DNA of 64,000 bases from assembly GCF_902809865.1 (NCBI RefSeq), contig NZ_CADDWH010000001.1:124001-188000 (forward strand). Reading direction: 5' to 3'. Positions 1-64,000 of the stretch are shown piece after piece (position 1 is the first letter of the stretch; each line of letters starts with the position of its first letter). This DNA comes from Halobacillus sp. Marseille-Q1614. Its GTDB lineage: Bacteria > Bacillota > Bacilli > Bacillales > Halobacillaceae. The notes beneath the pieces were generated by a model. The model did no database searches. It was not told where the DNA came from and saw nothing but the letters and a program-made list of their open reading frames with translations. The translations under genes were made by a program, and so were the position numbers.

Positions 1-102
1 AGGGCTGGAGGAACGACAGGAATTACGGGATTGACAGATAAGGATGGAGCAGCCTTATTGAATGAACCTGAACAACAGCTGAATTGTAATCATTCAGCAT
101 AG
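1..102 (+). CDS. C-terminal end of an unidentified protein (partial)
   Basis: An open frame runs from base 1 to a TAG at 100-102 and gives a 33-residue tail rich in Gly, Thr and Leu, ending in QQLNCNHSA. There is no start inside the window, so it may be the end of a gene entering from the left. No family is recognisable and the frame is short enough to be chance. No clear terminator follows before the next gene. Confidence 0.25.
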   Translation, partial: RAGGTTGITGLTDKDGAALLNEPEQQLNCNHSA

Positions 103-188
103 CGAGTGGATATTTCCTCTGGTATAACTGTAAGTGTTAAGGTGAAAAAGTCTTAGCAATAACCATTTACTATCGAGAGGAGTTTAAT

Positions 189-752
189 ATGAAATATAGT
201 TACTTTCTTTTTCTTTTGATTATATTGGCTTTTCCAATTAAAGTCGGCGCTCATACCTATTTGGAAAGTTCCAATCCAGAAACCGGTGAGACCGTTACAG
301 CGAAAGATCCAGTAGTTACCTTAACATTTGATTCTTCTGTCCAAGATCTAAATACGATTACCGTAACTGATGCTTCCGGAAATAAAACGACGATTGAGGA
401 AATCACACATTCTCCTGACAATGTGATGGAGGTCACGCTGCCTGAAGAACTAGAGAGTGGGGACATCCAGTTGTTTTACAGCATTGTCGGGGAAGATGGC
501 CATGTGATGGAAGAAGAGATTACTTACACATATGAGGGTACTGAAGAAGAGGAAGCGGCTGAATCCGAAGAGCTGGCAGAAGAACAGGCCGAAGAACAAG
601 CAGAAGAATCTAATCAAGAAACCGGTGAGGAAGCCATTGACAGTTCACAAGAGGAAGAGTCCTCTCAAAGCTCATGGCTGCTGCCGGTAATTGCTGTTGG
701 TTTGCTTGCTGTGGCTGGAATTGCATTCTTAGTGACCAGGAAGAAGTCATGA
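189..752 (+). CDS. CopC-domain cell-surface protein
   Basis: 187 residues. A signal peptide (about 1-21) ends at GAHTYLESSNP, so the mature protein would begin with the His expected at the Cu(II) site of CopC-type beta-sandwich proteins. The CopC domain covers about 22-115. A very acidic Glu/Ser/Gln linker (about 118-160) and a C-terminal membrane segment with a RKKS tail follow, so the domain is tethered outside the membrane. The family is known for copper binding; the YcnJ/CopD partner usually seen with it is absent here. A GAGAGGAG ribosome site lies 8 bases before the ATG. A role in copper handling is inferred from the domain alone. Confidence 0.8.
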   Translation: MKYSYFLFLLIILAFPIKVGAHTYLESSNPETGETVTAKDPVVTLTFDSSVQDLNTITVTDASGNKTTIEEITHSPDNVMEVTLPEELESGDIQLFYSIVGEDGHVMEEEITYTYEGTEEEEAAESEELAEEQAEEQAEESNQETGEEAIDSSQEEESSQSSWLLPVIAVGLLAVAGIAFLVTRKKS

Positions 753-871
753 TTTATGCCATTACCAATGGATTGCTCTGGGGTAGCCCTTCTGTATAAA
801 ATCATGTTTGATGAAGCTGTGGGATGGGAAGAAATACAGTATAACCCAATTCCACAGAAAGGATGAGCACT

Positions 872-1039
872 ATGACAGGCAAGCAGCAGTATCAGCCGAT
901 CAAAGGAAATGGGATCGAATTATCTGATGCGCAGGAAGTCGTTTACGCAAAAGAATTTAAGCAGGCAGATATTGCGGGAGGCTACCGCAAGCCGAAAGTA
1001 AAAGAAGCGAAAAAAGAAAATCCAGATTTAAAACAATAA
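872..1039 (+). CDS. small basic protein, possibly YfhE-like
   Basis: 55 residues. ATG 872 is preferred over the in-frame ATG 863 because AAAGGA at 858-863 sits at proper distance only from 872. The protein is hydrophilic with a lysine-rich tail (KVKEAKKEN). Its middle, QEVVYAKEFKQADIAGGYRK, recalls what I remember of the short YfhE-like proteins of Bacillus, which have no known function; this was not checked. A good terminator follows directly, which supports a real gene. Confidence 0.6.
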   Translation: MTGKQQYQPIKGNGIELSDAQEVVYAKEFKQADIAGGYRKPKVKEAKKENPDLKQ

Positions 1040-1051
1040 CTTTCTATTAAT

Positions 1052-1080
1052 AAAGCAGCTGTAAAAGGCTGCTTTTTTGT
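1052..1080 (+). terminator. Rho-independent terminator
   Basis: AAAGCAGC (1052-1059) pairs with GCTGCTTT (1068-1075), followed by a T run. It ends the small gene at 872-1039. A dispersed repeat starts right at its T tract. Confidence 0.85.
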
Positions 1081-1250
1081 TGTCTAGGAAATTATAAAAT
1101 TCCAAGCTGTGGATATATATGTTTAAAAGATCGACATCCAGCTCCAGCACCCAGACACTCGCGTCATAAGCAATCCGCCCTGCGGAAGGGAAGGCCACCT
1201 TCCTCCGGCCGTTTTGCTTATGCGTTTCGTGTCTACCAGGGCGCTTTAAG
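1080..1250. repeat. dispersed intergenic repeat, copy A, with long palindromic core
   Basis: Bases 1080-1142 recur at 9641-9703 with one mismatch (T/G at 1131). Copy A continues into a long imperfect hairpin. AGCACCC (1146-1152) pairs with GGGCGCT (1239-1245), AGACAC with GTGTCT (1229-1234), and CATAAGCAA (1165-1173) with TTGCTTATG (1214-1222). A GGAAGG/CCTTCC tip lies inside. It looks like the GC-rich intergenic repeats common in Bacillaceae genomes. No coding sequence is seen in it. Confidence 0.75.
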
Positions 1251-1310
1251 CCTTTGTTCTTTGCACTTCATTTATGGGGCAAAAGTAAAATTAAATAACC
1301 AACCATACAA

Positions 1311-1337
1311 AAAGAGCGATACGGATCATCGCTCTTT
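1311..1337 (-). terminator. terminator, probably bidirectional
   Basis: AAAGAGCGAT (1311-1320) pairs with ATCGCTCTTT (1328-1337). On the minus strand it is followed by TTTTTG and lies directly after the stop of the 1338-1607 gene. A nearly identical hairpin follows the EamA gene at 2640-2669. Confidence 0.75.
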
Positions 1338-1607
1338 CTATATTTTAGTCAGTGTTTTCAGCTCAAAATGGTCGGCTATCCAGTCGAAGTTCTTCGCGGC
1401 ATTGAAAAGATGTTTTTCTGAGAAGTTGTTGATGCTTTCCCACATTTGATTATCTGTTACTTTAAAGGTATAAGTATTTCCTTCAGTGAAAAAGCAATGA
1501 TGCGGGGCATTAAGGGCTTTTCTAAACGACTCTTCATCTGCTGCTTCGGCTATGAACTTTGGAATGCTGCTCATGATACATTTTTTACACTTTGCTTCAA
1601 ATTGCAT
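1338..1607 (-). CDS. conserved-looking hypothetical protein with a CKKC motif
   Basis: 89 residues from the ATG at 1607, which has AAGAGGTG seven bases upstream. A longer frame to 1655 lacks such a site. The protein has a CKKC pair near the N-terminus (CKKCIMSSIPKF), a His-His-Cys (PHHCFF) in the middle, and no signal or membrane segment. I do not recognise the family. The Cys/His content could bind metal, but this is only a suggestion. It is transcribed alone, with its own terminator. Confidence 0.65.
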   Translation of the reverse strand: MQFEAKCKKCIMSSIPKFIAEAADEESFRKALNAPHHCFFTEGNTYTFKVTDNQMWESINNFSEKHLFNAAKNFDWIADHFELKTLTKI

Positions 1608-1721
1608 ATCTAGCACCTCTTTTTTAATGATATCCTTTAAAATGAGTGTTACCAAAAATTAATAGATTTATAACTTCATAGCTATCGTTTTTAAAAAAAA
1701 CGATGAGAGGCGGGATGAGCA

Positions 1722-2633
1722 TTGCGATTGTTAAGTGCATTAGTAGGTTTGAGTTTAATATGGGGACTTTCCTTTGTATTTATAGAGAATTTAATAGGAC
1801 CCGCCGGTGTGTGGGGAACGGTTTTCCTTCGCTGTTTAGCAGGGGCCGTCATCCTGACCCCTTTATTTATTATAAAAATGAAACAAATTAATTCCCCCTT
1901 GCCATGGAAGTCCTTAATTACGTTAGGTGTTGTGAATGCCGCACTGCCATGGGGGCTTATCGCTCTTAGCCAGACGGAAATCACGAGTAATACAGCGGCT
2001 GTCCTTAATGCTTCAACACCCATAATGACAGGATTAATTGGATTCTTTATCTTTTCTGTAATTCTTCGCAAAAAGCAGTGGGCAGGAATTATCCTCGGGT
2101 TTATTGGAATTCTCATACTTATGAATTTTGATGTGGCCGCGCTGTTTTCTGAGGATTTCATAGGAATAGGAACAATGGTGCTGGCCACCGCCTGCTATGG
2201 GTTTGGCTCTCAATTTACAAAACGATACTTAAAAGGCTTTAATATCGTTATTTTAACCACCATTTCTCTTTATATAGGAGCTGCAGCAGGGGCAGTTCTC
2301 ACAGCTGTGAGCAGACCTGGTTTCTATGGAACGATTTTATCGTCGGTTGATATGAATCTCGTAATTTCGTTAATCGGCTTAGGATGTTTTGGGTCGGGAA
2401 TTGCACATCTTTTACTTTATTACTTGATCAACAATGGAGGTCCGGAGTATGCAAGCACAGTTACTTATTTAGTGCCTGTTTCTGCACTGTTTTGGGGGAG
2501 TTTCCTTCTTGATGAACCAGTGACTAAAAACTTAGTGGCTGGACTTCTCATTATTTTTACGGGCGTCTTCTTAGCCAGTCAAAATATAAAATTCTTTAAA
2601 AAGCCCTTTCTGATGCTTGAAAGAAGAGGGTAG
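1722..2633 (+). CDS. EamA/DMT-family transporter
   Basis: 303 residues with about ten hydrophobic segments arranged as two EamA repeats, the usual length of drug/metabolite exporters. The TTG at 1722 is the only usable start: an in-frame stop lies at 1704 and a GAGGCGGG ribosome site is 8 bases upstream. Typical features are NASTPIMTGLIG at the end of repeat 1 and the YLVPVSALFWG stretch in repeat 2. It probably exports a small metabolite or drug; the substrate is unknown. The gene stands alone and has a terminator. Confidence 0.88.
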   Translation: MRLLSALVGLSLIWGLSFVFIENLIGPAGVWGTVFLRCLAGAVILTPLFIIKMKQINSPLPWKSLITLGVVNAALPWGLIALSQTEITSNTAAVLNASTPIMTGLIGFFIFSVILRKKQWAGIILGFIGILILMNFDVAALFSEDFIGIGTMVLATACYGFGSQFTKRYLKGFNIVILTTISLYIGAAAGAVLTAVSRPGFYGTILSSVDMNLVISLIGLGCFGSGIAHLLLYYLINNGGPEYASTVTYLVPVSALFWGSFLLDEPVTKNLVAGLLIIFTGVFLASQNIKFFKKPFLMLERRG

Positions 2634-2639
2634 GGATTT

Positions 2640-2669
2640 AAAAGAGCGATGGGGGATCATCGCTCTTTT
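2640..2669 (+). terminator. Rho-independent terminator
   Basis: AAAAGAGCGAT (2640-2650) pairs with ATCGCTCTTTT (2659-2669) just after the EamA gene. The stem is nearly the same as that at 1311-1337, so the EamA gene is flanked by near-identical terminators. Confidence 0.85.
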
Positions 2670-2809
2670 AATAAGCCTTAGGAAATGCTTTTTCCCCAGT
2701 ATTTCTTCCAAATTCGCTTGTAAGGAGTACCGTAATCTTAAGAAAAAGAAGTCCATGTTATGATAAATAGAAATTAATATGACATTTGGAAAAATGAGAG
2801 AGGAGAGCC

Positions 2810-3619
2810 GTGCCTATGGTGTTAAAAATGGAAAACGTCTCATTAAGACGCGGGGACAGGTGGATACTAAACGATATCAACTGGCAGATTGAAAAAGGAG
2901 AGCACTGGGTACTGCTCGGTTTAAATGGATCTGGAAAAACGCTTATCTTAAATCTGCTCAATGCCTATACCTTCCCGACCAAGGGAGAAATCAACGTGTT
3001 AAATATGCAGTTTGGAAAGACGTATCTGGCTGAACGACTCCGCCAGCAGATCGGCTTTGTTTCGTCAGCGATTCAGCAGAAGATCCACCGTGGCGATAAT
3101 GCCTTTGAAGTCGTTCTAAGCGGCGCTTTTGCTTCGATCGGCCTTTATGAAAAGCCTACCGAGGCAATGAGGGAGCAAGCCATTTCCCTGCTTGAGGACC
3201 TTGGCTGCATCGAATATGCCAACCGAAATTATGAAACCTTATCACAAGGAGAAAGGCAGCGTGTGCTGATCGCCCGGGCCTTAATGGCTGAGCCTTCCCT
3301 GCTGATCCTTGATGAGCCGACAAACGGCCTTGATTTTATTGCCCGTGAAAAATTGCTTGAATCCATCGAAGCCCTGGCACAAAAGCCGGACGCCCCGACG
3401 ATGATCTTCGTTACTCATCATGTAGAGGAGATCCTGCCGGTTTTCCATAAAACCTTACTGCTGAAAGAAGGACAAGTTTTTCATTCGGGAGATACGAACG
3501 AGATGATGAACAGCGAGACGCTTACCGAGTTTTTCGGACTGCCGGTTCAAGTAAGCTGGAACAACGATCGTCCGTTTTTATCTAAGGCAGAAGAGGCTAA
3601 GTATAGAATTGACAGCTGA
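2810..3619 (+). CDS. ABC transporter ATP-binding protein (YlmA/FepC-like)
   Basis: 269 residues. Walker A is GLNGSGKT (about 37-44), the signature is LSQGERQR, Walker B is LLILDEPT and the switch His is in VTHH, so the nucleotide site is complete. It resembles the YlmA group, which is related to iron-siderophore and cobalamin importer ATPases. The start is GTG 2810 after AGAGGAGAG; an in-frame ATG at 2816 is also possible. No permease or binding-protein gene is adjacent. A cobalamin riboswitch lies directly downstream but reads away from the gene, so it does not control it. Confidence 0.85.
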   Translation: MPMVLKMENVSLRRGDRWILNDINWQIEKGEHWVLLGLNGSGKTLILNLLNAYTFPTKGEINVLNMQFGKTYLAERLRQQIGFVSSAIQQKIHRGDNAFEVVLSGAFASIGLYEKPTEAMREQAISLLEDLGCIEYANRNYETLSQGERQRVLIARALMAEPSLLILDEPTNGLDFIAREKLLESIEALAQKPDAPTMIFVTHHVEEILPVFHKTLLLKEGQVFHSGDTNEMMNSETLTEFFGLPVQVSWNNDRPFLSKAEEAKYRIDS

Positions 3620-3644
3620 ATCTATTATTTAAGAGAAATGGAAT

Positions 3645-3815
3645 TCAACTGAATACGCCTATGGTGGCTTCATACAGAAGCTGAAAAAAGGGAAGTTTGG
3701 TGAAAATCCAGCGTGGTCCTGCCACTGTAAAGGGGAGGACATATAGAAGAACCATTGTTCAATAAATGAGAAGGGCAGTATGTTGATGAACCTGAGCCAG
3801 GAGACCTGCCATAAG
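3645..3815 (+). promoter_or_regulatory. cobalamin riboswitch (orphan)
   Basis: The core elements are visible in order: GGGAAGTTTGGTGAAAATCC (3690-3709), CTGCCACTGTAA (about 3719-3730), and the B12-box region CCTGAGCCAGGAGACCTGCC (3791-3810). This is the standard adenosylcobalamin-sensing layout, normally upstream of B12 transport or synthesis genes. Here only a 21-codon stub and a palindrome lie downstream, and the next gene (brnQ) is on the other strand. The regulated gene appears to be lost. Confidence 0.9.
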
Positions 3816-3822
3816 GAAGAAC

Positions 3823-3888
3823 ATGAAAAAAGGCTCTATGAAACAGCACCTTCGAGAAAAGAATACCGCCAGAATCGCGCAGTGCTGA
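3823..3888 (+). pseudogene. 21-codon gene stub after the cobalamin riboswitch
   Basis: An AAGGAAG ribosome site and an ATG (3823) follow the riboswitch by 12 bases, exactly where a controlled gene should start. The frame stops after 21 codons (MKKGSMKQHLREK..., TGA 3886-3888). This looks like the remaining start of a deleted B12-related gene, though a short regulatory peptide cannot be ruled out. Confidence 0.4.
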
Positions 3889-3907
3889 GGTAAGTGATAA
3901 ACATAAG

Positions 3908-3990
3908 AAATCCCCATAAATAGGTACTGCACCCCAAAAGTTAGTTTTTTTACTTTAACTTTTAGGGGTCACCACCTAGTATGGGGATTT
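3908..3990. repeat. 83-bp nested inverted repeat (IS-end-like palindrome)
   Basis: AAATCCCCATA (3908-3918) pairs with TATGGGGATTT (3980-3990). Inside, CCCCAAAAGTT (from 3932) pairs with AACTTTTaGGGG (to about 3967) around a T-rich loop. TGCACCCCAAAAGTTAG resembles termini of some IS3-family elements, so it may be a MITE-like remnant. It could also serve as a bidirectional terminator for brnQ and the riboswitch unit. Confidence 0.6.
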
Positions 3991-3996
3991 TATTTG

Positions 3997-5370
3997 TTAA
4001 ACTTCATTTTCTGCTGTCACGTATTGAGGATTGGAACGATCTCGTGCCGGCCAGAAGCAGCCGATCACGCCTCCCGCTAAAGCTGGTAATATCCAGCCAA
4101 GTCCAATGTCATAAAAAGGTAAATAATGAACATAAAACTCTCTTACAGACTCAATGGATGCAACCGTCACGCCCGGAAGGCTTTCGGCTAAGGCGCTGTA
4201 GCCATCGACGATACTGACGAATAACGTTAAAAACATGGACACAGCGTACACGCTTCGCTTATGCGAAAATAGCGAAGAAGTGAGGCCTAAGACAATAAGA
4301 ACAATAGCCAGTGGATATTGAAACATTAATACTGGTACAGCAAATTGAATGATATTGTTTAAGCCGAAGTTAGCAACCGCAAACGAGACAAGGCATAAGA
4401 GGAGCACAAACGTCCGATAGCTTACTTTTGGAAGAATACTATGGAAAAACTCACTGCATGCCATAATCAGCCCAATGCTGGTTTTTAAACAAGCGAGTAC
4501 GATAATAATCGCAAGCAATATCGCGCCAAAAGCACCAAAATAATGCTGAGCAACCCCTGCGAAAATCAGACCGCCGTTAGTATAGCTTCCAATAGCCGCA
4601 ACACTTGAGGCTCCCATATAGGTGATCAGACCGTAAATCAGCATCATCAGTCCCAATGCAAAAATACCTGATTTCCACGTGGCCTTTGCAATTTCCTTCG
4701 TATCCGTAATGCCCTGGCTTTTGATCGCCTGAATTACGACAATCCCTAAAGCGAGCGATCCTAGAGCATCCATCGTGTTGTAGCCCTCTGTAAATCCTGT
4801 CATAAAGGCGAGCTGTGCGTACTCGCCGACTGGTTCACTAAAGCTGCCCATCGGCTGGACAAGCGTTACAATAACTAAAATAAATAAGAATCCTAAAAAT
4901 GTCGGTGTTAAGTACTTTCCGATGTAGTCCATAATTTTGGCAGAGTTCAGTGAAAAATAATAGACGATCGCAAAATAAATAAAAGTAAAAATCCCCAGCC
5001 ATAACGCGATATGGTCAGAAGCCAAAAACGGCTGAAATCCGACCTCAAACGGTACTGTCGCTGTACGCGGAATTGCGAAAAACGGTCCGATCGTTAAGTA
5101 GAGGGCCACAGCAAATGTCAGTCCAAATAGAGGATGAACACGACCCGCTAAATCACGCAGTCCGCTGCTTCCTGATAAGGCGATCGCCAGAATCCCCATA
5201 AGCGGCAGTCCAACGGCTGTTACCAGAAAGCCGGTTAAAGCCGGCCAGAAGTTTGTTCCAGCCATCTGTCCAAGCTGAATAGGAAAGATTAAGTTCCCGG
5301 CACCGAAAAACAGCCCGAACAGCATGGTGCCAATGATGGCATACGTTGAAAATGGTATTTTCTTTTTCAT
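3997..5370 (-). CDS. brnQ: branched-chain amino acid:cation symporter (BrnQ/LIVCS family)
   Basis: 457 residues with about 12 membrane segments. The ATG at 5370 is chosen because AAAGGAC lies seven bases upstream; the frame extends to 5445 without a ribosome site. Family signatures are GTMLFGLFFGAGNLIFP near the N-terminus, GFLVTAVGLPLMGI, and the C-terminal cluster LPFYDIGLGWILPAL. LIVCS proteins import Leu, Ile and Val with Na+ or H+. Na+ coupling would suit a salt-tolerant organism but is not shown by the sequence. Transcribed alone. Confidence 0.93.
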   Translation of the reverse strand: MKKKIPFSTYAIIGTMLFGLFFGAGNLIFPIQLGQMAGTNFWPALTGFLVTAVGLPLMGILAIALSGSSGLRDLAGRVHPLFGLTFAVALYLTIGPFFAIPRTATVPFEVGFQPFLASDHIALWLGIFTFIYFAIVYYFSLNSAKIMDYIGKYLTPTFLGFLFILVIVTLVQPMGSFSEPVGEYAQLAFMTGFTEGYNTMDALGSLALGIVVIQAIKSQGITDTKEIAKATWKSGIFALGLMMLIYGLITYMGASSVAAIGSYTNGGLIFAGVAQHYFGAFGAILLAIIIVLACLKTSIGLIMACSEFFHSILPKVSYRTFVLLLCLVSFAVANFGLNNIIQFAVPVLMFQYPLAIVLIVLGLTSSLFSHKRSVYAVSMFLTLFVSIVDGYSALAESLPGVTVASIESVREFYVHYLPFYDIGLGWILPALAGGVIGCFWPARDRSNPQYVTAENEV

Positions 5371-5549
5371 AATTATGTCCTTTCTAGATGTAACTCTATA
5401 TTTTACAATAGAGATAATATTAACAGGAATGAGGATAAGGAACAATGGGATTATTAGGCAGAGGGAACGAAGTCAAAGGGTTATAATAAAACTTCTTATG
5501 GCACAATCGTTACGAGAGAGGAAGATACAATTAGAAGGGAAGAAAGTCC

Positions 5550-6242
5550 ATGAGGCAAATTATCGCTCTTGGAGGCGGAGGGTTCTTAATGGAACCAGAG
5601 AATCCATTGCTGGATCAATATATATTGAATCAGTCGACCAACCCTAAACCAAAGATATGCTTTATTCCAACTGCGAGCGGAGACTCTCCAGATTTCATCA
5701 AAAGATTCTATAATTTTTTTGAAAAACAAGAATGTGAAACTTCCCATTTATCCTTATTTAAGCCGCCAACCCGTGACTTCGAAAGCTTTATTCTAGAAAA
5801 GGACATCATCTATGTAGGCGGTGGAAATACAAAGAATTTATTAGCTTTGTGGAAGGAATGGGGATTAGATTATATATTGAAAAAAGCCTGGCAGCAAGGG
5901 ATCATCTTAGCCGGCATAAGCGCAGGCTCGATTTGCTGGTTTGAAGAGGGTCTGACCGATTCCTATGGGGATTACCTCGAGCCTTTAACATGCTTAGGTT
6001 TTCTAAAAGGCAGCAACTGCCCCCATTATGATGGTGAAGCAGAGAGGCGGCCTGCATATACAAAGCTGATCAAATCTGGTGATATAAAACCTGGACTTGC
6101 TGTCGCTGATGGAGCAGCTCTCCATTATAAAGAGGACAAACTATCCAATATAGTAAGCTCAAGGCCTGAGGCGAAAGCGTATAAAGTTTATATGGACGAG
6201 GGTATAGTTGAAAAAGAACTTCAAGTAAAATATTTAGGATAA
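5550..6242 (+). CDS. peptidase E-like (S51 family) hydrolase
   Basis: 230 residues. The Ser nucleophile lies in GISAGSICW, preceded by the glycine-rich YVGGGNTKNLL turn; both are typical of S51 dipeptidase E and its YgaJ-type relatives. The family cleaves N-terminal Asp dipeptides in enterobacteria; Bacillus homologues have no proven substrate. The start is ATG 5550 with GAAGGGAAGAAAG upstream. It is cytoplasmic, has no signal peptide, is transcribed alone and shares a bidirectional terminator with the converging gene. Confidence 0.85.
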   Translation: MRQIIALGGGGFLMEPENPLLDQYILNQSTNPKPKICFIPTASGDSPDFIKRFYNFFEKQECETSHLSLFKPPTRDFESFILEKDIIYVGGGNTKNLLALWKEWGLDYILKKAWQQGIILAGISAGSICWFEEGLTDSYGDYLEPLTCLGFLKGSNCPHYDGEAERRPAYTKLIKSGDIKPGLAVADGAALHYKEDKLSNIVSSRPEAKAYKVYMDEGIVEKELQVKYLG

Positions 6243-6245
6243 GAA

Positions 6246-6274
6246 AAAGAGGACAATGTGTGATTGTCCTCTTT
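6246..6274 (+). terminator. bidirectional terminator
   Basis: AAAGAGGACAAT (6246-6257) pairs exactly with ATTGTCCTCTTT (6263-6274). It lies between the converging peptidase E-like and YqcI/YcgG genes. Confidence 0.85.
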
Positions 6275-6276
6275 AC

Positions 6277-7008
6277 TTAACCTTTATGATGGAATGGACA
6301 TTTTCCTTCAATCGGCTTAATGTCATCTCCAATAAACGACTGCTTCCATTCGTTATGATCCGGGTCTCCGAAGTGGCTGATATCTGGGTGCTTCGGCAGC
6401 CCATCCCATTTTTCTACACGTTCACGAACCTTTTCACGGGACATGATGCCGCCTTTTTCGGTGCCTTCAAGTCCTTGGAAAATCTTACGGGGCTGGAATC
6501 CTAAGATCAAGCTGTTGCCGAGATTCCGCGTCTTCCGCTGCTTATAGGCAGGCGCATTCCCAAATGCGAAAATCGGTTCACCCGCAAAGTGAAAGTCCCA
6601 CAGAAAATGATCTGGATCTCTTGGAGCCTTTTTGGGCCAAGGGAACCGATCATTCCCATGCAGATACTGAAGGATGTCCCAGAACTGTGAACGATAAAAT
6701 TCTAAACACTGCTCTTCCTCTTCAGGCTCTACAAAGATAAATAACCCGTGTCGTTTCGCATCTGGATCCTCAAAAAGCTGTAAGAAACTCTCGACAGCAT
6801 CAGGGAGATGATCCCAATTATCGTGCTCAATATAGGCGTACCGCAGCTCACCCCTCAGGTGGCCGGTTCTGCCAAAGAAACATGGAAAAGTTTTATCGGT
6901 TACTATCTTGCTGAATGTCTTAAACTCTTCTTTCAGCCATTGTGGCAGATTGTCGCCTTGTTCGATCTCTTCTTTAGTAAGAAGGTAAGGACTTTGTTTC
7001 GTCAGCAT
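6277..7008 (-). CDS. YqcI/YcgG family protein, paralogue 1
   Basis: 243 residues. It has the family layout: KTFPCFFGRTGHLRGELRYA near the start, FIFVEPEEE in the middle, a WDFHFAGEPIFAFGNAPAYK block, then HPDISHFGD and a CPFH tail. The family is widespread in Bacillus (YqcI, YcgG) and has no confirmed function. The start has GGAGAAATACC before the ATG. A second, divergent member is encoded at 10414-11160 and shares the W-FHGEP block, the HPD motif and the CPFH end. Confidence 0.88.
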   Translation of the reverse strand: MLTKQSPYLLTKEEIEQGDNLPQWLKEEFKTFSKIVTDKTFPCFFGRTGHLRGELRYAYIEHDNWDHLPDAVESFLQLFEDPDAKRHGLFIFVEPEEEEQCLEFYRSQFWDILQYLHGNDRFPWPKKAPRDPDHFLWDFHFAGEPIFAFGNAPAYKQRKTRNLGNSLILGFQPRKIFQGLEGTEKGGIMSREKVRERVEKWDGLPKHPDISHFGDPDHNEWKQSFIGDDIKPIEGKCPFHHKG

Positions 7009-7167
7009 GGTATTTCTCCTTTTAATGAAAAATGATTGTCAGTTTTTGTCTCCTGTGAAATGACTTTTACCTAAATAAGAACGAATCAAACCTCCATTTA
7101 ATTCCTTTAAAAATAAAAAAGATTGTTGTGTCAGACTTCACCGAATACCATGTTTTTGCAAAACGAA

Positions 7168-7205
7168 AAAAACTTGCCGTGTGATTACAGCGGCACGCTT
7201 TTTAA
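7168..7205 (-). terminator. terminator of the EmrE-like gene
   Basis: On the minus strand TGCCG/CGGCA arms are followed by AAGTTTTTTTCG, just after the stop codon of the 7209-8195 gene. The stem is short, so this is a moderate call. Confidence 0.55.
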
Positions 7206-7208
7206 ATA

Positions 7209-8195
7209 TCATCCATTCTTAATGACAGCCGCTGAAGTACTCGGAAGAGCCTTGGCATTCATTTTTTTCATATTCACTGTATGAATGATGATTCCAATAA
7301 TAATAAAAAGGACACCAATAGAAGCTATATTGGTTGGCAGCGGACTTTTTAAAAGCAGCACTTCCCCAGCGATAACAAAGAGTATTTGAGTAGACTGCGT
7401 AGCTTCAACAGCTGCGAGTTTTCCTTGATGGTTTCTCACGCTGTTTGTGGCAATAAAAAATATGGTTGTTGCGATAACACCAGAACATAGAGCAACGACC
7501 AATGATTGAGTCATTTGACTGGCACTTGGCGGTCCGTTTGTAACAAAAGCAATACTGCTAATAATCAGCCAGAAAGGCAGGCTGGCGAGAGTCATCCCTA
7601 ATACTCGCTGGAAGGTATCAAGCCTGCCGTCGCATAATTCCATCATTTTACGATTTCCAAGAGGATAAGCAAATGCTGCAATAATGACAGGTAAGATCCC
7701 GAATGTTATTTCAAGCAAAGATAATTCGCTCGCTTTTTGTTGTTGGATTAAGAGGACACCTAGTAAAATAATAGAAGAGATGGCTAATGCCCGGGTCTCA
7801 ATACGATGCCTTTGCTGAACAGGGCCTTTTGATCTAACGACGGTGTGAGTAAACAAGGGAGCGAGTAATAGTCCTCCCACAATCGTGAACTGCCACGTTC
7901 CGGCCACCAGCCAGCCTGGTCCATAGGCAGCCGCATAGGTAAGAGGAGCATAAAACAGAACAAAGCCGACAAAACTCCATAAGAGCCAAGGGGCAGGATT
8001 ATTTTTTATTTCAATAAATACCTGTTTTAATTTCTTCCTAACGAGTACAATCAATAGTAAAAAAGGAACCATAAAAAGGAATCTCAACGAAGAGCTCCAC
8101 ATCCAGCTTCCTCCTGATATTTCCATCGAACGATTCAAAATAAAAGTAACAGCAAAGAACATGGAAGATAAAATTCCAAGAGACAGCTCTTTCAT
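7209..8195 (-). CDS. EmrE-type multidrug resistance efflux transporter
   Basis: 328 residues with ten hydrophobic segments, matching the long two-repeat family that Bacillus annotations call putative multidrug resistance efflux transporter. It belongs to the DMT superfamily and is not the four-helix SMR type. Recognisable stretches are GILSSMFFAVTFILNRSM at the N-terminus and VEATQSTQILFVIAGEVLLL in repeat 2. The start is ATG 8195 with AAAGGAGCTGCTTC upstream. It is divergent from an XRE-cupin regulator whose probable operators lie between the genes, so regulation by that protein is likely. The substrate is unknown. Confidence 0.85.
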   Translation of the reverse strand: MKELSLGILSSMFFAVTFILNRSMEISGGSWMWSSSLRFLFMVPFLLLIVLVRKKLKQVFIEIKNNPAPWLLWSFVGFVLFYAPLTYAAAYGPGWLVAGTWQFTIVGGLLLAPLFTHTVVRSKGPVQQRHRIETRALAISSIILLGVLLIQQQKASELSLLEITFGILPVIIAAFAYPLGNRKMMELCDGRLDTFQRVLGMTLASLPFWLIISSIAFVTNGPPSASQMTQSLVVALCSGVIATTIFFIATNSVRNHQGKLAAVEATQSTQILFVIAGEVLLLKSPLPTNIASIGVLFIIIGIIIHTVNMKKMNAKALPSTSAAVIKNG

Positions 8196-8221
8196 GAAGC
8201 AGCTCCTTTCTTATAACAAAT

Positions 8222-8258
8222 GTATATTATATTTATTTTTAAGTATATTATAATATAC
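8222..8258. promoter_or_regulatory. repeated AT palindrome between divergent genes (candidate operator)
   Basis: GTATATTATA occurs at 8222-8231 and again at 8243-8252, 21 bp apart (two helical turns). The second copy is part of the perfect 16-bp palindrome GTATATTATAATATAC (8243-8258). It lies in the 100-bp divergent promoter region of the EmrE-like and XRE-cupin genes. The second copy also contains a TATAAT, so it may double as a -10 region. Confidence 0.5.
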
Positions 8259-8295
8259 CGTTTAAAACTACATTTTTATAGTGAGGTTTTTAAAT

Positions 8296-8877
8296 ATGGA
8301 TAAAAAAAGCACTTGGGAATCCCCTGAATTACTTTCAAAACAGGTGGGTTTAACTCTCAGAAGGATTCGAAATGAAAGAGGGATCAGTCTGCAGCAGCTT
8401 ACTGAATTAACAGAGGTTAGTAAACTGACGCTTGGAAAAATTGAAAGAGGCGAAGCAAATCCGTCACTGACGATTATTTGGAAAATCGCTAATGGATTAA
8501 ACATCCCGATTTCCTCTTTACTTGTAGAAAAAAGAGAAGTGCAGATCTCTAGGAAGAATGAAGGAAACAAAATTATGAGCACGGATAAATCCCTTGCCCT
8601 GGAGCCGATGTTTTCTACTTCAGGGTATGGCTCGCTGGAAACACATCGGGCTTTTTTAAAACCAAACAGCGAATATAAAGCTGATGCCCATCAGGACGGC
8701 GTCATCGAATATGTAACGGTAATGGAAGGCCGTGTAAACGTTAGAGTTCAACGGGAAGTATATGAACTGGACAAGTATGATTCGATTCAATTTAATGCAG
8801 ACCAGGAACACGGGTACATCAATCCAGGCTCAGTTCCAGCGGTTCTTCACTTTGTAATGATTTATACGAATTCATGA
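8296..8877 (+). CDS. XRE-family regulator with C-terminal cupin domain
   Basis: 193 residues from ATG 8296. The frame reaches a GTG at 8281, but that GTGAGG is better read as the ribosome site. A helix-turn-helix covers about 13-65 (VGLTLRRIRNERGISLQQLTELTEVSKLTLGKIERGEANPS, quoted in pieces of the family pattern). A linker and a cupin sensor domain (about 110-190, with HQDGVIEYVTVMEGRVNV and HGYINPGSVPAVLHF) follow. Such regulators sense small ligands and usually control a neighbouring transporter or enzyme. The divergent EmrE-like exporter is the obvious target. Confidence 0.88.
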   Translation: MDKKSTWESPELLSKQVGLTLRRIRNERGISLQQLTELTEVSKLTLGKIERGEANPSLTIIWKIANGLNIPISSLLVEKREVQISRKNEGNKIMSTDKSLALEPMFSTSGYGSLETHRAFLKPNSEYKADAHQDGVIEYVTVMEGRVNVRVQREVYELDKYDSIQFNADQEHGYINPGSVPAVLHFVMIYTNS

Positions 8878-8956
8878 TTGCCTGCCGATCTTCATAGATT
8901 AGTATAATGAGGAGAGGTTGATCCCTCTCATAAGTCACAAGCTTAGGGAGCATTCT

Positions 8957-9526
8957 ATGGAAATTATCATAAGTGCGGGTGTAACGATTGCAGCGGTGTC
9001 AGCAGCTTGTTTTTTTTATAAAAGAAAAGCAAAAAAATCTCCAACTCTCAGCTATCACTTTTCAAGAACAAGTCACTCCATAAAAAATGAACTTTTCAAA
9101 ATCATTGATGATACTAACGAAACGCTCGACGTAGCCATCTTTTTATTGACCGAGCAGGACTTCGTCAGCCATTTGTGCCAGGCGACAGAAAGAGGCGTCA
9201 GAGTGCGGGTCATTTCGGATCGAAAAAAATCAGTCGAAGAAATGCAAAGAGCCAATATGAAAAAACTCATCGATTGTGGCGTTCCTGTAAAAGTAAACAA
9301 TTATGATGGGAACATGCATCTAAAATTCATGATCTCAGATAAGCAGGTCGTTTCAGCAGGCTCCTACAATTGGACGCATTCCGCTGAACAGAGAAATGAT
9401 GAAGTCGTCCTGATAATACGCGACAAAAAAATGGCTCGGGAATGGCATCACGTTTTTGACCAGAAGTGGAAGGACCTTAAACAATACTCAAGCTTCAATT
9501 TTTATGCCTATAAAAAAGGAGCATAG
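8957..9526 (+). CDS. membrane-anchored single-HKD phospholipase D-like protein
   Basis: 189 residues from ATG 8957 with AGGGAG six bases upstream; an in-frame TTG at 8918 after GAGGAGAG is an alternative. An N-terminal hydrophobic segment (about 3-21) is followed by KRK, then one PLD domain. The catalytic motif is HLKFMISD followed by SAGSYNWTHSAEQRNDE, the single-HKD pattern of Nuc/MitoPLD nucleases that work as dimers. A nuclease or phosphodiesterase at the membrane is likely; the substrate is unknown. Confidence 0.82.
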   Translation: MEIIISAGVTIAAVSAACFFYKRKAKKSPTLSYHFSRTSHSIKNELFKIIDDTNETLDVAIFLLTEQDFVSHLCQATERGVRVRVISDRKKSVEEMQRANMKKLIDCGVPVKVNNYDGNMHLKFMISDKQVVSAGSYNWTHSAEQRNDEVVLIIRDKKMAREWHHVFDQKWKDLKQYSSFNFYAYKKGA

Positions 9527-9611
9527 GAGCGGAGGGCGGCGCTGTTACTCTCGAAATTTTAGAAATACGCGCGAAAATAGCACATCCACTCGCAAAACGG
9601 CTATCCACAAG

Positions 9612-9640
9612 GTGTCCCCAAAGAGGGGCGCTTTTTTTTA
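9612..9640 (+). terminator. probable terminator
   Basis: CCCC and GGGG arms around AAAGA (about 9616-9628) followed by CGC and eight T residues. It lies 85 bases after the PLD-like gene. Repeat copy B starts at its T tract, as copy A does at 1080. Confidence 0.6.
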
Positions 9641-9703
9641 TTGTCTAGGAAATTATAAAATTCCAAGCTGTGGATATATATGTTTAAAAGAGCGACATCC
9701 AGC
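9641..9703. repeat. dispersed intergenic repeat, copy B, lacking the palindromic core
   Basis: 62 of 63 bases match 1080-1142. Where copy A goes into its 100-base hairpin, copy B continues GCGCCTTTGTTATTTGC, which matches the sequence after the hairpin of copy A (GCCTTTGTTCTTTGC at about 1249-1264). Copy B therefore looks like the same element with the hairpin cleanly missing. Confidence 0.75.
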
Positions 9704-9883
9704 GCCTTTGTTATTTGCCTGCCTATTATTGGTTTTCCAGTTTGAGAGGAAATCCGGCCAGTCTTGTAGAATTTAATTTTATAAAAAAGGAGGAAGTGAG
9801 CCCAAAAACAAGCGATGGTTTTGGTAAGTTTAAACGAGTCTTGGCTCCATTATAAATGAAATAAATCGAGAGAGGTTTTTATA
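9704..9883. other. intergenic region
   Basis: 180 bases between repeat copy B and a GNAT gene. It holds AAAAAAGGAGG at 9783-9793 followed by a 19-codon frame (GTG 9796 to TAA 9855), but the GTG is only 2 bases from the Shine-Dalgarno sequence. The GNAT ribosome site (GAGAGAGG) is near 9870. I see no other structure. Confidence 0.4.
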
Positions 9884-10342
9884 TTGAACATTGTTGTAGA
9901 CGATTTAACTGGATCTGAAGTAGCGGAACTGTTGAAGGAGCATCTCGAAAGTATGCGGAGCCATTCCCCTCCAGAAAGTAAGCATGCCTTGGATACTAAA
10001 GGATTACGAAAGCCGGAAATTACCTTTTGGAGCGCATGGGAAGAGGGGGAGCTGGTTGGCTTTATTGCGATGAAAGAGCTTAATTCCAAGCATGGAGAAA
10101 TAAAGTCAATGCGTACTTCCTCGTCCCATTTAAGAAAAGGAATCGGCCGGAAGCTTCTTCAGCATATTATTCATGTCGCTAAACAGCGTGAATACAAGCG
10201 GATCAGCCTGGAAACAGGCTCGATGGAAGCTTTCCAACCTGCGAGAAAACTATATGAGAGCTTCGGATTTGAGTATTGTACGCCTTTTTCGGATTACAAA
10301 GAGGATCCGAACAGTAGGTTTATGACGAAGGAGCTTTTTTGA
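9884..10342 (+). CDS. GNAT family N-acetyltransferase
   Basis: 152 residues. The acetyl-CoA loop is SSHLRKGIGRKLLQHII, the usual R/Q-x-x-G-x-G/A pattern, followed by ARKLYESFGFEYC, the conserved end of the fold. The start is TTG 9884 with GAGAGAGG seven bases upstream. It probably acetylates an amine in a small molecule or protein; the N-terminal substrate half gives no clue. It stands alone between a repeat and the converging YqcI/YcgG paralogue 2. Confidence 0.85.
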   Translation: MNIVVDDLTGSEVAELLKEHLESMRSHSPPESKHALDTKGLRKPEITFWSAWEEGELVGFIAMKELNSKHGEIKSMRTSSSHLRKGIGRKLLQHIIHVAKQREYKRISLETGSMEAFQPARKLYESFGFEYCTPFSDYKEDPNSRFMTKELF

Positions 10343-10413
10343 GCTTGATGTGGGAACTTGACCGGCGATCTTAACGGCTAAATTCGTACATGCAGACTGA
10401 AAAAGAAGAATGC

Positions 10414-11160
10414 CTACTTTTTCAGTCGCTCGTTCAGCATCTGATGAAATGGACAGTGGGAAATCGCAGTATCATCATCACGCAGGAAATACTGGCGCCA
10501 TTCATAGTTGTCATCATCTCCGTATTTTTTTAAATCTGGGTGAGGGTCTGCGCAGTCATATTCGATCATCCGTTCTCGTATTTTATTTTTAATTTTGCCA
10601 GCATGTTTTTCATTTGAATAAAATTCCCGCAGCACCCATCGCGGCGTAATCGCCATCATAAAGTAGGGGAAGGAGCGGCTGTCTCTTCGTTCGTGGCTGG
10701 GAGTAGCGCAGTACATAAAATATGGCTCCCCGTGAAAGCAAAACTCCCATCCATTGTTATAAGGATCGATCGGAATGTGGGCGGGCCAATTCATTTCATC
10801 ATGCTCGGTTAACTGCCTTATCTGACTCCAGAAAGCTGTCTCAAAGTCCTCTACTGAGCAGGTTTCTTTTATAACTTTTGGCGTATCAAAAAAGACGATT
10901 AAGGTCGCGTAGCTTCCGTAATCTCTTGAGTTTTGAGTAAAGGCTTTTAACAGTTGAGCCACATCTTTTGACGTGCTGTTATTTAAAAAGCTGCCAACAA
11001 AACCATACCTTAAGTGATTTAGAGCATGAGCCTGAGTTGCGGGGATGCACGGGAATTTGTGCTTTTTATCCATCATCTTGCGGCTGAACTTTTTTAAAGC
11101 GTCCATCTTCCATCCGCTCAGCTGCTTAATATCTTCATCCAATGAACTGTATAACTTCAT
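10414..11160 (-). CDS. YqcI/YcgG family protein, paralogue 2
   Basis: 248 residues, same family as 6277-7008. Shared blocks are KFPCIPATQAHALNHLRYGF near the start, NGWEFCFHGEPYFMYCATPS, HPDLKKYGDD and the tail CPFHQMLNERLKK. It has more Cys than paralogue 1. The start is ATG 11160 with GGAGGGAT upstream. The function is unknown. An ACTGAAAAAG/CTTTTTCAGT hairpin overlaps its last codons at about 10398-10424 and may terminate transcription. Confidence 0.87.
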   Translation of the reverse strand: MKLYSSLDEDIKQLSGWKMDALKKFSRKMMDKKHKFPCIPATQAHALNHLRYGFVGSFLNNSTSKDVAQLLKAFTQNSRDYGSYATLIVFFDTPKVIKETCSVEDFETAFWSQIRQLTEHDEMNWPAHIPIDPYNNGWEFCFHGEPYFMYCATPSHERRDSRSFPYFMMAITPRWVLREFYSNEKHAGKIKNKIRERMIEYDCADPHPDLKKYGDDDNYEWRQYFLRDDDTAISHCPFHQMLNERLKK

Positions 11161-11261
11161 CTTATCCCTCCTGGCCGATACTATAGGATAGATAAATGAA
11201 GGGATTAGGTGAATGCCTGCTTTAAATTGGGTAACTGTCTAAAAAACCAATCAGAATATTC

Positions 11262-11290
11262 TTGCAATTACTGAGGGGAAGGAATATAAT
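11262..11290 (+). promoter_or_regulatory. sigma-A promoter of the VOC-protein gene
   Basis: TTGCAA (11262-11267) and TATAAT (11285-11290) with exactly 17 bases between them, 38 bases before the start codon at 11328. This is a standard vegetative promoter. Confidence 0.75.
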
Positions 11291-11327
11291 ATAAGGGAAC
11301 GTTTGTTCTGTAAAAGGAGGAGTATCA

Positions 11328-11747
11328 ATGATAGCAGGGATTCACCCATACTTAGTTTTAGATGGTAGAGGCCAGGAAGCTTTGAAATTTTATAAAGAAG
11401 CCTTAGATGCAGAAGTATTGAGTGTGCAAACCTTTGGAGAAATGCCTTCAGATCCGGAAAATCCGCTTCCCGAGGAAATAAAGGACCGTGTAATGAATGC
11501 TCAACTGAAAGTGGGAGGTTCAGATCTCATGCTTTCAGATACATTTCCAGGCCAGCCTTACCAATTAGGTTCACAAGTTAGTATTGCGATTCAAACAAAC
11601 GATCATGAAAAAACGAAAGAAGTTTTTGACAAACTAAAAGAAGGCGGCACAGTTAATATGGAGCTGCAGCAGACGTTCTGGAGTTCTGCTTACGGACAAG
11701 TCACTGATAAATTCGGCGTCCTTTGGCAAATTAATACCCTGTCATAA
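11328..11747 (+). CDS. VOC superfamily protein, PhnB/YjdN type
   Basis: 139 residues. It begins MIAGIHPYLVLDGRGQEALKF in reading order IHPYL-DGRGQEALKFYKEAL, the pattern of PhnB-like glyoxalase/bleomycin-resistance folds (also called 3-demethylubiquinone methyltransferase-like). It ends with GQVTDKFGVLWQI, the conserved last strand. Members share the metal-binding VOC fold, but most have no known reaction. The start has AAAGGAGGAG upstream. It is cytoplasmic and a single-gene unit. Confidence 0.88.
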   Translation: MIAGIHPYLVLDGRGQEALKFYKEALDAEVLSVQTFGEMPSDPENPLPEEIKDRVMNAQLKVGGSDLMLSDTFPGQPYQLGSQVSIAIQTNDHEKTKEVFDKLKEGGTVNMELQQTFWSSAYGQVTDKFGVLWQINTLS

Positions 11748-11878
11748 GAAAGAAATGTCCTTCCTAAACAACTTCCTTTCTTGTGCACTTGGCATTTAGG
11801 TGCGAAATCATTTAAAATAGCATGAGGTCTTAATATTAGCTGTTACAAGGAAAAAGGAATATTTTTAGGAGGACAATC

Positions 11879-12661
11879 ATGGAAGACTTACTTCAAGTAA
11901 AAGATAAAAATATCGTAATTATGGGCGTAGCCAACCAGCGAAGCCTCGCGTGGGGAGTAGCAAAATCTCTTCACAAAGCTGGAGCGAATCTCATTTTCAC
12001 ATATCGTAAAGAACGTTCCTTTGGAAAATTGGAAAAGCTTTTAAAAGAAACGGGCATTGATGCTAAACTTGTTGTTGAATGTGATGTGAACAGTGACGAA
12101 AGCATTAAAGGAGCTTTTTCAAAAATTAAAGATGAAGTGCAGACTATCCACGGAGTCGTTCATTCAATTGCTTTCGCCCATCAGGAAGACTTAAAAGGCG
12201 GTTTTGTGAATACGTCTAGAGATGGATTCGCCTTTGCGCAGGACACAAGTGCGTACTCGCTGATCGCTGTCGCTAAAGAAGCGAAGCCGCTTATGAAGGA
12301 AGGCGGATCTATCATTGCTATGTCTTATCTTGGAGCTGAACGAGTAGTTTCTGGATATGATGTGATGGGTGTAGCAAAAGCATCCCTTGAGGCTTCTGTT
12401 AAATACTTAGCCAATGATTTAGGCGAAGACAACATCCGTGTAAATGCAATTTCGGCTGGCGCGATTCGTACGCTTGCAGCTAAAGGAATTCCATCCTTCA
12501 ACAAGGTTCTTCATCAGATCGAAGAGAATTCACCACTTAAGAGAAACGTAACCCAGGAAGAAGTCGGTGACATGACACTAGCCATGCTCAGCAATCTTTC
12601 CCGCGGAGTTACAGGTGAAATTGTATATGTAGACTCCGGTTACAACATTATGGGACTATAA
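11879..12661 (+). CDS. fabI: enoyl-[acyl-carrier-protein] reductase (NADH), FabI
   Basis: 260 residues, the usual FabI length. The cofactor-binding start GVANQRSLAWGVA is the FabI form of the short-chain dehydrogenase glycine motif. The catalytic pair is Y160 and K167 in YDVMGVAKASL, and the AISAGAIRTLAAKGI stretch follows. FabI reduces trans-2-enoyl-ACP in the last step of each fatty-acid elongation cycle and is the target of triclosan. The start has AGGAGGACAATC before the ATG and a strong terminator follows, so it is a single-gene unit. Confidence 0.96.
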   Translation: MEDLLQVKDKNIVIMGVANQRSLAWGVAKSLHKAGANLIFTYRKERSFGKLEKLLKETGIDAKLVVECDVNSDESIKGAFSKIKDEVQTIHGVVHSIAFAHQEDLKGGFVNTSRDGFAFAQDTSAYSLIAVAKEAKPLMKEGGSIIAMSYLGAERVVSGYDVMGVAKASLEASVKYLANDLGEDNIRVNAISAGAIRTLAAKGIPSFNKVLHQIEENSPLKRNVTQEEVGDMTLAMLSNLSRGVTGEIVYVDSGYNIMGL

Positions 12662-12668
12662 GACAAGC

Positions 12669-12710
12669 AAACCGGCCATTTATTAATAGGAAAGAATGGC
12701 CGGTTTTTTA
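12669..12710 (+). terminator. strong terminator of fabI
   Basis: AAACCGGCCATT (12669-12680) pairs exactly with AATGGCCGGTTT (12695-12706), followed by T residues. Confidence 0.9.
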
Positions 12711-12717
12711 AAAATCA

Positions 12718-12909
12718 TTAATAGTTATCATTTGTTGACGAACTGTTTTTTTGATTTTGAAGATAAATCCTCTGGAGTGTTGTGTGGATATTAGTTAAGC
12801 TAATTAATATAAACCCTAACATAATAAACGTTACAATCTCCCCTGTAAAAAAGGCAATGATTCCCAGAAGCAAAAAATACAACGTATTTCTCCAATTATT
12901 GAACATCAT
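12718..12909 (-). CDS. small two-helix membrane protein
   Basis: 63 residues with two hydrophobic segments (about 9-25 and 27-42) and a polar Asn/Ser-rich tail. The start is MM at 12909/12906 after AAAGGGGGGAA, a strong ribosome site, which supports expression. No family is recognised. It converges on fabI and could use the fabI hairpin as its own terminator. Confidence 0.6.
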   Translation of the reverse strand: MMFNNWRNTLYFLLLGIIAFFTGEIVTFIMLGFILISLTNIHTTLQRIYLQNQKNSSSTNDNY

Positions 12910-13111
12910 TTCCCCCCTTTTTTAATATCCGCCGTTCCCTGAACAGTGCTTTCATTCTTTCTTTAAGTGAATAAAGTTAAAAGATTAATAGAAATATTGC
13001 TTCCCCTGTAAGTATAAGCTGATTAGTCCCTATGTATGATTGCGATAGTCAACGTTTAGTCTAATACAACACTAGTCACCCAGCAAGACGAGTATGAAAG
13101 GCAGAGGAATT

Positions 13112-14089
13112 ATGAAGTTTAAAAAACTACTAAAAGCAGCTGGATTGCTGCTATTAGGACTTTTTATGTTTATGTTCTTAAATAACAGTAATCTTTTTGT
13201 GGAAAGCCAAGAAGAGGAGCCGCTGCTGTTAGCCCATAGAGGGATGGGGCAGACATTTCCTATGGAAGGAATTATAGGGGATACGTGTACGGCTGAAAGA
13301 ATTCATGAACCTGAACATCCATACCTGGAGAATACGATTCCATCTATGGAAGCAGCTTTTGAAGCGGGAGCGGATATTGTGGAGCTTGATATTCACCCGA
13401 CTACAGATGGGAAATTCGCCGTCTTTCATGATTGGACACTGAACTGTCGAACTGATGGAACAGGAGTAACTAGAGAGTACACGATGGAGGAGTTAAAGCA
13501 GCTCGATATAGGCTATGGTTACACAGCAGATAATGGGAAGACGTATCCTTTTCGCGGAAAAGGGGTTGGTTTTATGCCATCCCTTGATGAAGTGCTCAAC
13601 CATTTCCCTGAAAAAGAATTTCTCCTTCATATCAAAAGCGATGATACAAAAGAAGGGAAAGTATTAGCCGGCTATCTAAAAGAACAGCCTGAGGATCGAC
13701 TGCAGCGTATTTCTGTATACGGAGGCGATCAGCCGGTTCAAACATTAAGAGAGCATCTCCCGGATCTTCGAGTCATGTCAAAGCAAATTTTAAAGAGCTG
13801 CCTGCTGAATTATGCAGCTGCAGGATGGACAGGCACCGTTCCTTCTGAATGCCAGGATACTCAGATCCATCTGCCTGAAAAGTTTGCTCCGTGGATGTGG
13901 GGGTGGCCCGGAAAGTTCGTAGAGCGGATGAATCGAGTAGATACCCGGGTCATTCTGGTAGCCGGGGACGGATCCTGGTCAGAAGGGTTTGATCACAGAG
14001 AAGATTTGGAACGACTCCCTGAAGAATATAATGGTGTGGTATGGACGAATCGTATAGATATAATCGCCCCGCTTCTTAAAGACGAATAA
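13112..14089 (+). CDS. glycerophosphodiester phosphodiesterase (GDPD family)
   Basis: 325 residues from ATG 13112, which follows GCAGAGGA; an in-frame ATG at 13094 has no ribosome site. A membrane anchor or signal (about 5-24) precedes the catalytic domain. Motifs are LLAHRGMG, then ENTIPSMEAAFEAGADIVELD and FHDWTLNCRTDGTG, which supply the catalytic His pair and the metal-binding Glu/Asp. There is an insert with extra Cys residues after HRG. It probably hydrolyses glycerophosphodiesters, from lipid or teichoic-acid turnover, at the outer face of the membrane. Confidence 0.87.
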   Translation: MKFKKLLKAAGLLLLGLFMFMFLNNSNLFVESQEEEPLLLAHRGMGQTFPMEGIIGDTCTAERIHEPEHPYLENTIPSMEAAFEAGADIVELDIHPTTDGKFAVFHDWTLNCRTDGTGVTREYTMEELKQLDIGYGYTADNGKTYPFRGKGVGFMPSLDEVLNHFPEKEFLLHIKSDDTKEGKVLAGYLKEQPEDRLQRISVYGGDQPVQTLREHLPDLRVMSKQILKSCLLNYAAAGWTGTVPSECQDTQIHLPEKFAPWMWGWPGKFVERMNRVDTRVILVAGDGSWSEGFDHREDLERLPEEYNGVVWTNRIDIIAPLLKDE

Positions 14090-14126
14090 GCATCCAATGA
14101 TCACTCCTATACGGTAGAAGCAGGTT

Positions 14127-14157
14127 AAAAGACGTCATTCTTAAATGATGTCTTTTT
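14127..14157 (+). terminator. Rho-independent terminator
   Basis: AAAAGACGTCATT (14127-14139) pairs with AATGATGTCTTTT (14144-14156) and runs into T residues, 38 bases after the GDPD gene. Confidence 0.8.
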
Positions 14158-14353
14158 ATAATGTTTATTAGCTGAATATTAAAAGAAGGATCAGTAGAAA
14201 GTGATTTTTAACCACAGCTTCTTACTAGAAAACTTAATCTTACAAGATTGGTGAAAATTGAATTCTAGTTTACTATGAGAGTAGAACAAACTTATTCATT
14301 CAAACGATAGCAGGTTTGGCATGTTAAATTAATCAAAGTAACTAAAGAAAGAA

Positions 14354-14826
14354 GTGGTTCCTATAAACGAAGTAAAAGAAAAAATAATTAATCACCATGT
14401 AGATATGATTCAATGGGTTCAGTCGCTGAGAGATATCTCAAAAGAAGAATGGTTCCATCCGATACAAGAAAATAAGTGGTGTAGTGCTGAGATCATCAGT
14501 CATTTCATTCCCTGGGATGAATTTATACTAAAAGATCGGATTCCTTATCTTTTTACGGATCGTCCCCTGCCAAAAGCTCCAGAGGCGCAGGCCTTGAATG
14601 AAAAAGCCGCCATGGAAGGAAGAAGGAGTGATCAACTTATTACTATCGATAGATTTGTGGAAATCAGAACCGTTTAATAAAAAGCTTAGAAAATATTGAA
14701 AGCGGTTTATGGGATCGGCCATTCAGGATTGGTGATAAGGAAGTAACCCTTTATCAATATCTTAAAGGGCTCGCAGAACACGATTTACACCATATGCAGC
14801 AAGTTAACAATTTTCTAAAACTATAG
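14354..14826 (+). pseudogene. DinB-superfamily protein, frameshifted
   Basis: Two frames together make one DinB/YfiT-like four-helix protein of about 157 residues. Frame 1 (14354-14677) gives MIQWVQSLRDISKEEW through IIDRFVEIR-type sequence and stops. A different frame then continues NRLIKSLENIESGLWD...LAEHDLHHMQQVNNFLKL to TAG 14824-14826. One base is missing near 14669-14675 (AGAACCG). The metal-binding end motif HDLHHMQQ is intact. The start would be GTG 14354 with only a weak ribosome site. It is either a fresh pseudogene or a sequencing error. Confidence 0.75.
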
Positions 14827-14841
14827 AGAGGGTTTATAAAT

Positions 14842-15197
14842 TTGGTCGAAATTACCGGTGATAGAATGGTCTTAACAGAAGCATCTGAACAAGATATAGA
14901 TGAACTATATAATTGGGTCCTTGAAGAAGAAGAGCAGGAGCCAAAGAAATGGAAAAACGGTCCCTATAGTTCAGAAGAGAAAAAGACAAAAGAAGAATCT
15001 CGTGGGAGGGATTGATTACCTTTTTGACGTAGCGAACTTACATAGATTAGGCATGTTCACTTGATCAGGAAACTCGTGAAGTCGAAGAATAAATAGGGAT
15101 GAAGGAAGAGGCTGGAATAAAAGAAGCCCGTAACAGAGAGTATTATGACGTTGTGAAAATGGGAATTCTACGAAGAGAGTGGAAGGAAAGTAACTGA
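14842..15197 (+). pseudogene. GNAT acetyltransferase, degraded
   Basis: TTG 14842 opens a 59-codon N-terminal piece (MVEITGDRMVLTEASEQDIDELYNW in split form) that stops after SRGRD. Another frame gives GGIDYLFDVANLHRLGMFT. A third gives DQETREVEE-stop-IGMKEEAGIKEARNREYYDVV...LRREWKES, which is the typical GNAT end. The acetyl-CoA loop between them is missing. At least two frame changes and a stop make it a true pseudogene. It lies directly behind the broken DinB gene. Confidence 0.75.
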
Positions 15198-15310
15198 TAT
15201 GTCGGAAAATGTTTTTTCATGGATTTTATTGAAAATATATGTAATTTTATAAAAGTATATTATAATGAACATTAGTATCATATTAGGAGTGGGTAACGAT
15301 CTATGTAATT

Positions 15311-15487
15311 GTGAGGGAATCAAATGGCAGTACTGTAACTTTAAAGGATACTTTAAAAAATAAAGATAAGGTCCTTTACGATGTCCGTTCCGCAGAGCTT
15401 TTGGCAAAAATATTAAACACTAACAAAAAACATAGCTCCTCGTGGAAAGTTCGAAGACATTATGACTCCTATGTAAGACTTTTATAG
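15311..15487 (+). CDS. small hypothetical protein
   Basis: 58 residues from GTG 15311. The frame is open back to 15287, and a good Shine-Dalgarno sequence (TAGGAGTGGG, 15284-15293) would fit an ATC codon at 15299 better than the GTG. The start may therefore have been an ATG that mutated. The protein is basic and polar (KVLYDVRSAELLAKIL, WKVRRHYDSYVRLL). It is followed by a terminator. No family is recognised. Confidence 0.45.
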   Translation: MRESNGSTVTLKDTLKNKDKVLYDVRSAELLAKILNTNKKHSSSWKVRRHYDSYVRLL

Positions 15488-15510
15488 AGACAGACGATTC
15501 ATTGATGTTT

Positions 15511-15546
15511 AAGCACTGTTCCCAGATGGGGAGGGTGCTTTTTTGT
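15511..15546 (+). terminator. Rho-independent terminator
   Basis: AAGCAC (15511-15516) pairs with GTGCTT (15535-15540), with CCC/GGG inside, followed by TTTT. Confidence 0.7.
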
Positions 15547-15551
15547 CGAAT

Positions 15552-15738
15552 AAGTATGGGAAGGTGAAACCAGTAGGAAGGTCGAACGTAGTAAATAGAT
15601 AGTCATTATAAAAACATTGCCAAACTGTATTCTGATGGCGGAAAAACTGCTGAAATTAGCGGGGGCGAAGAAAAGGTGCATATTTTTGATAGAACCGAGT
15701 TTACCTCCCCATTAGGAGACTCAGCGTTTTTACCTTAA
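15552..15738 (+). pseudogene. short decayed reading frame
   Basis: KYGKVKPVGRSNVVNR in one frame joins after one shift near 15597 to DSHYKNIAKLYSDGGKTAEI and SGGEEKVHIFDRTEF to TAA 15736-15738. Neither part has a start with a ribosome site. It reads like real protein but matches no family I know. Low confidence. Confidence 0.3.
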
Positions 15739-15766
15739 TTGCCATAAAAAGCTTAGGAGGATCAAG

Positions 15767-15937
15767 GTGTCCGAGGAATTAAATAGAGAAATCCTAGAAG
15801 AGCTAAAAAAGATGAATGAACGACTTGATAAACTAGAAAAAACAAAAGGGCTTTCACCCGCTATGAAGATCATTGCTTTGTTATTCGGTTTCTTAGTAAT
15901 CGGACCAGCCGTAACCTTTTTTATCAGGCTTTACTGA
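15767..15937 (+). CDS. small coiled-coil membrane protein
   Basis: 56 residues. GTG 15767 has a perfect AGGAGG with a 6-base spacer. An N-terminal charged helix with heptad pattern (EILEELKKMNERLDKLEK, about 7-24) is followed by one membrane segment (about 34-53). It resembles short sensor-tail or scaffold-type proteins. The function is unknown. It was too short for automatic calling but has convincing translation signals. Confidence 0.65.
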   Translation: MSEELNREILEELKKMNERLDKLEKTKGLSPAMKIIALLFGFLVIGPAVTFFIRLY

Positions 15938-15990
15938 ATTAAAAAGGAATTTGCTCAGCAATAAACCACGTTTAAGAGAGGAGTGTTCCC

Positions 15991-16539
15991 ATGTTCACAT
16001 TAAAAGTAGATCAGGAGATTTCCTTAAAGCTGCTGGAAAAGAAAGACGCGAAAGAGCTGTTTACTTTGGTCGACCAGTACCGTACATACTTAAGAGAGTG
16101 GCTGCCATGGGTTGACAACATGAATCAGGAAACAGACTATGAACCTATCATCGAAATGTGGTTAAAACAGTTCGCTTCCAATGATGGCTTTCAAGCGGGC
16201 ATTCTCTACAATGGAAAACTAGCCGGCATGGTCGGATTTCATGGAATCGACTGGTCCAATCGAAAAACGAGCATCGGCTATTGGCTGGCTGAGAATTACC
16301 AGGGGCATGGCATTATGACGAAAACGGTCAACGCTTTAATCGATTGCGCTTTTTCAGAATACGATCTAAACCGTGTGGAAATCCACTGCGGCGTAGAAAA
16401 TTACAAGAGCCGAAGCATTCCTGAGCGAATCGGGATGAAGAAAGAAGGGGTTGTAAGGGAAGACGAGTTTCTCTACGATCATTATCTCGATACGGTTCTT
16501 TACAGTCTTCTTAAAAAAGAGTGGAAGCAGAGCGTTTAA
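15991..16539 (+). CDS. GNAT acetyltransferase, RimJ/RimL (YdaF-like)
   Basis: 182 residues. It opens with LKLLEKKDAKELFTLVD and the YLREWLPWVD stretch typical of the YdaF/RimL group. The acetyl-CoA loop is YQGHGIMTKTV and the end motif is SIPERIGMKKEGV. Family members acetylate protein N-termini (ribosomal proteins) or small amines. The start has AGAGAGGAGTG upstream of the ATG. A terminator follows. The protein has no close neighbour and probably acts in the cytoplasm. Confidence 0.88.
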   Translation: MFTLKVDQEISLKLLEKKDAKELFTLVDQYRTYLREWLPWVDNMNQETDYEPIIEMWLKQFASNDGFQAGILYNGKLAGMVGFHGIDWSNRKTSIGYWLAENYQGHGIMTKTVNALIDCAFSEYDLNRVEIHCGVENYKSRSIPERIGMKKEGVVREDEFLYDHYLDTVLYSLLKKEWKQSV

Positions 16540-16588
16540 TGGCCGATTAAAGCCTAGTCACCTTTAAAAATTATATAGAAATATTATT

Positions 16589-16619
16589 AAACCATTCCGC
16601 TATAAGGGATGGTTTTTTT
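16589..16619 (+). terminator. Rho-independent terminator
   Basis: AAACCATTCC (16589-16598) pairs with GGGATGGTTT (16606-16615), followed by a T run. Confidence 0.85.
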
Positions 16620-16883
16620 GAACTAAGGTTGAGCAAAACAAAGCCCTTTGGAATAATTAAAAATAAAGCATTTGAAAAACCTGGATGGATCAAAAACAGA
16701 ATATAAATAAAAATTAGTATTTTTACTATAGGTTTTATATTAAAATGATTAGAAACTCGAGATGATTTGTAACAAAAATAGAGATGTTATTATGCCCGTT
16801 TACGAACTAAGTACGCCAAGTTACTATGCTGGATGCCGGCAGTTTATCAAAAGGCTATACGATTTCTAAAGGGGGAGATTGTT
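16620..16883. other. intergenic region before the two-component system
   Basis: About 260 AT-rich bases. A GGGGGAGA ribosome site for the response regulator lies at 16871-16878. I found no clear cre site, riboswitch or small gene. A promoter must be here, but no confident -35/-10 pair stands out. Confidence 0.4.
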
Positions 16884-18410
16884 GTGAGTAGTCTGTACGG
16901 GGTTTTAGTGGTCGATGATGAAATGCTGATCAGACAGGGGATTATCAATTATATTAATTGGGAAGAGGAAGGTTTTCAAATCGTCGGGGAAGCTTCCAAT
17001 GGGAGAGAAGCACTGCAATTAATTGAGGAACTGCAGCCGCATATTATTATGACGGATGTTGTGATGCCTGATGTGGATGGAATCGAATTAGTAAAACAGG
17101 TAAAAAAGAAGTATCCAAGTATTGAAATAATCGTATTAAGCAGTTTTGAGAATTTTGATTACGTTCGATCTACGTTTCAAAGCGGTGTCGCGGACTATAT
17201 TCTTAAGCCTCAACTAAATGGGGAAGAATTAATTAAAACCTTGCGGAAGATCGTTCCGGCTCCTTCCCTATCTGATAAAAGGAAGCCTAGTGAAGTTGCC
17301 ATCGAGGAAGTTTTACAAAAGTGTGTACACGGTTATGCTTTAACAAGTGAAGAAGAGAGGCTTATGGAAGGATTGCCCTATGAGCAATACTGTCTGGCCG
17401 CCCTTTTTCATAAAAAGAGAGAAGCCTTAACCTACGCTGCAGTCTCTGAACAATTAAGCCAGCAGTTTGGGTCATTTAAATCCTGGCTAATTCCTTTAAA
17501 TGTAAGCGGTACCGAAGTGGTGCTTTATAATTTTGAAGCCGATCAGCTTCCTTCCATTAAACAAAGCCTTGCTCAATTAAATGAGCAGTATCGCCAGTCA
17601 AGCACTTCTATGGTGATGAGCGTTCCGTTTCAAACCATTGATGAGATAAAAAGCGTGTACGAAAATAATCTCTTAAAGATGATAGATTACCTATTTTATC
17701 TGACAGAAGAACCTGTATTGTTCTATGATTCTTTACCTGAGGTCATCGAATACAAACCTTTTAATTTAAGTCAGTTTATTGAAATTTTTAAGCAGAAAAA
17801 GTTCGATGTTGCCATTCATTCTTTAGAGGAGCATATCGAATTATTAACTCACAACTATACGAAAGATATATTTGAATTTAAATCGTGGCTGGAAAATATC
17901 ATTTTTAATGTGATCGTTCTGCTGGGCAATATGAAATATGATGTAGAAGATTTGGAGACAGCAAAATATGAATATTTTACGGATATAAATGAAGCCCAGG
18001 AGGCTGGACAGGCAGTCAGCCGATTTAAAGATTTTCTGGAATCTGTTCAAAAAATAATCAAGGTACATGATAATAAGAATGATTCTCCTAATATCCAGCA
18101 TTTGCTGCAATACATCGAAGATCACTATACAGAACCTCTATCTTTAACCACTTTAGCTGAACATTTTCACTTTAATCCTTCTTATTTATCCAGTTATTTT
18201 AGTTCTCATCTTCATATCGGGTTTAGTGATTATTTGAATCAAGTGAGAATAGAGAAGGCAAAGCATATTCTCGCATCCAGCTCAGCTTCTGTCAGCCAGG
18301 TAAGTGAGATGGTGGGTTATGGAGAACCCAGTTATTTCTGTAAAGTATTTAAGCGGATCGAAGGACTGTCACCGGGCCGTTATCGAAAGAAAAGTTCATC
18401 AATGATTTGA
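16884..18410 (+). CDS. AraC-type response regulator (YesN-like)
   Basis: 508 residues from GTG 16884, with GGGGGAG six bases upstream; the frame extends to 16833 without such a site. The receiver domain (about 1-122) has the DDE acidic pocket (VVDDEML), phosphoacceptor D58 (MTDVVMPDVDG) and KPQ lysine. A long middle region (about 130-395) follows. The C-terminal AraC DNA-binding domain (about 400-505) carries LAEHFHFNPSYLSSYF and ends VGYGEPSYFCKVFKRIEGLSP. It is followed after 9 bases by its sensor kinase and controls, by position, the galactan operon downstream. Confidence 0.92.
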   Translation: MSSLYGVLVVDDEMLIRQGIINYINWEEEGFQIVGEASNGREALQLIEELQPHIIMTDVVMPDVDGIELVKQVKKKYPSIEIIVLSSFENFDYVRSTFQSGVADYILKPQLNGEELIKTLRKIVPAPSLSDKRKPSEVAIEEVLQKCVHGYALTSEEERLMEGLPYEQYCLAALFHKKREALTYAAVSEQLSQQFGSFKSWLIPLNVSGTEVVLYNFEADQLPSIKQSLAQLNEQYRQSSTSMVMSVPFQTIDEIKSVYENNLLKMIDYLFYLTEEPVLFYDSLPEVIEYKPFNLSQFIEIFKQKKFDVAIHSLEEHIELLTHNYTKDIFEFKSWLENIIFNVIVLLGNMKYDVEDLETAKYEYFTDINEAQEAGQAVSRFKDFLESVQKIIKVHDNKNDSPNIQHLLQYIEDHYTEPLSLTTLAEHFHFNPSYLSSYFSSHLHIGFSDYLNQVRIEKAKHILASSSASVSQVSEMVGYGEPSYFCKVFKRIEGLSPGRYRKKSSSMI

Positions 18411-18419
18411 GGACTGACT

Positions 18420-20240
18420 ATGAAAAAAATTTTACGAGCCATTCAAATCAATAGTTTATTTATTAAAATGTTTCTTGTCATGGTTATTAGCATCATTACC
18501 GTTACTGTGCTCGTTACGTTTAGCACCATTCGCATGTCTAATAATCTATTTATTGAAACTTTCAGCATTACGAACACAAAAGTACTTAACCAAATTAGGC
18601 AGCAGTTTGAATCTTACAGCTATTCGGTTGTGTTTACGACCATCAACGTGCAGAACAACGGGACGATTAAGCGGTTATTAACAAAAGAGAATGTAAGCTC
18701 ACTTGAAACGTCCAATACCTTTTATACCATCGAGGAGCAAATGGAAAGGATTTTTTCTAGTAATCCAAATGACGCCAACATGATTATTTTGGGTAAAAAC
18801 AGACGGTTATTTAATATGAAATATATCAATTGGTCGGTTTCGGCTGATACGCTTATCGACCATCAGATCACGCAAACCACAGAGGCGAATCCTAATGAGA
18901 TTATGTATCAATTTGTTTCAGATGGGGAGTTTACTGACGGCCGGCCTATGATCGTCGCGACAAAGGCGCTTACGGAGAGGTCCACGGAAAACGTTTATGG
19001 TTATTTATATATCCCCATTCGTGAACGCGATCTCAGGGAGTTTTATGATGGCTACACGAGCGAAGGGAACAGTGTACTCGTCATGAATGGAAACGGCAGG
19101 ATTATTTCTAGTAACGACGAGAAATTAATTGGACAGCATGCACCTGACTTGTTGGAAGCTGCCAAAGAAACAGAAGAAAACAGGCTGGAATATCAGAATG
19201 TACACGTTTTCGATAAAGATTATATGCTGCTGACGGCTGATCTGCCCGCACTTGATATGTATCTTGTAAACCTTGTGGATAAAGAACTGGTTTTAGAAAA
19301 CTTGGTGGATACTAAAGAAATTGTCCTGATAAGTATAGGTATTGTAGTGCTCGCGGTTGCAGTTGTACTTATTATATCGAGAAGAATCACAACCCCGCTG
19401 CGCCGACTAGTTAAGGAAATTTCTGATATGGCAAAGTACGATTTTAATAAACCTGTCGAAGAGAGTGGCGGCTATGAAGCAAGGAAATTGGCTCATGCCT
19501 TTAACTATATGCTCAGTGAATTACAGGATCATGTTGATGATTTACTTAAGGCTCAGCGAAAGCAGAGAAAGTCTGAACTTGAAGCCCTGCAGCACCAGAT
19601 TAATCCACACTTCCTTTATAACACGTTAACGTCCGTCAAATTCCTCGTCAAAGAGAATAAAAAAGAAGAAGCTTTTGAGACCATTGATGCGCTGATTCCA
19701 CTATTACAGAATGCACTTGGTAATGTGGACGAGACCATTACCGTTGAACAAGAAGTGGCTAACATAAAAAACTATGTTTTAATTAATCAAACAAGATATG
19801 GAGATCGAATTAAAGTAAATACCCTTATCTCTCCGGATTGTTTACACTATCACTTGCCTAAGCTTGTAATCCAGCCATTTATAGAAAATGCGTTTTTCCA
19901 TGCTTTCACCGATAAGAAGCAAGGGTTTATTCAAATCATGATTGCCCAAAGAGATAATAAGCTTATTTGTGAGGTTATCGACACGGGTGATGGCATGAGG
20001 ATAGACAAAATGCACAGTCATAGAGGGAAGAGACAGCTTTTCAGCGGCATTGGTGTTAGGAATGTCCATGAGAGAATTCAACTGTTATTTGGTTCTGACT
20101 ATGGAGTGGAAGTATCGAGCGAATTGAAAAAAGGGACAAAAGTAAAAATTATCTTGCCTCTATTAGACGAAAGTTCTAAAGAAATTACCAAATCTAAAAA
20201 TAATACAAAAAAAGGCTTTCTTCGCGGGGAAAACTTCTAA
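18420..20240 (+). CDS. sensor histidine kinase (YesM-like, LytS-type)
   Basis: 606 residues. A first membrane segment (about 16-38), a large extracellular sensor region (about 39-295, probably dCache-like), a second membrane segment (about 297-318), a HAMP domain, then the His_kinase block. Phosphoacceptor H397 is in QHQINPHFLYNTL. The ATPase half has QPFIENAFFHAF and the G box DTGDGM. It probably senses an extracellular sugar or the loaded binding protein and phosphorylates the regulator encoded just upstream. A terminator follows, so the ABC operon is a separate unit. Confidence 0.92.
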   Translation: MKKILRAIQINSLFIKMFLVMVISIITVTVLVTFSTIRMSNNLFIETFSITNTKVLNQIRQQFESYSYSVVFTTINVQNNGTIKRLLTKENVSSLETSNTFYTIEEQMERIFSSNPNDANMIILGKNRRLFNMKYINWSVSADTLIDHQITQTTEANPNEIMYQFVSDGEFTDGRPMIVATKALTERSTENVYGYLYIPIRERDLREFYDGYTSEGNSVLVMNGNGRIISSNDEKLIGQHAPDLLEAAKETEENRLEYQNVHVFDKDYMLLTADLPALDMYLVNLVDKELVLENLVDTKEIVLISIGIVVLAVAVVLIISRRITTPLRRLVKEISDMAKYDFNKPVEESGGYEARKLAHAFNYMLSELQDHVDDLLKAQRKQRKSELEALQHQINPHFLYNTLTSVKFLVKENKKEEAFETIDALIPLLQNALGNVDETITVEQEVANIKNYVLINQTRYGDRIKVNTLISPDCLHYHLPKLVIQPFIENAFFHAFTDKKQGFIQIMIAQRDNKLICEVIDTGDGMRIDKMHSHRGKRQLFSGIGVRNVHERIQLLFGSDYGVEVSSELKKGTKVKIILPLLDESSKEITKSKNNTKKGFLRGENF

Positions 20241-20261
20241 AGATATTTAAATAAATATCTA

Positions 20262-20288
20262 AAGATCGTTCTAACGGTCTTTTTTTTA
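20262..20288 (+). terminator. terminator of the two-component operon
   Basis: AAGATCGTT (20262-20270) pairs with AACGGTCTT (20273-20281), followed by seven T residues. A second weak hairpin AGATATTTA/AAATATCT precedes it. Confidence 0.75.
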
Positions 20289-20316
20289 TGGATGGTATGA
20301 TTTGATCAAGCGGTAA

Positions 20317-20330
20317 TGATAACGCTTACA
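20317..20330 (+). promoter_or_regulatory. cre site (CcpA operator)
   Basis: TGATAACGCTTACA matches the consensus TGWAARCGYTWNCW at 13 of 14 positions. It sits 22 bases before the start of the binding-protein gene, consistent with glucose repression of the galactan operon by CcpA. Confidence 0.75.
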
Positions 20331-20351
20331 TAAAAGAGGGGGGATTCATGA

Positions 20352-21647
20352 ATGAAGGATTTACAGTTTAAAAAGGGATGGCTTCTCGTGGTGGCCATGA
20401 TAACAGTCCTGATGCTGGCAGCTTGTTCTTCTGATGATGCAAGCGGGGATTCTGGAGACGGTGAAGAGCCGGATCAAATTACAGCTTGGGCATGGGATCC
20501 GTATTTTAACATTGCGGCCCTGAATCTTGCGAAAGAAAATTATGATGGTGACATTAACCTCGAAATTATTGAAAATGCACAGGATGATATTGTTTCAAAA
20601 TTAAATACTGGGCTTAGCTCCGGAAGTATGAAGGGGATGCCTAATATTGTATTAATTGAAGACCAGAGAGCACAAAGCTTCCTGCAGTCATATCCAGATG
20701 CTTTCTATCCAATTAACGACTATATTAATACGGATGATTTCGCTAACTACAAAATTGAACCTACAAGTCTTGATGGAAACCAGTATGGACTGCCATTTGA
20801 TACAGGCGTAACGGGACTTTTCTACCGTACCGACTATCTTGAAGAAGCTGGGTACACGAAGGAAGACCTTAGCGGTATCACTTGGGAAAAGTATATTGAA
20901 ATCGGTAAAGATGTAAAAGAGAAAACAGGCAAAGATATGATTTCCCTTGATCCAAATGACTTAGGTATTATTCGTGTCATGATTCAAAGTGCAGGTTCCT
21001 GGTACGTTGAAGATGATGGAAGCACGGTAAACCTTGTAGATAACGAACCTTTAAGAAAAGCTTTTGAAAACTATAAAGCTATGATTGAAGCAGATTTTGT
21101 AAAAGCTAACTCTGACTGGAGCCAGTTCATTGCTTCTTTCAACAGCGGCGATGTGGCAACTGTTCCAAGCGGTAACTGGATTGGAGCCAGTATTCAGGCG
21201 GAAGAATCTCAGGCTGGTAATTGGGAAGTAGCTCCAATTCCACGCCTTGATATGGAAGGTGCCGTTAATGCGTCAAACCAGGGAGGAAGCTCCTTCTATG
21301 TGTTAAACATTCCTGGTAAAGAAAAAGCAGCCGAATTTCTTGGTGAAACATTTGGCGCAAGCAACGAATTCTATCAGGAGCTCGTCCAAGAAGTCGGTGC
21401 GATCGGTACTTACACACCAGCTTCAGACGGAGAAGCTTATCAGAAAGAAGACGAATTTTTCAGTGGACAAAAGGTTATTTCTGACTACTCTACGTGGATG
21501 GAAGAGATCCCTAGCGTAAACTATGGTTTGCATACCTATGCGATTGAAGATATTTTGGCAGCGGAAATGCAAAACTACTTAAAAGGGAAAAGCTTAGATG
21601 ATGCATTAGCAGATGCCCAGGCACAAGCTGAATCGCAATTGAAGTAA
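20352..21647 (+). CDS. ganS: sugar ABC transporter substrate-binding lipoprotein (GanS-like)
   Basis: 431 residues. The lipobox LAAC gives lipidated Cys25. The rest is a family-1 solute-binding protein (FDTGVTGLFYRTDYLEEAG, VPSGNWIGASIQAEE). With the two permeases and GH53/GH42 genes downstream it corresponds to GanS (CycB) of B. subtilis, which binds galacto-oligosaccharides from galactan. The start is ATG 20352 after GGGGGG; an overlapping ATG at 20348 is in another frame. The symbol rests on gene order rather than on close sequence recognition. Confidence 0.88.
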   Translation: MKDLQFKKGWLLVVAMITVLMLAACSSDDASGDSGDGEEPDQITAWAWDPYFNIAALNLAKENYDGDINLEIIENAQDDIVSKLNTGLSSGSMKGMPNIVLIEDQRAQSFLQSYPDAFYPINDYINTDDFANYKIEPTSLDGNQYGLPFDTGVTGLFYRTDYLEEAGYTKEDLSGITWEKYIEIGKDVKEKTGKDMISLDPNDLGIIRVMIQSAGSWYVEDDGSTVNLVDNEPLRKAFENYKAMIEADFVKANSDWSQFIASFNSGDVATVPSGNWIGASIQAEESQAGNWEVAPIPRLDMEGAVNASNQGGSSFYVLNIPGKEKAAEFLGETFGASNEFYQELVQEVGAIGTYTPASDGEAYQKEDEFFSGQKVISDYSTWMEEIPSVNYGLHTYAIEDILAAEMQNYLKGKSLDDALADAQAQAESQLK

Positions 21648-21710
21648 TTTTTCGAGAAGGATAATGCCTTCCCATCTCTAATAAGAGATTCACGGCTAAA
21701 TAGGTTTTTA

Positions 21711-21760
21711 AAAAGGGATTCTGCGAAAGCTGCTCGTACTTTCAAAGAATCCTTTTTCTT
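21711..21760 (+). terminator. intra-operon stem-loop
   Basis: AAAAGGGATTCT (21711-21722) pairs with AGAATCCTTTTT (21746-21757), followed by CTTTAAA. It lies between the binding-protein gene and the permeases. Such hairpins commonly lower permease expression or protect the 3' end of the abundant binding-protein mRNA. Confidence 0.65.
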
Positions 21761-21797
21761 TAAAGCCGGGATTGTCTTATGTGTAAGGAGGAGAAAG

Positions 21798-22720
21798 ATG
21801 AATAAGTTGACCGAAAGAGCAAGTATGTCTTATACCATGAACAAAAAATCAGCCAAAAGCCGGCTGAAAAAGAATTATATCGGATGGATATTTATTCTTA
21901 TCGCTGCACTTGGGATCTGTTTATTTTATTTCTATCCGATGATCAGAGCACTGCTCCTTTCCTTTCAGTCAGGGATGGGAGCCAACTTGGAGTATGTAGG
22001 GTTAGATAACTATATCAGGCTATTTAATGATCCGACCTTCATTGCTGCCCTGACGAACACCTTTATTTACCTGCTCGTTCAAGTTCCCATTATGATTGTT
22101 CTTGCATTATTCTTTTCTGTTTTATTGAACGATGCCACGCTGAAATTCAAAGGGTTCTTCCGGATAGCTATCTTTTTACCATGTGTAACCTCCCTTGTAG
22201 CATATGCCGTTATCTTTAAATATCTGTTTGGGGTAGATGGCTTAATCAATCAGTTTCTTCTTGATATGTCATTGATTTCTCAACCGCTTAATTGGCTGTC
22301 CGATCCAATTCTTGCAAAAATCACAATCATTGCAGCGATCACCTGGAGATGGACAGGGTACAATATGATCTTCTACTTATCGGCATTACAGAATGTAGAC
22401 AAGTCCATGTATGAAGCTGCGAAAATGGACGGAGCTTCAAGCTCTCAGCAATTTTTCTATATTACCGTCCCAATGCTAAAACCCATTATCTTATTTACTT
22501 CGATAATCTCTACGATCGGAACGCTGCAAATTTTTGATGAAATCATGAACATAACAAACGGTGGGCCAGGGAATGCCACGCTTTCCATTTCCATGTACAT
22601 TTACAACCTTTCCTTTGAGTACAGCCCTGACTTTGGATATGCAGCAACAGTATCCTACGTGATTGTAATTCTGATCGTTATCTTATCCTTGATCCAATTT
22701 AAAGTGGCAGGTGATGACAA

Positions 22721-22724
<4 letters not shown>
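21798..22724 (+). CDS. ganP: sugar ABC transporter permease (GanP-like)
   Basis: 308 residues with six membrane segments. The EAA loop that contacts the ATPase is EAAKMDGASSSQQFFYITVP. It is the MalF-type member of the permease pair. The start is ATG 21798 after AAGGAGGAG. It overlaps the next permease by four bases (GTGA), so the two are translationally coupled. No ATPase gene is present in the locus; in B. subtilis the shared ATPase MsmX serves this system. Confidence 0.9.
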
Positions 22725-26678
<3,954 letters not shown>

Positions 26679-26716
26679 GCCATGCCCGCAATCTGGGAGA
26701 AGTAAAGACATGCCTG

Positions 26717-26766
26717 CAAAACTACCTGTTCCCTTGTCCTCTATAGGGGACGGGTAGTTTTATTTA
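26717..26766 (+). terminator. Rho-independent terminator after the GH2 gene
   Basis: AAAACTACC (from 26719) pairs with GGTAGTTTT (to 26761) with inner CCC/GGG pairing, followed by ATTTAG. It separates the transporter/GH2 unit from the GH53 gene, perhaps only partly. Confidence 0.7.
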
Positions 26767-26832
26767 GATTGTTTAATAGGGAGGTGACCGTGCATTCAAG
26801 GCAATATCATAATTTAAGAGAGGAGATCGTGT

Positions 26833-29454
26833 ATGAAATCAGGAAAATTACTTAGCTTGTTTTTAATCGTTCTAATGCTTTTTTCAATAGTTCCTCCTGT
26901 ATCAGCTGAAAAATCTTCAGTTGAAATCAAGGGTGGAGACTTATCGATGGTTCCTGGGGATTTCACTGTATTGCAATTCTCAGCTAATGGAACTTCGATT
27001 GAAGATTACTCCTGGGAAGTAAGCAATGATCATGTTGTCGATGTAGATTCGCATACTGGAAGAATCGATGCCGTAGGAACAGGACAGGCTGCTCTTACAT
27101 TAAATGCAACGGATGATAATGGAAAAGATTATCAGGTCACTAGGAAAGTAACAGTTTCTGGAGGGCCCGCACCAATAGTAGAACCCGTACATGAACTTCA
27201 AAACAACAATAGACCTGACTTTATGATGGGTGCAGATGTTTCTTCATTGCACCAGATTATGGAAGAGGGTAAGAAGTTTTATAATTTAGATGGTCAAGAA
27301 TCACACCTATTTGATGTGTTAGAGGAAAATGGTGTGAACTGGGTTCGATTGAGAGTATGGAACGATCCATATGATAAATTCGGCAACCCTTATGGCGGTG
27401 GAAACAGTAATCTGGATTCCACCATTGCTCTTGCCAAGCAGGCCAAGGAAAGAGGCATGAACCTGTTTGTCACCTTCCATTACAGCGATTTTTGGGCACA
27501 TCCCGGCCAGCAGATTAAACCAAAAGAATGGTCGGATTTAGAAGGCGAGGAACTAGTGGATGCAGTGGGAGACTTTACGACAGAGTCTTTAGAGAAAATG
27601 AAGGCTGAAAGCGTGTATCCGAACATGGTTGGTATCGGCAACGAGACAAATAGCGATATTTTAGATCAGAAGTTCAACCTTACCTCTGAAGGATACATGA
27701 ATCCTGTGGCCGTAGACATTTTTAAAGCCGGTGCCGCAGCTGTACGCAGCACAGATCCTCATGCAGATGATCCAGAGAACAAAGCAATGGTTTCTTTCCA
27801 TCTTGCTAACGGCAACAATACATGGCTCTATAACAGTTTTGCTTCAGCTATGGAAAAAAATGATGTCGACTATGATGCCATTGGTGCATCTTACTATCTA
27901 TCATGGCATGGAACATACGATGAAGTGTTAAATAATCTCAATAACATCACCGAGAAATACGGGAAGTATGCATTCATCGCTGAAACAGCCTACCCTTGGA
28001 CGATCCAGGAAGATGCCGGTGACGACACACCACAAAATTTTAAGCATGGCGATGTCAGTACTGTTGGATTGGCAGCTTCTATTCAAGGACAAGCTACGGC
28101 TCTTCGCGAGGTTATTAATGTGGCAGCAAATATTAAGAATGAAAAAGGCCTGGGGGCTTTTTATTGGGAACCAGCCTGGCTGCCGGGTAACACAACAGGA
28201 TGGGCGACTCCATATGGAACAGGATGGGAAGTAGCCGGCTTATTTGATATCAATGGCTATGCGCTTCCTTCGCTTCAAACTTTTAATCTGGTAAGAGGCG
28301 GCCAGATGGTACCTGATGATGCGGAAGAGTATGCGTACGGCTGGGAAACCCAAGTCGTTTTAAATAAGGGTAACAGCCTTCAGATGCCGGAAGAGATTAT
28401 AGCTGTCAAAAACAACGGAATGATGGGAGATAGCAAGCGTTCGATCACGAAACAGCCGGTGGAATGGAACGAGGAAAACGTGGCGGAAGTTAATGTAAAT
28501 GTTCCTGGAGAATACATCGTGTTTGGAAGTGTTGCCGGTAAAGAAAATAATGCCTTTGCTCATGTCATTGTAAGAGAAAATGCGTCATCGGCTGCCAAAG
28601 CGCCAACGTTCAGCCTGCCTGATGGCCGTGAGGTAAACGTTGCAGATGGTGATGGATACTCTTATTCGACGAGGCATGTTGTAAAGGGTGGGAGCTATAT
28701 TGAGCTTGATACAGAGACTCCGAATGCAGGGATTTACTTTACGATCGATGGCGCCAATCCGATCAGCGGCAGCGGATCAACGAAAGAACTAGCAGGAGCT
28801 CCGTATATTAAAGACTATGATTCGATCCGTGTATATGCCGGTCCGATCCAAATTTCTCAAAACGTTAATATTCAGGCCGCGTCGAAACGATCGGGCTACA
28901 ATTACGTGTCTGGCCAGTGGGGCTCAGAACGAACGATCTTGGATTACAGTCCAATCGTAAGTTCAAGCTATAAGGCCGTTTACGATTATAGTGATGAGCT
29001 GCTCGCTAATGGCGGATTTGAAACCGGCAACTTGCGTGGATGGAAACTGAAGAGCAAAGCAGCGGAAGCTGAAGTCATTACACCTGATGATTTTGTAACA
29101 GAAGCTTATGCCGGCGATCACTCGCTTAAGTTTTCCCTTGAGCCGGGAGAAAAGTTGAATTTAAGACAAAAGGTTAAGAAACTCCCTGATGGTCAATACA
29201 AGCTTTCTCTTTATGCCAGAGGAGAAAACCAAACCACTGATGAGACAGACATGCAGCTTTCTGCAATTACCCAAGGAAAGGAGCTCAGCACTAAGGTAGA
29301 AACGATGGACGTTCCTGGAGGTAAAATGATTTGGAGAAAGTATTCGATTGAAAATATTGAAGTTAGAAACGGAAACTTAGAAATTAATTTTGATGCGGAA
29401 ACGAGTGGATCTTACTCGGGTTACCTCGACCACTTTGTCTTAGAAAAACAATAA
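26833..29454 (+). CDS. ganB: secreted arabinogalactan endo-beta-1,4-galactanase (GH53), multidomain
   Basis: 873 residues, about twice the length of B. subtilis GanB. Signal peptide 1-25; a Big2-like domain (about 30-108, with SWEVSNDHVVDVDSHTGRI); GH53 barrel (about 125-510) with acid/base E271 in GIGNETN and nucleophile E384 in FIAETAYPW; a strand-rich region with TIDGANPISGSGSTKEL (chitobiase-C-like, about 595-715); and a C-terminal carbohydrate-binding module (about 723-873) starting LANGGFETGNLRGW, of the CBM4/CBM61 kind. CBM61 is known to bind beta-1,4-galactan and occurs with GH53. It cuts galactan outside the cell to supply the ABC importer. Confidence 0.92.
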   Translation: MKSGKLLSLFLIVLMLFSIVPPVSAEKSSVEIKGGDLSMVPGDFTVLQFSANGTSIEDYSWEVSNDHVVDVDSHTGRIDAVGTGQAALTLNATDDNGKDYQVTRKVTVSGGPAPIVEPVHELQNNNRPDFMMGADVSSLHQIMEEGKKFYNLDGQESHLFDVLEENGVNWVRLRVWNDPYDKFGNPYGGGNSNLDSTIALAKQAKERGMNLFVTFHYSDFWAHPGQQIKPKEWSDLEGEELVDAVGDFTTESLEKMKAESVYPNMVGIGNETNSDILDQKFNLTSEGYMNPVAVDIFKAGAAAVRSTDPHADDPENKAMVSFHLANGNNTWLYNSFASAMEKNDVDYDAIGASYYLSWHGTYDEVLNNLNNITEKYGKYAFIAETAYPWTIQEDAGDDTPQNFKHGDVSTVGLAASIQGQATALREVINVAANIKNEKGLGAFYWEPAWLPGNTTGWATPYGTGWEVAGLFDINGYALPSLQTFNLVRGGQMVPDDAEEYAYGWETQVVLNKGNSLQMPEEIIAVKNNGMMGDSKRSITKQPVEWNEENVAEVNVNVPGEYIVFGSVAGKENNAFAHVIVRENASSAAKAPTFSLPDGREVNVADGDGYSYSTRHVVKGGSYIELDTETPNAGIYFTIDGANPISGSGSTKELAGAPYIKDYDSIRVYAGPIQISQNVNIQAASKRSGYNYVSGQWGSERTILDYSPIVSSSYKAVYDYSDELLANGGFETGNLRGWKLKSKAAEAEVITPDDFVTEAYAGDHSLKFSLEPGEKLNLRQKVKKLPDGQYKLSLYARGENQTTDETDMQLSAITQGKELSTKVETMDVPGGKMIWRKYSIENIEVRNGNLEINFDAETSGSYSGYLDHFVLEKQ

Positions 29455-29465
29455 AGTACATGATC

Positions 29466-29514
29466 ATCCCCTTGTTTTGCCTAGAAGGGAGACAGGGGGA
29501 ATTTTATTTAGTTT
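29466..29514 (+). terminator. stem-loop after the GH53 gene
   Basis: CCCCTTGT and ACAGGGGG arms (about 29468-29475 and 29492-29499) followed by AATTTTATTT. It is a probable terminator or processing site before the GH42 gene. Confidence 0.6.
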
Positions 29515-29546
29515 TCCACTTGATTAAGTAGAAGAAAGGTGATTAT

Positions 29547-31622
29547 ATGACGAAAAAATATAAACCAGTCAGTAATAAAATTCCCAAAATGCTTCATGGT
29601 GCTGATTATAACCCGGAACAATGGGCAGAGTATCCAGGGATATTTGAAGAAGATCTTCGGTTAATGAAGCTGGCTAAATGTAACGTTATGTCTGTCGGCA
29701 TCTTTTCCTGGGCAAAACTTGAGCCGGAGGAAGGTGTATTTAACTTTGATTGGCTGGACCATGTACTCGGGAAGTTAGCGGAGAATGACATCTATGTGTT
29801 TTTAGCCACACCCACTGGAGCGCGTCCTGCATGGATGTCTGAAGAGTATGAGGAAGTCCTGCGGGTCGGGCCAAACCGGGTAAGAAATCTGCATGGTCTA
29901 AGACACAACCATTGTTATACCTCTCCTGTTTACCGCGAAAAAGTTTCGATTATGAACAGTAAACTGGCGGATAGGTATTCCACTCATCCAGCGGTAATCG
30001 GGTGGCATATCTCCAATGAATATGGCGGGGAATGCCACTGTAATTATTGCCAGGAGGCCTTCCGTAAATGGCTGAAAGATAAATATGAGACGTTGGATAA
30101 CTTAAATCATAGCTGGTGGACGACGTTTTGGAGCCATACGTATACGTCCTGGCCGCAAATTGAATCACCAGCACCACACGGAGAGAAGATGGTACATGGT
30201 CTAAATCTAGATTGGAAGCGATTTGTGACCGATCAGACGCTTGATTTTTATAAACATGAGGTTAAACCGCTGAAATCTGTGAACCCTGACTTGCCGGCTA
30301 CAACTAACTTTATGGAGGCGTTTGAAGGGTTAAATTACGCGAAGTTCTCTGAAGCACTGGATTTCGTCTGCTGGGATTCCTACCCGACGTGGCATGATAA
30401 TGAGGGCGATGTAAATCAAGCGGCTTGGGTGGCGATGAATCATGACATGTTTCGTTCCATCAAGGGCGGCCAGCCATTTTTATTGATGGAAAGCACGCCG
30501 AGCCTGACCAATTGGCAGCCAATCAGCAAACTGAAGAGGCCCGGCATGCATTTGCTGTCTTCCATGCAGGCAGTGGCGCACGGGTCAGACTCTGTTCAAT
30601 ATTTTCAGTGGAGAAAGAGCAGAGGATCTAGTGAAAAGTTCCATGGAGCGGTTGTCGATCATGTCGGAAACGAACATACCCGGGTGTTTAATGACGTTGC
30701 AAAAGTGGGCGAAACTCTTAATCAATTAGACGCTGTCGTTGGAACCTCAGTCGATGCCGAAGTGGCTCTTATTTTTGATACGGAAAATAGATGGGCTGTC
30801 AAAGATGCTCAAGGTCCCCGCAATCAGGGAGTCAAGTATGAGAAAACAGTAGCCGTGCATTATCAGGCCTTCTGGAAACAAGGAGTTCCTGTTGATGTCA
30901 TCGATATGGACAGTGATTTATCTAAATACAAACTTGTCGCTGCCCCCATGCTGTATATGGTGAGGCCGGGAGTGGGAGAAAGAATAGAAGAGTTTGTGAA
31001 ACAAGGCGGCACATTTGTAACCACTTATTGGTCCGGCATCGTAAATGAAAATGATTTAACCTTCTTAGGAGGATTCCCTGGTCCTCTTCGTCACACAATG
31101 GGCATCTGGTCTGAAGAAATCGACGGACTGTATGACGGACAGACGAATTCTATTAAATTCGGAGAAAATGATTTAGGAATTAGCGGAGAGTATATGGCTT
31201 ATGAGTTATGTGACTTAATTCATGCAGAAGGTGCCGAAGTCTTAGCTTCCTATCAGGATGATTTTTATGCCGGTCGCCCTGCTCTGACGGTAAATCAGCT
31301 CGGTCAGGGGAAAGCCTATTATGTGGCATCTCGCAATAAGCAGCCCTTTCATGATGAATTTTACTCTAAACTCATCAAAGATATCGGTGTTAAAAAATCA
31401 CTCGAAAGCAAGCTGCCCGTGGGAATATCGGCTCAAACCCGTACAGATGGGAATCATGATTATATTTTTCTGATGAACTTTGGCGAGGACAAGCAGGCAG
31501 TCAAATTGCCGAAGGGAGAGTTTATCAGCATGATTGATGGAGCATCGCTATCTGGAAAAGTCGAGTTATCACCTTTTGGCTTTTCTATATTAAAAAGGGA
31601 GTTAAACGATGTTAGAATCTAA
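29547..31622 (+). CDS. ganA: GH42 beta-galactosidase (GanA-like)
   Basis: 691 residues, the normal GH42 length. Barrel start DYNPEQW, acid/base E158 in HISNEYGG, nucleophile E315 in LLMESTPS. The CHCNYC cluster right after E158 supplies Cys ligands of the structural zinc seen in this family. Trimerisation and C-terminal beta domains complete it. No signal, so cytoplasmic. In B. subtilis GanA degrades galacto-oligosaccharides made by GanB. The start is ATG 29547 with AAAGGTG. Its last 14 bases overlap the GH35 gene. Confidence 0.94.
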   Translation: MTKKYKPVSNKIPKMLHGADYNPEQWAEYPGIFEEDLRLMKLAKCNVMSVGIFSWAKLEPEEGVFNFDWLDHVLGKLAENDIYVFLATPTGARPAWMSEEYEEVLRVGPNRVRNLHGLRHNHCYTSPVYREKVSIMNSKLADRYSTHPAVIGWHISNEYGGECHCNYCQEAFRKWLKDKYETLDNLNHSWWTTFWSHTYTSWPQIESPAPHGEKMVHGLNLDWKRFVTDQTLDFYKHEVKPLKSVNPDLPATTNFMEAFEGLNYAKFSEALDFVCWDSYPTWHDNEGDVNQAAWVAMNHDMFRSIKGGQPFLLMESTPSLTNWQPISKLKRPGMHLLSSMQAVAHGSDSVQYFQWRKSRGSSEKFHGAVVDHVGNEHTRVFNDVAKVGETLNQLDAVVGTSVDAEVALIFDTENRWAVKDAQGPRNQGVKYEKTVAVHYQAFWKQGVPVDVIDMDSDLSKYKLVAAPMLYMVRPGVGERIEEFVKQGGTFVTTYWSGIVNENDLTFLGGFPGPLRHTMGIWSEEIDGLYDGQTNSIKFGENDLGISGEYMAYELCDLIHAEGAEVLASYQDDFYAGRPALTVNQLGQGKAYYVASRNKQPFHDEFYSKLIKDIGVKKSLESKLPVGISAQTRTDGNHDYIFLMNFGEDKQAVKLPKGEFISMIDGASLSGKVELSPFGFSILKRELNDVRI

Positions 31623-33342
31623 AAATGGCGAGTTCTATTTAGATAACGAGTCTTTTCAAATTTTGTCTGGGGCCATCCATTACTTTCGCAACGTGCCTGA
31701 ATATTGGGAAGACAGACTCCAGAAATTGAAAGCTTTAGGGTTAAACACGGTGGAAACCTATATTCCTTGGAATTTTCACGAACCGAAGAAGGGCGATTTT
31801 CATTTTTCAGGAATGGCCGATATTGAACAATTTATTAGATTGGCGCATCAGTTGGAACTATATGTGATTATCAGGCCGTCTCCTTATATTTGTGCGGAAT
31901 GGGAGATGGGCGGTCTTCCTGCCTGGTTATTAAAAGAAGACATCGTCCTGCGCAGCAGTGATCCAGCTTACTTACACCATATTGAAGAATACTACGATGT
32001 TTTACTTCCTAAATTCCGTCCGTATCTATATCAAAACGGCGGACCCATAATAGCGATGCAAATTGAAAATGAATACGGAGCCTATGGGAACGACCAGAAA
32101 TACTTGAAGTTTTTCAAAAAGCAATATGAAAAGCATGGGCTTTATACATTTCTTTTTACTTCAGATGGCCCTGAATTCATTAATCAGGGTTCCCTGCCGG
32201 ACGTTACGACGACTTTAAACTTCGGTTCTAAGGTTGAGAGTGCTTTTCAGCAGTTAGAGAAATTTAAGCCGGGTTCGCCCAAAATGGTCGCTGAATTCTG
32301 GATTGGCTGGTTCGACTATTGGACGGGCAAACACCATACAAGAGACGCCGAAGAGGCAGTTTACGTATTTAAAGAACTGATGGAGAAAAAAAGCTCTGTG
32401 AATTTTTATATGTTTCACGGAGGAACCAACTTTGGCTTCATGAATGGCGCCAACCATTACGATATCTATTATCCCACGATTACCAGCTATGACTATGATA
32501 GTTTGCTAACAGAAAGTGGAGAAATCACTGAGAAATACCGTGCCGTTAAACGAACATTAAGCGATTATGTCGAAGTCCCGCAAGACTATGAAAGCAAGAT
32601 TTCCACGAAAAGTTACGGCACAGTAAGCATGGACGAATCGGTCAGTTTATTTGATGTATTAAACAAAATAAGCCGTAGGGTGAAGCATATCAGGCCGCTG
32701 CCCATAGAAAAGATCGATCAATCGTATGGCTATACGCTGTACCGGACAGAGGTAAACAGAAAAGGCGGTTTAAGCATGAAAATCGATGACATCCACGACA
32801 GGGCCTATATTTATATTAACGGAAAACATGTTTCTACTATTTATAAGAATGATGAATTGAGAAAGGTTACGCTAAATTTCCCAAATGAAAGCAACACGTT
32901 AGAAATATTGGTGGAAAATATGGGAAGAGCCAATTATGGAGAACACCTGGCAGACAGAAAAGGAATTACAAGTAACATCTGGCTGGGCGAGCAGTACTTT
33001 TTTAATTGGGAAATGTACGCGATTGAATTGGATTGGCTGCCTGATAACTTCTTGGCGGGCAAAGATGTTAGATATCCGAAGTTCTTCCGTGGAACATTCG
33101 ATGCCGAAGGGTTACATGATACGTTTATTGACAGTACAGGCTTTACCAAAGGGAATATTTTCATTAATGGCTTTAACTTAGGCAGGTACTGGAATACAGC
33201 TGGTCCGCAGCAAAGAATCTATCTGCCAGGCCCTTTGTTGAAAGATAAGGATAATGAATTAGTGATTCTGGAGTTAGAGCATACCCATACACTTGAAGTT
33301 CAATTACTCGATCAGAATAAGCTGGAAACAGGTGTCAGTTAG
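31609..33342 (+). CDS. GH35 beta-galactosidase
   Basis: 577 residues. The GH35 barrel begins SGAIHYFRNVPEYWEDRL. Acid/base E155 is in IENEYGAYG and nucleophile E229 in VAEFWIGWFDYW. Two galactose-binding-like beta domains form the C-terminal third (GRANYGEHLADRKGI, FINGFNLGRYW). No signal peptide, so it acts in the cytoplasm. It starts inside ganA (14-base overlap, AAAAAGGGAG as ribosome site) and is thus coupled to it. GH35 enzymes often prefer beta-1,3- or beta-1,4-galactosides different from GH2 and GH42 substrates. Confidence 0.94.
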   Translation: MLESKNGEFYLDNESFQILSGAIHYFRNVPEYWEDRLQKLKALGLNTVETYIPWNFHEPKKGDFHFSGMADIEQFIRLAHQLELYVIIRPSPYICAEWEMGGLPAWLLKEDIVLRSSDPAYLHHIEEYYDVLLPKFRPYLYQNGGPIIAMQIENEYGAYGNDQKYLKFFKKQYEKHGLYTFLFTSDGPEFINQGSLPDVTTTLNFGSKVESAFQQLEKFKPGSPKMVAEFWIGWFDYWTGKHHTRDAEEAVYVFKELMEKKSSVNFYMFHGGTNFGFMNGANHYDIYYPTITSYDYDSLLTESGEITEKYRAVKRTLSDYVEVPQDYESKISTKSYGTVSMDESVSLFDVLNKISRRVKHIRPLPIEKIDQSYGYTLYRTEVNRKGGLSMKIDDIHDRAYIYINGKHVSTIYKNDELRKVTLNFPNESNTLEILVENMGRANYGEHLADRKGITSNIWLGEQYFFNWEMYAIELDWLPDNFLAGKDVRYPKFFRGTFDAEGLHDTFIDSTGFTKGNIFINGFNLGRYWNTAGPQQRIYLPGPLLKDKDNELVILELEHTHTLEVQLLDQNKLETGVS

Positions 33343-33403
33343 ATTTGGGACCTTATAAGTTACCGAGTTCAATAGCAAATTAAGATACGCTATAAAAAAT
33401 TCG

Positions 33404-33431
33404 AAAGGTTTCCTTTGGGGAACCTTTTTTG
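33404..33431 (+). terminator. terminator at the end of the galactan locus
   Basis: AAAGGTTTCC (33404-33413) pairs with GGGAACCTTT (33418-33427), followed by TTTG. Confidence 0.85.
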
Positions 33432-33560
33432 TATGGAGAATAGAGTTAAGTTGTGAAATATCGCTTTTTATTTTATAAAAAGTAGAGTAATTGAAAGGAT
33501 TATGGTCAGATTTGCGAGAAGAATAATAATGAGCAGTTAATAAATTTTCATTATTTTTTA

Positions 33561-33591
33561 TTGACTCTGGGGTGCAGCCCACGGTTTATTA
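33561..33591 (+). promoter_or_regulatory. MerR-type promoter with 19-bp spacer
   Basis: TTGACT (33561-33566) and TTATTA (33586-33591) are separated by 19 bases, the over-long spacer that MerR proteins untwist. The spacer holds the dyad TGGGGTGCAGCCCA. It lies 21 bases before the MerR gene, so autoregulation is likely. Confidence 0.65.
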
Positions 33592-33612
33592 TGGAGGCAG
33601 GAGGATCAAGGT

Positions 33613-33957
33613 GTGTATAAAATTAGCAAGTTTTCTGAGATAACGGGGTTAAGCAAAGAAACTTTAAGATATTATGCTGAAGTTAAACTACTGGAACCTG
33701 CCTGCATCCACCCTGACAACGGTTATCGTTATTACGATGATGGAAGTTACTTTTTGGCCATTCTATTAGTGAAGCTAAGGAGTTTAGGTTTTACGATTCA
33801 GGAAATGATTGCTGTTATGGAAGATGAATCATTTGAAAATCTGGAAAAGTTACTAAAGCAAAAAAGAACCAAAATAAACAAACAGATAGAGGATCTAATA
33901 TTAAAGATGGAAGAAATCGATGACTTTCTTTTATCTGGCAAAGGAGAAATTGAATGA
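33613..33957 (+). CDS. MerR-family transcriptional regulator
   Basis: 114 residues. The N-terminal winged helix is typical (KISKFSEITGLSKETLRYYAE, then DNGYRYYDDGSY), followed by the dimerisation coiled coil (about 75-105) and almost no effector domain. GTG 33613 follows AGGAGG by 8 bases. It overlaps the SRPBCC gene by four bases (ATGA), so the two form an operon. Having no C-terminal sensor domain, it may sense through the coil or with its partner protein. Confidence 0.87.
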   Translation: MYKISKFSEITGLSKETLRYYAEVKLLEPACIHPDNGYRYYDDGSYFLAILLVKLRSLGFTIQEMIAVMEDESFENLEKLLKQKRTKINKQIEDLILKMEEIDDFLLSGKGEIE

Positions 33958-34409
33958 TTACTTGGAGAGAAGAAACGATGATTGATGCGAACATTGAGGA
34001 AGTCTGGGAGTTATTCCGTGATAAAAATATAAAGAAGATTATGCCCAAAGTAGAGGAACAAGAGTTAATTGAGAAAAGTGAAGAGGAAGCTGGCGCTAAG
34101 CATAAACAGACATATCGAGAAGGAAAAAGGTTAGAAACCTACATTGTCCATACATTGGCTTATAATAACTTAGAAGACAAGAAACACAAGAAAATAAACT
34201 TCATCATCGGTAAGGCTTTTGAGATCACCCTGTCCTTCACATTAATCAAAATGGATGATCATGAAACCAAATTTATTTATGAAGGAGAAAACAAGGGTAT
34301 TAATTTTGTCGGTCGAGCGATGATGAAACTGGCAAACAAGAAGGGGAATAATAAAGTTGTCTTTGAGTTTTTAGAAAGAGTCAGGCAAGAAGCGGAGAAT
34401 GCTGGTTAA
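33954..34409 (+). CDS. SRPBCC/START-like ligand-binding protein
   Basis: 151 residues. The pattern TWREETMIDANIEEVWELFRD is the usual opening of polyketide-cyclase/SRPBCC folds, and the C-terminal helix (NNKVVFEFLERVRQEAE) closes the pocket. These proteins bind hydrophobic ligands and some are enzymes. It is translationally coupled to the MerR gene upstream, so a ligand-sensing or detoxifying role controlled by that regulator is a fair inference. The substrate is unknown. Confidence 0.75.
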   Translation: MITWREETMIDANIEEVWELFRDKNIKKIMPKVEEQELIEKSEEEAGAKHKQTYREGKRLETYIVHTLAYNNLEDKKHKKINFIIGKAFEITLSFTLIKMDDHETKFIYEGENKGINFVGRAMMKLANKKGNNKVVFEFLERVRQEAENAG

Positions 34410-34476
34410 GGGTGACTATAAACAGATAGCAGCTTAAACAAAATAAGGTTTTAAGTAATTTAAAAGAGGTGCTTCA

Positions 34477-35031
34477 TTGGAAGAGTTTACAATTTGTTCA
34501 GAAACAGAAAGGTTAGTAATAAGGCCATTAAAGAAATCGGATTATAAGAATTGGCTGACTGAATTTGAAAGCCGTTTTCCTTCCCAACACAGGTATGATA
34601 AAGGAAAAGTGAATATGAAGGAATGTACGGAAGAATGGTTTGCAAATCTAGTAGAAAAACATCAAGAATTAGCGGTGTCAGACACGGCTCATATCTTTGG
34701 TGTTTTTAGAAAAAAAGATAATACTCATCTTGGAATGATCGACTTTTCCACATTATATAGAGGCGAATTTCAATGGGGCAGGATCGGTTACACCATACAT
34801 AACCAGTATTGGAAGAAAGGCTACGGAAAAGAAGCAGTGAAAGAAGCAATAAATATTGCATTAAACGATTTAAAATTCCACCGTATTGAAGCCCATATCA
34901 ATTTAGATAATTCTCCCTCCATTAAGTTAGCAGAAAGTGTTGGAATGGAGTTTGAATGTATAAGAAAAGGATTTATCCATGAGTTTGGCGAATGGACAGA
35001 TAATCTGATTTATTACCTAAACGCTAAATAA
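34477..35031 (+). CDS. GNAT acetyltransferase (RimJ/RimL type)
   Basis: 184 residues. Opening ETERLVIRPLKKSDY, acetyl-CoA loop YWKKGYGKEAVKEAI, and the end NSPSIKLAESVGMEFE are the RimJ/RimL pattern. The start is TTG 34477 with AAAGAGGTG upstream. It is the fourth intact or broken GNAT in the window. No adjacent gene gives its substrate. It lies 67 bases after the SRPBCC gene without a terminator, so it may be read from the same promoter. Confidence 0.87.
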   Translation: MEEFTICSETERLVIRPLKKSDYKNWLTEFESRFPSQHRYDKGKVNMKECTEEWFANLVEKHQELAVSDTAHIFGVFRKKDNTHLGMIDFSTLYRGEFQWGRIGYTIHNQYWKKGYGKEAVKEAINIALNDLKFHRIEAHINLDNSPSIKLAESVGMEFECIRKGFIHEFGEWTDNLIYYLNAK

Positions 35032-35102
35032 ATTTTTCCTGTAAAAGTACATGGCAGTTATTCTTAAGTAGATCATGCTTTTCAAAACAAGGAGCTGAAT
35101 GG

Positions 35103-35480
35103 ATGGATAACAACTTTAAAGAACAATTAAAAAAATTAGAGGAAAGTCATTTAAATCTCGAAGTTCGGAGGTCTTCTGAGGAACTGGATAAAATACTTGC
35201 AGATGAATTTTTTGAATTCGGGAGTTCAGGAAAAATTATTAATAAAAATGATTGTATAAACGCTGGTGTAACGCTTGATGAATTAAAGTTGTATGATTTT
35301 GAAATTCACCCTCTCGCCAGGGATGTAGTTTTAACAACTTATTACATACATAATAAAACAAAAAAGCGAAACTCTCTCCGCAGCTCTATTTGGAAGTTCC
35401 AAAAAGGAAGGTGGAAGCTGTTTTTTCATCAGGGAACGGTGACTAATAGGCAGGTTTCTGAGACTGAAGAGTTTAACTAG
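35103..35480 (+). CDS. DUF4440/NTF2-like protein
   Basis: 125 residues. The pattern LEESHLNLEVRRSSEELDKIL...DEFFEFGSSGKI and the end SSIWKFQKGRWKLFFHQGT are the DUF4440 version of the NTF2/SnoaL cone fold. Members are small cytoplasmic proteins, mostly of unknown function, sometimes isomerases or hydrolases. The start is ATG 35103 with AAGGAGCTGAATGG before it. It may be cotranscribed with the GNAT gene 71 bases upstream. Confidence 0.8.
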   Translation: MDNNFKEQLKKLEESHLNLEVRRSSEELDKILADEFFEFGSSGKIINKNDCINAGVTLDELKLYDFEIHPLARDVVLTTYYIHNKTKKRNSLRSSIWKFQKGRWKLFFHQGTVTNRQVSETEEFN

Positions 35481-35552
35481 GGGAAGATTTTCGAGTGTAA
35501 CTTCCCATTGTGTTTTTCTCTATATTTCCACAAACTTGCCTGCTGGCTTAGA

Positions 35553-35591
35553 GTAAAAAAAACAGGAAATTCCTTGAACTAGGAATTTCCT
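35553..35591 (-). terminator. terminator of alaR-alaT
   Basis: On the minus strand AGGAAATTCCT (35591-35581) pairs with AGGAATTTCCT (35574-35564), then GTTTTTTTT. It may also stop readthrough from the plus strand. Confidence 0.85.
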
Positions 35592-35636
35592 ATTGATGAT
35601 GCTTTCACTTATCCGTGAATTTTTATAATCTACTTT

Positions 35637-36806
35637 TTAAATCCGTTTCTCAACAAATCGTTTCATACGTTCCATTGCTTCATCAAGCTGTTTCAGCGAA
35701 GTTGCATACGAACAGCGGATGTAGCCTTCTCCGCTTGCCCCAAACACCTCACCTGGGACAACAGCTACATGTTCTTCCTTTAGCAGCTCTTCTGCGAATT
35801 CGGCTGAACTTAATCCAGTTGCCTTAATGGATGGGAAGGCGTAAAATGCTCCGCCCGGATTTGGACACGTAAGTCCAATTTCGTTCAGGCTGCTTACGAT
35901 AAAGTTCCTTCTTTGTTTATAGCTCTCAAACATATCCTGTACACTCTGTCTTCCGTTCTTCATTGCTTCTAGTGCTGCATGCTGTGCTATCGTAGGAGCG
36001 CACATCATGGTGTACTGGTGGATTTTTACCATTGCGGCGATGATCTCGGGCGGCCCGGCTGCATAGCCTAACCGCCACCCAGTCATGGCAAACGCTTTTG
36101 AGAACCCGCTGATCAAAATCGTACGATCTTTCATTCGTCCAATCGCAGGGAAACTCGTATACGTTTCATCGTACGTAAGCTCTGCATAGATTTCATCTGA
36201 TAGAACGAGCAGGTTATGCTTTTCAATAACTTCGGCGATCTGTTCTAATTCTTCGTGTGCTAGAAAAGTGCCTGTCGGGTTATTGGGGTTGCATAAGATG
36301 ATCGCTTTTGTTTTTGGTGTAACCGCCTCTTCGATTTGCTCAGGTGTCAGCTTAAATTCATTTTCCGGCTTAGACTGAATCGTTACAGGTTTTCCTCCGG
36401 CCAGGCTGACGGTCGGTACATAAGCGACAAAGCTTGGCTCAACTACGATTACTTCATCACCAGGTTCCACAACTGCCCTTAGCGCAAGGTCAATCGCCTG
36501 ACTTGCGCCAACAGTTACAATTAACTGTTCCGCCGGGTCATACGTCAGATGATAGTTTTTGAGGTATTTACTTATCTCTTCTCGCAGCTCAAGCATGCCG
36601 GCATTTTCCGTATAAGAAGTGTATCCTTGTTCTAAAGCGTGAAAGCTCTGTTCGATAAAATTCCAGGGCGTCACAAAATCCGGCTCGCCGACCCCAAGGG
36701 AAATTACATCGTCCATTTGGGCAGCGAGATCAAAAAAGCGGCGGATGCCCGATGGCTTTAAGTCTGCTACTTGCTTGGATATATACGAGGTTTGGTTTTG
36801 GTTCAT
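35637..36806 (-). CDS. alaT: class I/II aminotransferase, AlaT (YugH) type
   Basis: 389 residues, PLP fold type I. The PLP lysine is in ISGFSKAFAMTGWRLGY, with PNNPTGTFL and the C-terminal arginine region GEGYIRCSYA also in place. It is encoded directly after, and overlapping by four bases, an Lrp/AsnC regulator. The same pair exists in B. subtilis as alaR-alaT (yugG-yugH), where AlaT makes alanine from pyruvate. PatA-type aromatic aminotransferases are close relatives, so the symbol rests mainly on the pairing. Confidence 0.87.
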   Translation of the reverse strand: MNQNQTSYISKQVADLKPSGIRRFFDLAAQMDDVISLGVGEPDFVTPWNFIEQSFHALEQGYTSYTENAGMLELREEISKYLKNYHLTYDPAEQLIVTVGASQAIDLALRAVVEPGDEVIVVEPSFVAYVPTVSLAGGKPVTIQSKPENEFKLTPEQIEEAVTPKTKAIILCNPNNPTGTFLAHEELEQIAEVIEKHNLLVLSDEIYAELTYDETYTSFPAIGRMKDRTILISGFSKAFAMTGWRLGYAAGPPEIIAAMVKIHQYTMMCAPTIAQHAALEAMKNGRQSVQDMFESYKQRRNFIVSSLNEIGLTCPNPGGAFYAFPSIKATGLSSAEFAEELLKEEHVAVVPGEVFGASGEGYIRCSYATSLKQLDEAMERMKRFVEKRI

Positions 36807-37300
36807 GGTGATACCACAATTCTCTTATCATCGTCCTCATCATCATGCAGAATGATGCCATCGTGTTTATACTTCTTCAAAACAAAATGTGTCGTTGTAG
36901 AGATGACGGAATCAAGCGTTGAAAGTTTTTCAGAAATGAAATTCCCAATGTCCATCATCGTTTTACCTTTTACAGAAACGGATAAATCATAGGAGCCGGA
37001 CATCAGATAAACGGAATTCACCTCTGGAAAACGATAGATACGCTCGGCTACTTTATCAAAACCGACACCGCGCGCAGGGGTTACTTTTACATCAACCATT
37101 GCCGTAACGTCTTCCTTGTCTAGAACCTGCGCCCAGTCAATCAGCGTGGAATAGCCGAGGATCGCTTTCTTTTTTTCAAGCTCATCAATTAATTCACGGA
37201 TTTCTTCTATACTTTTACCCATTAATTTCGCAATTTTCTCTACTTCAAGATTCGCATTTTTTTCTATTAATTTTAGCAGTTCTACTTCATTTTCTTTCAT
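36803..37300 (-). CDS. alaR: Lrp/AsnC-family regulator, AlaR (YugG) type
   Basis: 165 residues. An N-terminal helix-turn-helix (about 5-60, IEKNANLEVEKIAKLMGKS) is followed by the RAM ligand-binding domain (VKVTPARGVGFDKVAERI, VNSVYLMSGSYDLSV) and a C-terminal acidic tail HDDEDDDKR. The gene precedes alaT with an ATGA overlap, so the two are cotranscribed. In B. subtilis AlaR activates alanine synthesis. The ATG at 37300 lies behind a GTGGGTG-type ribosome site. Confidence 0.87.
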   Translation of the reverse strand: MKENEVELLKLIEKNANLEVEKIAKLMGKSIEEIRELIDELEKKKAILGYSTLIDWAQVLDKEDVTAMVDVKVTPARGVGFDKVAERIYRFPEVNSVYLMSGSYDLSVSVKGKTMMDIGNFISEKLSTLDSVISTTTHFVLKKYKHDGIILHDDEDDDKRIVVSP

Positions 37301-37418
37301 AGTTAAACACCCACTTCTTTATTATGCCTATTATTCTATCAGTATTGCGATCGAACTAAAACCCTGATGATGAGTTAAATCTTTCGAAGAAGCACAAAAG
37401 AGTGTGGGGGAGAACGGA

Positions 37419-37574
37419 TTAATTCTCAACTTTCGCTTTGGCCATGGCCGTCTTCATCAGCTCGATATGGCTTAAAATCATCTCTTTTATATCGATATCC
37501 TCTGCTCTTTCATAATCTTTCTCTAAACGCTTCAGTTCCTTATGGAAGAGCTTCATTTCAAATCTATTAATCAT
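37419..37574 (-). CDS. small helical hypothetical protein
   Basis: 51 residues, ATG at 37574 with AAAGGG about nine bases upstream. It is almost entirely charged helix (KLFHKELKRLEKDYERA, IKEMILSHIELMKTAMAKA). It looks like a short two-helix bundle; a Spo0E-like shape was considered but the SxxxD signature is absent. The function is unknown. Confidence 0.55.
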   Translation of the reverse strand: MINRFEMKLFHKELKRLEKDYERAEDIDIKEMILSHIELMKTAMAKAKVEN

Positions 37575-37675
37575 GTGAAAAAACCCTTTCAAATAAGATA
37601 GAAACCTGAATGGATAGTCATAATGTGCACTTTATCTACAGTGTGCACGAGAGTCTTACTATCTATTCTATGAAA

Positions 37676-37721
37676 ATAGAAAAAGCCGAAAAGAACAGGG
37701 ATCTCCTGTCCTTTTCGGCTT
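37676..37721 (-). terminator. terminator of the DUF2294 gene
   Basis: AAGCCGAAAAG.ACAGG (37683-37699) pairs with CCTGTCCTTTTCGGCTT (37705-37721). On the minus strand it runs into TTTTTCTATTTT. Confidence 0.88.
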
Positions 37722-37755
37722 ATGTCCGGCACAAATTTATCCAGTTCACTACTGC

Positions 37756-38436
37756 CTAATTATTCGGTTTTAATACAAATGAAATCACGCTGTTATCACG
37801 GGCGAAATCCCAGTCTACAAAAACATCCTGAACCGTGGCATCAAGAATCCTTGAAAATTGAGTGCTGTTCAGCAGCATTTCACCCTCCAGCTGCCTCTTT
37901 GCAACACGGAGCTTTTCATCAAAGCCCAGGGCGACCAGCTGCTTTTCAATAGGGACTAGAATTCCTTCACGAATGACCACTAATGATCGGTTGCTCAGCC
38001 TGTAAGACTCCACATGGTCCGGAACTTTCTCCGCTTCTTCACTGATGCGGATAATTTCCTTGTGGACTTCCTCTTTGCCGCGATAAGCCTCTGATGGTGC
38101 GGGGGTCTCGTAGCTGACACCGACAATTACTCCCGTTTGATTGGCGAGATTCCAATCATAATATATCTGCTGAATATCTAAATCTGTAATAGCTTTTATT
38201 TGTCCGCGTATTTCGGGTTCGAGAGATTTCATTACATACTCCCGAGTTGTTTTAACTGTAATATCCTGTTCTTGTTCTAAGAGAACCTGCTCTGTTGCAG
38301 ATACGAAACCACTTAAATAAATAACATACGGCGGGCAGATGGTAACGTGGATCGCTTGTGGACCTTTGCTGAATTTATCCCGCAGCAGTTTACCAAAATT
38401 ATTAGCAAGCTTCGTTTGCTGTTCTCTAATTTCCAT
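37756..38436 (-). CDS. tandem DUF2294-type protein
   Basis: 226 residues from the ATG at 38436; the frame reaches 38469 with two more ATG codons, and the start is not certain. Two similar halves each end in a D-W-x-x-A pattern (YYDWNLANQTGVIVGV and VDWDFARDNSVISFVL) and each contain a GKLLRDKFSKGP- or VALGFDEK-like opening. This is the duplicated DUF2294 layout. In Bacillaceae such proteins are common and have no confirmed function. Cytoplasmic, with its own terminator. Confidence 0.75.
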   Translation of the reverse strand: MEIREQQTKLANNFGKLLRDKFSKGPQAIHVTICPPYVIYLSGFVSATEQVLLEQEQDITVKTTREYVMKSLEPEIRGQIKAITDLDIQQIYYDWNLANQTGVIVGVSYETPAPSEAYRGKEEVHKEIIRISEEAEKVPDHVESYRLSNRSLVVIREGILVPIEKQLVALGFDEKLRVAKRQLEGEMLLNSTQFSRILDATVQDVFVDWDFARDNSVISFVLKPNN

Positions 38437-38682
38437 ATTGCGAAACATCCTTTTTATAAGAAGAAGCATCCTATCTTCTTCTCAAATATTATTTTAATAT
38501 TTATAAAATTCTATATTTATAAAATTCTATGTAAATACTTCAGTCTACTAAAATTTCTTTGATTATATTTTTCCCCAAATCGTAAGTAGAAAAACGTTTC
38601 TAGTTACTGTTTCGCTATAAAGTCCAATAAGCGCCGAAGGAAAGTATTGGTCTATTACAAAGAACTGATAAGGGAGGAAATC

Positions 38683-38766
38683 GTGACCCGCGAACCGTTT
38701 TTGATGAATCCCGTGAAAGAGATTAAGCAGACTTATGAGAGAACGTTTGGCACGCCCGCGGTTTAA
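38683..38766 (+). pseudogene. short frame with strong ribosome site, probably a frameshifted small gene
   Basis: GTG 38683 is preceded by AGGGAGGAAATC and opens MTREPFLMNPVKEIKQTYER, stopping after 27 codons. In another frame the DNA continues ARGLTAAAEGLIGGLPFLFL and LYNSFILF to a TAA near 38841, a membrane-like end. One shift near 38750 would join them into a protein of about 51 residues. No family is recognised. Confidence 0.35.
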
Positions 38767-38850
38767 CTGCTGCAGCTGAGGGCCTTATAGGAGGTCTTCC
38801 GTTTTTATTTTTGCTGTATAATTCTTTTATCCTATTTTAAGAAAAAACAC

Positions 38851-38878
38851 ATCCAAAAGCTGTTCCTGTACGTATGCT
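38851..38878 (+). promoter_or_regulatory. candidate ECF-sigma promoter, sigma gene
   Basis: ATCCAAAA (38851-38858), 11 bases, then ACGTATGCT (38870-38878). The same layout, ATCCAAAA-N11-ACGTTAGCT, occurs before the surface-protein gene at 40385. CGTA-type -10 elements are typical of ECF promoters, and the CATCC -35 resembles that of SigK regulons. It suggests that the sigma factor transcribes its own gene. Confidence 0.65.
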
Positions 38879-38952
38879 CTATAAATACGTGAAAGATTTC
38901 CTTTTTATAGATATACTAAGGAATACCAATGGCATAAAAAGGGGAATCCTGA

Positions 38953-39519
38953 ATGAGCAGATTGACGGACCTTGAACTATACGAACAAATATGCAACAAA
39001 GATAGAGAAGCACTGGAATTACTATATAATCGATATGAAAAATTATTATATTCTTTCGCTCATCGTCTATTAAAGGATCAGCAGGCCGCAGAAGAAGTGA
39101 TGCAGGATGTATTTATAAAACTGTGGAAAGGAAAGGGAGCGGGCCAGTACGTGAGTGAGCGCGGCAAATTTTCGAGCTGGCTTTTGACAATTACGAGGAA
39201 CGCTTCCATAGACTTGATGCGAAAAAAGAAAGTACAGGAAGTGGAATGGGACAGCCGGGATTCATTAAATGAAAATATGCCTGTTGTCGAAGAGGTAATC
39301 CAGGATGAAGAAGAGCGCGACCGCTTGAGAAAGGCGATAGATACACTTCCCGATCAACAGCAGCGGATAATTTGTCTGTTTTATTTTCAAGGTTTATCCC
39401 AGAGGGAGATTGCCGAAAAATGTGATATACCGCTTGGAACGGTCAAAGGGCGTGTTCGGCTCGCCTTAAAGAAGCTTCGTGAGCACCTGGAAGAGAAAGG
39501 GGGGACCACCGATGAATGA
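38953..39519 (+). CDS. ECF RNA polymerase sigma factor (SigK/RpoE-like)
   Basis: 188 residues. Region 2 (about 20-90) has LLYNRYEKLLYSFAHRLLKD and EVMQDVFIKLW; region 4 (about 125-180) has LPDQQQRIICLFYFQGLSQREIAEK. This is the full ECF layout without sigma-3. The start is ATG 38953 with AAAAGGGGAATCCTGA upstream. Its end overlaps the anti-sigma gene by eight bases, so both are coupled. Known SigK-RskA systems control surface and cell-envelope genes; the surface repeat gene downstream is the likely target here. Confidence 0.92.
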   Translation: MSRLTDLELYEQICNKDREALELLYNRYEKLLYSFAHRLLKDQQAAEEVMQDVFIKLWKGKGAGQYVSERGKFSSWLLTITRNASIDLMRKKKVQEVEWDSRDSLNENMPVVEEVIQDEEERDRLRKAIDTLPDQQQRIICLFYFQGLSQREIAEKCDIPLGTVKGRVRLALKKLREHLEEKGGTTDE

Positions 39520-40291
39520 GAAACAATGCGGGAAAGTGATTGATTATTTAAACGATCAGCTGATGGAAAAAGAGAGAAAAGAATTTGAAGAGCATTTGCG
39601 GGAGTGTCCCGACTGTCAGGAGGAACTTCAGGAACTGGAAGAGATTATGGGAGAATTCCCTTCTTATATGAAAGAAACAGTCCCCCCTTCCGGCATGAAG
39701 GAGCGAGTGCTTGATCGTGTATTTGAGGAAGAGGAAGAAAAGCCGGAGCAAGAGGAAGCTCGAGTCATAGCTCCTAAGCCTGCGCGCTGGAAGGTCTGGG
39801 CTGGAGCACTTGCAGCAGGGCTGCTGCTTTCCATCGGAGGAAATATATTCGCAGGACTGCAGCTGCAGCAGCTGTCTTCTCAAAACGATGAACTTGAAAC
39901 GACGCTGTCAGATCTCCAGGCGGCCCTTACTGAACTTGAGGATCGCGGTGGGACGGTGTCACCGCTGATGCAGGCCCAGCTTGCATCCACAGGAGAAGAA
40001 GGTCAGGGAATGGCTACTATGGTCGATCGAGAGGCAGGAGCTGAACTGCTTATTCAGGTAAATAACTTAAATCAGTTAGAAGGAGATCAAGTGTATCAAG
40101 TATGGCTGATCGAAGGAGAAAAACCTGAGCCGGCCGGAACTTTTACAACCAACCAGGAAGGTAACGGTGCAGTCACCTACCGTGTAGATGACGAGAATCT
40201 GAAATCATGGGATGCGATTGCGATTACAAAAGAACCTCATGCGAATAACCAGCTCCCTCAAGGAGAGATTGTCCTGCAGGCAGAATTGTAA
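39512..40291 (+). CDS. RskA-type anti-sigma factor
   Basis: 259 residues from ATG 39512, inside the end of the sigma gene. The N-terminal zinc-finger anti-sigma domain has HLRECPDC (zf-HC2). A linker, one membrane segment (about 92-109) and a coiled stretch follow. The extracellular RskA domain has ELLIQVNNLNQLEGDQVYQVWL and SWDAIAITKEPHANNQLP. The protein should hold the sigma factor at the membrane and release it after proteolysis on an envelope signal. A terminator follows. Confidence 0.92.
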   Translation: MNEKQCGKVIDYLNDQLMEKERKEFEEHLRECPDCQEELQELEEIMGEFPSYMKETVPPSGMKERVLDRVFEEEEEKPEQEEARVIAPKPARWKVWAGALAAGLLLSIGGNIFAGLQLQQLSSQNDELETTLSDLQAALTELEDRGGTVSPLMQAQLASTGEEGQGMATMVDREAGAELLIQVNNLNQLEGDQVYQVWLIEGEKPEPAGTFTTNQEGNGAVTYRVDDENLKSWDAIAITKEPHANNQLPQGEIVLQAEL

Positions 40292-40298
40292 GGAAATG

Positions 40299-40331
40299 AA
40301 GAGGCTGATAAAAAAATCAGCCTCTTTTTTT
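40299..40331 (+). terminator. terminator of the sigma/anti-sigma operon
   Basis: AAGAGGCTGAT (40299-40309) pairs with ATCAGCCTCTT (40316-40326), followed by T residues. Confidence 0.9.
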
Positions 40332-40384
40332 GTTGATAGAAAAGAGATTAAGCAATTTTTTGAAAATTTTTTTGTTTTTTTGTG

Positions 40385-40412
40385 ATCCAAAACAAAACTC
40401 CTCACGTTAGCT
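40385..40412 (+). promoter_or_regulatory. candidate ECF-sigma promoter, surface-protein gene
   Basis: ATCCAAAA (40385-40392), 11 bases, ACGTTAGCT (40404-40412). It matches the sigma-gene motif at 38851 in sequence and spacing and lies 35 bases before the start codon of the surface-protein gene. Confidence 0.68.
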
Positions 40413-40446
40413 TAGTGAAATTAATTTTAAGAGGAGTGGTTGGAAA

Positions 40447-41804
40447 ATGAAAAAACAAATGAACTGGAAGAAATCTTTGGTTGTAGTACCGATGTCCGCA
40501 GCTTTGATTTTACCGACAGCGACCCCGGCATTCGCAAATGATCATGGAAATCATAAGCAGGAAGTAAGTGTCTCTACACCAGCAGCCGATTTAAGGGCAG
40601 CACTTGATCAGTCCCTTTCCGAGCACGCCTACCTGGCCGTAGTTACAATGCAAAAAGGGATTGAAGGGGCGGAGGATTTTGAAGAAGCAGCCGCAGCGCT
40701 TGAAGGAAATACACAAGATTTAACGGCAGCGATCACGTCCGTTTATGGAGAAGAAGCGGGTGCTCAATTTGAGTCGATGTGGTCTGAACATATTGGATTT
40801 TTTGTTGATTACGTAACTGCAACGGCCGAAGACGATGAAGCCGGACGTGAAGAAGCCTTAAGCAATCTTGAAAATTATCGGGATGATTTCTCTGCATTCT
40901 TAGAAACAGCTACAGTGAGCGCCTTGACGCTTCTGCCTTAGCTGAAGGACTGCAAATGCACGTCGATCAGCTTGTTGGCGCGTTTGATAACTATGAAGAA
41001 GGCAATTTTGACGAAGCCTACCAGAATCTGCGTACAAGTATTGACCATATGTACGGAGTAGGGGAAAACTTGTCTGTAGCAATCACAGATCAGTTCCCAG
41101 AGAATTTTGAAAATACGAACCCTGATACACCAGCGGCAGACTTGCGTGCTGACTTAAACCACTTGCTTTCTGAGCATGCAGCACTGGCTGTTCTTGCGAT
41201 GCAAAAAGGGGGCGATGGTGCCGAAGACTTTGAAAATGCAGCAGGTGCGCTGAGCAATAATACTGAAGATCTGACAGCAGCCATCGCTTCTGTTTACGGT
41301 GAAGAAGCAGGATCTCAATTTGAAGAAATGTGGTCAGAGCATATCGGGTATTTCGTTGATTATGTGGAAGCAACAGGCGCTGGCGATGAAGCGGCAAAAG
41401 AAGAAGCCTTAAATAATCTTGATCAATATCGTACGACATTCTCAGAGTTCTTAGATACAGCGACTGAAGGCGGTCTGGAAGCTGAACAGACAGCAGAAGG
41501 TCTGCAAATGCACGTAGACCAGCTGACTGGATCATTTAACAGCTATTTAGAAGGTGACTTTGAAACTGCTTATAACCAGCTTCGTGAAGCTTATGCCCAC
41601 ATGTATGGCGTAGGTGAAGGACTATCTGGAGCGATCGTCGCTCAAAATCCGGATATGTTCGCTTCCAATATGCCATCTGAAATGCCGAAAACAGGTATGG
41701 GCGGGATGAGTGACCAAGGCGGAATGAACGCATGGGCGATTGCATTTGCAAGCATGGCAGCAGTTCTGCTGGCTGTATTTGGAATCCGCCGCAGCAAAGC
41801 ATAA
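40447..41804 (+). CDS. duplicated secreted surface protein with MPKTG anchor, frameshifted
   Basis: One gene in two frames. 40447-40941 encodes the signal peptide (about 1-30) and most of repeat 1; 40956-41804 encodes the rest. Two repeats of about 170 residues share ADLRA-L-SEHA-LAV--MQKG, GAEDFE-AA-AL, NT-DLTAAI-SVYGEEAG-QFE-MWSEHIG and AEGLQMHVDQL-G. One base is missing near 40914-40918; the codons after it still read ERLDASALAEGLQMHV. The C-terminus has MPKTG, a membrane segment and RRSKA, a variant sortase signal. Members are helical and acidic; the function is unknown. It has its own ECF-type promoter. Confidence 0.8.
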
Positions 41805-41851
41805 ACTAAATCACTGGAACACCTATATAGTTCATTTCAACGAAGAGTGAA

Positions 41852-41882
41852 GACAGGCATCTATTTTTCATAGATGCCTGTC
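41852..41882 (+). terminator. terminator of the surface-protein gene
   Basis: GACAGGCATCTAT (41852-41864) pairs exactly with ATAGATGCCTGTC (41870-41882). The U tail is weak (AGTTTG). Confidence 0.75.
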
Positions 41883-41889
41883 AGTTTGT

Positions 41890-42014
41890 AGAGAAACCTC
41901 ATGATTTCGGGCGACCGGCTTTTCTTTCGAAGGAAAGTGCAAAGGCCTCCGGGAAACGAATCGTTTTCCTTGGGCGTACGGTGAGCTTCCTGAAGGAGAA
42001 TGGGAGGTTTTTAC
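41890..42014 (+). ncRNA. structured leader RNA, candidate riboswitch
   Basis: About 120 GC-richer bases stand out from AT-rich flanks. An outer helix AAACCTC (41894-41900) pairs with GAGGTTT (42004-42010). Inside are a CTTTTC/GGAAAG hairpin (about 41919-41937), a GGAAACG/CGTTTTCC hairpin (about 41952-41969) and CTTC/GAAG near 41987-41996. The unpaired TGCAAAGGCCTCCGG segment recalls the core of cyclic-di-GMP-I riboswitches, but the GGCAAACC element is missing. It lies about 75 bases before the ferritin-cupin gene. The class is unassigned. Confidence 0.45.
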
Positions 42015-42090
42015 AATATCAGCTGCATAAGTACATTCCCCAATCATAAAGTATAGGATGAATTTATAATTTTTGAAGGGAATGAGGCAG

Positions 42091-42978
42091 ATGTTCAATT
42101 ACCCTAATATGTATCCAAATCCTTATGGAAACAACCCAATGTTTAACGGAGGCCAAGGAAACCACCAAGATCATCAGCAAGTGCTAAACGCTGTGCTCAC
42201 TAGTATCGAAGGGAAAGCGTCGGCTGTTGATTTTTACAGCCGATTAGCTGCTTTTGCGCCAAATCAAAAGCATAAGAGTGAACTTCTCCGTACGTTAGAA
42301 GAGGAAGAAGGACACTTAAAGCATTTTACGGACCTGTATGTCACACTTACCGGTAATCCGCCGATGTATGACCTGCAGCCAATCACATTTAATAGTTACA
42401 GTGAAGGATTACAGAAGGCATATGAAGCAGGCGTTCATAATTATGAAGAATATCGCGAAGGTTACGAACTTACGCAGCATTTACCTATTCGTGAAGTGTT
42501 CATGAGAGCTTGCAATGATGAGGTTGATCAAGTCGAGCGCTTAACTAAATTGTCATCAAATGAAGAACGCATTGATCTGGATGATTATGGGACACAGCCG
42601 TTTGTTGTGGATATTGAAGAAGCTTCTAAGCAAAATACTACGTTCAGAACAGCTATATGGACAGGAGATCATCTTCAGGTAACAGTAATGAGCATAGATG
42701 TTGGAGATGATATCGGTTTAGAAGTCCACCCAGACGTTGATCAATTTTTACGTATAGAAGAGGGAGAAGGATTGGTGCAGATGGGGGACAGTAAAGATCA
42801 ATTAGATTTTGAAGCTCCTGTGTATGATGACTATGCTATCATGGTTCCTGCTGGGAAATGGCATAACTTGACAAATACTGGAGATGAACCGCTGAAGCTT
42901 TACACTATTTATGCACCGCCTGAGCATCCGTTTGGTACGGTTCATGAAACAAAAGCTGATGCAATGGAAGCTGAATAA
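42091..42978 (+). CDS. ferritin-like/cupin fusion protein
   Basis: 295 residues from ATG 42091; TTG 42073 and ATG 42082 are in frame but worse placed relative to AAGGGAATGAGG. After an Asn/Pro-rich start (NYPNMYPNPYG), a ferritin-like four-helix domain covers about 30-165 with LEEEEGHLKHF and RACNDEVDQVERL as metal-ligand-like Glu/His. A cupin domain follows (about 180-285) with HPDVDQFLRIEEGEG and VPAGKWHNLTN, which carry the metal His/Glu. The pairing suggests a metal-dependent oxidoreductase or a Mn/Fe stress protein. The function is unknown. Confidence 0.82.
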   Translation: MFNYPNMYPNPYGNNPMFNGGQGNHQDHQQVLNAVLTSIEGKASAVDFYSRLAAFAPNQKHKSELLRTLEEEEGHLKHFTDLYVTLTGNPPMYDLQPITFNSYSEGLQKAYEAGVHNYEEYREGYELTQHLPIREVFMRACNDEVDQVERLTKLSSNEERIDLDDYGTQPFVVDIEEASKQNTTFRTAIWTGDHLQVTVMSIDVGDDIGLEVHPDVDQFLRIEEGEGLVQMGDSKDQLDFEAPVYDDYAIMVPAGKWHNLTNTGDEPLKLYTIYAPPEHPFGTVHETKADAMEAE

Positions 42979-42988
42979 TTCATTCAAA

Positions 42989-43015
42989 AGGTTATCTTTA
43001 AAGATAACCTCTTTT
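42989..43015 (+). terminator. terminator of the ferritin-cupin gene
   Basis: GGTTATCTTT pairs with AAAGATAACC (about 42990-43009), followed by TCTTTT. Confidence 0.85.
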
Positions 43016-43100
43016 ATGTGCAATTTTTTATTGAGGAAAGAATCGAAACCATAGTGTATGGTCATTTGCCAAAATAAAAGCTATTATTATCACAGAGCAG

Positions 43101-43123
43101 AAAAAATCCAGGCATGAGCCTGG
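43101..43123 (-). terminator. terminator of the small membrane-protein gene
   Basis: On the minus strand CCAGGC-TCAT-GCCTGG (43123-43108) followed by ATTTTTT. Confidence 0.85.
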
Positions 43124-43129
43124 CAGAGT

Positions 43130-43240
43130 TTATAGAACAAGTTGTATAATTCCAGCGATTAATAGAGCGACAGACCCGACTACTAGAGCGATTCTGGCGG
43201 GGAGGTTAGCTTTATGAAAGATTCTAAAGAACATCAGCAT
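43130..43240 (-). CDS. 36-residue single-span membrane protein
   Basis: ATG at 43240 (MLMFFRIFHKANLPARIAL, then VVGSVALLIAGIIQLVL). GTGAGGTGA lies just upstream; a second ATG at 43234 has better spacing. It has an amphipathic N-terminal half and one membrane helix. A good terminator follows within 10 bases, which supports a real mini-gene. The function is unknown; such peptides are common in Bacillaceae membranes. Confidence 0.6.
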   Translation of the reverse strand: MLMFFRIFHKANLPARIALVVGSVALLIAGIIQLVL

Positions 43241-43320
43241 TCACCTCACTAAAATGGTTTTGCTTTCATTATGATATACGTATTAAGGGGATAAAAAGAT
43301 TCAAAAAAGGAGTAATTTTA

Positions 43321-43347
43321 ATGAATACCACGGGCAATGCACAATGA
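43321..43347 (+). CDS. 8-codon leader peptide coupled to the metallophosphoesterase gene
   Basis: The only good ribosome site here (AAAAAAGGAG, about 43302-43312) serves ATG 43321, which encodes MNTTGNAQ and stops at TGA 43345-43347. This stop overlaps the metallophosphoesterase start as ATGA. That start has no ribosome site of its own, so translation is probably coupled. Confidence 0.5.
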   Translation: MNTTGNAQ

Positions 43348-44162
43348 AAAAGCGGCTTGTTTTCTTTACTTTTATACCAATAATTTTTGCTTCAATAAAG
43401 GCCATTTTTGATACGAATGTTTTTAAAGTGAACAGCGTCCACTTTCTCAGTAATAAACTGCCGAAAGGGTCTAAAATCACCATTTTGCAGATAAGTGACC
43501 TGCACAATAAAGAGTTTGGAGAGAACAACCAAAAGCTGTTATACACGGCAGAGAAATTAAATCCGGACATCATCGTAATGACTGGTGATCTTATCAGTAG
43601 AGGGACAAAGCAGTTTGAACGGGTATTTTCTTTCGTTGAGAAACTAACCTCAGTCCATGAATCTGTTTATTTTGTTTCTGGGAATCATGAGTGGGATAAT
43701 CCCCGTATCCAAGAATTTTTCGATGGCCTCAAGGTGCGAAAAGTTACCATTTTAGATAATCAGCATACGATAGTAACTAAAAATGAGGTCAAGCTTCATT
43801 TAATAGGGGTTGGTGACTGCTCTACAGATCATGAAAATACGGATAAAGCTTTTGACGGGATAGACCAGGAACGTTATACGATCCTGCTGTCCCATTCACC
43901 GAGCATTACGAAAAAGTACAGCGGTTTACCGGCTGATTTGGTCTTAAGCGGACATACACACGGCGGACAAGTAAGGATTCCTTTAATTGGGGCGGTGGTG
44001 GCTCCCGAACAGAAACTTTTTCCAAATCTCGATAAAGGAACATTCAAAACCGGTCAAGATCAGATGCTTTACATTGACAGCGGCTTAGGTACGAGTAAAG
44101 CTCCGATCCGTTTCTTAAATCAAAGCCAAATCAGTTTTATCCAGATCACCAGCGATTCCTAG
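43344..44162 (+). CDS. membrane-anchored metallophosphoesterase (YkuE-like)
   Basis: 272 residues. A hydrophobic N-terminus (about 3-20) anchors or exports the protein. Metal-site motifs are all present: ISDLHN, TGDLISRG, SGNHEW, LSHSP and SGHTHGGQ. This is the calcineurin-like fold of the YkuE/YaeI group, whose members hydrolyse phosphodiesters or lipid phosphates such as UDP-diacylglucosamine at the membrane. Translation depends on an 8-codon leader frame that overlaps the start. The exact substrate is unknown. Confidence 0.9.
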   Translation: MKKRLVFFTFIPIIFASIKAIFDTNVFKVNSVHFLSNKLPKGSKITILQISDLHNKEFGENNQKLLYTAEKLNPDIIVMTGDLISRGTKQFERVFSFVEKLTSVHESVYFVSGNHEWDNPRIQEFFDGLKVRKVTILDNQHTIVTKNEVKLHLIGVGDCSTDHENTDKAFDGIDQERYTILLSHSPSITKKYSGLPADLVLSGHTHGGQVRIPLIGAVVAPEQKLFPNLDKGTFKTGQDQMLYIDSGLGTSKAPIRFLNQSQISFIQITSDS

Positions 44163-44168
44163 ATCTTC

Positions 44169-44867
44169 CTAACCTACGACCAGTAAAATCGAAATCCCGT
44201 TGACTAATCCATGGACTATTACTCCCGGCCAGATAGAGTTCGTACGTTCGTAGGCCCATGCGAACACAACCCCGTCCATGAAGTTAATAGGCATTGTATT
44301 TGTCGTCGGATAATGAGCAGCTGTAAATATTAAAGAGCTTATTAAAATGCCCCACGTCATGCCGACGCGTGTGCGAAGCCAGCGGTAGAGAAAGCCGCGG
44401 TAAAAAATCTCTTCGTAAATCGGGGAAATAACCGCTGCACTGATTAGCCCAATTAACAATGTCATTAGGCTTAAGTTCTGCTGAAGGCTTTCGGTTTTGC
44501 TGTTTTCCGAGGTGTGCCCAAAATAGCTGATGAATGTTAAAACCGCAAAGCCGCCAATCATTAGCAGCAATGTCCAAAGAAGGATGCGTCTCCAGTCCTT
44601 AGCTGGAAAAGCACGGACTCCGACTTCATTCCACTTTAGCTGCTTCGGCCTTAAGGCTATAAAATACACACCGGTAATCAGGACCATCGCGATAACAATG
44701 CCAGTTAAAGTTCCAGAGTACAAGGAGTTGTCGAACCACTGCTCTAATAGTTCCTGTATTCCGTATTTTACTACAATCATGACGAATAAAAATTCTAATA
44801 AAAGCAGGCTTATAAAGGTTTTCCATGTCCATGGATCGGTTTGTTTCCAAAGCGGCTTGTTCTCCAT
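44169..44867 (-). CDS. CPBP-family intramembrane metalloprotease
   Basis: 232 residues with about six membrane segments. The catalytic EExxxR motif is YEEIFYRGFLYRWL; a second motif His is in FTAAHYP and the third in IVHGLVNG. The family (Rce1/CAAX-type, Abi) cleaves membrane peptides; bacterial members take part in bacteriocin self-immunity, signalling or stress. The start is ATG 44867 with AAAGGAGATCGAG upstream. It converges with the metallophosphoesterase gene; only six bases separate the stops. Confidence 0.9.
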   Translation of the reverse strand: MENKPLWKQTDPWTWKTFISLLLLEFLFVMIVVKYGIQELLEQWFDNSLYSGTLTGIVIAMVLITGVYFIALRPKQLKWNEVGVRAFPAKDWRRILLWTLLLMIGGFAVLTFISYFGHTSENSKTESLQQNLSLMTLLIGLISAAVISPIYEEIFYRGFLYRWLRTRVGMTWGILISSLIFTAAHYPTTNTMPINFMDGVVFAWAYERTNSIWPGVIVHGLVNGISILLVVG

Positions 44868-44995
44868 ACTCGATCTCCTTTAATTCAAAGAAATACTTTT
44901 ACTATATTAAGTAACGCAGCGTCACCTGCCGGCTTTTTTGTAAAGTTATATCTCTGGTTATATCGGGTAATTAACAGTAAAAAGAATTTTAAAAG

Positions 44996-45024
44996 AAAAT
45001 CATAGGAGACCTATGATTTTTTGC
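44996..45024 (+). terminator. terminator-like hairpin in the selO leader
   Basis: AAAATCATAGG (44996-45006) pairs exactly with CCTATGATTTT (45010-45020), followed by TTGCTTTTT. It lies 57 bases before selO and after no plus-strand gene, so it may be an attenuator, or a terminator for a promoter further upstream. Confidence 0.5.
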
Positions 45025-45080
45025 TTTTTGCAGAGACTATGATTAGATGGACATATGACAAATGAAACGAAGGAGATATA

Positions 45081-46547
45081 ATGATACAATCTAACGAAGC
45101 AGGATGGAATTTTAATAACAGTTATGCACGTCTGCCTGATCCATTTTTTGAAAAGGTCGAACCGGACCCTGTAATTGAACCGGAGCTCGTCTTATTTAAT
45201 AAGTCTTTAGCCGAATCATTAGGGTTAGATTCAAAGAAGCTGGAAAGCCGGGAAGGCGCAGATGTTTTTGCTGGTAACGAAATTCCTGAAGGGGCTTTTC
45301 CAATTGCCCAGGCTTATGCAGGACATCAGTTCGGGAATTTTACAATGCTGGGCGACGGCCGGGCTGTGCTGCTGGGTGAGCAGATGACGCCTTCAGGTGA
45401 ACGGTTTGATATTCAGCTTAAAGGCTCAGGACGTACCCCGTTCTCACGCGGGGGTGATGGCCGGGCAACACTTGGACCAATGCTGCGCGAATATATTATT
45501 AGTGAATCCATCCATGCGCTTGGCATTCCAACGAATCGCAGCCTTGCTGTCGTGACAACCGGCGAGTCTGTGCTCCGTGAAAACGAACTCCCTGGAGCCG
45601 TCTTAACTCGTGTTGCACCAAGTCACCTTAGGATTGGGACGTTTGAGTATGCGGCTCAATGGGGAGGCGAAGAGGCAATTAAAACTCTGGCTGATTATGC
45701 GATCAAACGTCACTACCCAGAACTTCAAGAAAAAGAAGATCGTTATGTGAAGTTATTTGAAGAAGTGATCGATCGACAGGCTGCATTAATTGCCAAATGG
45801 CAGCTCGTCGGCTTCATCCATGGTGTGATGAATACGGATAATATGACGATCAGCGGCGAAACCATCGATTATGGGCCATGTGCTTTTATGAACGAATATA
45901 ACCCGGCAACTGTATTCAGCTCGATTGATGTCCAAGGTCGCTACGCTTATCAAAACCAGCCGCCGATTGGTCAGTGGAATCTCGCGCGGTTTGGAGAAAC
46001 GCTGCTGCCGCTGTTTCATGAAAATCAGGAGCAAGCGGTGGAACTCGCTCAGAACGCTCACTCAAAATATGAAGAGCTGTACCGGAGCCACTGGCTTGAA
46101 GGCATGAGGAAAAAGCTCGGTTTCCAAAATGAAGCCGCTCAGGATGAACCATTAATCGATGATCTTTTAAGCATAATGAAAAAGCATGAAGCTGATTTTA
46201 CCAACACCTTCCGTGCGTTATCGATGGATAAGCCTGAAGATACGCCAATGAATGATACACCTGAATTCAAGAATTGGTATAATCAGTGGCAGGCACGCCT
46301 CGACAGGCAGGAAGCATTGAAAACCTCTTCCTATGAACGAATGAAGCAATCAAACCCTGCCGTAATTCCAAGAAATCATCTTGTTGAAGGTGCTCTTGAG
46401 GCAGCCGTGAAGGATAGAGATTACAGCGTGATGGAGCGGCTGCTTGAAGTTCTGGCAGAACCGTATGCGTATTCTTCTAAGCATGAGGAATACACGAAGC
46501 TGCCGCCAGCCTGCGATCGTCCCTACCGAACTTTTTGTGGAACGTGA
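45081..46547 (+). CDS. selO: SelO (YdiU) protein adenylyltransferase
   Basis: 488 residues. Family blocks: [21 protein letters not shown] (split as QFG-GDGRA), [55 protein letters not shown], and the C-terminal end YRTFCGT. SelO is a pseudokinase-fold enzyme that transfers AMP to Ser/Thr/Tyr of proteins and is tied to redox stress in E. coli and mitochondria. It ends in Cys-Gly-Thr rather than selenocysteine. The start has AAGGAGATATA before ATG. A leader hairpin and a terminator frame the gene. Confidence 0.95.
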
Positions 46548-46561
46548 TGAAGTGAAAAAGA

Positions 46562-46598
46562 AACGCCATTTGGTGGATGCCAAAGGCGTTATTTTTTT
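46562..46598 (+). terminator. terminator of selO
   Basis: AACGCCATTTGG (46562-46573) pairs with CCAAAGGCGTT (46580-46590), followed by seven T residues. Confidence 0.88.
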
Positions 46599-46605
46599 GT
46601 GGTTA

Positions 46606-46995
46606 TTAGGGCTCTCTCACTGCCGTTCCTGAATAACGATCGTGGGGAAGGACGGATCCATCTTCGCCTTCAAACGACTTTCGGTTTTTTAGGTAATCAA
46701 AAGTGCTCACAGTATCCCGATATGCCATTCGCTTTATGATTTGGCTTGAACTCAGCTCTGAACCTTCTTCATTTTCAAGAGCCAGTCCCATTGTTTTGTA
46801 GCCAATCGTCTGACCGCATTGACGCATTTGGGCGTATTCAAGACTCCACATAACAGCAGTTGGCGTCACCAAAGCATGAAACGCTTCATTCTTGATTTTC
46901 TTACGCAGCAGGAATTCAACACCAGCCGTTACTGCCGTAGAAATGGCAAAATCAATCATCAGCGCTTTGGTTCGTTTTTTTGTAATGGATTTCAT
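46606..46995 (-). CDS. RDD-family membrane protein
   Basis: 129 residues from the ATG at 46995, which follows GGAGGGAATTTTG; a TTG one codon earlier is less likely. The RDD pattern is visible: KKRTKALMIDFAI (Arg and Asp), a second hydrophobic stretch, and the GQTIGYKTMGLAL loop. The family has unknown transport-like roles and is linked in salt-tolerant bacteria to Na+/H+ exchange. The C-terminal tail is hydrophilic. Confidence 0.7.
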   Translation of the reverse strand: MKSITKKRTKALMIDFAISTAVTAGVEFLLRKKIKNEAFHALVTPTAVMWSLEYAQMRQCGQTIGYKTMGLALENEEGSELSSSQIIKRMAYRDTVSTFDYLKNRKSFEGEDGSVLPHDRYSGTAVREP

Positions 46996-47110
46996 CAAAA
47001 TTCCCTCCTTCTCTACTTCTGCCTATTACTTACGATCGGTTGGGAATTAAGTTTCAATAAGTTTGAGGGTTTCAGGTAGTTCCCTAAAAAAGCTCATAAA
47101 GCATCTAACG

Positions 47111-47147
47111 AAAAAAGCTTGTAGAGAAAAGGTTTCTCTACAAGCTT
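47111..47147 (-). terminator. terminator of the 47160-47681 gene
   Basis: AAGCTTGTAGAGAAA (47117-47131) pairs with TTTCTCTACAAGCTT (47133-47147). On the minus strand it is followed by TTTTTTCG. Confidence 0.85.
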
Positions 47148-47159
47148 CTAGTTATAAAT

Positions 47160-47681
47160 CTATTCACGGTGAGATTGCTGCAGAATCTTCTCATGCTCGT
47201 GATATCTATTTTCGCGGTCGTAGTCACGAAGGAGCGGGTTATACTCCTCATCTTCATAACGGGCAGGACTGTGCTTTCCGGAAGACTTATATTTAATATG
47301 GAACTCTTCATGGAAATCAGGCTCTTCGTCTCGATTGGCTTCGGACTGCCTCATCCCTGCAATCCACGTGTCGAATTTATAAGTGCCTCGATCAATAATT
47401 TGGCACAAGTCTTCGAGAGATTGAGTAAGTTCCGTTAAACAATCCAGTCCGTTCCTTAAGATAATTCCTTTTTCCTTCGCTTTATCTACAGAATGCTCCA
47501 ATCTGTAAGTATCTTCTTGGTACTCGAATTCTATAAAACAGCTGTTGCGGTCCCAATTGAAAATAAAGTCGTCTACCTTTAATCTCTTGATCACTTTGGC
47601 CAGCTTCTTTTCACACATAAACTGCTCTTTGTATGGCATCCATTTGAATAGAATGTTCTTGAAGATATTAACGTTGGACAT
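47160..47681 (-). CDS. hypothetical protein with charged C-terminal tail
   Basis: 173 residues. The start MSNVNIFKNILFKW has AAGGAAGGTGAAATGGT before the ATG. The first 110 residues look like a compact alpha/beta domain (KVDDFIFNWDRNSCFIEFEYQ, YRLEHSVDKAKEKGI). The last 60 are highly charged and Tyr/His/Arg-rich (EEYNPLLRDYDRENRYHEHE). It has no signal or membrane segment. No family is recognised. Confidence 0.7.
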   Translation of the reverse strand: MSNVNIFKNILFKWMPYKEQFMCEKKLAKVIKRLKVDDFIFNWDRNSCFIEFEYQEDTYRLEHSVDKAKEKGIILRNGLDCLTELTQSLEDLCQIIDRGTYKFDTWIAGMRQSEANRDEEPDFHEEFHIKYKSSGKHSPARYEDEEYNPLLRDYDRENRYHEHEKILQQSHRE

Positions 47682-47938
47682 ACCATTTCACCTTCCTTTT
47701 ATATTGGCACTCTACGATGGCCTATATTTAGGAAATTCTACAAAATAATCAAATCCCCTGTAAAAATCGTTAGACAAATATCGATAAATTTTGCAAAATA
47801 TGGATAATTAGTCTGTTAGATTTTAAAATAAGTATGTAAAGTGTTCGTCCTCGGAAAGCGAGCACCTCTCAAGTATAGTATTATAATAAGAAAGTTATTT
47901 TTCTATCATCTATTTCTATGAGAAGGGCTTGATATTCA

Positions 47939-48805
47939 TTGGCAATAAGTAAGAAAAAACGTGTATTGAACGAAACGAAGCAAATCATCATGATCACTAT
48001 TGGTGCAATTATTGCGGCAGCTGGTCTTGAATTTTTCCTAGTTCCGAACAATATTTTAGATGGAGGAGTCATTGGTCTTTCTATCATTGCAGCCGAATTG
48101 ACCGGCCTGCAGATGAGTATCTTCCTCCTTATCTTAAACCTGCCGTTCCTTTATATCGGTTATCGAAAAATTGGGCCGAAGTTTACGGTACATACTTTAT
48201 ATGGAGTTATCATCTTATCTGCCAGTACGGCTTACTTTCACCATTTTGAGAGGGCTACCGACGATTTATTTCTGGCAACGGTAATCGGAGCCGTCATTCT
48301 CGGTACAGGGGTTGGGCTGGTTATTCGTACAGGAGGCTCTTTAGATGGTACGGAGATCATTGCGATTTTTGTCAGCAAAAGACGTCCTGTATCTGTCGGA
48401 CAGTTTATTATGATCGTGAATGTCTTTATCTTTATTCTTGCTGCCTTTTTAGTTTTCAGCTGGGAAACGGCGATGTATTCCATTATTACATATTATATAG
48501 CTTATAAAATGATCGATATTGTAGTAGAAGGTATGGAAGAACTGAAGTCGGTGACTATTATTTCAAATGTCCCTGAAGAAATTTCGGATTCTCTCATTAA
48601 ACAACTGGGACGAGGAATGACGTATATTCAAGGGCAGGGTGTTTTTACAAATGAGCCTAAAAAGATTATTTATACGATTGTCACACGAATAGAATTATCG
48701 ACGCTAAGGTCAGTTGTTGCAGAAATTGATCCTGATGCGCTAGTGGCCATCGAAAATATTGCAGACGTTACTGGCAGCAACTTTGACAGAGTTTCATCAC
48801 ATTAA
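47939..48805 (+). CDS. YitT-family (DUF2179) membrane protein
   Basis: 288 residues. Five to six membrane segments (about 15-180) are followed by a cytoplasmic DUF2179 domain (about 215-285, with GRGMTYIQGQGVFTNEPKKI). The core has EFFLVPNNILDGGVIGLSII and GTGVGLVIRTGGSLDGTEI, the YitT/YpjC/YqfU pattern. The start is TTG 47939, with GAGAAGGG 11 bases upstream, a rather long spacing. Members are widespread and functionally uncertain. A GTGTTCG/CGAGCAC hairpin lies in the leader at 47840-47866. Confidence 0.88.
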   Translation: MAISKKKRVLNETKQIIMITIGAIIAAAGLEFFLVPNNILDGGVIGLSIIAAELTGLQMSIFLLILNLPFLYIGYRKIGPKFTVHTLYGVIILSASTAYFHHFERATDDLFLATVIGAVILGTGVGLVIRTGGSLDGTEIIAIFVSKRRPVSVGQFIMIVNVFIFILAAFLVFSWETAMYSIITYYIAYKMIDIVVEGMEELKSVTIISNVPEEISDSLIKQLGRGMTYIQGQGVFTNEPKKIIYTIVTRIELSTLRSVVAEIDPDALVAIENIADVTGSNFDRVSSH

Positions 48806-48811
48806 TATGTA

Positions 48812-48853
48812 AAAAGGGCTGTATCCGTCGATCAGGTGCTACCCTTTTAATTT
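48812..48853 (+). terminator. probable terminator after the YitT gene
   Basis: AAAAGGG (48812-48818) pairs with CCCTTTT (48842-48848) across a 23-base loop; modest. Confidence 0.5.
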
Positions 48854-48899
48854 AATCATTTTTATGTAGTCTGCTGTGTAAAAATATATTCACAGAAGG

Positions 48900-49082
48900 T
48901 TAACCTCTCGTTCTTTTATTCGCCCGATGTTCTGTGGCAAAGCTGATGACTGCTATAAGAAACAAAACAGTGGAAAGCCAAAGAACGATTCCGTTTAATT
49001 CTCCATCATAAACCGTTACATTCACGAGCGTCATCGTATGCATGAATAAAACAACAAGGAACAATACAAAATAGGTTTTCAA
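48900..49082 (-). CDS. small two-helix membrane protein
   Basis: 60 residues, with hydrophobic segments at about 3-23 and 31-48 and a basic tail (EHRANKRTRG). The start is TTG 49082 with GGAGGTGG nine bases upstream. No family is recognised. It lies divergent from the NlpC/P60 gene. Confidence 0.55.
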   Translation of the reverse strand: MKTYFVLFLVVLFMHTMTLVNVTVYDGELNGIVLWLSTVLFLIAVISFATEHRANKRTRG

Positions 49083-49192
49083 TCAAATCCACCTCCACAT
49101 TAATTATTCCAGAATAAAGGATTTAACTCAATCTCTATGGCCCGGTTTGATACAATGAAGATATTGTAATTCAAGGTTAAGGGGATATTTAT

Positions 49193-50409
49193 TTGTTTAA
49201 ACGTTTAAAGTACCCAATAGTACTTATTACTATAATTTCTTTCTTTGGCATCTTGCTCTGGAAAACTGATTTCACTCAGCCCCATCCTGTGGTAAAAGAG
49301 GCTGAGCAGCATATCGGTGTACCTCTTAGGGGGGAGGAGCTTTTCCCGAGCAAGGCTTTGACAGTTCGGGGTTTATACAATATGTATTCAATGAAGTGTA
49401 CGGTTTCATGCTGCCCCGCACACTTGAACACCAGGTGGAACTAGGGGAGGAAGTAGCTCGTGATGACTTGCAGGAAGGCGATGTTTTGTTCTTCAGTAAA
49501 GATGAGAAGGGAGTGTCTCATTCGGCGATTTATATGGAAGATGACCGCCTGATTCATCCAACGGTTTCTAACGGAGTAGAGATCACTTCTTTTGAAGGGA
49601 GCAGCTATTGGAGCGAAACATTCACAGAAGCGAGAAGAATCACAGAGCCGCCGGCCATAGCGGAGGATAACGATATTGTCGCTGGAGCTCTGGAATATAT
49701 AGGAGTTCCTTACGTATTTGGAGGAGAAACACCGGATGGCTTTGACTGCTCCGGACTGATCCAATACGTATTTGAAAAGGTAAGCGGCATTTATCTCCCT
49801 CGCACAACCGATCAGCAGTGGGAAGCAGGGGAGGAAGTACCTATGGAAGATATCAAGCCTGGCGATGTTCTATTTTTCAGTGATACTTATCGTGAGGGGA
49901 TTTCTCATAATGGGATTTACATTGGAGGCGGCCAGTTTATTCACGCGTCAAGAACACAGGAAGTAACAACCTCTTATGTCAGTGCTGCTTACTGGCAGGA
50001 GAAATTCACGGGGATTAAAAGATTTACTGATCTGAAGATTACAAGTGATCATCCACTTGTAGCGGAGGCAGCGCGTTATATTCAAGAAGTCCCTTATGAA
50101 AGCGGTGGGACGACTCGCTCAGGTTTTGATACAGCGGGGTTCATACAATATGTTTTTAAGGACGCAGAAGGAATAGAGCTTCCTCGTTACGTTGATGAAC
50201 AGTGGGAAGTGGGAGAGAATGTCGAGAAGGAAGATCTTCAGCCGGGCGATGTGGTATTTTTTGAAGCCGATTTTTTAAACCCGGCGATTTATGCAGGGAA
50301 AGGGCAGGTGATTCACGTGACGCCGGATGACGGTGTGACGGGGACCTATCTTGAGGCGGATAATTATTGGGCAACGAAGTATTATGGAGCGAAACGAATT
50401 AGGAAGTAA
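49193..50409 (+). CDS. triple NlpC/P60 cell-wall hydrolase, frameshifted in the first domain
   Basis: An N-terminal membrane segment (about 8-25) and three NlpC/P60 repeats. The frame breaks at the G6 run 49329-49334: upstream it reads HIGVPLRG, downstream GAFPEQGFDSSGFIQYVF in the frame that continues to 50409. The catalytic Cys position reads GFDSSG in domain 1, GFDCSG in domain 2 and GFDTAG in domain 3, so only the middle domain can be an active peptidase. All three keep the LPR...Q and GDV-FF stretches. NlpC/P60 enzymes cut D-Glu-diaminopimelate peptide bonds in peptidoglycan. A shorter product from ATG 49396 is possible. Confidence 0.85.
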
Positions 50410-50434
50410 AAAGTCAGCCAGAAGCTGACTTTTT
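50408..50434 (+). terminator. bidirectional terminator
   Basis: AAAAAGTCAGC (50408-50418) pairs with GCTGACTTTTT (50424-50434), between converging genes and overlapping the end of the HIT-like gene. Confidence 0.85.
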
Positions 50435-50914
50435 ATTTAATTCCTTTTTTAAGGAACTGAGCGCATTCATCACTTCCTTAATGTTTTCTTGATCGTTCAT
50501 ATGATTTCTGGCGTGAAGTAAGGATGGTCTTACTGATTCAACAGACCGTCCGAACTTGTACATCCATTCGTACCTTGGGACCATCCAAGTATGGAAATGG
50601 TGAGTAGTATCTTCATTATAAAAATAATAAACATGTTCGAGCCCTAATACTTTTCTTTGAGCTTCTCTTATCTTTGTTAACACCTCAATGTAATCCAATT
50701 TCTCAGCTTCAGTTAATTCATCCAATCCTTTAATGTGCCTTTTGGAAGCTAAAATCATTAAGCCCTTAATAGGGTAGGCGACATCCTGATGAGCATGGAA
50801 GTATTCGGTTTCTACAACCACACCTCCATCAGGCTTTATAAGGCCACTCGTTAAGGCGCAGCTTAAACATTCTACTTCCACGGTCTTACCATTTGATAAA
50901 GTGATTTTTCTCAA
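50414..50914 (-). CDS. HIT-like protein
   Basis: 166 residues. TTG 50914 follows AGGAGG. The pattern TTHHFHTWMVPR resembles the histidine triad; upstream are a CLSCAL Cys pair and IKGLMILASKRHIKGLDEL, typical of HIT nucleotide hydrolases. The third triad His is not in the usual spacing, so activity is uncertain. It is cytoplasmic and converges on the NlpC/P60 gene. Confidence 0.7.
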   Translation of the reverse strand: MRKITLSNGKTVEVECLSCALTSGLIKPDGGVVVETEYFHAHQDVAYPIKGLMILASKRHIKGLDELTEAEKLDYIEVLTKIREAQRKVLGLEHVYYFYNEDTTHHFHTWMVPRYEWMYKFGRSVESVRPSLLHARNHMNDQENIKEVMNALSSLKKELNKKSASG

Positions 50915-51096
50915 TAGATTTTATCCTCCTGCTCAATATCTTAATGTTCATTATTTCAAATCTTAGTTAATTCCACAATAAGGAATTTTTGTTATAAAAT
51001 TGTGTATGGATTTTGGTTGGATAGGGAATAGAAAAGAAGTGTTTTTAATAGCACTGGTACATTAACAACAAAATAAAGTGGAAGGGTGGATTTCCT

Positions 51097-52668
51097 ATGA
51101 AACATCTATTAAGGGTAAAATTAATCGTAAGCCTCCTGTTGTTTTCTGCCATTTTCTTAGCTGGACTGACTAATGAAGATGTTAAAGCGCAGCCGTCTAA
51201 AAATGAAGAAAGTCTTTCTATCGGAAAAAATCATTTGCCGGAATCACGAACGGTCACACAATTGACGACTGGGGTTACTCACACTGAAATTTCGCGGGGC
51301 TATAAATCAGATAAAGCCTATTATACTGTTGATATTGATTTTTTTGATGAAAGGGATGAGGCAGAGGCTCTTTCTGCCAATTTAAAAGATGACGGTTATC
51401 AAACGGAGATTCACCAAGTAAAAAATCTACATAAGAAATCGACAGATGTGACTGATAAAAAAATTGGGTATGTTGTGCGGACGGGGAAATTTAAACAAAA
51501 ACAGCAAGCTGACGATTTAGCTGCTCAAGTGAAAGCTGATGGTTATCAAGGGGCTAGTGTCGCATACTCCGAGTACGATGGAACCACTAAAACTACTGGC
51601 CCTTGGAAGCTTGATGTGATCGAAATCGATCCTGATCAATTTAAAGGTGAACTAACGAATGTTCTCGCAAACGATAAAATTCAGGAGCGTGAAACGGTGT
51701 TGTCGATGGCCCGCAGGAAAAATGCGATCGCTGGAATGAATGGCGGATATTTTGTCGTTGGATCAAGAGATGGAACACCTGGAGATCCAGCAGGGGCTTA
51801 TATCGTCGATGGCCATTTAGTAAGCGAAGCGATTGGAGAGCGAACGAGTTTACTGCTTTCCGAAAACCAGGCAGAAATGGCTGAAGTATCGACCGCATTA
51901 AGCTTGCAGCTAGAGGATGGAACAACGGAAGTAATTGATGGGATTAATCGTAAGCCCGGGTTAATACGAAGCTGTGGCGGAGTCGGCGATGAACCTGCGA
52001 ATCTTCCAAAACATGACGTAACCTGTACCGATGAATCAGAAATCATCCAATACAATCACTTTTTCGGAGACACTACTCCTCAAGGAAAAGGATATGAAGT
52101 GGTAATAGATGAATCTGGCAAGGTGATAGAAACTTATTCTCAGCTTGGTCACCAGATACCGGAAAAAGGAAACGTAATTTCTGCGACAGGAGAGCAGGCG
52201 AAATGGCTGGAGGAAGAGGCTACTATAGGGGATACGCTAACAATTAATGAAAAAGTATACGCTGATGGTCGTCAAATAGATACTCCTGCTACTCTAGACT
52301 TGACCAGCGGCGGCCCTCAGCTTCTTGAGAATAGCACGATTAATATTCAAGCACAGGAAGAAGGGTTTCGCTGGAGCAAAGACTTTTATTATCACTTTGC
52401 CCAATATCGCCATCCAAGATCACTTGCCGGGATTAAAGAAAATGGCAACATCCTTCTGGTAACTGTCGATGGCCGTAATCCAGAGAAGAGTATAGGCCTG
52501 AGTTTCTATGAAAGTGCCGAGGTGCTTCGATCTCTAGGAGCAATCGAAGGTATGAACCTTGATGGCGGGGGATCAACTACAATGGTGGCAGATAATCAAA
52601 TCGTCAATCTTCCATCAGATCCAGCGGGAGAGCGACCTGTGTCAGATGGGATTTTCCTTTTAGAATAA
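51097..52668 (+). CDS. secreted phosphodiester glycosidase (NAGPA domain) with SPOR-like repeats
   Basis: 523 residues. Signal peptide 1-31. Two SPOR-like repeats (about 66-100 with FFDERDEAEALSANLKDDGY, and about 125-160 with KFKQKQQADDLAAQVKADGY) are followed by the NAGPA domain (about 170-520) with AGMNGGYF, TVDGRNPEKSIGLSFYE and GMNLDGGGSTTMV. The NAGPA fold cleaves phosphodiester-linked sugars; SPOR domains bind peptidoglycan lacking stem peptides. The protein probably trims wall-linked glycophosphates. A strong terminator follows. Confidence 0.87.
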   Translation: MKHLLRVKLIVSLLLFSAIFLAGLTNEDVKAQPSKNEESLSIGKNHLPESRTVTQLTTGVTHTEISRGYKSDKAYYTVDIDFFDERDEAEALSANLKDDGYQTEIHQVKNLHKKSTDVTDKKIGYVVRTGKFKQKQQADDLAAQVKADGYQGASVAYSEYDGTTKTTGPWKLDVIEIDPDQFKGELTNVLANDKIQERETVLSMARRKNAIAGMNGGYFVVGSRDGTPGDPAGAYIVDGHLVSEAIGERTSLLLSENQAEMAEVSTALSLQLEDGTTEVIDGINRKPGLIRSCGGVGDEPANLPKHDVTCTDESEIIQYNHFFGDTTPQGKGYEVVIDESGKVIETYSQLGHQIPEKGNVISATGEQAKWLEEEATIGDTLTINEKVYADGRQIDTPATLDLTSGGPQLLENSTINIQAQEEGFRWSKDFYYHFAQYRHPRSLAGIKENGNILLVTVDGRNPEKSIGLSFYESAEVLRSLGAIEGMNLDGGGSTTMVADNQIVNLPSDPAGERPVSDGIFLLE

Positions 52669-52676
52669 AAAATAAT

Positions 52677-52712
52677 AAAGTCAGGCATTGAAAATGCCTG
52701 ACTTTATTTTAT
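52677..52712 (+). terminator. bidirectional terminator
   Basis: AAAGTCAGGCATT (52677-52689) pairs exactly with AATGCCTGACTTT (52693-52705), followed by ATTTTATTT. It lies between converging genes. Confidence 0.9.
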
Positions 52713-53677
52713 TTAGACGTATCTGTTTTATTCATAAATTTTAATAGATCCGTCAACAGCGTGCTGAACGTAGATAAATGCGCCTGCACTCTTCCGGGAT
52801 ATTCTCCCTCAATAAACTCAAGATTATCGTTGCTCGTATGCCAAATGCCGCCATGCTCTACCGTCTGATCATAGCCATCCAAGTAGCCGATTTCCCAGTT
52901 TGTTGCTTCTAAATATCCATAAGGAATGCCTTTTGTTTTAAATGGGGCATGATCACTCCAGTCGCCTGTCGTACCGGCAGGGTAGTCAGGATTTAAGCCT
53001 GGATTGGTTTCCACATCCAACTTTTTCTTCTCCGCAATCGCTAACGCCTGATCACGAATAAAGCCTTCCTCTTCAGCTCCGCCATACACATACATCTGAT
53101 CGCCCACAGCAAGGCTGTCCAAATTAATCATGCCCACTGTGTTGGCAATCTCTTCTTCTGACATCTGATCCGCATAGTATTTTGAGCCCTGCAGCCCGGC
53201 TTCTTCCGCACCAAATGCTATAAAGACAATCGAATAAGGTGTTTTGATATGCTTTAACACTTCGGCTGTTTCTAAAAGGACGCCAACGCCTGAGGCATTA
53301 TCATCCACGCCCCGGCCAACGGATACCGAATCATAGTGTGCCCCCACAATAATCTGCTTGTTCGATTTACCTTTTTTATAAGAGACCAGGTTAGAAGAGG
53401 ACTTTGAATTTCCATAGGTAAACTCCTGAACATCTGTCTCTAGTCCGATTCGTTCAAACTGACCTTGAATGTATTGCTCGGCCTTTCTTTCATTTTCTGT
53501 CCCAGCCACTCTAGGACCAATCTCATAAGCGAGATGCTTCATGTGTTGATAAGCGATGGCTCCCGATTTGTGGACAGCTGACGGGTGGTATGTAACGGGG
53601 TTTGCAGAAACACTGCTTGCAAGAGTAAGCATGCCAATGATTAAAGCAGTCATCAATACTGAGAACTTCTTTTTCAT
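52709..53677 (-). CDS. secreted M28-family zinc aminopeptidase
   Basis: 322 residues from the ATG at 53677 (MKKKFSVLMTAL) with AAAGGAG upstream; the frame reaches 53698. Signal peptide about 1-25. Zinc ligands and catalytic residues: VGAHYDSV, DDNASGVGVLLETAEV, FGAEEAGLQGSKYY, INLDSLA and DWSDHAPF. This is the pattern of YwaD/Streptomyces-type aminopeptidases, which take residues off peptides outside the cell. Single-gene unit. Confidence 0.92.
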   Translation of the reverse strand: MKKKFSVLMTALIIGMLTLASSVSANPVTYHPSAVHKSGAIAYQHMKHLAYEIGPRVAGTENERKAEQYIQGQFERIGLETDVQEFTYGNSKSSSNLVSYKKGKSNKQIIVGAHYDSVSVGRGVDDNASGVGVLLETAEVLKHIKTPYSIVFIAFGAEEAGLQGSKYYADQMSEEEIANTVGMINLDSLAVGDQMYVYGGAEEEGFIRDQALAIAEKKKLDVETNPGLNPDYPAGTTGDWSDHAPFKTKGIPYGYLEATNWEIGYLDGYDQTVEHGGIWHTSNDNLEFIEGEYPGRVQAHLSTFSTLLTDLLKFMNKTDTSK

Positions 53678-53914
53678 ACCAAATGCGCTCCTTTCCATAT
53701 TGGGTTCTCTGTATAGATTAATAGATTATATATAAAAAAGAAACGAAATTTTATGAAATATCTGTAAAATATAATAGTTTCGACATGATGACTTATTTTA
53801 AGTGTTATTTCCCGGGAAATTTGAATAACTTCCCACTATATCAATTCACTTCTATTAATTGCCGATTCCCGATAAGAAAGAAATGTTATAATAAGCCTTT
53901 GAAGAGGTGAATAG

Positions 53915-54637
53915 ATGAATATTAAAGATAGAGCCCATAAATATGAATATAAGCTTAATGACACAGACGACCAGATTATTGAATACATTTTAGCCAATAA
54001 ATCGACCGTTGTTGAAACCTCAATTCAAACCTTAGCAAAAAATTTATATACGGTTCCAAATACAATTACACGGCTCTCAAGGAAATTAGGATATGATGGC
54101 TTTTCACAGTTAAAAAACAGCCTGAAGGAAGAGGTCATAAAGGAGGAACAACCGGAGACTGAAATCTACAATATAAAAAAGACGCTTGAGTTATTAGATG
54201 AAGAATTGCTTGTGAGTATGGCGAAAAAGATAAAGCAGTCTGGTCATGTGTATTTGTTTGGTGTCGGCGATACCGCTCCTTTTTGTGAGATTATGTCCAC
54301 TCATTTTAAAATTGGCGGAATGAATTCAGAGTTTTTCCTTCATCGGCATGATGCGGTTTATGCCATTAACCATGCGAAAAATCAGGATGTTTTGTTTCTA
54401 ATCAGTATGTCAGGGGAAACTGAGCAGATTTTGGAAATTGCTCGATTGGCAAAGGAGAAAGGAATTACGATCATCTCACTGACTCATTTCTCAAGCAACA
54501 CGTTAGAAAAGATGGCGGATTACCGTTTTTTCTTTTACTCTCCAAAGCGGATGCTTGAGAACTACAACATTTCTGATAAAACTCCTGTGATGCTGGCGCT
54601 TCAGCAGTTTTCAAATATATTTTGGGAAACCACTTGA
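53915..54637 (+). CDS. MurR/RpiR-family transcriptional regulator
   Basis: 240 residues. The N-terminal helix-turn-helix (about 15-80) includes IQTLAKNLYTVPNTITRLSRKLGYDGF. A SIS sugar-phosphate-binding domain (about 95-235) has GVGDTAPFCEIMS and LFLISMSGETEQILEIARLAKEKG. ATG 53915 follows GAAGAGGTG. It lies upstream of the PTS and alpha-mannosidase genes and should control them by binding a sugar phosphate. In E. coli the corresponding mng genes are controlled by a GntR-type protein. Confidence 0.9.
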   Translation: MNIKDRAHKYEYKLNDTDDQIIEYILANKSTVVETSIQTLAKNLYTVPNTITRLSRKLGYDGFSQLKNSLKEEVIKEEQPETEIYNIKKTLELLDEELLVSMAKKIKQSGHVYLFGVGDTAPFCEIMSTHFKIGGMNSEFFLHRHDAVYAINHAKNQDVLFLISMSGETEQILEIARLAKEKGITIISLTHFSSNTLEKMADYRFFFYSPKRMLENYNISDKTPVMLALQQFSNIFWETT

Positions 54638-54674
54638 TGTGTATAAATACACAAATAAGTGGTTTCTTTTTATT
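54625..54674 (+). terminator. terminator of the RpiR gene
   Basis: GAAACCACTT (from 54626) pairs with AAGTGGTTTC (54657-54666), with an inner TGTGTA/TACACA helix, followed by TTTTTATT. It overlaps the stop codon and separates the regulator from the PTS operon. Confidence 0.82.
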
Positions 54675-54698
54675 AGTCCGTGTACTTTTACAAAGAAA

Positions 54699-54712
54699 AG
54701 AAAGCGCTTACC
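54699..54712 (+). promoter_or_regulatory. cre-like site upstream of the PTS gene
   Basis: AGAAAGCGCTTACC matches TGWAARCGYTWNCW at 12 of 14 positions, with the AAGCGCTT core intact. It lies 57 bases before the mngA start, consistent with CcpA repression. Confidence 0.65.
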
Positions 54713-54768
54713 AGTTGTGTGATAAGCTTTTTGCAAATGAGATGATGATTTGAGGGGAGGAGAAAGTT

Positions 54769-56709
54769 TTGTTATTAAAAAGTTTAACATCTAAGCAGTT
54801 AATCCATACAGATCAAATGTTTTCTTCAAAAGAAGAAGTAGTTCGTTATTTAGTTGACCAGCTTTATAAAGAAGGAAAACTCCATTCGGCTGATGAGTTT
54901 TATCAAGCCGTGATGGAAAGAGAATCCCTATCTCCGACGGGGCTTGAGGGAGGGCTCGCTATTCCTCACGGCAAGTCATCTGCGGTTAAGGAAGCCGCGT
55001 TTGCAGTTGCCACTCTAAGGAAGCCAATTGCCGATTGGGAGAGTGTGGATGAGAACAATCGAGTGGAACTCGTTATGCTTTTGGCTATCCCTGATAATGA
55101 AGCAGGCTCTACACACTTAAGCCTTTTATCTGAATTAATGACACGAATGGCAGACCCGGCCTATAAACAAAGATTGATGGCTGCACAAACAAGTGAACAG
55201 TTTTACTATGCTCTTGATTATGAAGAAGAGGAAGAAACTGCAGCCCCTCAGGCAGACAAACTAATTCTCGCCGTGACGGCCTGCCCGGCAGGTATCGCTC
55301 ATACGTACATGGCTGCCGAAGCTTTAGTTCGAGCTGGTAAAGAATTAAATGCAGAAGTAAAGGTTGAAAAACAAGGTGCAAATGGGATTGAAGACCGCCA
55401 TTTAAAAAAAGATATTCGGCGTGCAGAAGCAGTTATTTTTGCTGCTGATGTAGCGGTTAAAGATCCAGGCAGGTTTGCTGAACTGCCAAAAGTAACTACT
55501 AGTGTAGCGGCTCCGCTTAAAAATGCAAAAGGGATTGTAGGAGAAGCGATTCAAAAAGCAAAGAAGCCATCTGAGCAGGATGTAGAGGATTATCCAGAAG
55601 AAGATGAACCTGAAGAGAAATCATTTAAAGCAGAAATCAAAGATTCCATTATGACAGGGATTTCTTATATCATTCCTGTTATTGTCGCAGGCGGTATGAC
55701 GCTGGCATTTGCTGTATTAGTAGCGCAAGCCTTTGGATTACAGGAAGTGTATGACCAGGAGGGCTCATGGCTGTGGTTGTTCCGTCAGTTAGGCGGTAAT
55801 ATGCTCGGAACGTTAATGATTCCGATTCTATCCGCATACATGGCTTACTCCATAGGTGATAAGCCTGCACTTGGACCAGGTTTTGCTGCAGGGATTGCCG
55901 CTAACTTAATCGGCAGTGGTTTCCTTGGCGGAATGCTTGGTGGTTTCTTAGCTGGTTATATTATTAAGTTTTTAAAGAAGCATGTACAAACTTCTGGAAC
56001 ATTCTCTGGATTCGTCAGCTTCTGGTTATATCCAGTCGCCGGTACCTTATCGGTTGGAGCGATTATGCTCTTTGTTATTGGAGAACCGTTAGCCTTTCTA
56101 AATAACGGCCTGATTAGCTGGCTCGAAGGCTTGTCCGGAGGGAATGCCATTTTATTAGGTGTGATATTAGGAGCAATGGTTTCCTTTGACCTTGGAGGAC
56201 CTGTAAACAAAGCGGCTTACACTTTCTGTATTGGTGCCATGGCCAGTGGGAATATAATGCCTTATGCTGCTTTTGCATCCGTAAAAATGGTATCTGCTTT
56301 TGGCGTAACCGGCGCCACAATTATCGGGAAGAAATACTTTACAAAACCTGAGCAGGAAGTAGGAAAGCAGACATGGCTGCTTGGTTTAGCAGGAATTACT
56401 GAAGGTGCAATTCCGTTTATGATCAATGATCCGCTCCGCGTGATTCCATCATTGATCGCAGGATCTGCTGTGACTGGCGGGATTGTGGCTTACTTTGGCA
56501 TTGGATTGAATGTGCCTGGTGCCGGAATCTTTTCATTAGCCTTGCTGGAAGGACAACCCCTGTTCCTGGCTGCAAGTGTCTGGTTTGGAGCAGCTCTGCT
56601 TGGAGCTTTTATATCCATGATTCTATTAATTATAACTCGTAAACATAAACTTAAAAAACAAAAAACAAAATTAGAAACAGAAGAAGAAAAGCAATGGAAG
56701 ACTGCGTAG
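54769..56709 (+). CDS. mngA: PTS EIIABC, fructose family (2-O-mannosyl-D-glycerate type)
   Basis: 646 residues, with EIIA (about 5-150, phospho-His67 in LAIPHGKS), EIIB (about 165-265, phospho-Cys172 in VTACPAGIAHTYMAAEA) and EIIC (about 290-630, many membrane segments, with FDLGGPVNKAAYTF and EGAIPFM) in one chain. Domain order and length fit MngA (HrsA). The TTG at 54769 follows GAGGGGAGGAG. It is 19 bases before the GH38 gene. It imports and phosphorylates mannosylglycerate or another alpha-mannoside. Confidence 0.88.
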   Translation: MLLKSLTSKQLIHTDQMFSSKEEVVRYLVDQLYKEGKLHSADEFYQAVMERESLSPTGLEGGLAIPHGKSSAVKEAAFAVATLRKPIADWESVDENNRVELVMLLAIPDNEAGSTHLSLLSELMTRMADPAYKQRLMAAQTSEQFYYALDYEEEEETAAPQADKLILAVTACPAGIAHTYMAAEALVRAGKELNAEVKVEKQGANGIEDRHLKKDIRRAEAVIFAADVAVKDPGRFAELPKVTTSVAAPLKNAKGIVGEAIQKAKKPSEQDVEDYPEEDEPEEKSFKAEIKDSIMTGISYIIPVIVAGGMTLAFAVLVAQAFGLQEVYDQEGSWLWLFRQLGGNMLGTLMIPILSAYMAYSIGDKPALGPGFAAGIAANLIGSGFLGGMLGGFLAGYIIKFLKKHVQTSGTFSGFVSFWLYPVAGTLSVGAIMLFVIGEPLAFLNNGLISWLEGLSGGNAILLGVILGAMVSFDLGGPVNKAAYTFCIGAMASGNIMPYAAFASVKMVSAFGVTGATIIGKKYFTKPEQEVGKQTWLLGLAGITEGAIPFMINDPLRVIPSLIAGSAVTGGIVAYFGIGLNVPGAGIFSLALLEGQPLFLAASVWFGAALLGAFISMILLIITRKHKLKKQKTKLETEEEKQWKTA

Positions 56710-56728
56710 TAAAGGAAGGGATTATTTT

Positions 56729-59341
56729 ATGAAGCAAGTCCACGTCGTTCCGCATATGCACTGGGATCGGGAATGGTATTTTTCAACTGAAGAATCTAGA
56801 ATTTTACTCGTTAATAATATGGAAGAGATTATGGACCGTTTGGAAACGGATCCTGACTATCCTTACTATGTCTTAGATGGTCAAACCTCTATTTTAGAAG
56901 ATTACTTTGCGGTGAAACCGGAAGCTAAGGATCGGGTGAAGAAACTTGTCCAGCAAGGCAAGCTGATTATCGGCCCATGGTATACACAGACAGACGAAAT
57001 GGTCGTTGGCAGTGAATCGATTGTTCGTAATCTGCTTTATGGGATTAAAGACAGCAAGGAATTCGGCCAGCCGATGATGATCGGATATCTTCCTGACTCT
57101 TTTGGACAATCCGCGCAAATGCCCCATATTTTTAACGGATTTGATATAAAATATACAATTTTCTGGCGGGGGACGTCTGAACGTCACGGTACCGATAAAA
57201 CGGAATTCTACTGGGAAACAGCTGATGGTTCGAAGGTGCTCGTTCAGCTCCTGCCATTAGGATACGCAATTGGGAAGTACCTGCCGCAGGAAGAAAAAGC
57301 GTTAAAGCAGCGAATGGAAAAGTACTTTCCTGTATTAGATCGCGGGGCAACCACTGAGCATTTAGTGCTTCCCAACGGTCACGATCAAATGCCGATCCAA
57401 AAAGATATCTTTGAAGTCATGGGGAAGCTGAAGCAGTTATACCCTGACCGTGAGTTTTTCTTAAGCAAGTATGAAAACATATTTGCAGAAATTGAAAAAC
57501 AAAATGATCTGGCCACTTTGGAAGGTGAATTTTTAGACGGTAAATACATGCGAGTACACCGAAGCATTTACTCGACCCGTATGGACATTAAAGCTGCCAA
57601 CACAAGAGTCGAAAATAAAATTACTAATGTGTTGGAGCCGCTGGCTTCCATGGCTTATGATCTCGGTTTTGAATATCACCATGGGTTAATAGAATTAATA
57701 TGGAAAGAAATCATGAAAAACCACGCCCATGACAGTATTGGCTGCTGTTGTTCAGATAAAGTTCATAGAGAGATCGCTAACAGGTTATTCCTAGCTGAAG
57801 AAAAAACCGATCAGCTGATTGAATTTTATAAAAGACAAATTGTTGATGCGGTCGATACTGAAGAAGATACTGACCGATTAACGTTATTTAACTTCTTGCC
57901 ATATGAGCGCGAGGAAGTTGTAACCACAGAGATTATTTCAAAATATAAAGGCTTTTCTTTGGAAGATGCTCGAGGCAAGGCGTTAGATTATGAGATTCTT
58001 CACAAGGAAGAAATTGACCCTGGACTGATTGACCGCCAAATTGTTCACTACGGAAACTATGAACCTTTTATTAAGTATCAAATTCAGCTGAAAGAAACAT
58101 TGCCGCCGATAGGCTACACCACCTTTTTTGTCAAAGAGAATGACGAGAAATCGGTGGAGGAAAGAAGGCAAAAAGATAGAGTAGAAACAGAGTACTATGA
58201 AGTATCAGTCAATCAGAATGGAACGTTAAACATCTATGATAAGCAATTAGGAAAGTCGTTTGATCAAGTGCTTCTGCTGGAGAATGGCGGAGATGACGGG
58301 GATGAATATGACTTCTCCCCACTTGAAGAGGAAGAGCTGATTTTCAGTGATGAGGTCGAAGCTGATATTAAGGCCGTGCAAAACAAATATGCTGCCGAAA
58401 TTGACATTGAATACAGCTTAAAAGTTCCTGCGAATTTAGAGGACAGAAAGGTTGGCAAGAAAAACAGCCGTGTTGACGTAGGTCTGAACATCCACATACC
58501 TAATCATAAACCTATGATTGAGGTTTCCTGTGAACTTGATAATCAAGCAAGAGATCATCGGCTGCGCGCCTACATCCCAACTGACTTAAGTTCAAGCTTT
58601 TCAATTGCCGATAATCAATTTGGCCATATTAAAAGAAGTGTAGTTGACCCCGCCATGGATGTATGGCAGGAAGAGAACTGGAGCGAACGTCCAGATGCCA
58701 TTTATCCGATGTTAAGTTATATCGGGTTATCGAACGAAGAGTATGGTGTCAGTGTACTGACAAACAGTACAAGAGAATATGAGATTACAGGCGATTCCTA
58801 TAATACAATCGCTATCACTTTATTTAGGAGTATCGGCCATTTAGGGAAAGCGGAAATGCTTAGAAGACCTGGCAGGCCTTCAGGAATTAAGCTGCCAACG
58901 CCCGATTCTCAAATGATTGGAAAGCTTACAGTGGATTTTGCCTTGTACCTCCATAAAGGAAGTACATTGAAAGCCAATTCAGCAAGGGCAGCGAAAGACT
59001 TTTTAACACCTGTTCACACTTACAATAAGATTCCTTATAATGCGATGAAGCTTAACAAGTCTGATGTGATTACTCCAGTAGAATATCAACTTTTAAAAGA
59101 AACGGACGATTCGGCTGTATTAAGTACTTTAAAGAAATCAGAATGGGAAGATTCCCTTGTGATGAGAGTGTATAATGCAAAAGAAGAAGAGGTGGAAGCA
59201 GGATTTAAAATTGAAGGATTAAAAGAGGCTGTTCTTACAAACTTAAATGAAGATAAACTGGAAGACTTGGATATGAATAGAGAACGAATAGAGCTGTCTA
59301 TTAAAGTAAATCAATCACAGACTTTTACAATTAAAAAATGA
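56729..59341 (+). CDS. mngB: GH38 alpha-mannosidase (MngB-like)
   Basis: 870 residues, close to E. coli MngB. The metal-site opening is VPHMHWDREWYFSTEESR, the catalytic Asp region is LPDSFGQSAQMPHIF (D123), and NGHDQMP and MKNHAHDSIGCC follow. GH38 middle and C-terminal beta domains complete it. MngB hydrolyses 2-O-(6-phosphomannosyl)-glycerate to mannose-6-phosphate and glycerate, the next step after MngA. ATG 56729 follows AAAGGAAGGGATT and is cotranscribed with mngA. No glycerate kinase or ManA gene is in the window. Confidence 0.88.
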   Translation: MKQVHVVPHMHWDREWYFSTEESRILLVNNMEEIMDRLETDPDYPYYVLDGQTSILEDYFAVKPEAKDRVKKLVQQGKLIIGPWYTQTDEMVVGSESIVRNLLYGIKDSKEFGQPMMIGYLPDSFGQSAQMPHIFNGFDIKYTIFWRGTSERHGTDKTEFYWETADGSKVLVQLLPLGYAIGKYLPQEEKALKQRMEKYFPVLDRGATTEHLVLPNGHDQMPIQKDIFEVMGKLKQLYPDREFFLSKYENIFAEIEKQNDLATLEGEFLDGKYMRVHRSIYSTRMDIKAANTRVENKITNVLEPLASMAYDLGFEYHHGLIELIWKEIMKNHAHDSIGCCCSDKVHREIANRLFLAEEKTDQLIEFYKRQIVDAVDTEEDTDRLTLFNFLPYEREEVVTTEIISKYKGFSLEDARGKALDYEILHKEEIDPGLIDRQIVHYGNYEPFIKYQIQLKETLPPIGYTTFFVKENDEKSVEERRQKDRVETEYYEVSVNQNGTLNIYDKQLGKSFDQVLLLENGGDDGDEYDFSPLEEEELIFSDEVEADIKAVQNKYAAEIDIEYSLKVPANLEDRKVGKKNSRVDVGLNIHIPNHKPMIEVSCELDNQARDHRLRAYIPTDLSSSFSIADNQFGHIKRSVVDPAMDVWQEENWSERPDAIYPMLSYIGLSNEEYGVSVLTNSTREYEITGDSYNTIAITLFRSIGHLGKAEMLRRPGRPSGIKLPTPDSQMIGKLTVDFALYLHKGSTLKANSARAAKDFLTPVHTYNKIPYNAMKLNKSDVITPVEYQLLKETDDSAVLSTLKKSEWEDSLVMRVYNAKEEEVEAGFKIEGLKEAVLTNLNEDKLEDLDMNRERIELSIKVNQSQTFTIKK

Positions 59342-59348
59342 CTAAAGC

Positions 59349-59385
59349 ACCCGCTTAAAGCAGTAGGTTTTTAAGTGGGTTTTTT
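59349..59385 (+). terminator. terminator of mngAB
   Basis: ACCCGCTTAAA (59349-59359) pairs with TTTAAGTGGGT (59370-59380), followed by TTTTT. Confidence 0.85.
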
Positions 59386-59426
59386 AAGGTCGTTGTTTTG
59401 TAACGTTACAAAACAACGACCTTAAA
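59383..59426. repeat. 44-bp perfect palindrome
   Basis: Bases 59383-59404 are the exact reverse complement of 59405-59426, with no spacer; the centre is GTAACGTTAC. It starts inside the T tail of the mngB terminator. It may be an operator, a cruciform or a second terminator stem. Confidence 0.85.
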
Positions 59427-59516
59427 GGTTATTATTGAGAAAGTATCATTGACTCTATAAAACAACTATGTATAATGATTATATAATTACTCTTATTCTG
59501 TAATGAGTGTTATTTA

Positions 59517-59542
59517 ACATTACAAATTATATTTTGTAATGT
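59517..59542. promoter_or_regulatory. inverted repeat, candidate operator
   Basis: ACATTACAAA (59517-59526), six bases, TTTGTAATGT (59533-59542), exact. A further TGTAATG at 59499-59505 makes a second inverted pair with CATTACA at 59518-59524. These GTAAxGTTAC/TTGTAATG-like sites resemble the centre of the 44-bp palindrome. They lie 160 bases before the dockerin-like gene. Confidence 0.55.
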
Positions 59543-59580
59543 AAGATAATTAATATATTATAAGTTTTTTTGAAGTTTTT

Positions 59581-59594
59581 TGTAAGGGCTTACA
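59581..59594 (+). promoter_or_regulatory. cre-like site upstream of the dockerin-like gene
   Basis: TGTAAGGGCTTACA matches TGWAARCGYTWNCW at 13 of 14 positions (G for the central C), with TGTAAG/CTTACA dyad arms. It suggests carbon catabolite control of the secreted protein downstream. Confidence 0.6.
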
Positions 59595-59702
59595 TAAATA
59601 AGGATAGCAGAGGGGATAAAAGCTTCCCTCTTTTATTATTTAAACCATACGTATAGGAGGTGTAGTAGTTAGCTGGGCTAAAAAAATACTGGAGGGAAAT
59701 AA

Positions 59703-62468
59703 ATGAAAAAATGGTTCACCATATTATTAATGGTTAGTTTAGCTGCCTTTTTACTCCTGCCAACAGGTGCAAAAGCTGAAGAAGCTGGTTATGATTTGGA
59801 CGGCAATGGGAAATTAAATAAAGCGGATTTAAAGAAGCTGGAAAAAGCGGTTGATCGAAATGAGTATAATCCTATTTTTGATTTAGATGATGATCATGAG
59901 CTCACACTTAAAGACATTTCTTACTTTAAGAAGTTTGCTCTTAAAGCAGAAGATGAATTTTATTTAAATCTGGATCACTTGAATTGGCTGAACCAGGATG
60001 TCACAGTGGAGGGCATCGATATGTTAATTACGAGGCTTTATGCGGAGCCTGACAATCCTGATGATATTAGTGAAGGGTATCATTATGTGGGGGACCCTCA
60101 AGAGGGAATTGCTGCACTGGATGATGTGGCCCGTGCGGTAACGGCCTATGTAGAACATTACAAATTATACAAAGATCAGCATAGTATAGAGCAAATTAAA
60201 AAAGGCTTAGAATTTGTTATGTGGATGCAAGAGTCAGATGGGGACTTTAGAAATTTTGTAGCTGTTGATGAAAATGGTGATATTTATAAAAGAGATTCGC
60301 ATTCTTCATCTAAAGATTTTAGTTACTGGGGAACCCGCGGGTATACGGCGATGAGTTATGCCTATGAAATTTTACTGGAAGAGGACCCTGAATTCGCTGG
60401 AAAAGTTAAACAACACATGGATTTATCCAGTCAGCGCATTTATGAAAGGATAAAACCTTTGTATGGTACATATGAAGAGAAAAGCGCCGTGGATTATCCA
60501 GCCTGGGATTTAGGGGATAATTGGGTATCAACGATTGCGCTTGATGCACTAACGAAGCATTACGATGTATCACCTGATGAAAGAGTAAAAGAAAATATTC
60601 AAATGCTTGGTGAAGCTTTATATGCTTCGCAATTTGGGGATTTCATTGAATACCCTTATGGCGGGTTTATGAGTACCTATGGAGATCGCTTAGATACTTG
60701 GAGTGAGTGGGGAAGTCAGCAAGTGGCTGCGATGGCTTTGGCTGGTGAAGCATTAGGAAATGAAAACTGGATCGATGCAGCAGAGCTTGCGGCTGACAGT
60801 TTCTTAAGTGACCTGGTTATTTCCGGCAGAGCTTTTTCCATGCAGCCTAATAACATCAAATATCCTCAGATTAATTATGGGACAGCCTCTTATGTAGATA
60901 ATTATATTAAACTATATGAAGTTACAGGCAAAGATAAGTATGCATTTATGGCAGGCGTGGCTGGCCAATGGTGGCATGGAAATAACGACAAAGATCAGCC
61001 GATGTTCAACCAGGAGTATGGTGCAGCCTTTGATGCAATTGATGAAAATAAGGTGAACGTGAACTCTGGAGCGGAATCTAATGTAGAGGCGATTCGAGCT
61101 CTTGCAAGAATTTTAAAGCATGATGAGAGTAAGAAAGCTTTATTTTCTAAAGAAATAGAAAAAGAGAGTGCTTCTATCATTGAAATAGAAGATCAATATG
61201 TGGAAAAGCCAGATGAGTTATATGATCTTAGTAACGCTTCATTATCAGACCCAATGAAAGCAGTCGTTTTTAAAGATTCCACCGATCCAGCCCTGGATGA
61301 GACGAATGAGGATGCAGTAAAAGAAGATGTAATTCCTGAAGAATCACGTGATCAGGAAGCGGAAATATATGAGGATTGGTTCGGCCAAAATGCTCTATTT
61401 ATAAAAGGCGATGGGGCCAATAATACAAGATTATATGATGATTCTTATTTATACAAAGATATTCCGGTAAAAAGTGAAGCCGGTTCTCCAGAAGTGGGTG
61501 ATTTCGTTAATTTAGAATTCGCCACACGTTTAGAGTTCGAAACTCAGCTTCAGGCAGAGGTGCTTGCCCTTGATGAAAATGGGGAAAGTACGGTGATTTC
61601 TGAAGTGCAGGGCATGAACTATCATTACCGTCACTGGTATTCAGGCAGCAGTGCAATTAAGACGACCCCAGTGGCTCCTATACCCGAGGGCACTATGGAT
61701 TTAAGAATTAAGTTTAGCGTCGATTCAGAAAATCAATGGTATAACAAGGGTTATGTTGCTTTAGCCGATGTAAATCTTTATAAAGCGAATACACCTGAAT
61801 TAAGAGCTGGTGGAACTGATTTTTCTCAAGGCCAGTACATTGAAATGCCAGCTGGGGATGAAAAAGAAATCATTTTACCAGAAGAAGTGCAGACAGGAGC
61901 CTATCATGTTTATGTGAGCGCTAGAAGCAGTGAGGAAGCCAGCCAGATTAAAATGAATTTTGGCGGCGGTCAAGTATTATCTCTTGATTTACAAGATGAG
62001 AAAGAGGATGTAAATATCAACTATACAGGTACAGTTCAAATTACTGAAGGCGACCGCTCTTTCCGTTTATTAAATAAAGGTGACAGCCCGGCAGATGTCG
62101 ATCAAATTACGCTTTATCCTGTTCGTACCAGTGCCACTTACGAAACATTAAAAGGTAAGACCTTCAGTGTAGTACGCGACAGCGTCAGTAATAACCTGGT
62201 AGTAGATGAGTTAAAAGAAGTAAAGAAGCGTCACGTGATTAATTCAGAGTATGAATTAAATGGGAGTACCGTTGTGATTAAAGGTAAAGTTACGGACATG
62301 AATGGAAAAGCCGTAAAGAATGAACACATTAAGATCAAGGCCGGAGATCAAACTTATAAAGTAAAAGCTGATGGGAGCGGAGAATTTACTAAGGAGCTTC
62401 CTTATGAGAAAGTGATGAAAAAGATCCACCTTAATTCTGGCAAAGGAACAGGATATCTATACTTTTAA
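59703..62468 (+). CDS. secreted protein with dockerin-like EF-hand pair and probable alpha/alpha-toroid domain
   Basis: 921 residues. Signal peptide 1-25. Two Ca-binding loops follow at once, DLDGNGKLNKADL and DLDDDHELTLKDI (about 31-80), like a type I dockerin at the N-terminus. Residues about 85-470 are helical with Trp/Gly-rich motifs (MWMQESDGDF, YWGTRGYTAMSYAYE, WDLGDNWVSTIALDAL, GQWWHGNN), suggesting an (alpha/alpha)6 toroid as in glycan lyases and hydrolases. The C-terminal part has beta domains (about 545-700 and 700-800) and a final Ig-like segment. The substrate is unknown. GGAGGG precedes ATG 59703. Confidence 0.7.
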   Translation: MKKWFTILLMVSLAAFLLLPTGAKAEEAGYDLDGNGKLNKADLKKLEKAVDRNEYNPIFDLDDDHELTLKDISYFKKFALKAEDEFYLNLDHLNWLNQDVTVEGIDMLITRLYAEPDNPDDISEGYHYVGDPQEGIAALDDVARAVTAYVEHYKLYKDQHSIEQIKKGLEFVMWMQESDGDFRNFVAVDENGDIYKRDSHSSSKDFSYWGTRGYTAMSYAYEILLEEDPEFAGKVKQHMDLSSQRIYERIKPLYGTYEEKSAVDYPAWDLGDNWVSTIALDALTKHYDVSPDERVKENIQMLGEALYASQFGDFIEYPYGGFMSTYGDRLDTWSEWGSQQVAAMALAGEALGNENWIDAAELAADSFLSDLVISGRAFSMQPNNIKYPQINYGTASYVDNYIKLYEVTGKDKYAFMAGVAGQWWHGNNDKDQPMFNQEYGAAFDAIDENKVNVNSGAESNVEAIRALARILKHDESKKALFSKEIEKESASIIEIEDQYVEKPDELYDLSNASLSDPMKAVVFKDSTDPALDETNEDAVKEDVIPEESRDQEAEIYEDWFGQNALFIKGDGANNTRLYDDSYLYKDIPVKSEAGSPEVGDFVNLEFATRLEFETQLQAEVLALDENGESTVISEVQGMNYHYRHWYSGSSAIKTTPVAPIPEGTMDLRIKFSVDSENQWYNKGYVALADVNLYKANTPELRAGGTDFSQGQYIEMPAGDEKEIILPEEVQTGAYHVYVSARSSEEASQIKMNFGGGQVLSLDLQDEKEDVNINYTGTVQITEGDRSFRLLNKGDSPADVDQITLYPVRTSATYETLKGKTFSVVRDSVSNNLVVDELKEVKKRHVINSEYELNGSTVVIKGKVTDMNGKAVKNEHIKIKAGDQTYKVKADGSGEFTKELPYEKVMKKIHLNSGKGTGYLYF

Positions 62469-62477
62469 AATATGGAG

Positions 62478-62512
62478 AGCCATGCAGAGTACGGCTCTGC
62501 ATGGCTTTTTTT
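62478..62512 (+). terminator. strong terminator
   Basis: AGCCATGCAGAG (62478-62489) pairs exactly with CTCTGCATGGCT (62495-62506), followed by TTTTTT. Confidence 0.92.
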
Positions 62513-62834
62513 AGTTGGCGCTGTGGATTTATTGATATTATTAAGAATATAAATAACGGCAGTTGAGATGCCACAGTGTGGTCACGAGCTAGGTTAAAAG
62601 CGAAGCAGGCTCCCCGAATGCAGCCTTTATTCTGGAGTTCTATTATTATCCATTAGTTTCAGCCCGTTTAATTGGTATGATTAATCTTCCATCTCTGTTA
62701 CCATGAGGATAAGGGCAAAGTACATGCCATTGTGATTACTTGGTTGTCCATGTAATCCTCCATTTTCACTTTGACATCCTGACGATGACGTTTAAATACT
62801 GCAGTTTTTCTTAGGGATAAAAAGGAGGATTATA
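62513..62834. other. intergenic region with possible decayed minus-strand frame
   Basis: About 320 bases. On the minus strand between about 62650 and 62750 a short frame reads QWHVLCPYPHGNRDGRLIIP and ends KRAETNG-stop, with GGAGG and an out-of-frame ATG just upstream. It could be the remains of a small gene; no family is recognised. AAAAAGGAGG before 62835 is the ribosome site of the next gene. Confidence 0.35.
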
Positions 62835-63191
62835 ATGGAACCGCGCATATTATTTATTGCGGAAAGTTACAAGGAGAACAATGATTTACTAAATCTTCTA
62901 GATGATAATAACATTTTCGTTCGTTGTGACTATATAGACCGTTGCAATCTAAATAATATAATATACGATCACCAAATAAATCTCATTCTTTTGGATGAAT
63001 CATGCTTTTCCATGATGGGTTTTTTAAACAGTATCATAAGGGAAACAGCCATCATCCTCATTCTTCATCATCATGATGAAGACATAATTAAGACTTCCTG
63101 GAATTATAACGTTGCGGAAGTCATTGTAAAACCCGACTATTACGGTCTTCTACAGACCATCCATAAGGTTCTTAAAAACCATAGCCACTAA
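62835..63191 (+). CDS. stand-alone response-regulator receiver-like protein
   Basis: 118 residues, one domain, no output domain. The fold order fits a CheY-type receiver: LFIAESYKEN at strand 1 (the usual DD pair is absent), LILLDES with Asp at the end of strand 3, IILILHHHDED at strand 4 and VIVKPDYYGLL with the conserved Lys-Pro at strand 5. With the first acidic pocket lost, phosphorylation is doubtful. ATG 62835 follows AAAAAGGAGG. No kinase is adjacent. A bidirectional terminator separates it from the MerR gene. Confidence 0.7.
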   Translation: MEPRILFIAESYKENNDLLNLLDDNNIFVRCDYIDRCNLNNIIYDHQINLILLDESCFSMMGFLNSIIRETAIILILHHHDEDIIKTSWNYNVAEVIVKPDYYGLLQTIHKVLKNHSH

Positions 63192-63196
63192 AAAAG

Positions 63197-63232
63197 AAGA
63201 GACTATCTAACCTCTAGATAGTCTCTTTTCTT
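63197..63232. terminator. bidirectional terminator
   Basis: AAGAGACTATCTA (63197-63209) pairs with TAGATAGTCTCTT (63215-63227), with T residues on both sides, between converging genes. Confidence 0.88.
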
Positions 63233-63999
63233 TAAGCTTTATTCTTTTTTGTATAGATTACGATGGCATCCCGCAGGAATTCTGTCCCGCCTTTAACATG
63301 CTGATCGTAGTACTCCGTAAAGCGCTCATCTGCCACATACATTTCAGCAAGTCCCAAGTGGGCTTCTTTTGAATAAGAGGACCATGAATACATCAGCCAA
63401 TCCTTATGCTTTGCTGCAAGTTCCTGAGCTTCCTCAGATGCCGGATCTCCTGTTTTATAGGCTTTTTCAAGTAACGTGATAATTTCATCCCCAAGCTTTG
63501 TCATGGCTTGATAATCTGCTTCGGAAATCCCCATAAGTTTGGCGATACTTGCGTCCACTGTCTCATCACCATACTTTTCCCGAATTTCTTTCCCATATTT
63601 CTTCTCGTTTTCATCTATCATTTTTTCCTTAAAGCCTTCAAACTTCTCTTTGTCTGACATCGCAATCCCTCCTTGTCGGGTTTCAATTGTCTTCTCGACA
63701 GTTGAAATAATTTTGTCCAGGCGGGCCCGTTTCTCTATTAGTTTATTGTAATGATTTTTCAGGGCATTGGTTGGATCAAAATCCGGCTGGTGGATCATCT
63801 CGGTGATATCCTCCAAACTAACCTCCAGTTCCCGGTAGAACAGGATTTGTTGCAGCAGATCCACTTCTTTCTGACCGTAAATGCGGTAACCAGAAGAATT
63901 GATCCTTGCCGGTTTTAACAGCCCGATTTGATCATAATATCGAAGTGTTCGGCCGCTCACACCCGACATTTGCGCTAATTGGCTTACGGTATATTCCAT
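63232..63999 (-). CDS. MerR-family regulator with TipAS domain (Mta-like)
   Basis: 255 residues; the ATG is at 63999-63997, at the window edge. The winged helix (TVSQLAQMSGVSGRTLRYYDQ, given here in part, and SGYRIYGQKEVDLLQQILFY) is followed by the coiled coil and a C-terminal TipAS antibiotic-binding domain (about 120-250, with YGDETVDASIAKL, AEMYVADERFTEYYDQH and FLRDAIVIYTKK). Length and layout match B. subtilis Mta, which activates multidrug transporter genes on ligand binding. Its target is not in the window. The promoter lies beyond the edge. Confidence 0.9.
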   Translation of the reverse strand: MEYTVSQLAQMSGVSGRTLRYYDQIGLLKPARINSSGYRIYGQKEVDLLQQILFYRELEVSLEDITEMIHQPDFDPTNALKNHYNKLIEKRARLDKIISTVEKTIETRQGGIAMSDKEKFEGFKEKMIDENEKKYGKEIREKYGDETVDASIAKLMGISEADYQAMTKLGDEIITLLEKAYKTGDPASEEAQELAAKHKDWLMYSWSSYSKEAHLGLAEMYVADERFTEYYDQHVKGGTEFLRDAIVIYTKKNKA

Positions 64000-64000
64000 C

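Follow-up and report, generated by a model that had tools for sequence, protein, structure and literature searches.

A candidate autoregulated ECF sigma regulon for a surface-display system in Halobacillus and its relatives

Does an ECF sigma factor of Halobacillus sp. Marseille-Q1614 read one kind of promoter both before its own operon and before the surface-protein gene that lies downstream of it? The question arises from two look-alike sites in the window, that is, the whole stretch of 64,000 nucleotides that was analysed. The original prediction had read these sites, ATCCAAAA-N11-ACGTATGCT at 38851-38878 and ATCCAAAA-N11-ACGTTAGCT at 40385-40412, as the promoters of a self-contained regulon. 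Both motifs are found exactly at these positions on the forward strand, and they are the only two exact occurrences of the pattern in the genome (3.98 Mb).

The genes around the first site were compared with profile models. The predicted ECF promoter (ATCC-N16-CGTATGCT, 38851-38878, forward strand), an exact motif match that is conserved before the sigma genes of the family, is followed by a sigmaA-like promoter, GTGAAA-N17-TATACT (38889-38917, forward strand), ahead of the sigma start. The latter matches the consensus at 9 of 12 positions, in a scan that found 10 such sites against 5.1 expected and is weak evidence when taken alone; a similar sigmaA-like site is visible by eye in the sigma upstream sequences of relatives. 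The sigma gene itself (38953-39519, forward strand) encodes 188 residues, with Asn at residue 83, and carries Sigma70_r2 (residues 24-93) and Sigma70_r4_2 (residues 123-175), both above their cut-offs; the protein thus consists of sigma2 and sigma4 domains only, joined by a short linker, as in ECF (group IV) factors. Overlapping it is the gene of a 259-residue anti-sigma factor (39512-40291, forward strand) of the kind co-encoded with ECF sigma factors, displaying an N-terminal zf-HC2 domain (30.6 bits, above cut-off) and an RskA_C domain (73.9 bits, cut-off 29.4) that sits, by eye, behind a membrane-spanning stretch; against NF052375 it scores 136.1 bits (cut-off 100). Between the anti-sigma and surface-protein genes lies a terminator-like hairpin with a 12-pair stem and a T tail (40298-40327, forward strand), and since it parts the two genes the picture initially drawn of the locus had to be corrected. 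The relatives of the window's genome include Halobacillus and Salimicrobium.

The second predicted ECF promoter (ATCC-N16-CGTTAGCT, 40385-40412, forward strand), likewise an exact match, is conserved in relatives and before the genome's own paralogue. It precedes a surface-protein gene that had been taken to encode a wall-anchored repeat protein, the supposed main product of the regulon. In this assembly the gene is broken upstream of its sorting signal. A first frame of 164 residues (40447-40941, forward strand), covering the signal peptide and the greater part of repeat 1, is cut short by a premature stop, and a second one of 282 residues (40956-41804, forward strand) continues in another frame with the end of repeat 1, repeat 2, an MPKTG motif (41682-41696, forward strand; MP[KDE]TG in relatives), a hydrophobic stretch and a basic tail. 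The frameshift lies near 40915, where one base fewer is present than in three relatives and in the gene's own second repeat. The C-terminal order of pentapeptide, hydrophobic stretch and basic tail is that of a sortase substrate, MPKTG being the pentapeptide in the window, and is seen by eye in the relatives. In the other 34 of the 35 genomes with a strong surface match the best match is an open frame of 445-511 residues, one of these (G001) having a stop inside the surface match. The relatives' proteins contain two repeats, each with four histidines that are invariant in 12 sequences, and in the predicted structure of the H. litoralis relative helices are the only feature of note. A profile search of the surface protein against Pfam and NCBIfam gave no family at or above cut-off, NCBIfam GVDTG_CTERM reaching 19.5 bits (cut-off 29). 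In the window's genome no sortase gene follows the local surface gene.

Matches to the motif were then counted at several tolerances. In the window, up to three mismatches give 4 matches, a number that none of 100 shuffles reaches, against 0.95 expected; over the whole genome the same tolerance yields 53 matches and the reversed-pattern control 47, hence loose matches alone are weightless. A relaxed form allowing one mismatch gives 26 matches in the genome against 9 for the control, and 6 of them are exact, including the three sites described here. The other three exact sites comprise two inside ORFs (L133 and L134) and an intergenic one (L003) that has no convincing downstream gene, and these patterns found no own-genome targets beyond the three described sites. 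The -10 elements CGTATGCT and CGTTAGCT differ at two positions, and the same split recurs among relatives of this sigma type, with CGTA in 17/17 distinct sigma sites and CGTT in 18/22 surface sites.

The third site precedes an intact surface paralogue (443 residues, with an MPKTG signal) and an adjoining sortase gene (324 residues) at C1:3813559 onward, which is 3.65 Mb along the contig from the window locus, or ~0.25 Mb if the contig is circular. Given this operon, the regulon has at least three sites rather than two. It is not self-contained as had been proposed, the paralogue-sortase operon being unlinked and four relatives having the site before a free-standing sortase gene. The sortase domain PF04203 scores 93.7 bits (cut-off 26.6) in the unlinked-operon sortase. 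Among all sortase models the class F model NF033748 scores highest, at 144.1 bits with a cut-off of 166; an outright class F filing was dropped for this reason, and the enzyme is named class-F-like. A class-F-like sortase is present in 33 of the 35 sigma-bearing family genomes and in 1 of the 9 others, and in 29 of the 35 a surface gene is followed by a sortase at a distance of 1 kb or less.

Conservation across relatives was examined next, in genomes that are kin to one another so that counts are not independent. In 44 family genomes GATCC-N16-CGWTAGCT gives 87 matches against 4 for the reversed control. They are placed before surface genes (53, made up of 52 found by script and one, G026:C30, overlapping the match start), before sigma genes (16) or elsewhere (18). 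Of these last, seven fall within long ORFs; the remaining 11 are outside such ORFs or overlap nothing but an opposite ORF of 118 residues, and 4 of the 11 stand before sortase genes and the others before DoxX-like, YtkA-like, small secreted or unnamed ORFs. Positive autoregulation of the sigma gene is predicted from comparison: the site, with its 16-base spacer, is found before all 37 orthologous sigma genes (E 1e-30 or better) of 35 family genomes, as 26 strict sites and 11 one-base variants. Among 62 surface genes, fetched from relatives and including the own paralogue, 56 have the site. The six that do not include three with SLH-like tails (L078, L079 and L080, Pfam-confirmed for L079 and assigned by eye for the other two) and one with an MPETG signal (L077). 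A sigma orthologue is present in 35 of the 44 genomes, and these are the very genomes that give a strong surface match; the remaining 9 have no sigma and weak surface matches or none.

In 80 named Bacillales loci the strict site is found before the surface gene in 48 and is absent in 32, which counts against the regulon reading. A scan of spacers from 10 to 22 in these loci finds a spacer of 16 in 48 loci and of 17 in 2, and no locus at any other length in this range. In 14 of the 50 named loci with a sigma, five of them Salinicoccus, a search of 200 nt from the sigma start found no site, and autoregulation is not supported in these. In 120 genomes of the order ATCCA-N15-CGWTAGCT gives 85 matches against 25 for the control; 39 of the genomes have a surface gene and contain 65 of the 85, as compared to 20 in the other 81. 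A motif occurring at random genome-wide and missing before orthologues would have spoken against the proposal; this was examined and the outcome favours the motif. The shared promoter layout, the autoregulated ECF sigma, the zf-HC2 and RskA_C anti-sigma and the surface-protein target are, as predictions, supported by comparison.

The relatives also differ in a manner that may connect the promoter to the protein. The third base of the -10 element agrees between sigma and surface promoters of the same family genome in 59/59 pairs (35 A-A and 24 T-T). In the named loci, a set that overlaps the family genomes, 21 T-T and 8 A-A pairs and no mixed one are found among the 50 with a sigma (in 21 the site is missing from at least one of the two genes). 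CGATAGCT is the sequence of all 54 A-type sites; the 39 T-type sites are more varied. On the sigma tree the 27 rows of A-type sigmas group together with 99/96 support. Residue 83 is Tyr in 27/27 CGA-type sigmas, and in the 48 CGT-type ones it is Asn (47) or His (1); in 10 unlabelled sigmas, whose surface promoters are CGT by eye, it is Asn (7) or His (3). Positions 40 and 78, as well as an unaligned C-terminal column, likewise separate the two types fully, and residue 83 was picked out because of its structural counterpart, N88 of SigH. According to the sigma tree the type changed once; hence at the level of the sigma the link between residue and base is one event.

On an rpoB tree of 40 genomes, of which 35 have the sigma, 6 switches of sigma type are required, 4 or more of them on supported branches, compared to 1 on the sigma tree, and each of the two large genera contains both types. 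An AU test rejects a single clade of CGA genomes on rpoB (p 2.4e-58), though it was made after seeing the tree. These comparisons suggest an exchange of the sigma locus between species. Furthermore, in 22/22 genomes the base of the unlinked paralogue promoter is that of the resident sigma type, a count that leaves out two extra paralogue copies and two without the site. On the rpoB tree 4 changes are required for this base, and likewise for the sigma type. The chance that four promoter changes fall on the same four of 39 branches is 1 in 82251 when equal branches are assumed, a figure meant as illustration only. The straightforward interpretation is a transfer of the sigma locus between species, to which promoters elsewhere adapted by changing one base. 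The full sequence of events is in our estimation evenly poised between true and false: Asn83 to Tyr in the -10-reading helix would have made the sigma prefer A instead of T at the base after G-11, exchange of the sigma locus would have followed several times, and on each occasion the unlinked promoters would have been rewritten at this one base.

Instead of such adaptation to a new sigma, whole pieces of the regulon could have been transferred together, promoters included, and the agreement of base and sigma type would follow. Indeed, the sigma, the anti-sigma and the first surface gene are close together in many genomes, where joint movement is possible, and the independent pairs, all of which agree, are only 3 when well supported (4 on the best tree), too few for significance (sign test p 0.25). 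Against co-transfer, the paralogue genes group by genus (g1 and g3) in a similar way to rpoB, and yet their promoter base follows the sigma. We consider co-transfer the less probable explanation, while granting it a real share. One-base change of the unlinked promoters remains our preferred reading of this agreement.

With regard to the locus itself, it is very probable that it constitutes an autoregulated switch of an ECF sigma and an RskA-type anti-sigma for a surface-display system, the sigma reading ATCC-N16-CG[T/A]. The computed basis is the motif with its spacing and conservation, the joint occurrence and order of the genes, and the match between promoter base and sigma type; the terminator-like hairpin ahead of the surface promoter speaks for the same reading. 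On the other side stand the broken local surface gene, the six surface genes and the named loci that have no site, and the score of the sortase below the class F cut-off. A different account would have the shared element be the operator of some other regulator, or the promoter of another sigma, and the sigma-anti-sigma pair a mere neighbour; four family genomes (G011, G016, G021 and G028), where the sigma gene is not linked to the surface gene or sits on another contig, could be taken in this sense. However, these very genomes retain the site before both genes, the sigma is present or absent together with the surface gene in 44/44 genomes, and the base that tracks the sigma type is the one contacted by N88 of SigH (PMC6411747). 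The site moreover consists of two short elements at a fixed distance, which is promoter-like, with no palindrome, and we regard an unrelated regulator as very unlikely. That the likeness is functionless shared descent of duplicated upstream regions is scarcely credible, for although the surface paralogues are homologous and flanking letters are common to close relatives, the sigma gene carries the same site without being homologous to them, the letters of the 16-base spacer vary freely while its length and both ends are constant, the SLH-type paralogues are without the site, and four sortase genes as well as other unrelated ones have it.

For the autoregulated switch we infer transcription, signal, release mechanism and anchoring as follows. 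Weak sigmaA-driven expression would maintain sigma at a low level, bound to the anti-sigma in the membrane. By analogy with SigK-RskA, a signal acting on the outer RskA_C domain would free the sigma, which with RNA polymerase would read ATCC-N16-CG[T/A] before its own operon, resulting in amplification. The freed sigma would also direct expression of secreted proteins that are all-helical and contain two repeats and an MPxTG signal; in most cases these have as a partner a class-F-like sortase, which would attach them. For the window's genome three targets are predicted: the sigma operon, the local surface gene with its frameshift, and the intact surface gene together with its sortase.

Two look-alike sites have in this manner become a defined, order-wide candidate regulon comprising a surface-protein family unnamed in Pfam and NCBIfam and, likely, a sortase. 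The predicted switch is shared by salt-loving relatives of Bacillus. The principle, an autoregulated ECF sigma with its anti-sigma, is an ordinary one; what is new is a predicted regulon dedicated to surface display, its promoter conserved, and also the co-change of sigma and promoter, which is testable at one residue and one base. Both residue-base states occur in sister species, making the sigma's DNA-reading rule directly testable. The comparison furthermore provides an evolutionary test of a published structural suggestion, namely that the residue equivalent to SigH N88 helps to choose promoter base -10. In the open-licence literature the terms "ECF sigma factor" and "class F sortase" were not found together in any paper, and the one paper there with both Halobacillus and "ECF sigma factor" counts CorE-like hits in Halobacillus, its passages on them making no mention of this system.

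The closest known kind is the SigK-RskA-MPT83 cassette. The -35 element of SigK is CATCC-like. The likeness to SigK that had been proposed holds for the RskA domain and the layout, but not for the curated SigK model (NF007228, 125.7 bits against a cut-off of 226), and filing the sigma as SigK was dropped. Common to both systems is an ECF sigma co-encoded with an RskA-domain anti-sigma, the window's anti-sigma displaying the RskA_C domain of a SigK-RskA pair. According to PMC7509140, M. tuberculosis SigK-RskA goes with mpt83/mpt70, and a conserved mpt83-sigK-rskA cassette with a SigK site is also found in Yersinia; the paper describes the binding site for SigK as conserved and the targets as surface antigens, which resembles the layout predicted here. 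In contrast, the target here is an all-helical MPxTG protein, with a sortase and no Pfam or NCBIfam family above cut-off, and the anti-sigma differs in its zf-HC2 domain. A redox-active cysteine pair in the sigma is given as a feature of the SigK-RskA pair in PMC8103513.

SigW and SigX of Bacillus subtilis are two-domain ECF sigmas like the one described here, SigW (5wuq) being the third-best solved relative of the window's sigma. According to PMC8103513 only the -10 nucleotides of their targets differ, and they are distinguished from the present sigma by other targets and another -35 element (SigW target ATTGAAACCTTT). Reference 50 of PMC8103513, as reported there, concerns large-scale promoter prediction from sigma-DNA contact residues and gives ~55% of ECFs as autoregulated. 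Finally, W81, I85, N88 and I91 of M. tuberculosis SigH have the same spacing as W76, I80, N83 and I86 here. In the SigH-RNAP open complex, as described in PMC6411747, N88 bonds base -10, after G-11, and this is the position that varies in the promoters studied here. The same paper reports that N88A lowers transcription and proposes that residue 88 may help to determine specificity; whereas for SigH the effect of other residues at this position was proposed, here Tyr occurs naturally with A, and Asn or His with T.

On either side of the locus, the window carries an MpsC-domain gene (PF10057) at 37756-38469, upstream of the sigma operon and on the strand opposite to it, and a cupin-domain gene with a weak rubrerythrin-like N-terminal match at 42088-42975, downstream of the surface gene. 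No sortase is found at 42088-42975. The surface gene of the window's genome is frameshifted, the break between its two frames lying at 40941-40956, whereas long open frames are present in the remaining 34 genomes that give a strong surface match, one of them (G001) with an internal stop.

In genome G015 the sigma gene is broken into two frames (locus L192), and despite this split the T-type site (CGT) is retained at both the sigma and surface promoters. Genome G028 holds two sigma copies, L188 and L189, at C2:1204724 and 1221917, about 17 kb apart and of equal identity to the window's sigma. Genome G032, which has neither sigma nor a full-length surface gene, carries a 42-aa remnant with 74% identity to the surface protein (L082, G032:C10:1177989-1178114), which looks like a loss of the sigma/surface system.

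Three surface paralogues (L078, L079 and L080) display SLH-like tails in place of the sortase signal, the SLH of L079 being confirmed by Pfam, and the promoter site is absent from all three. The predicted site was also observed before other genes. At L168 (G027) and L171 (G030) small repeated peptide ORFs lie behind it, with an ABC transporter further downstream, and in single genomes it stands ahead of a DoxX-like gene and of a lipoprotein-like gene with a YtkA domain (L159 in G014, L162 in G017). Outside the family, three genomes of one genus (G062, G105 and G138; L062-type) hold 5-6 sites each, which suggests a larger regulon in that genus.
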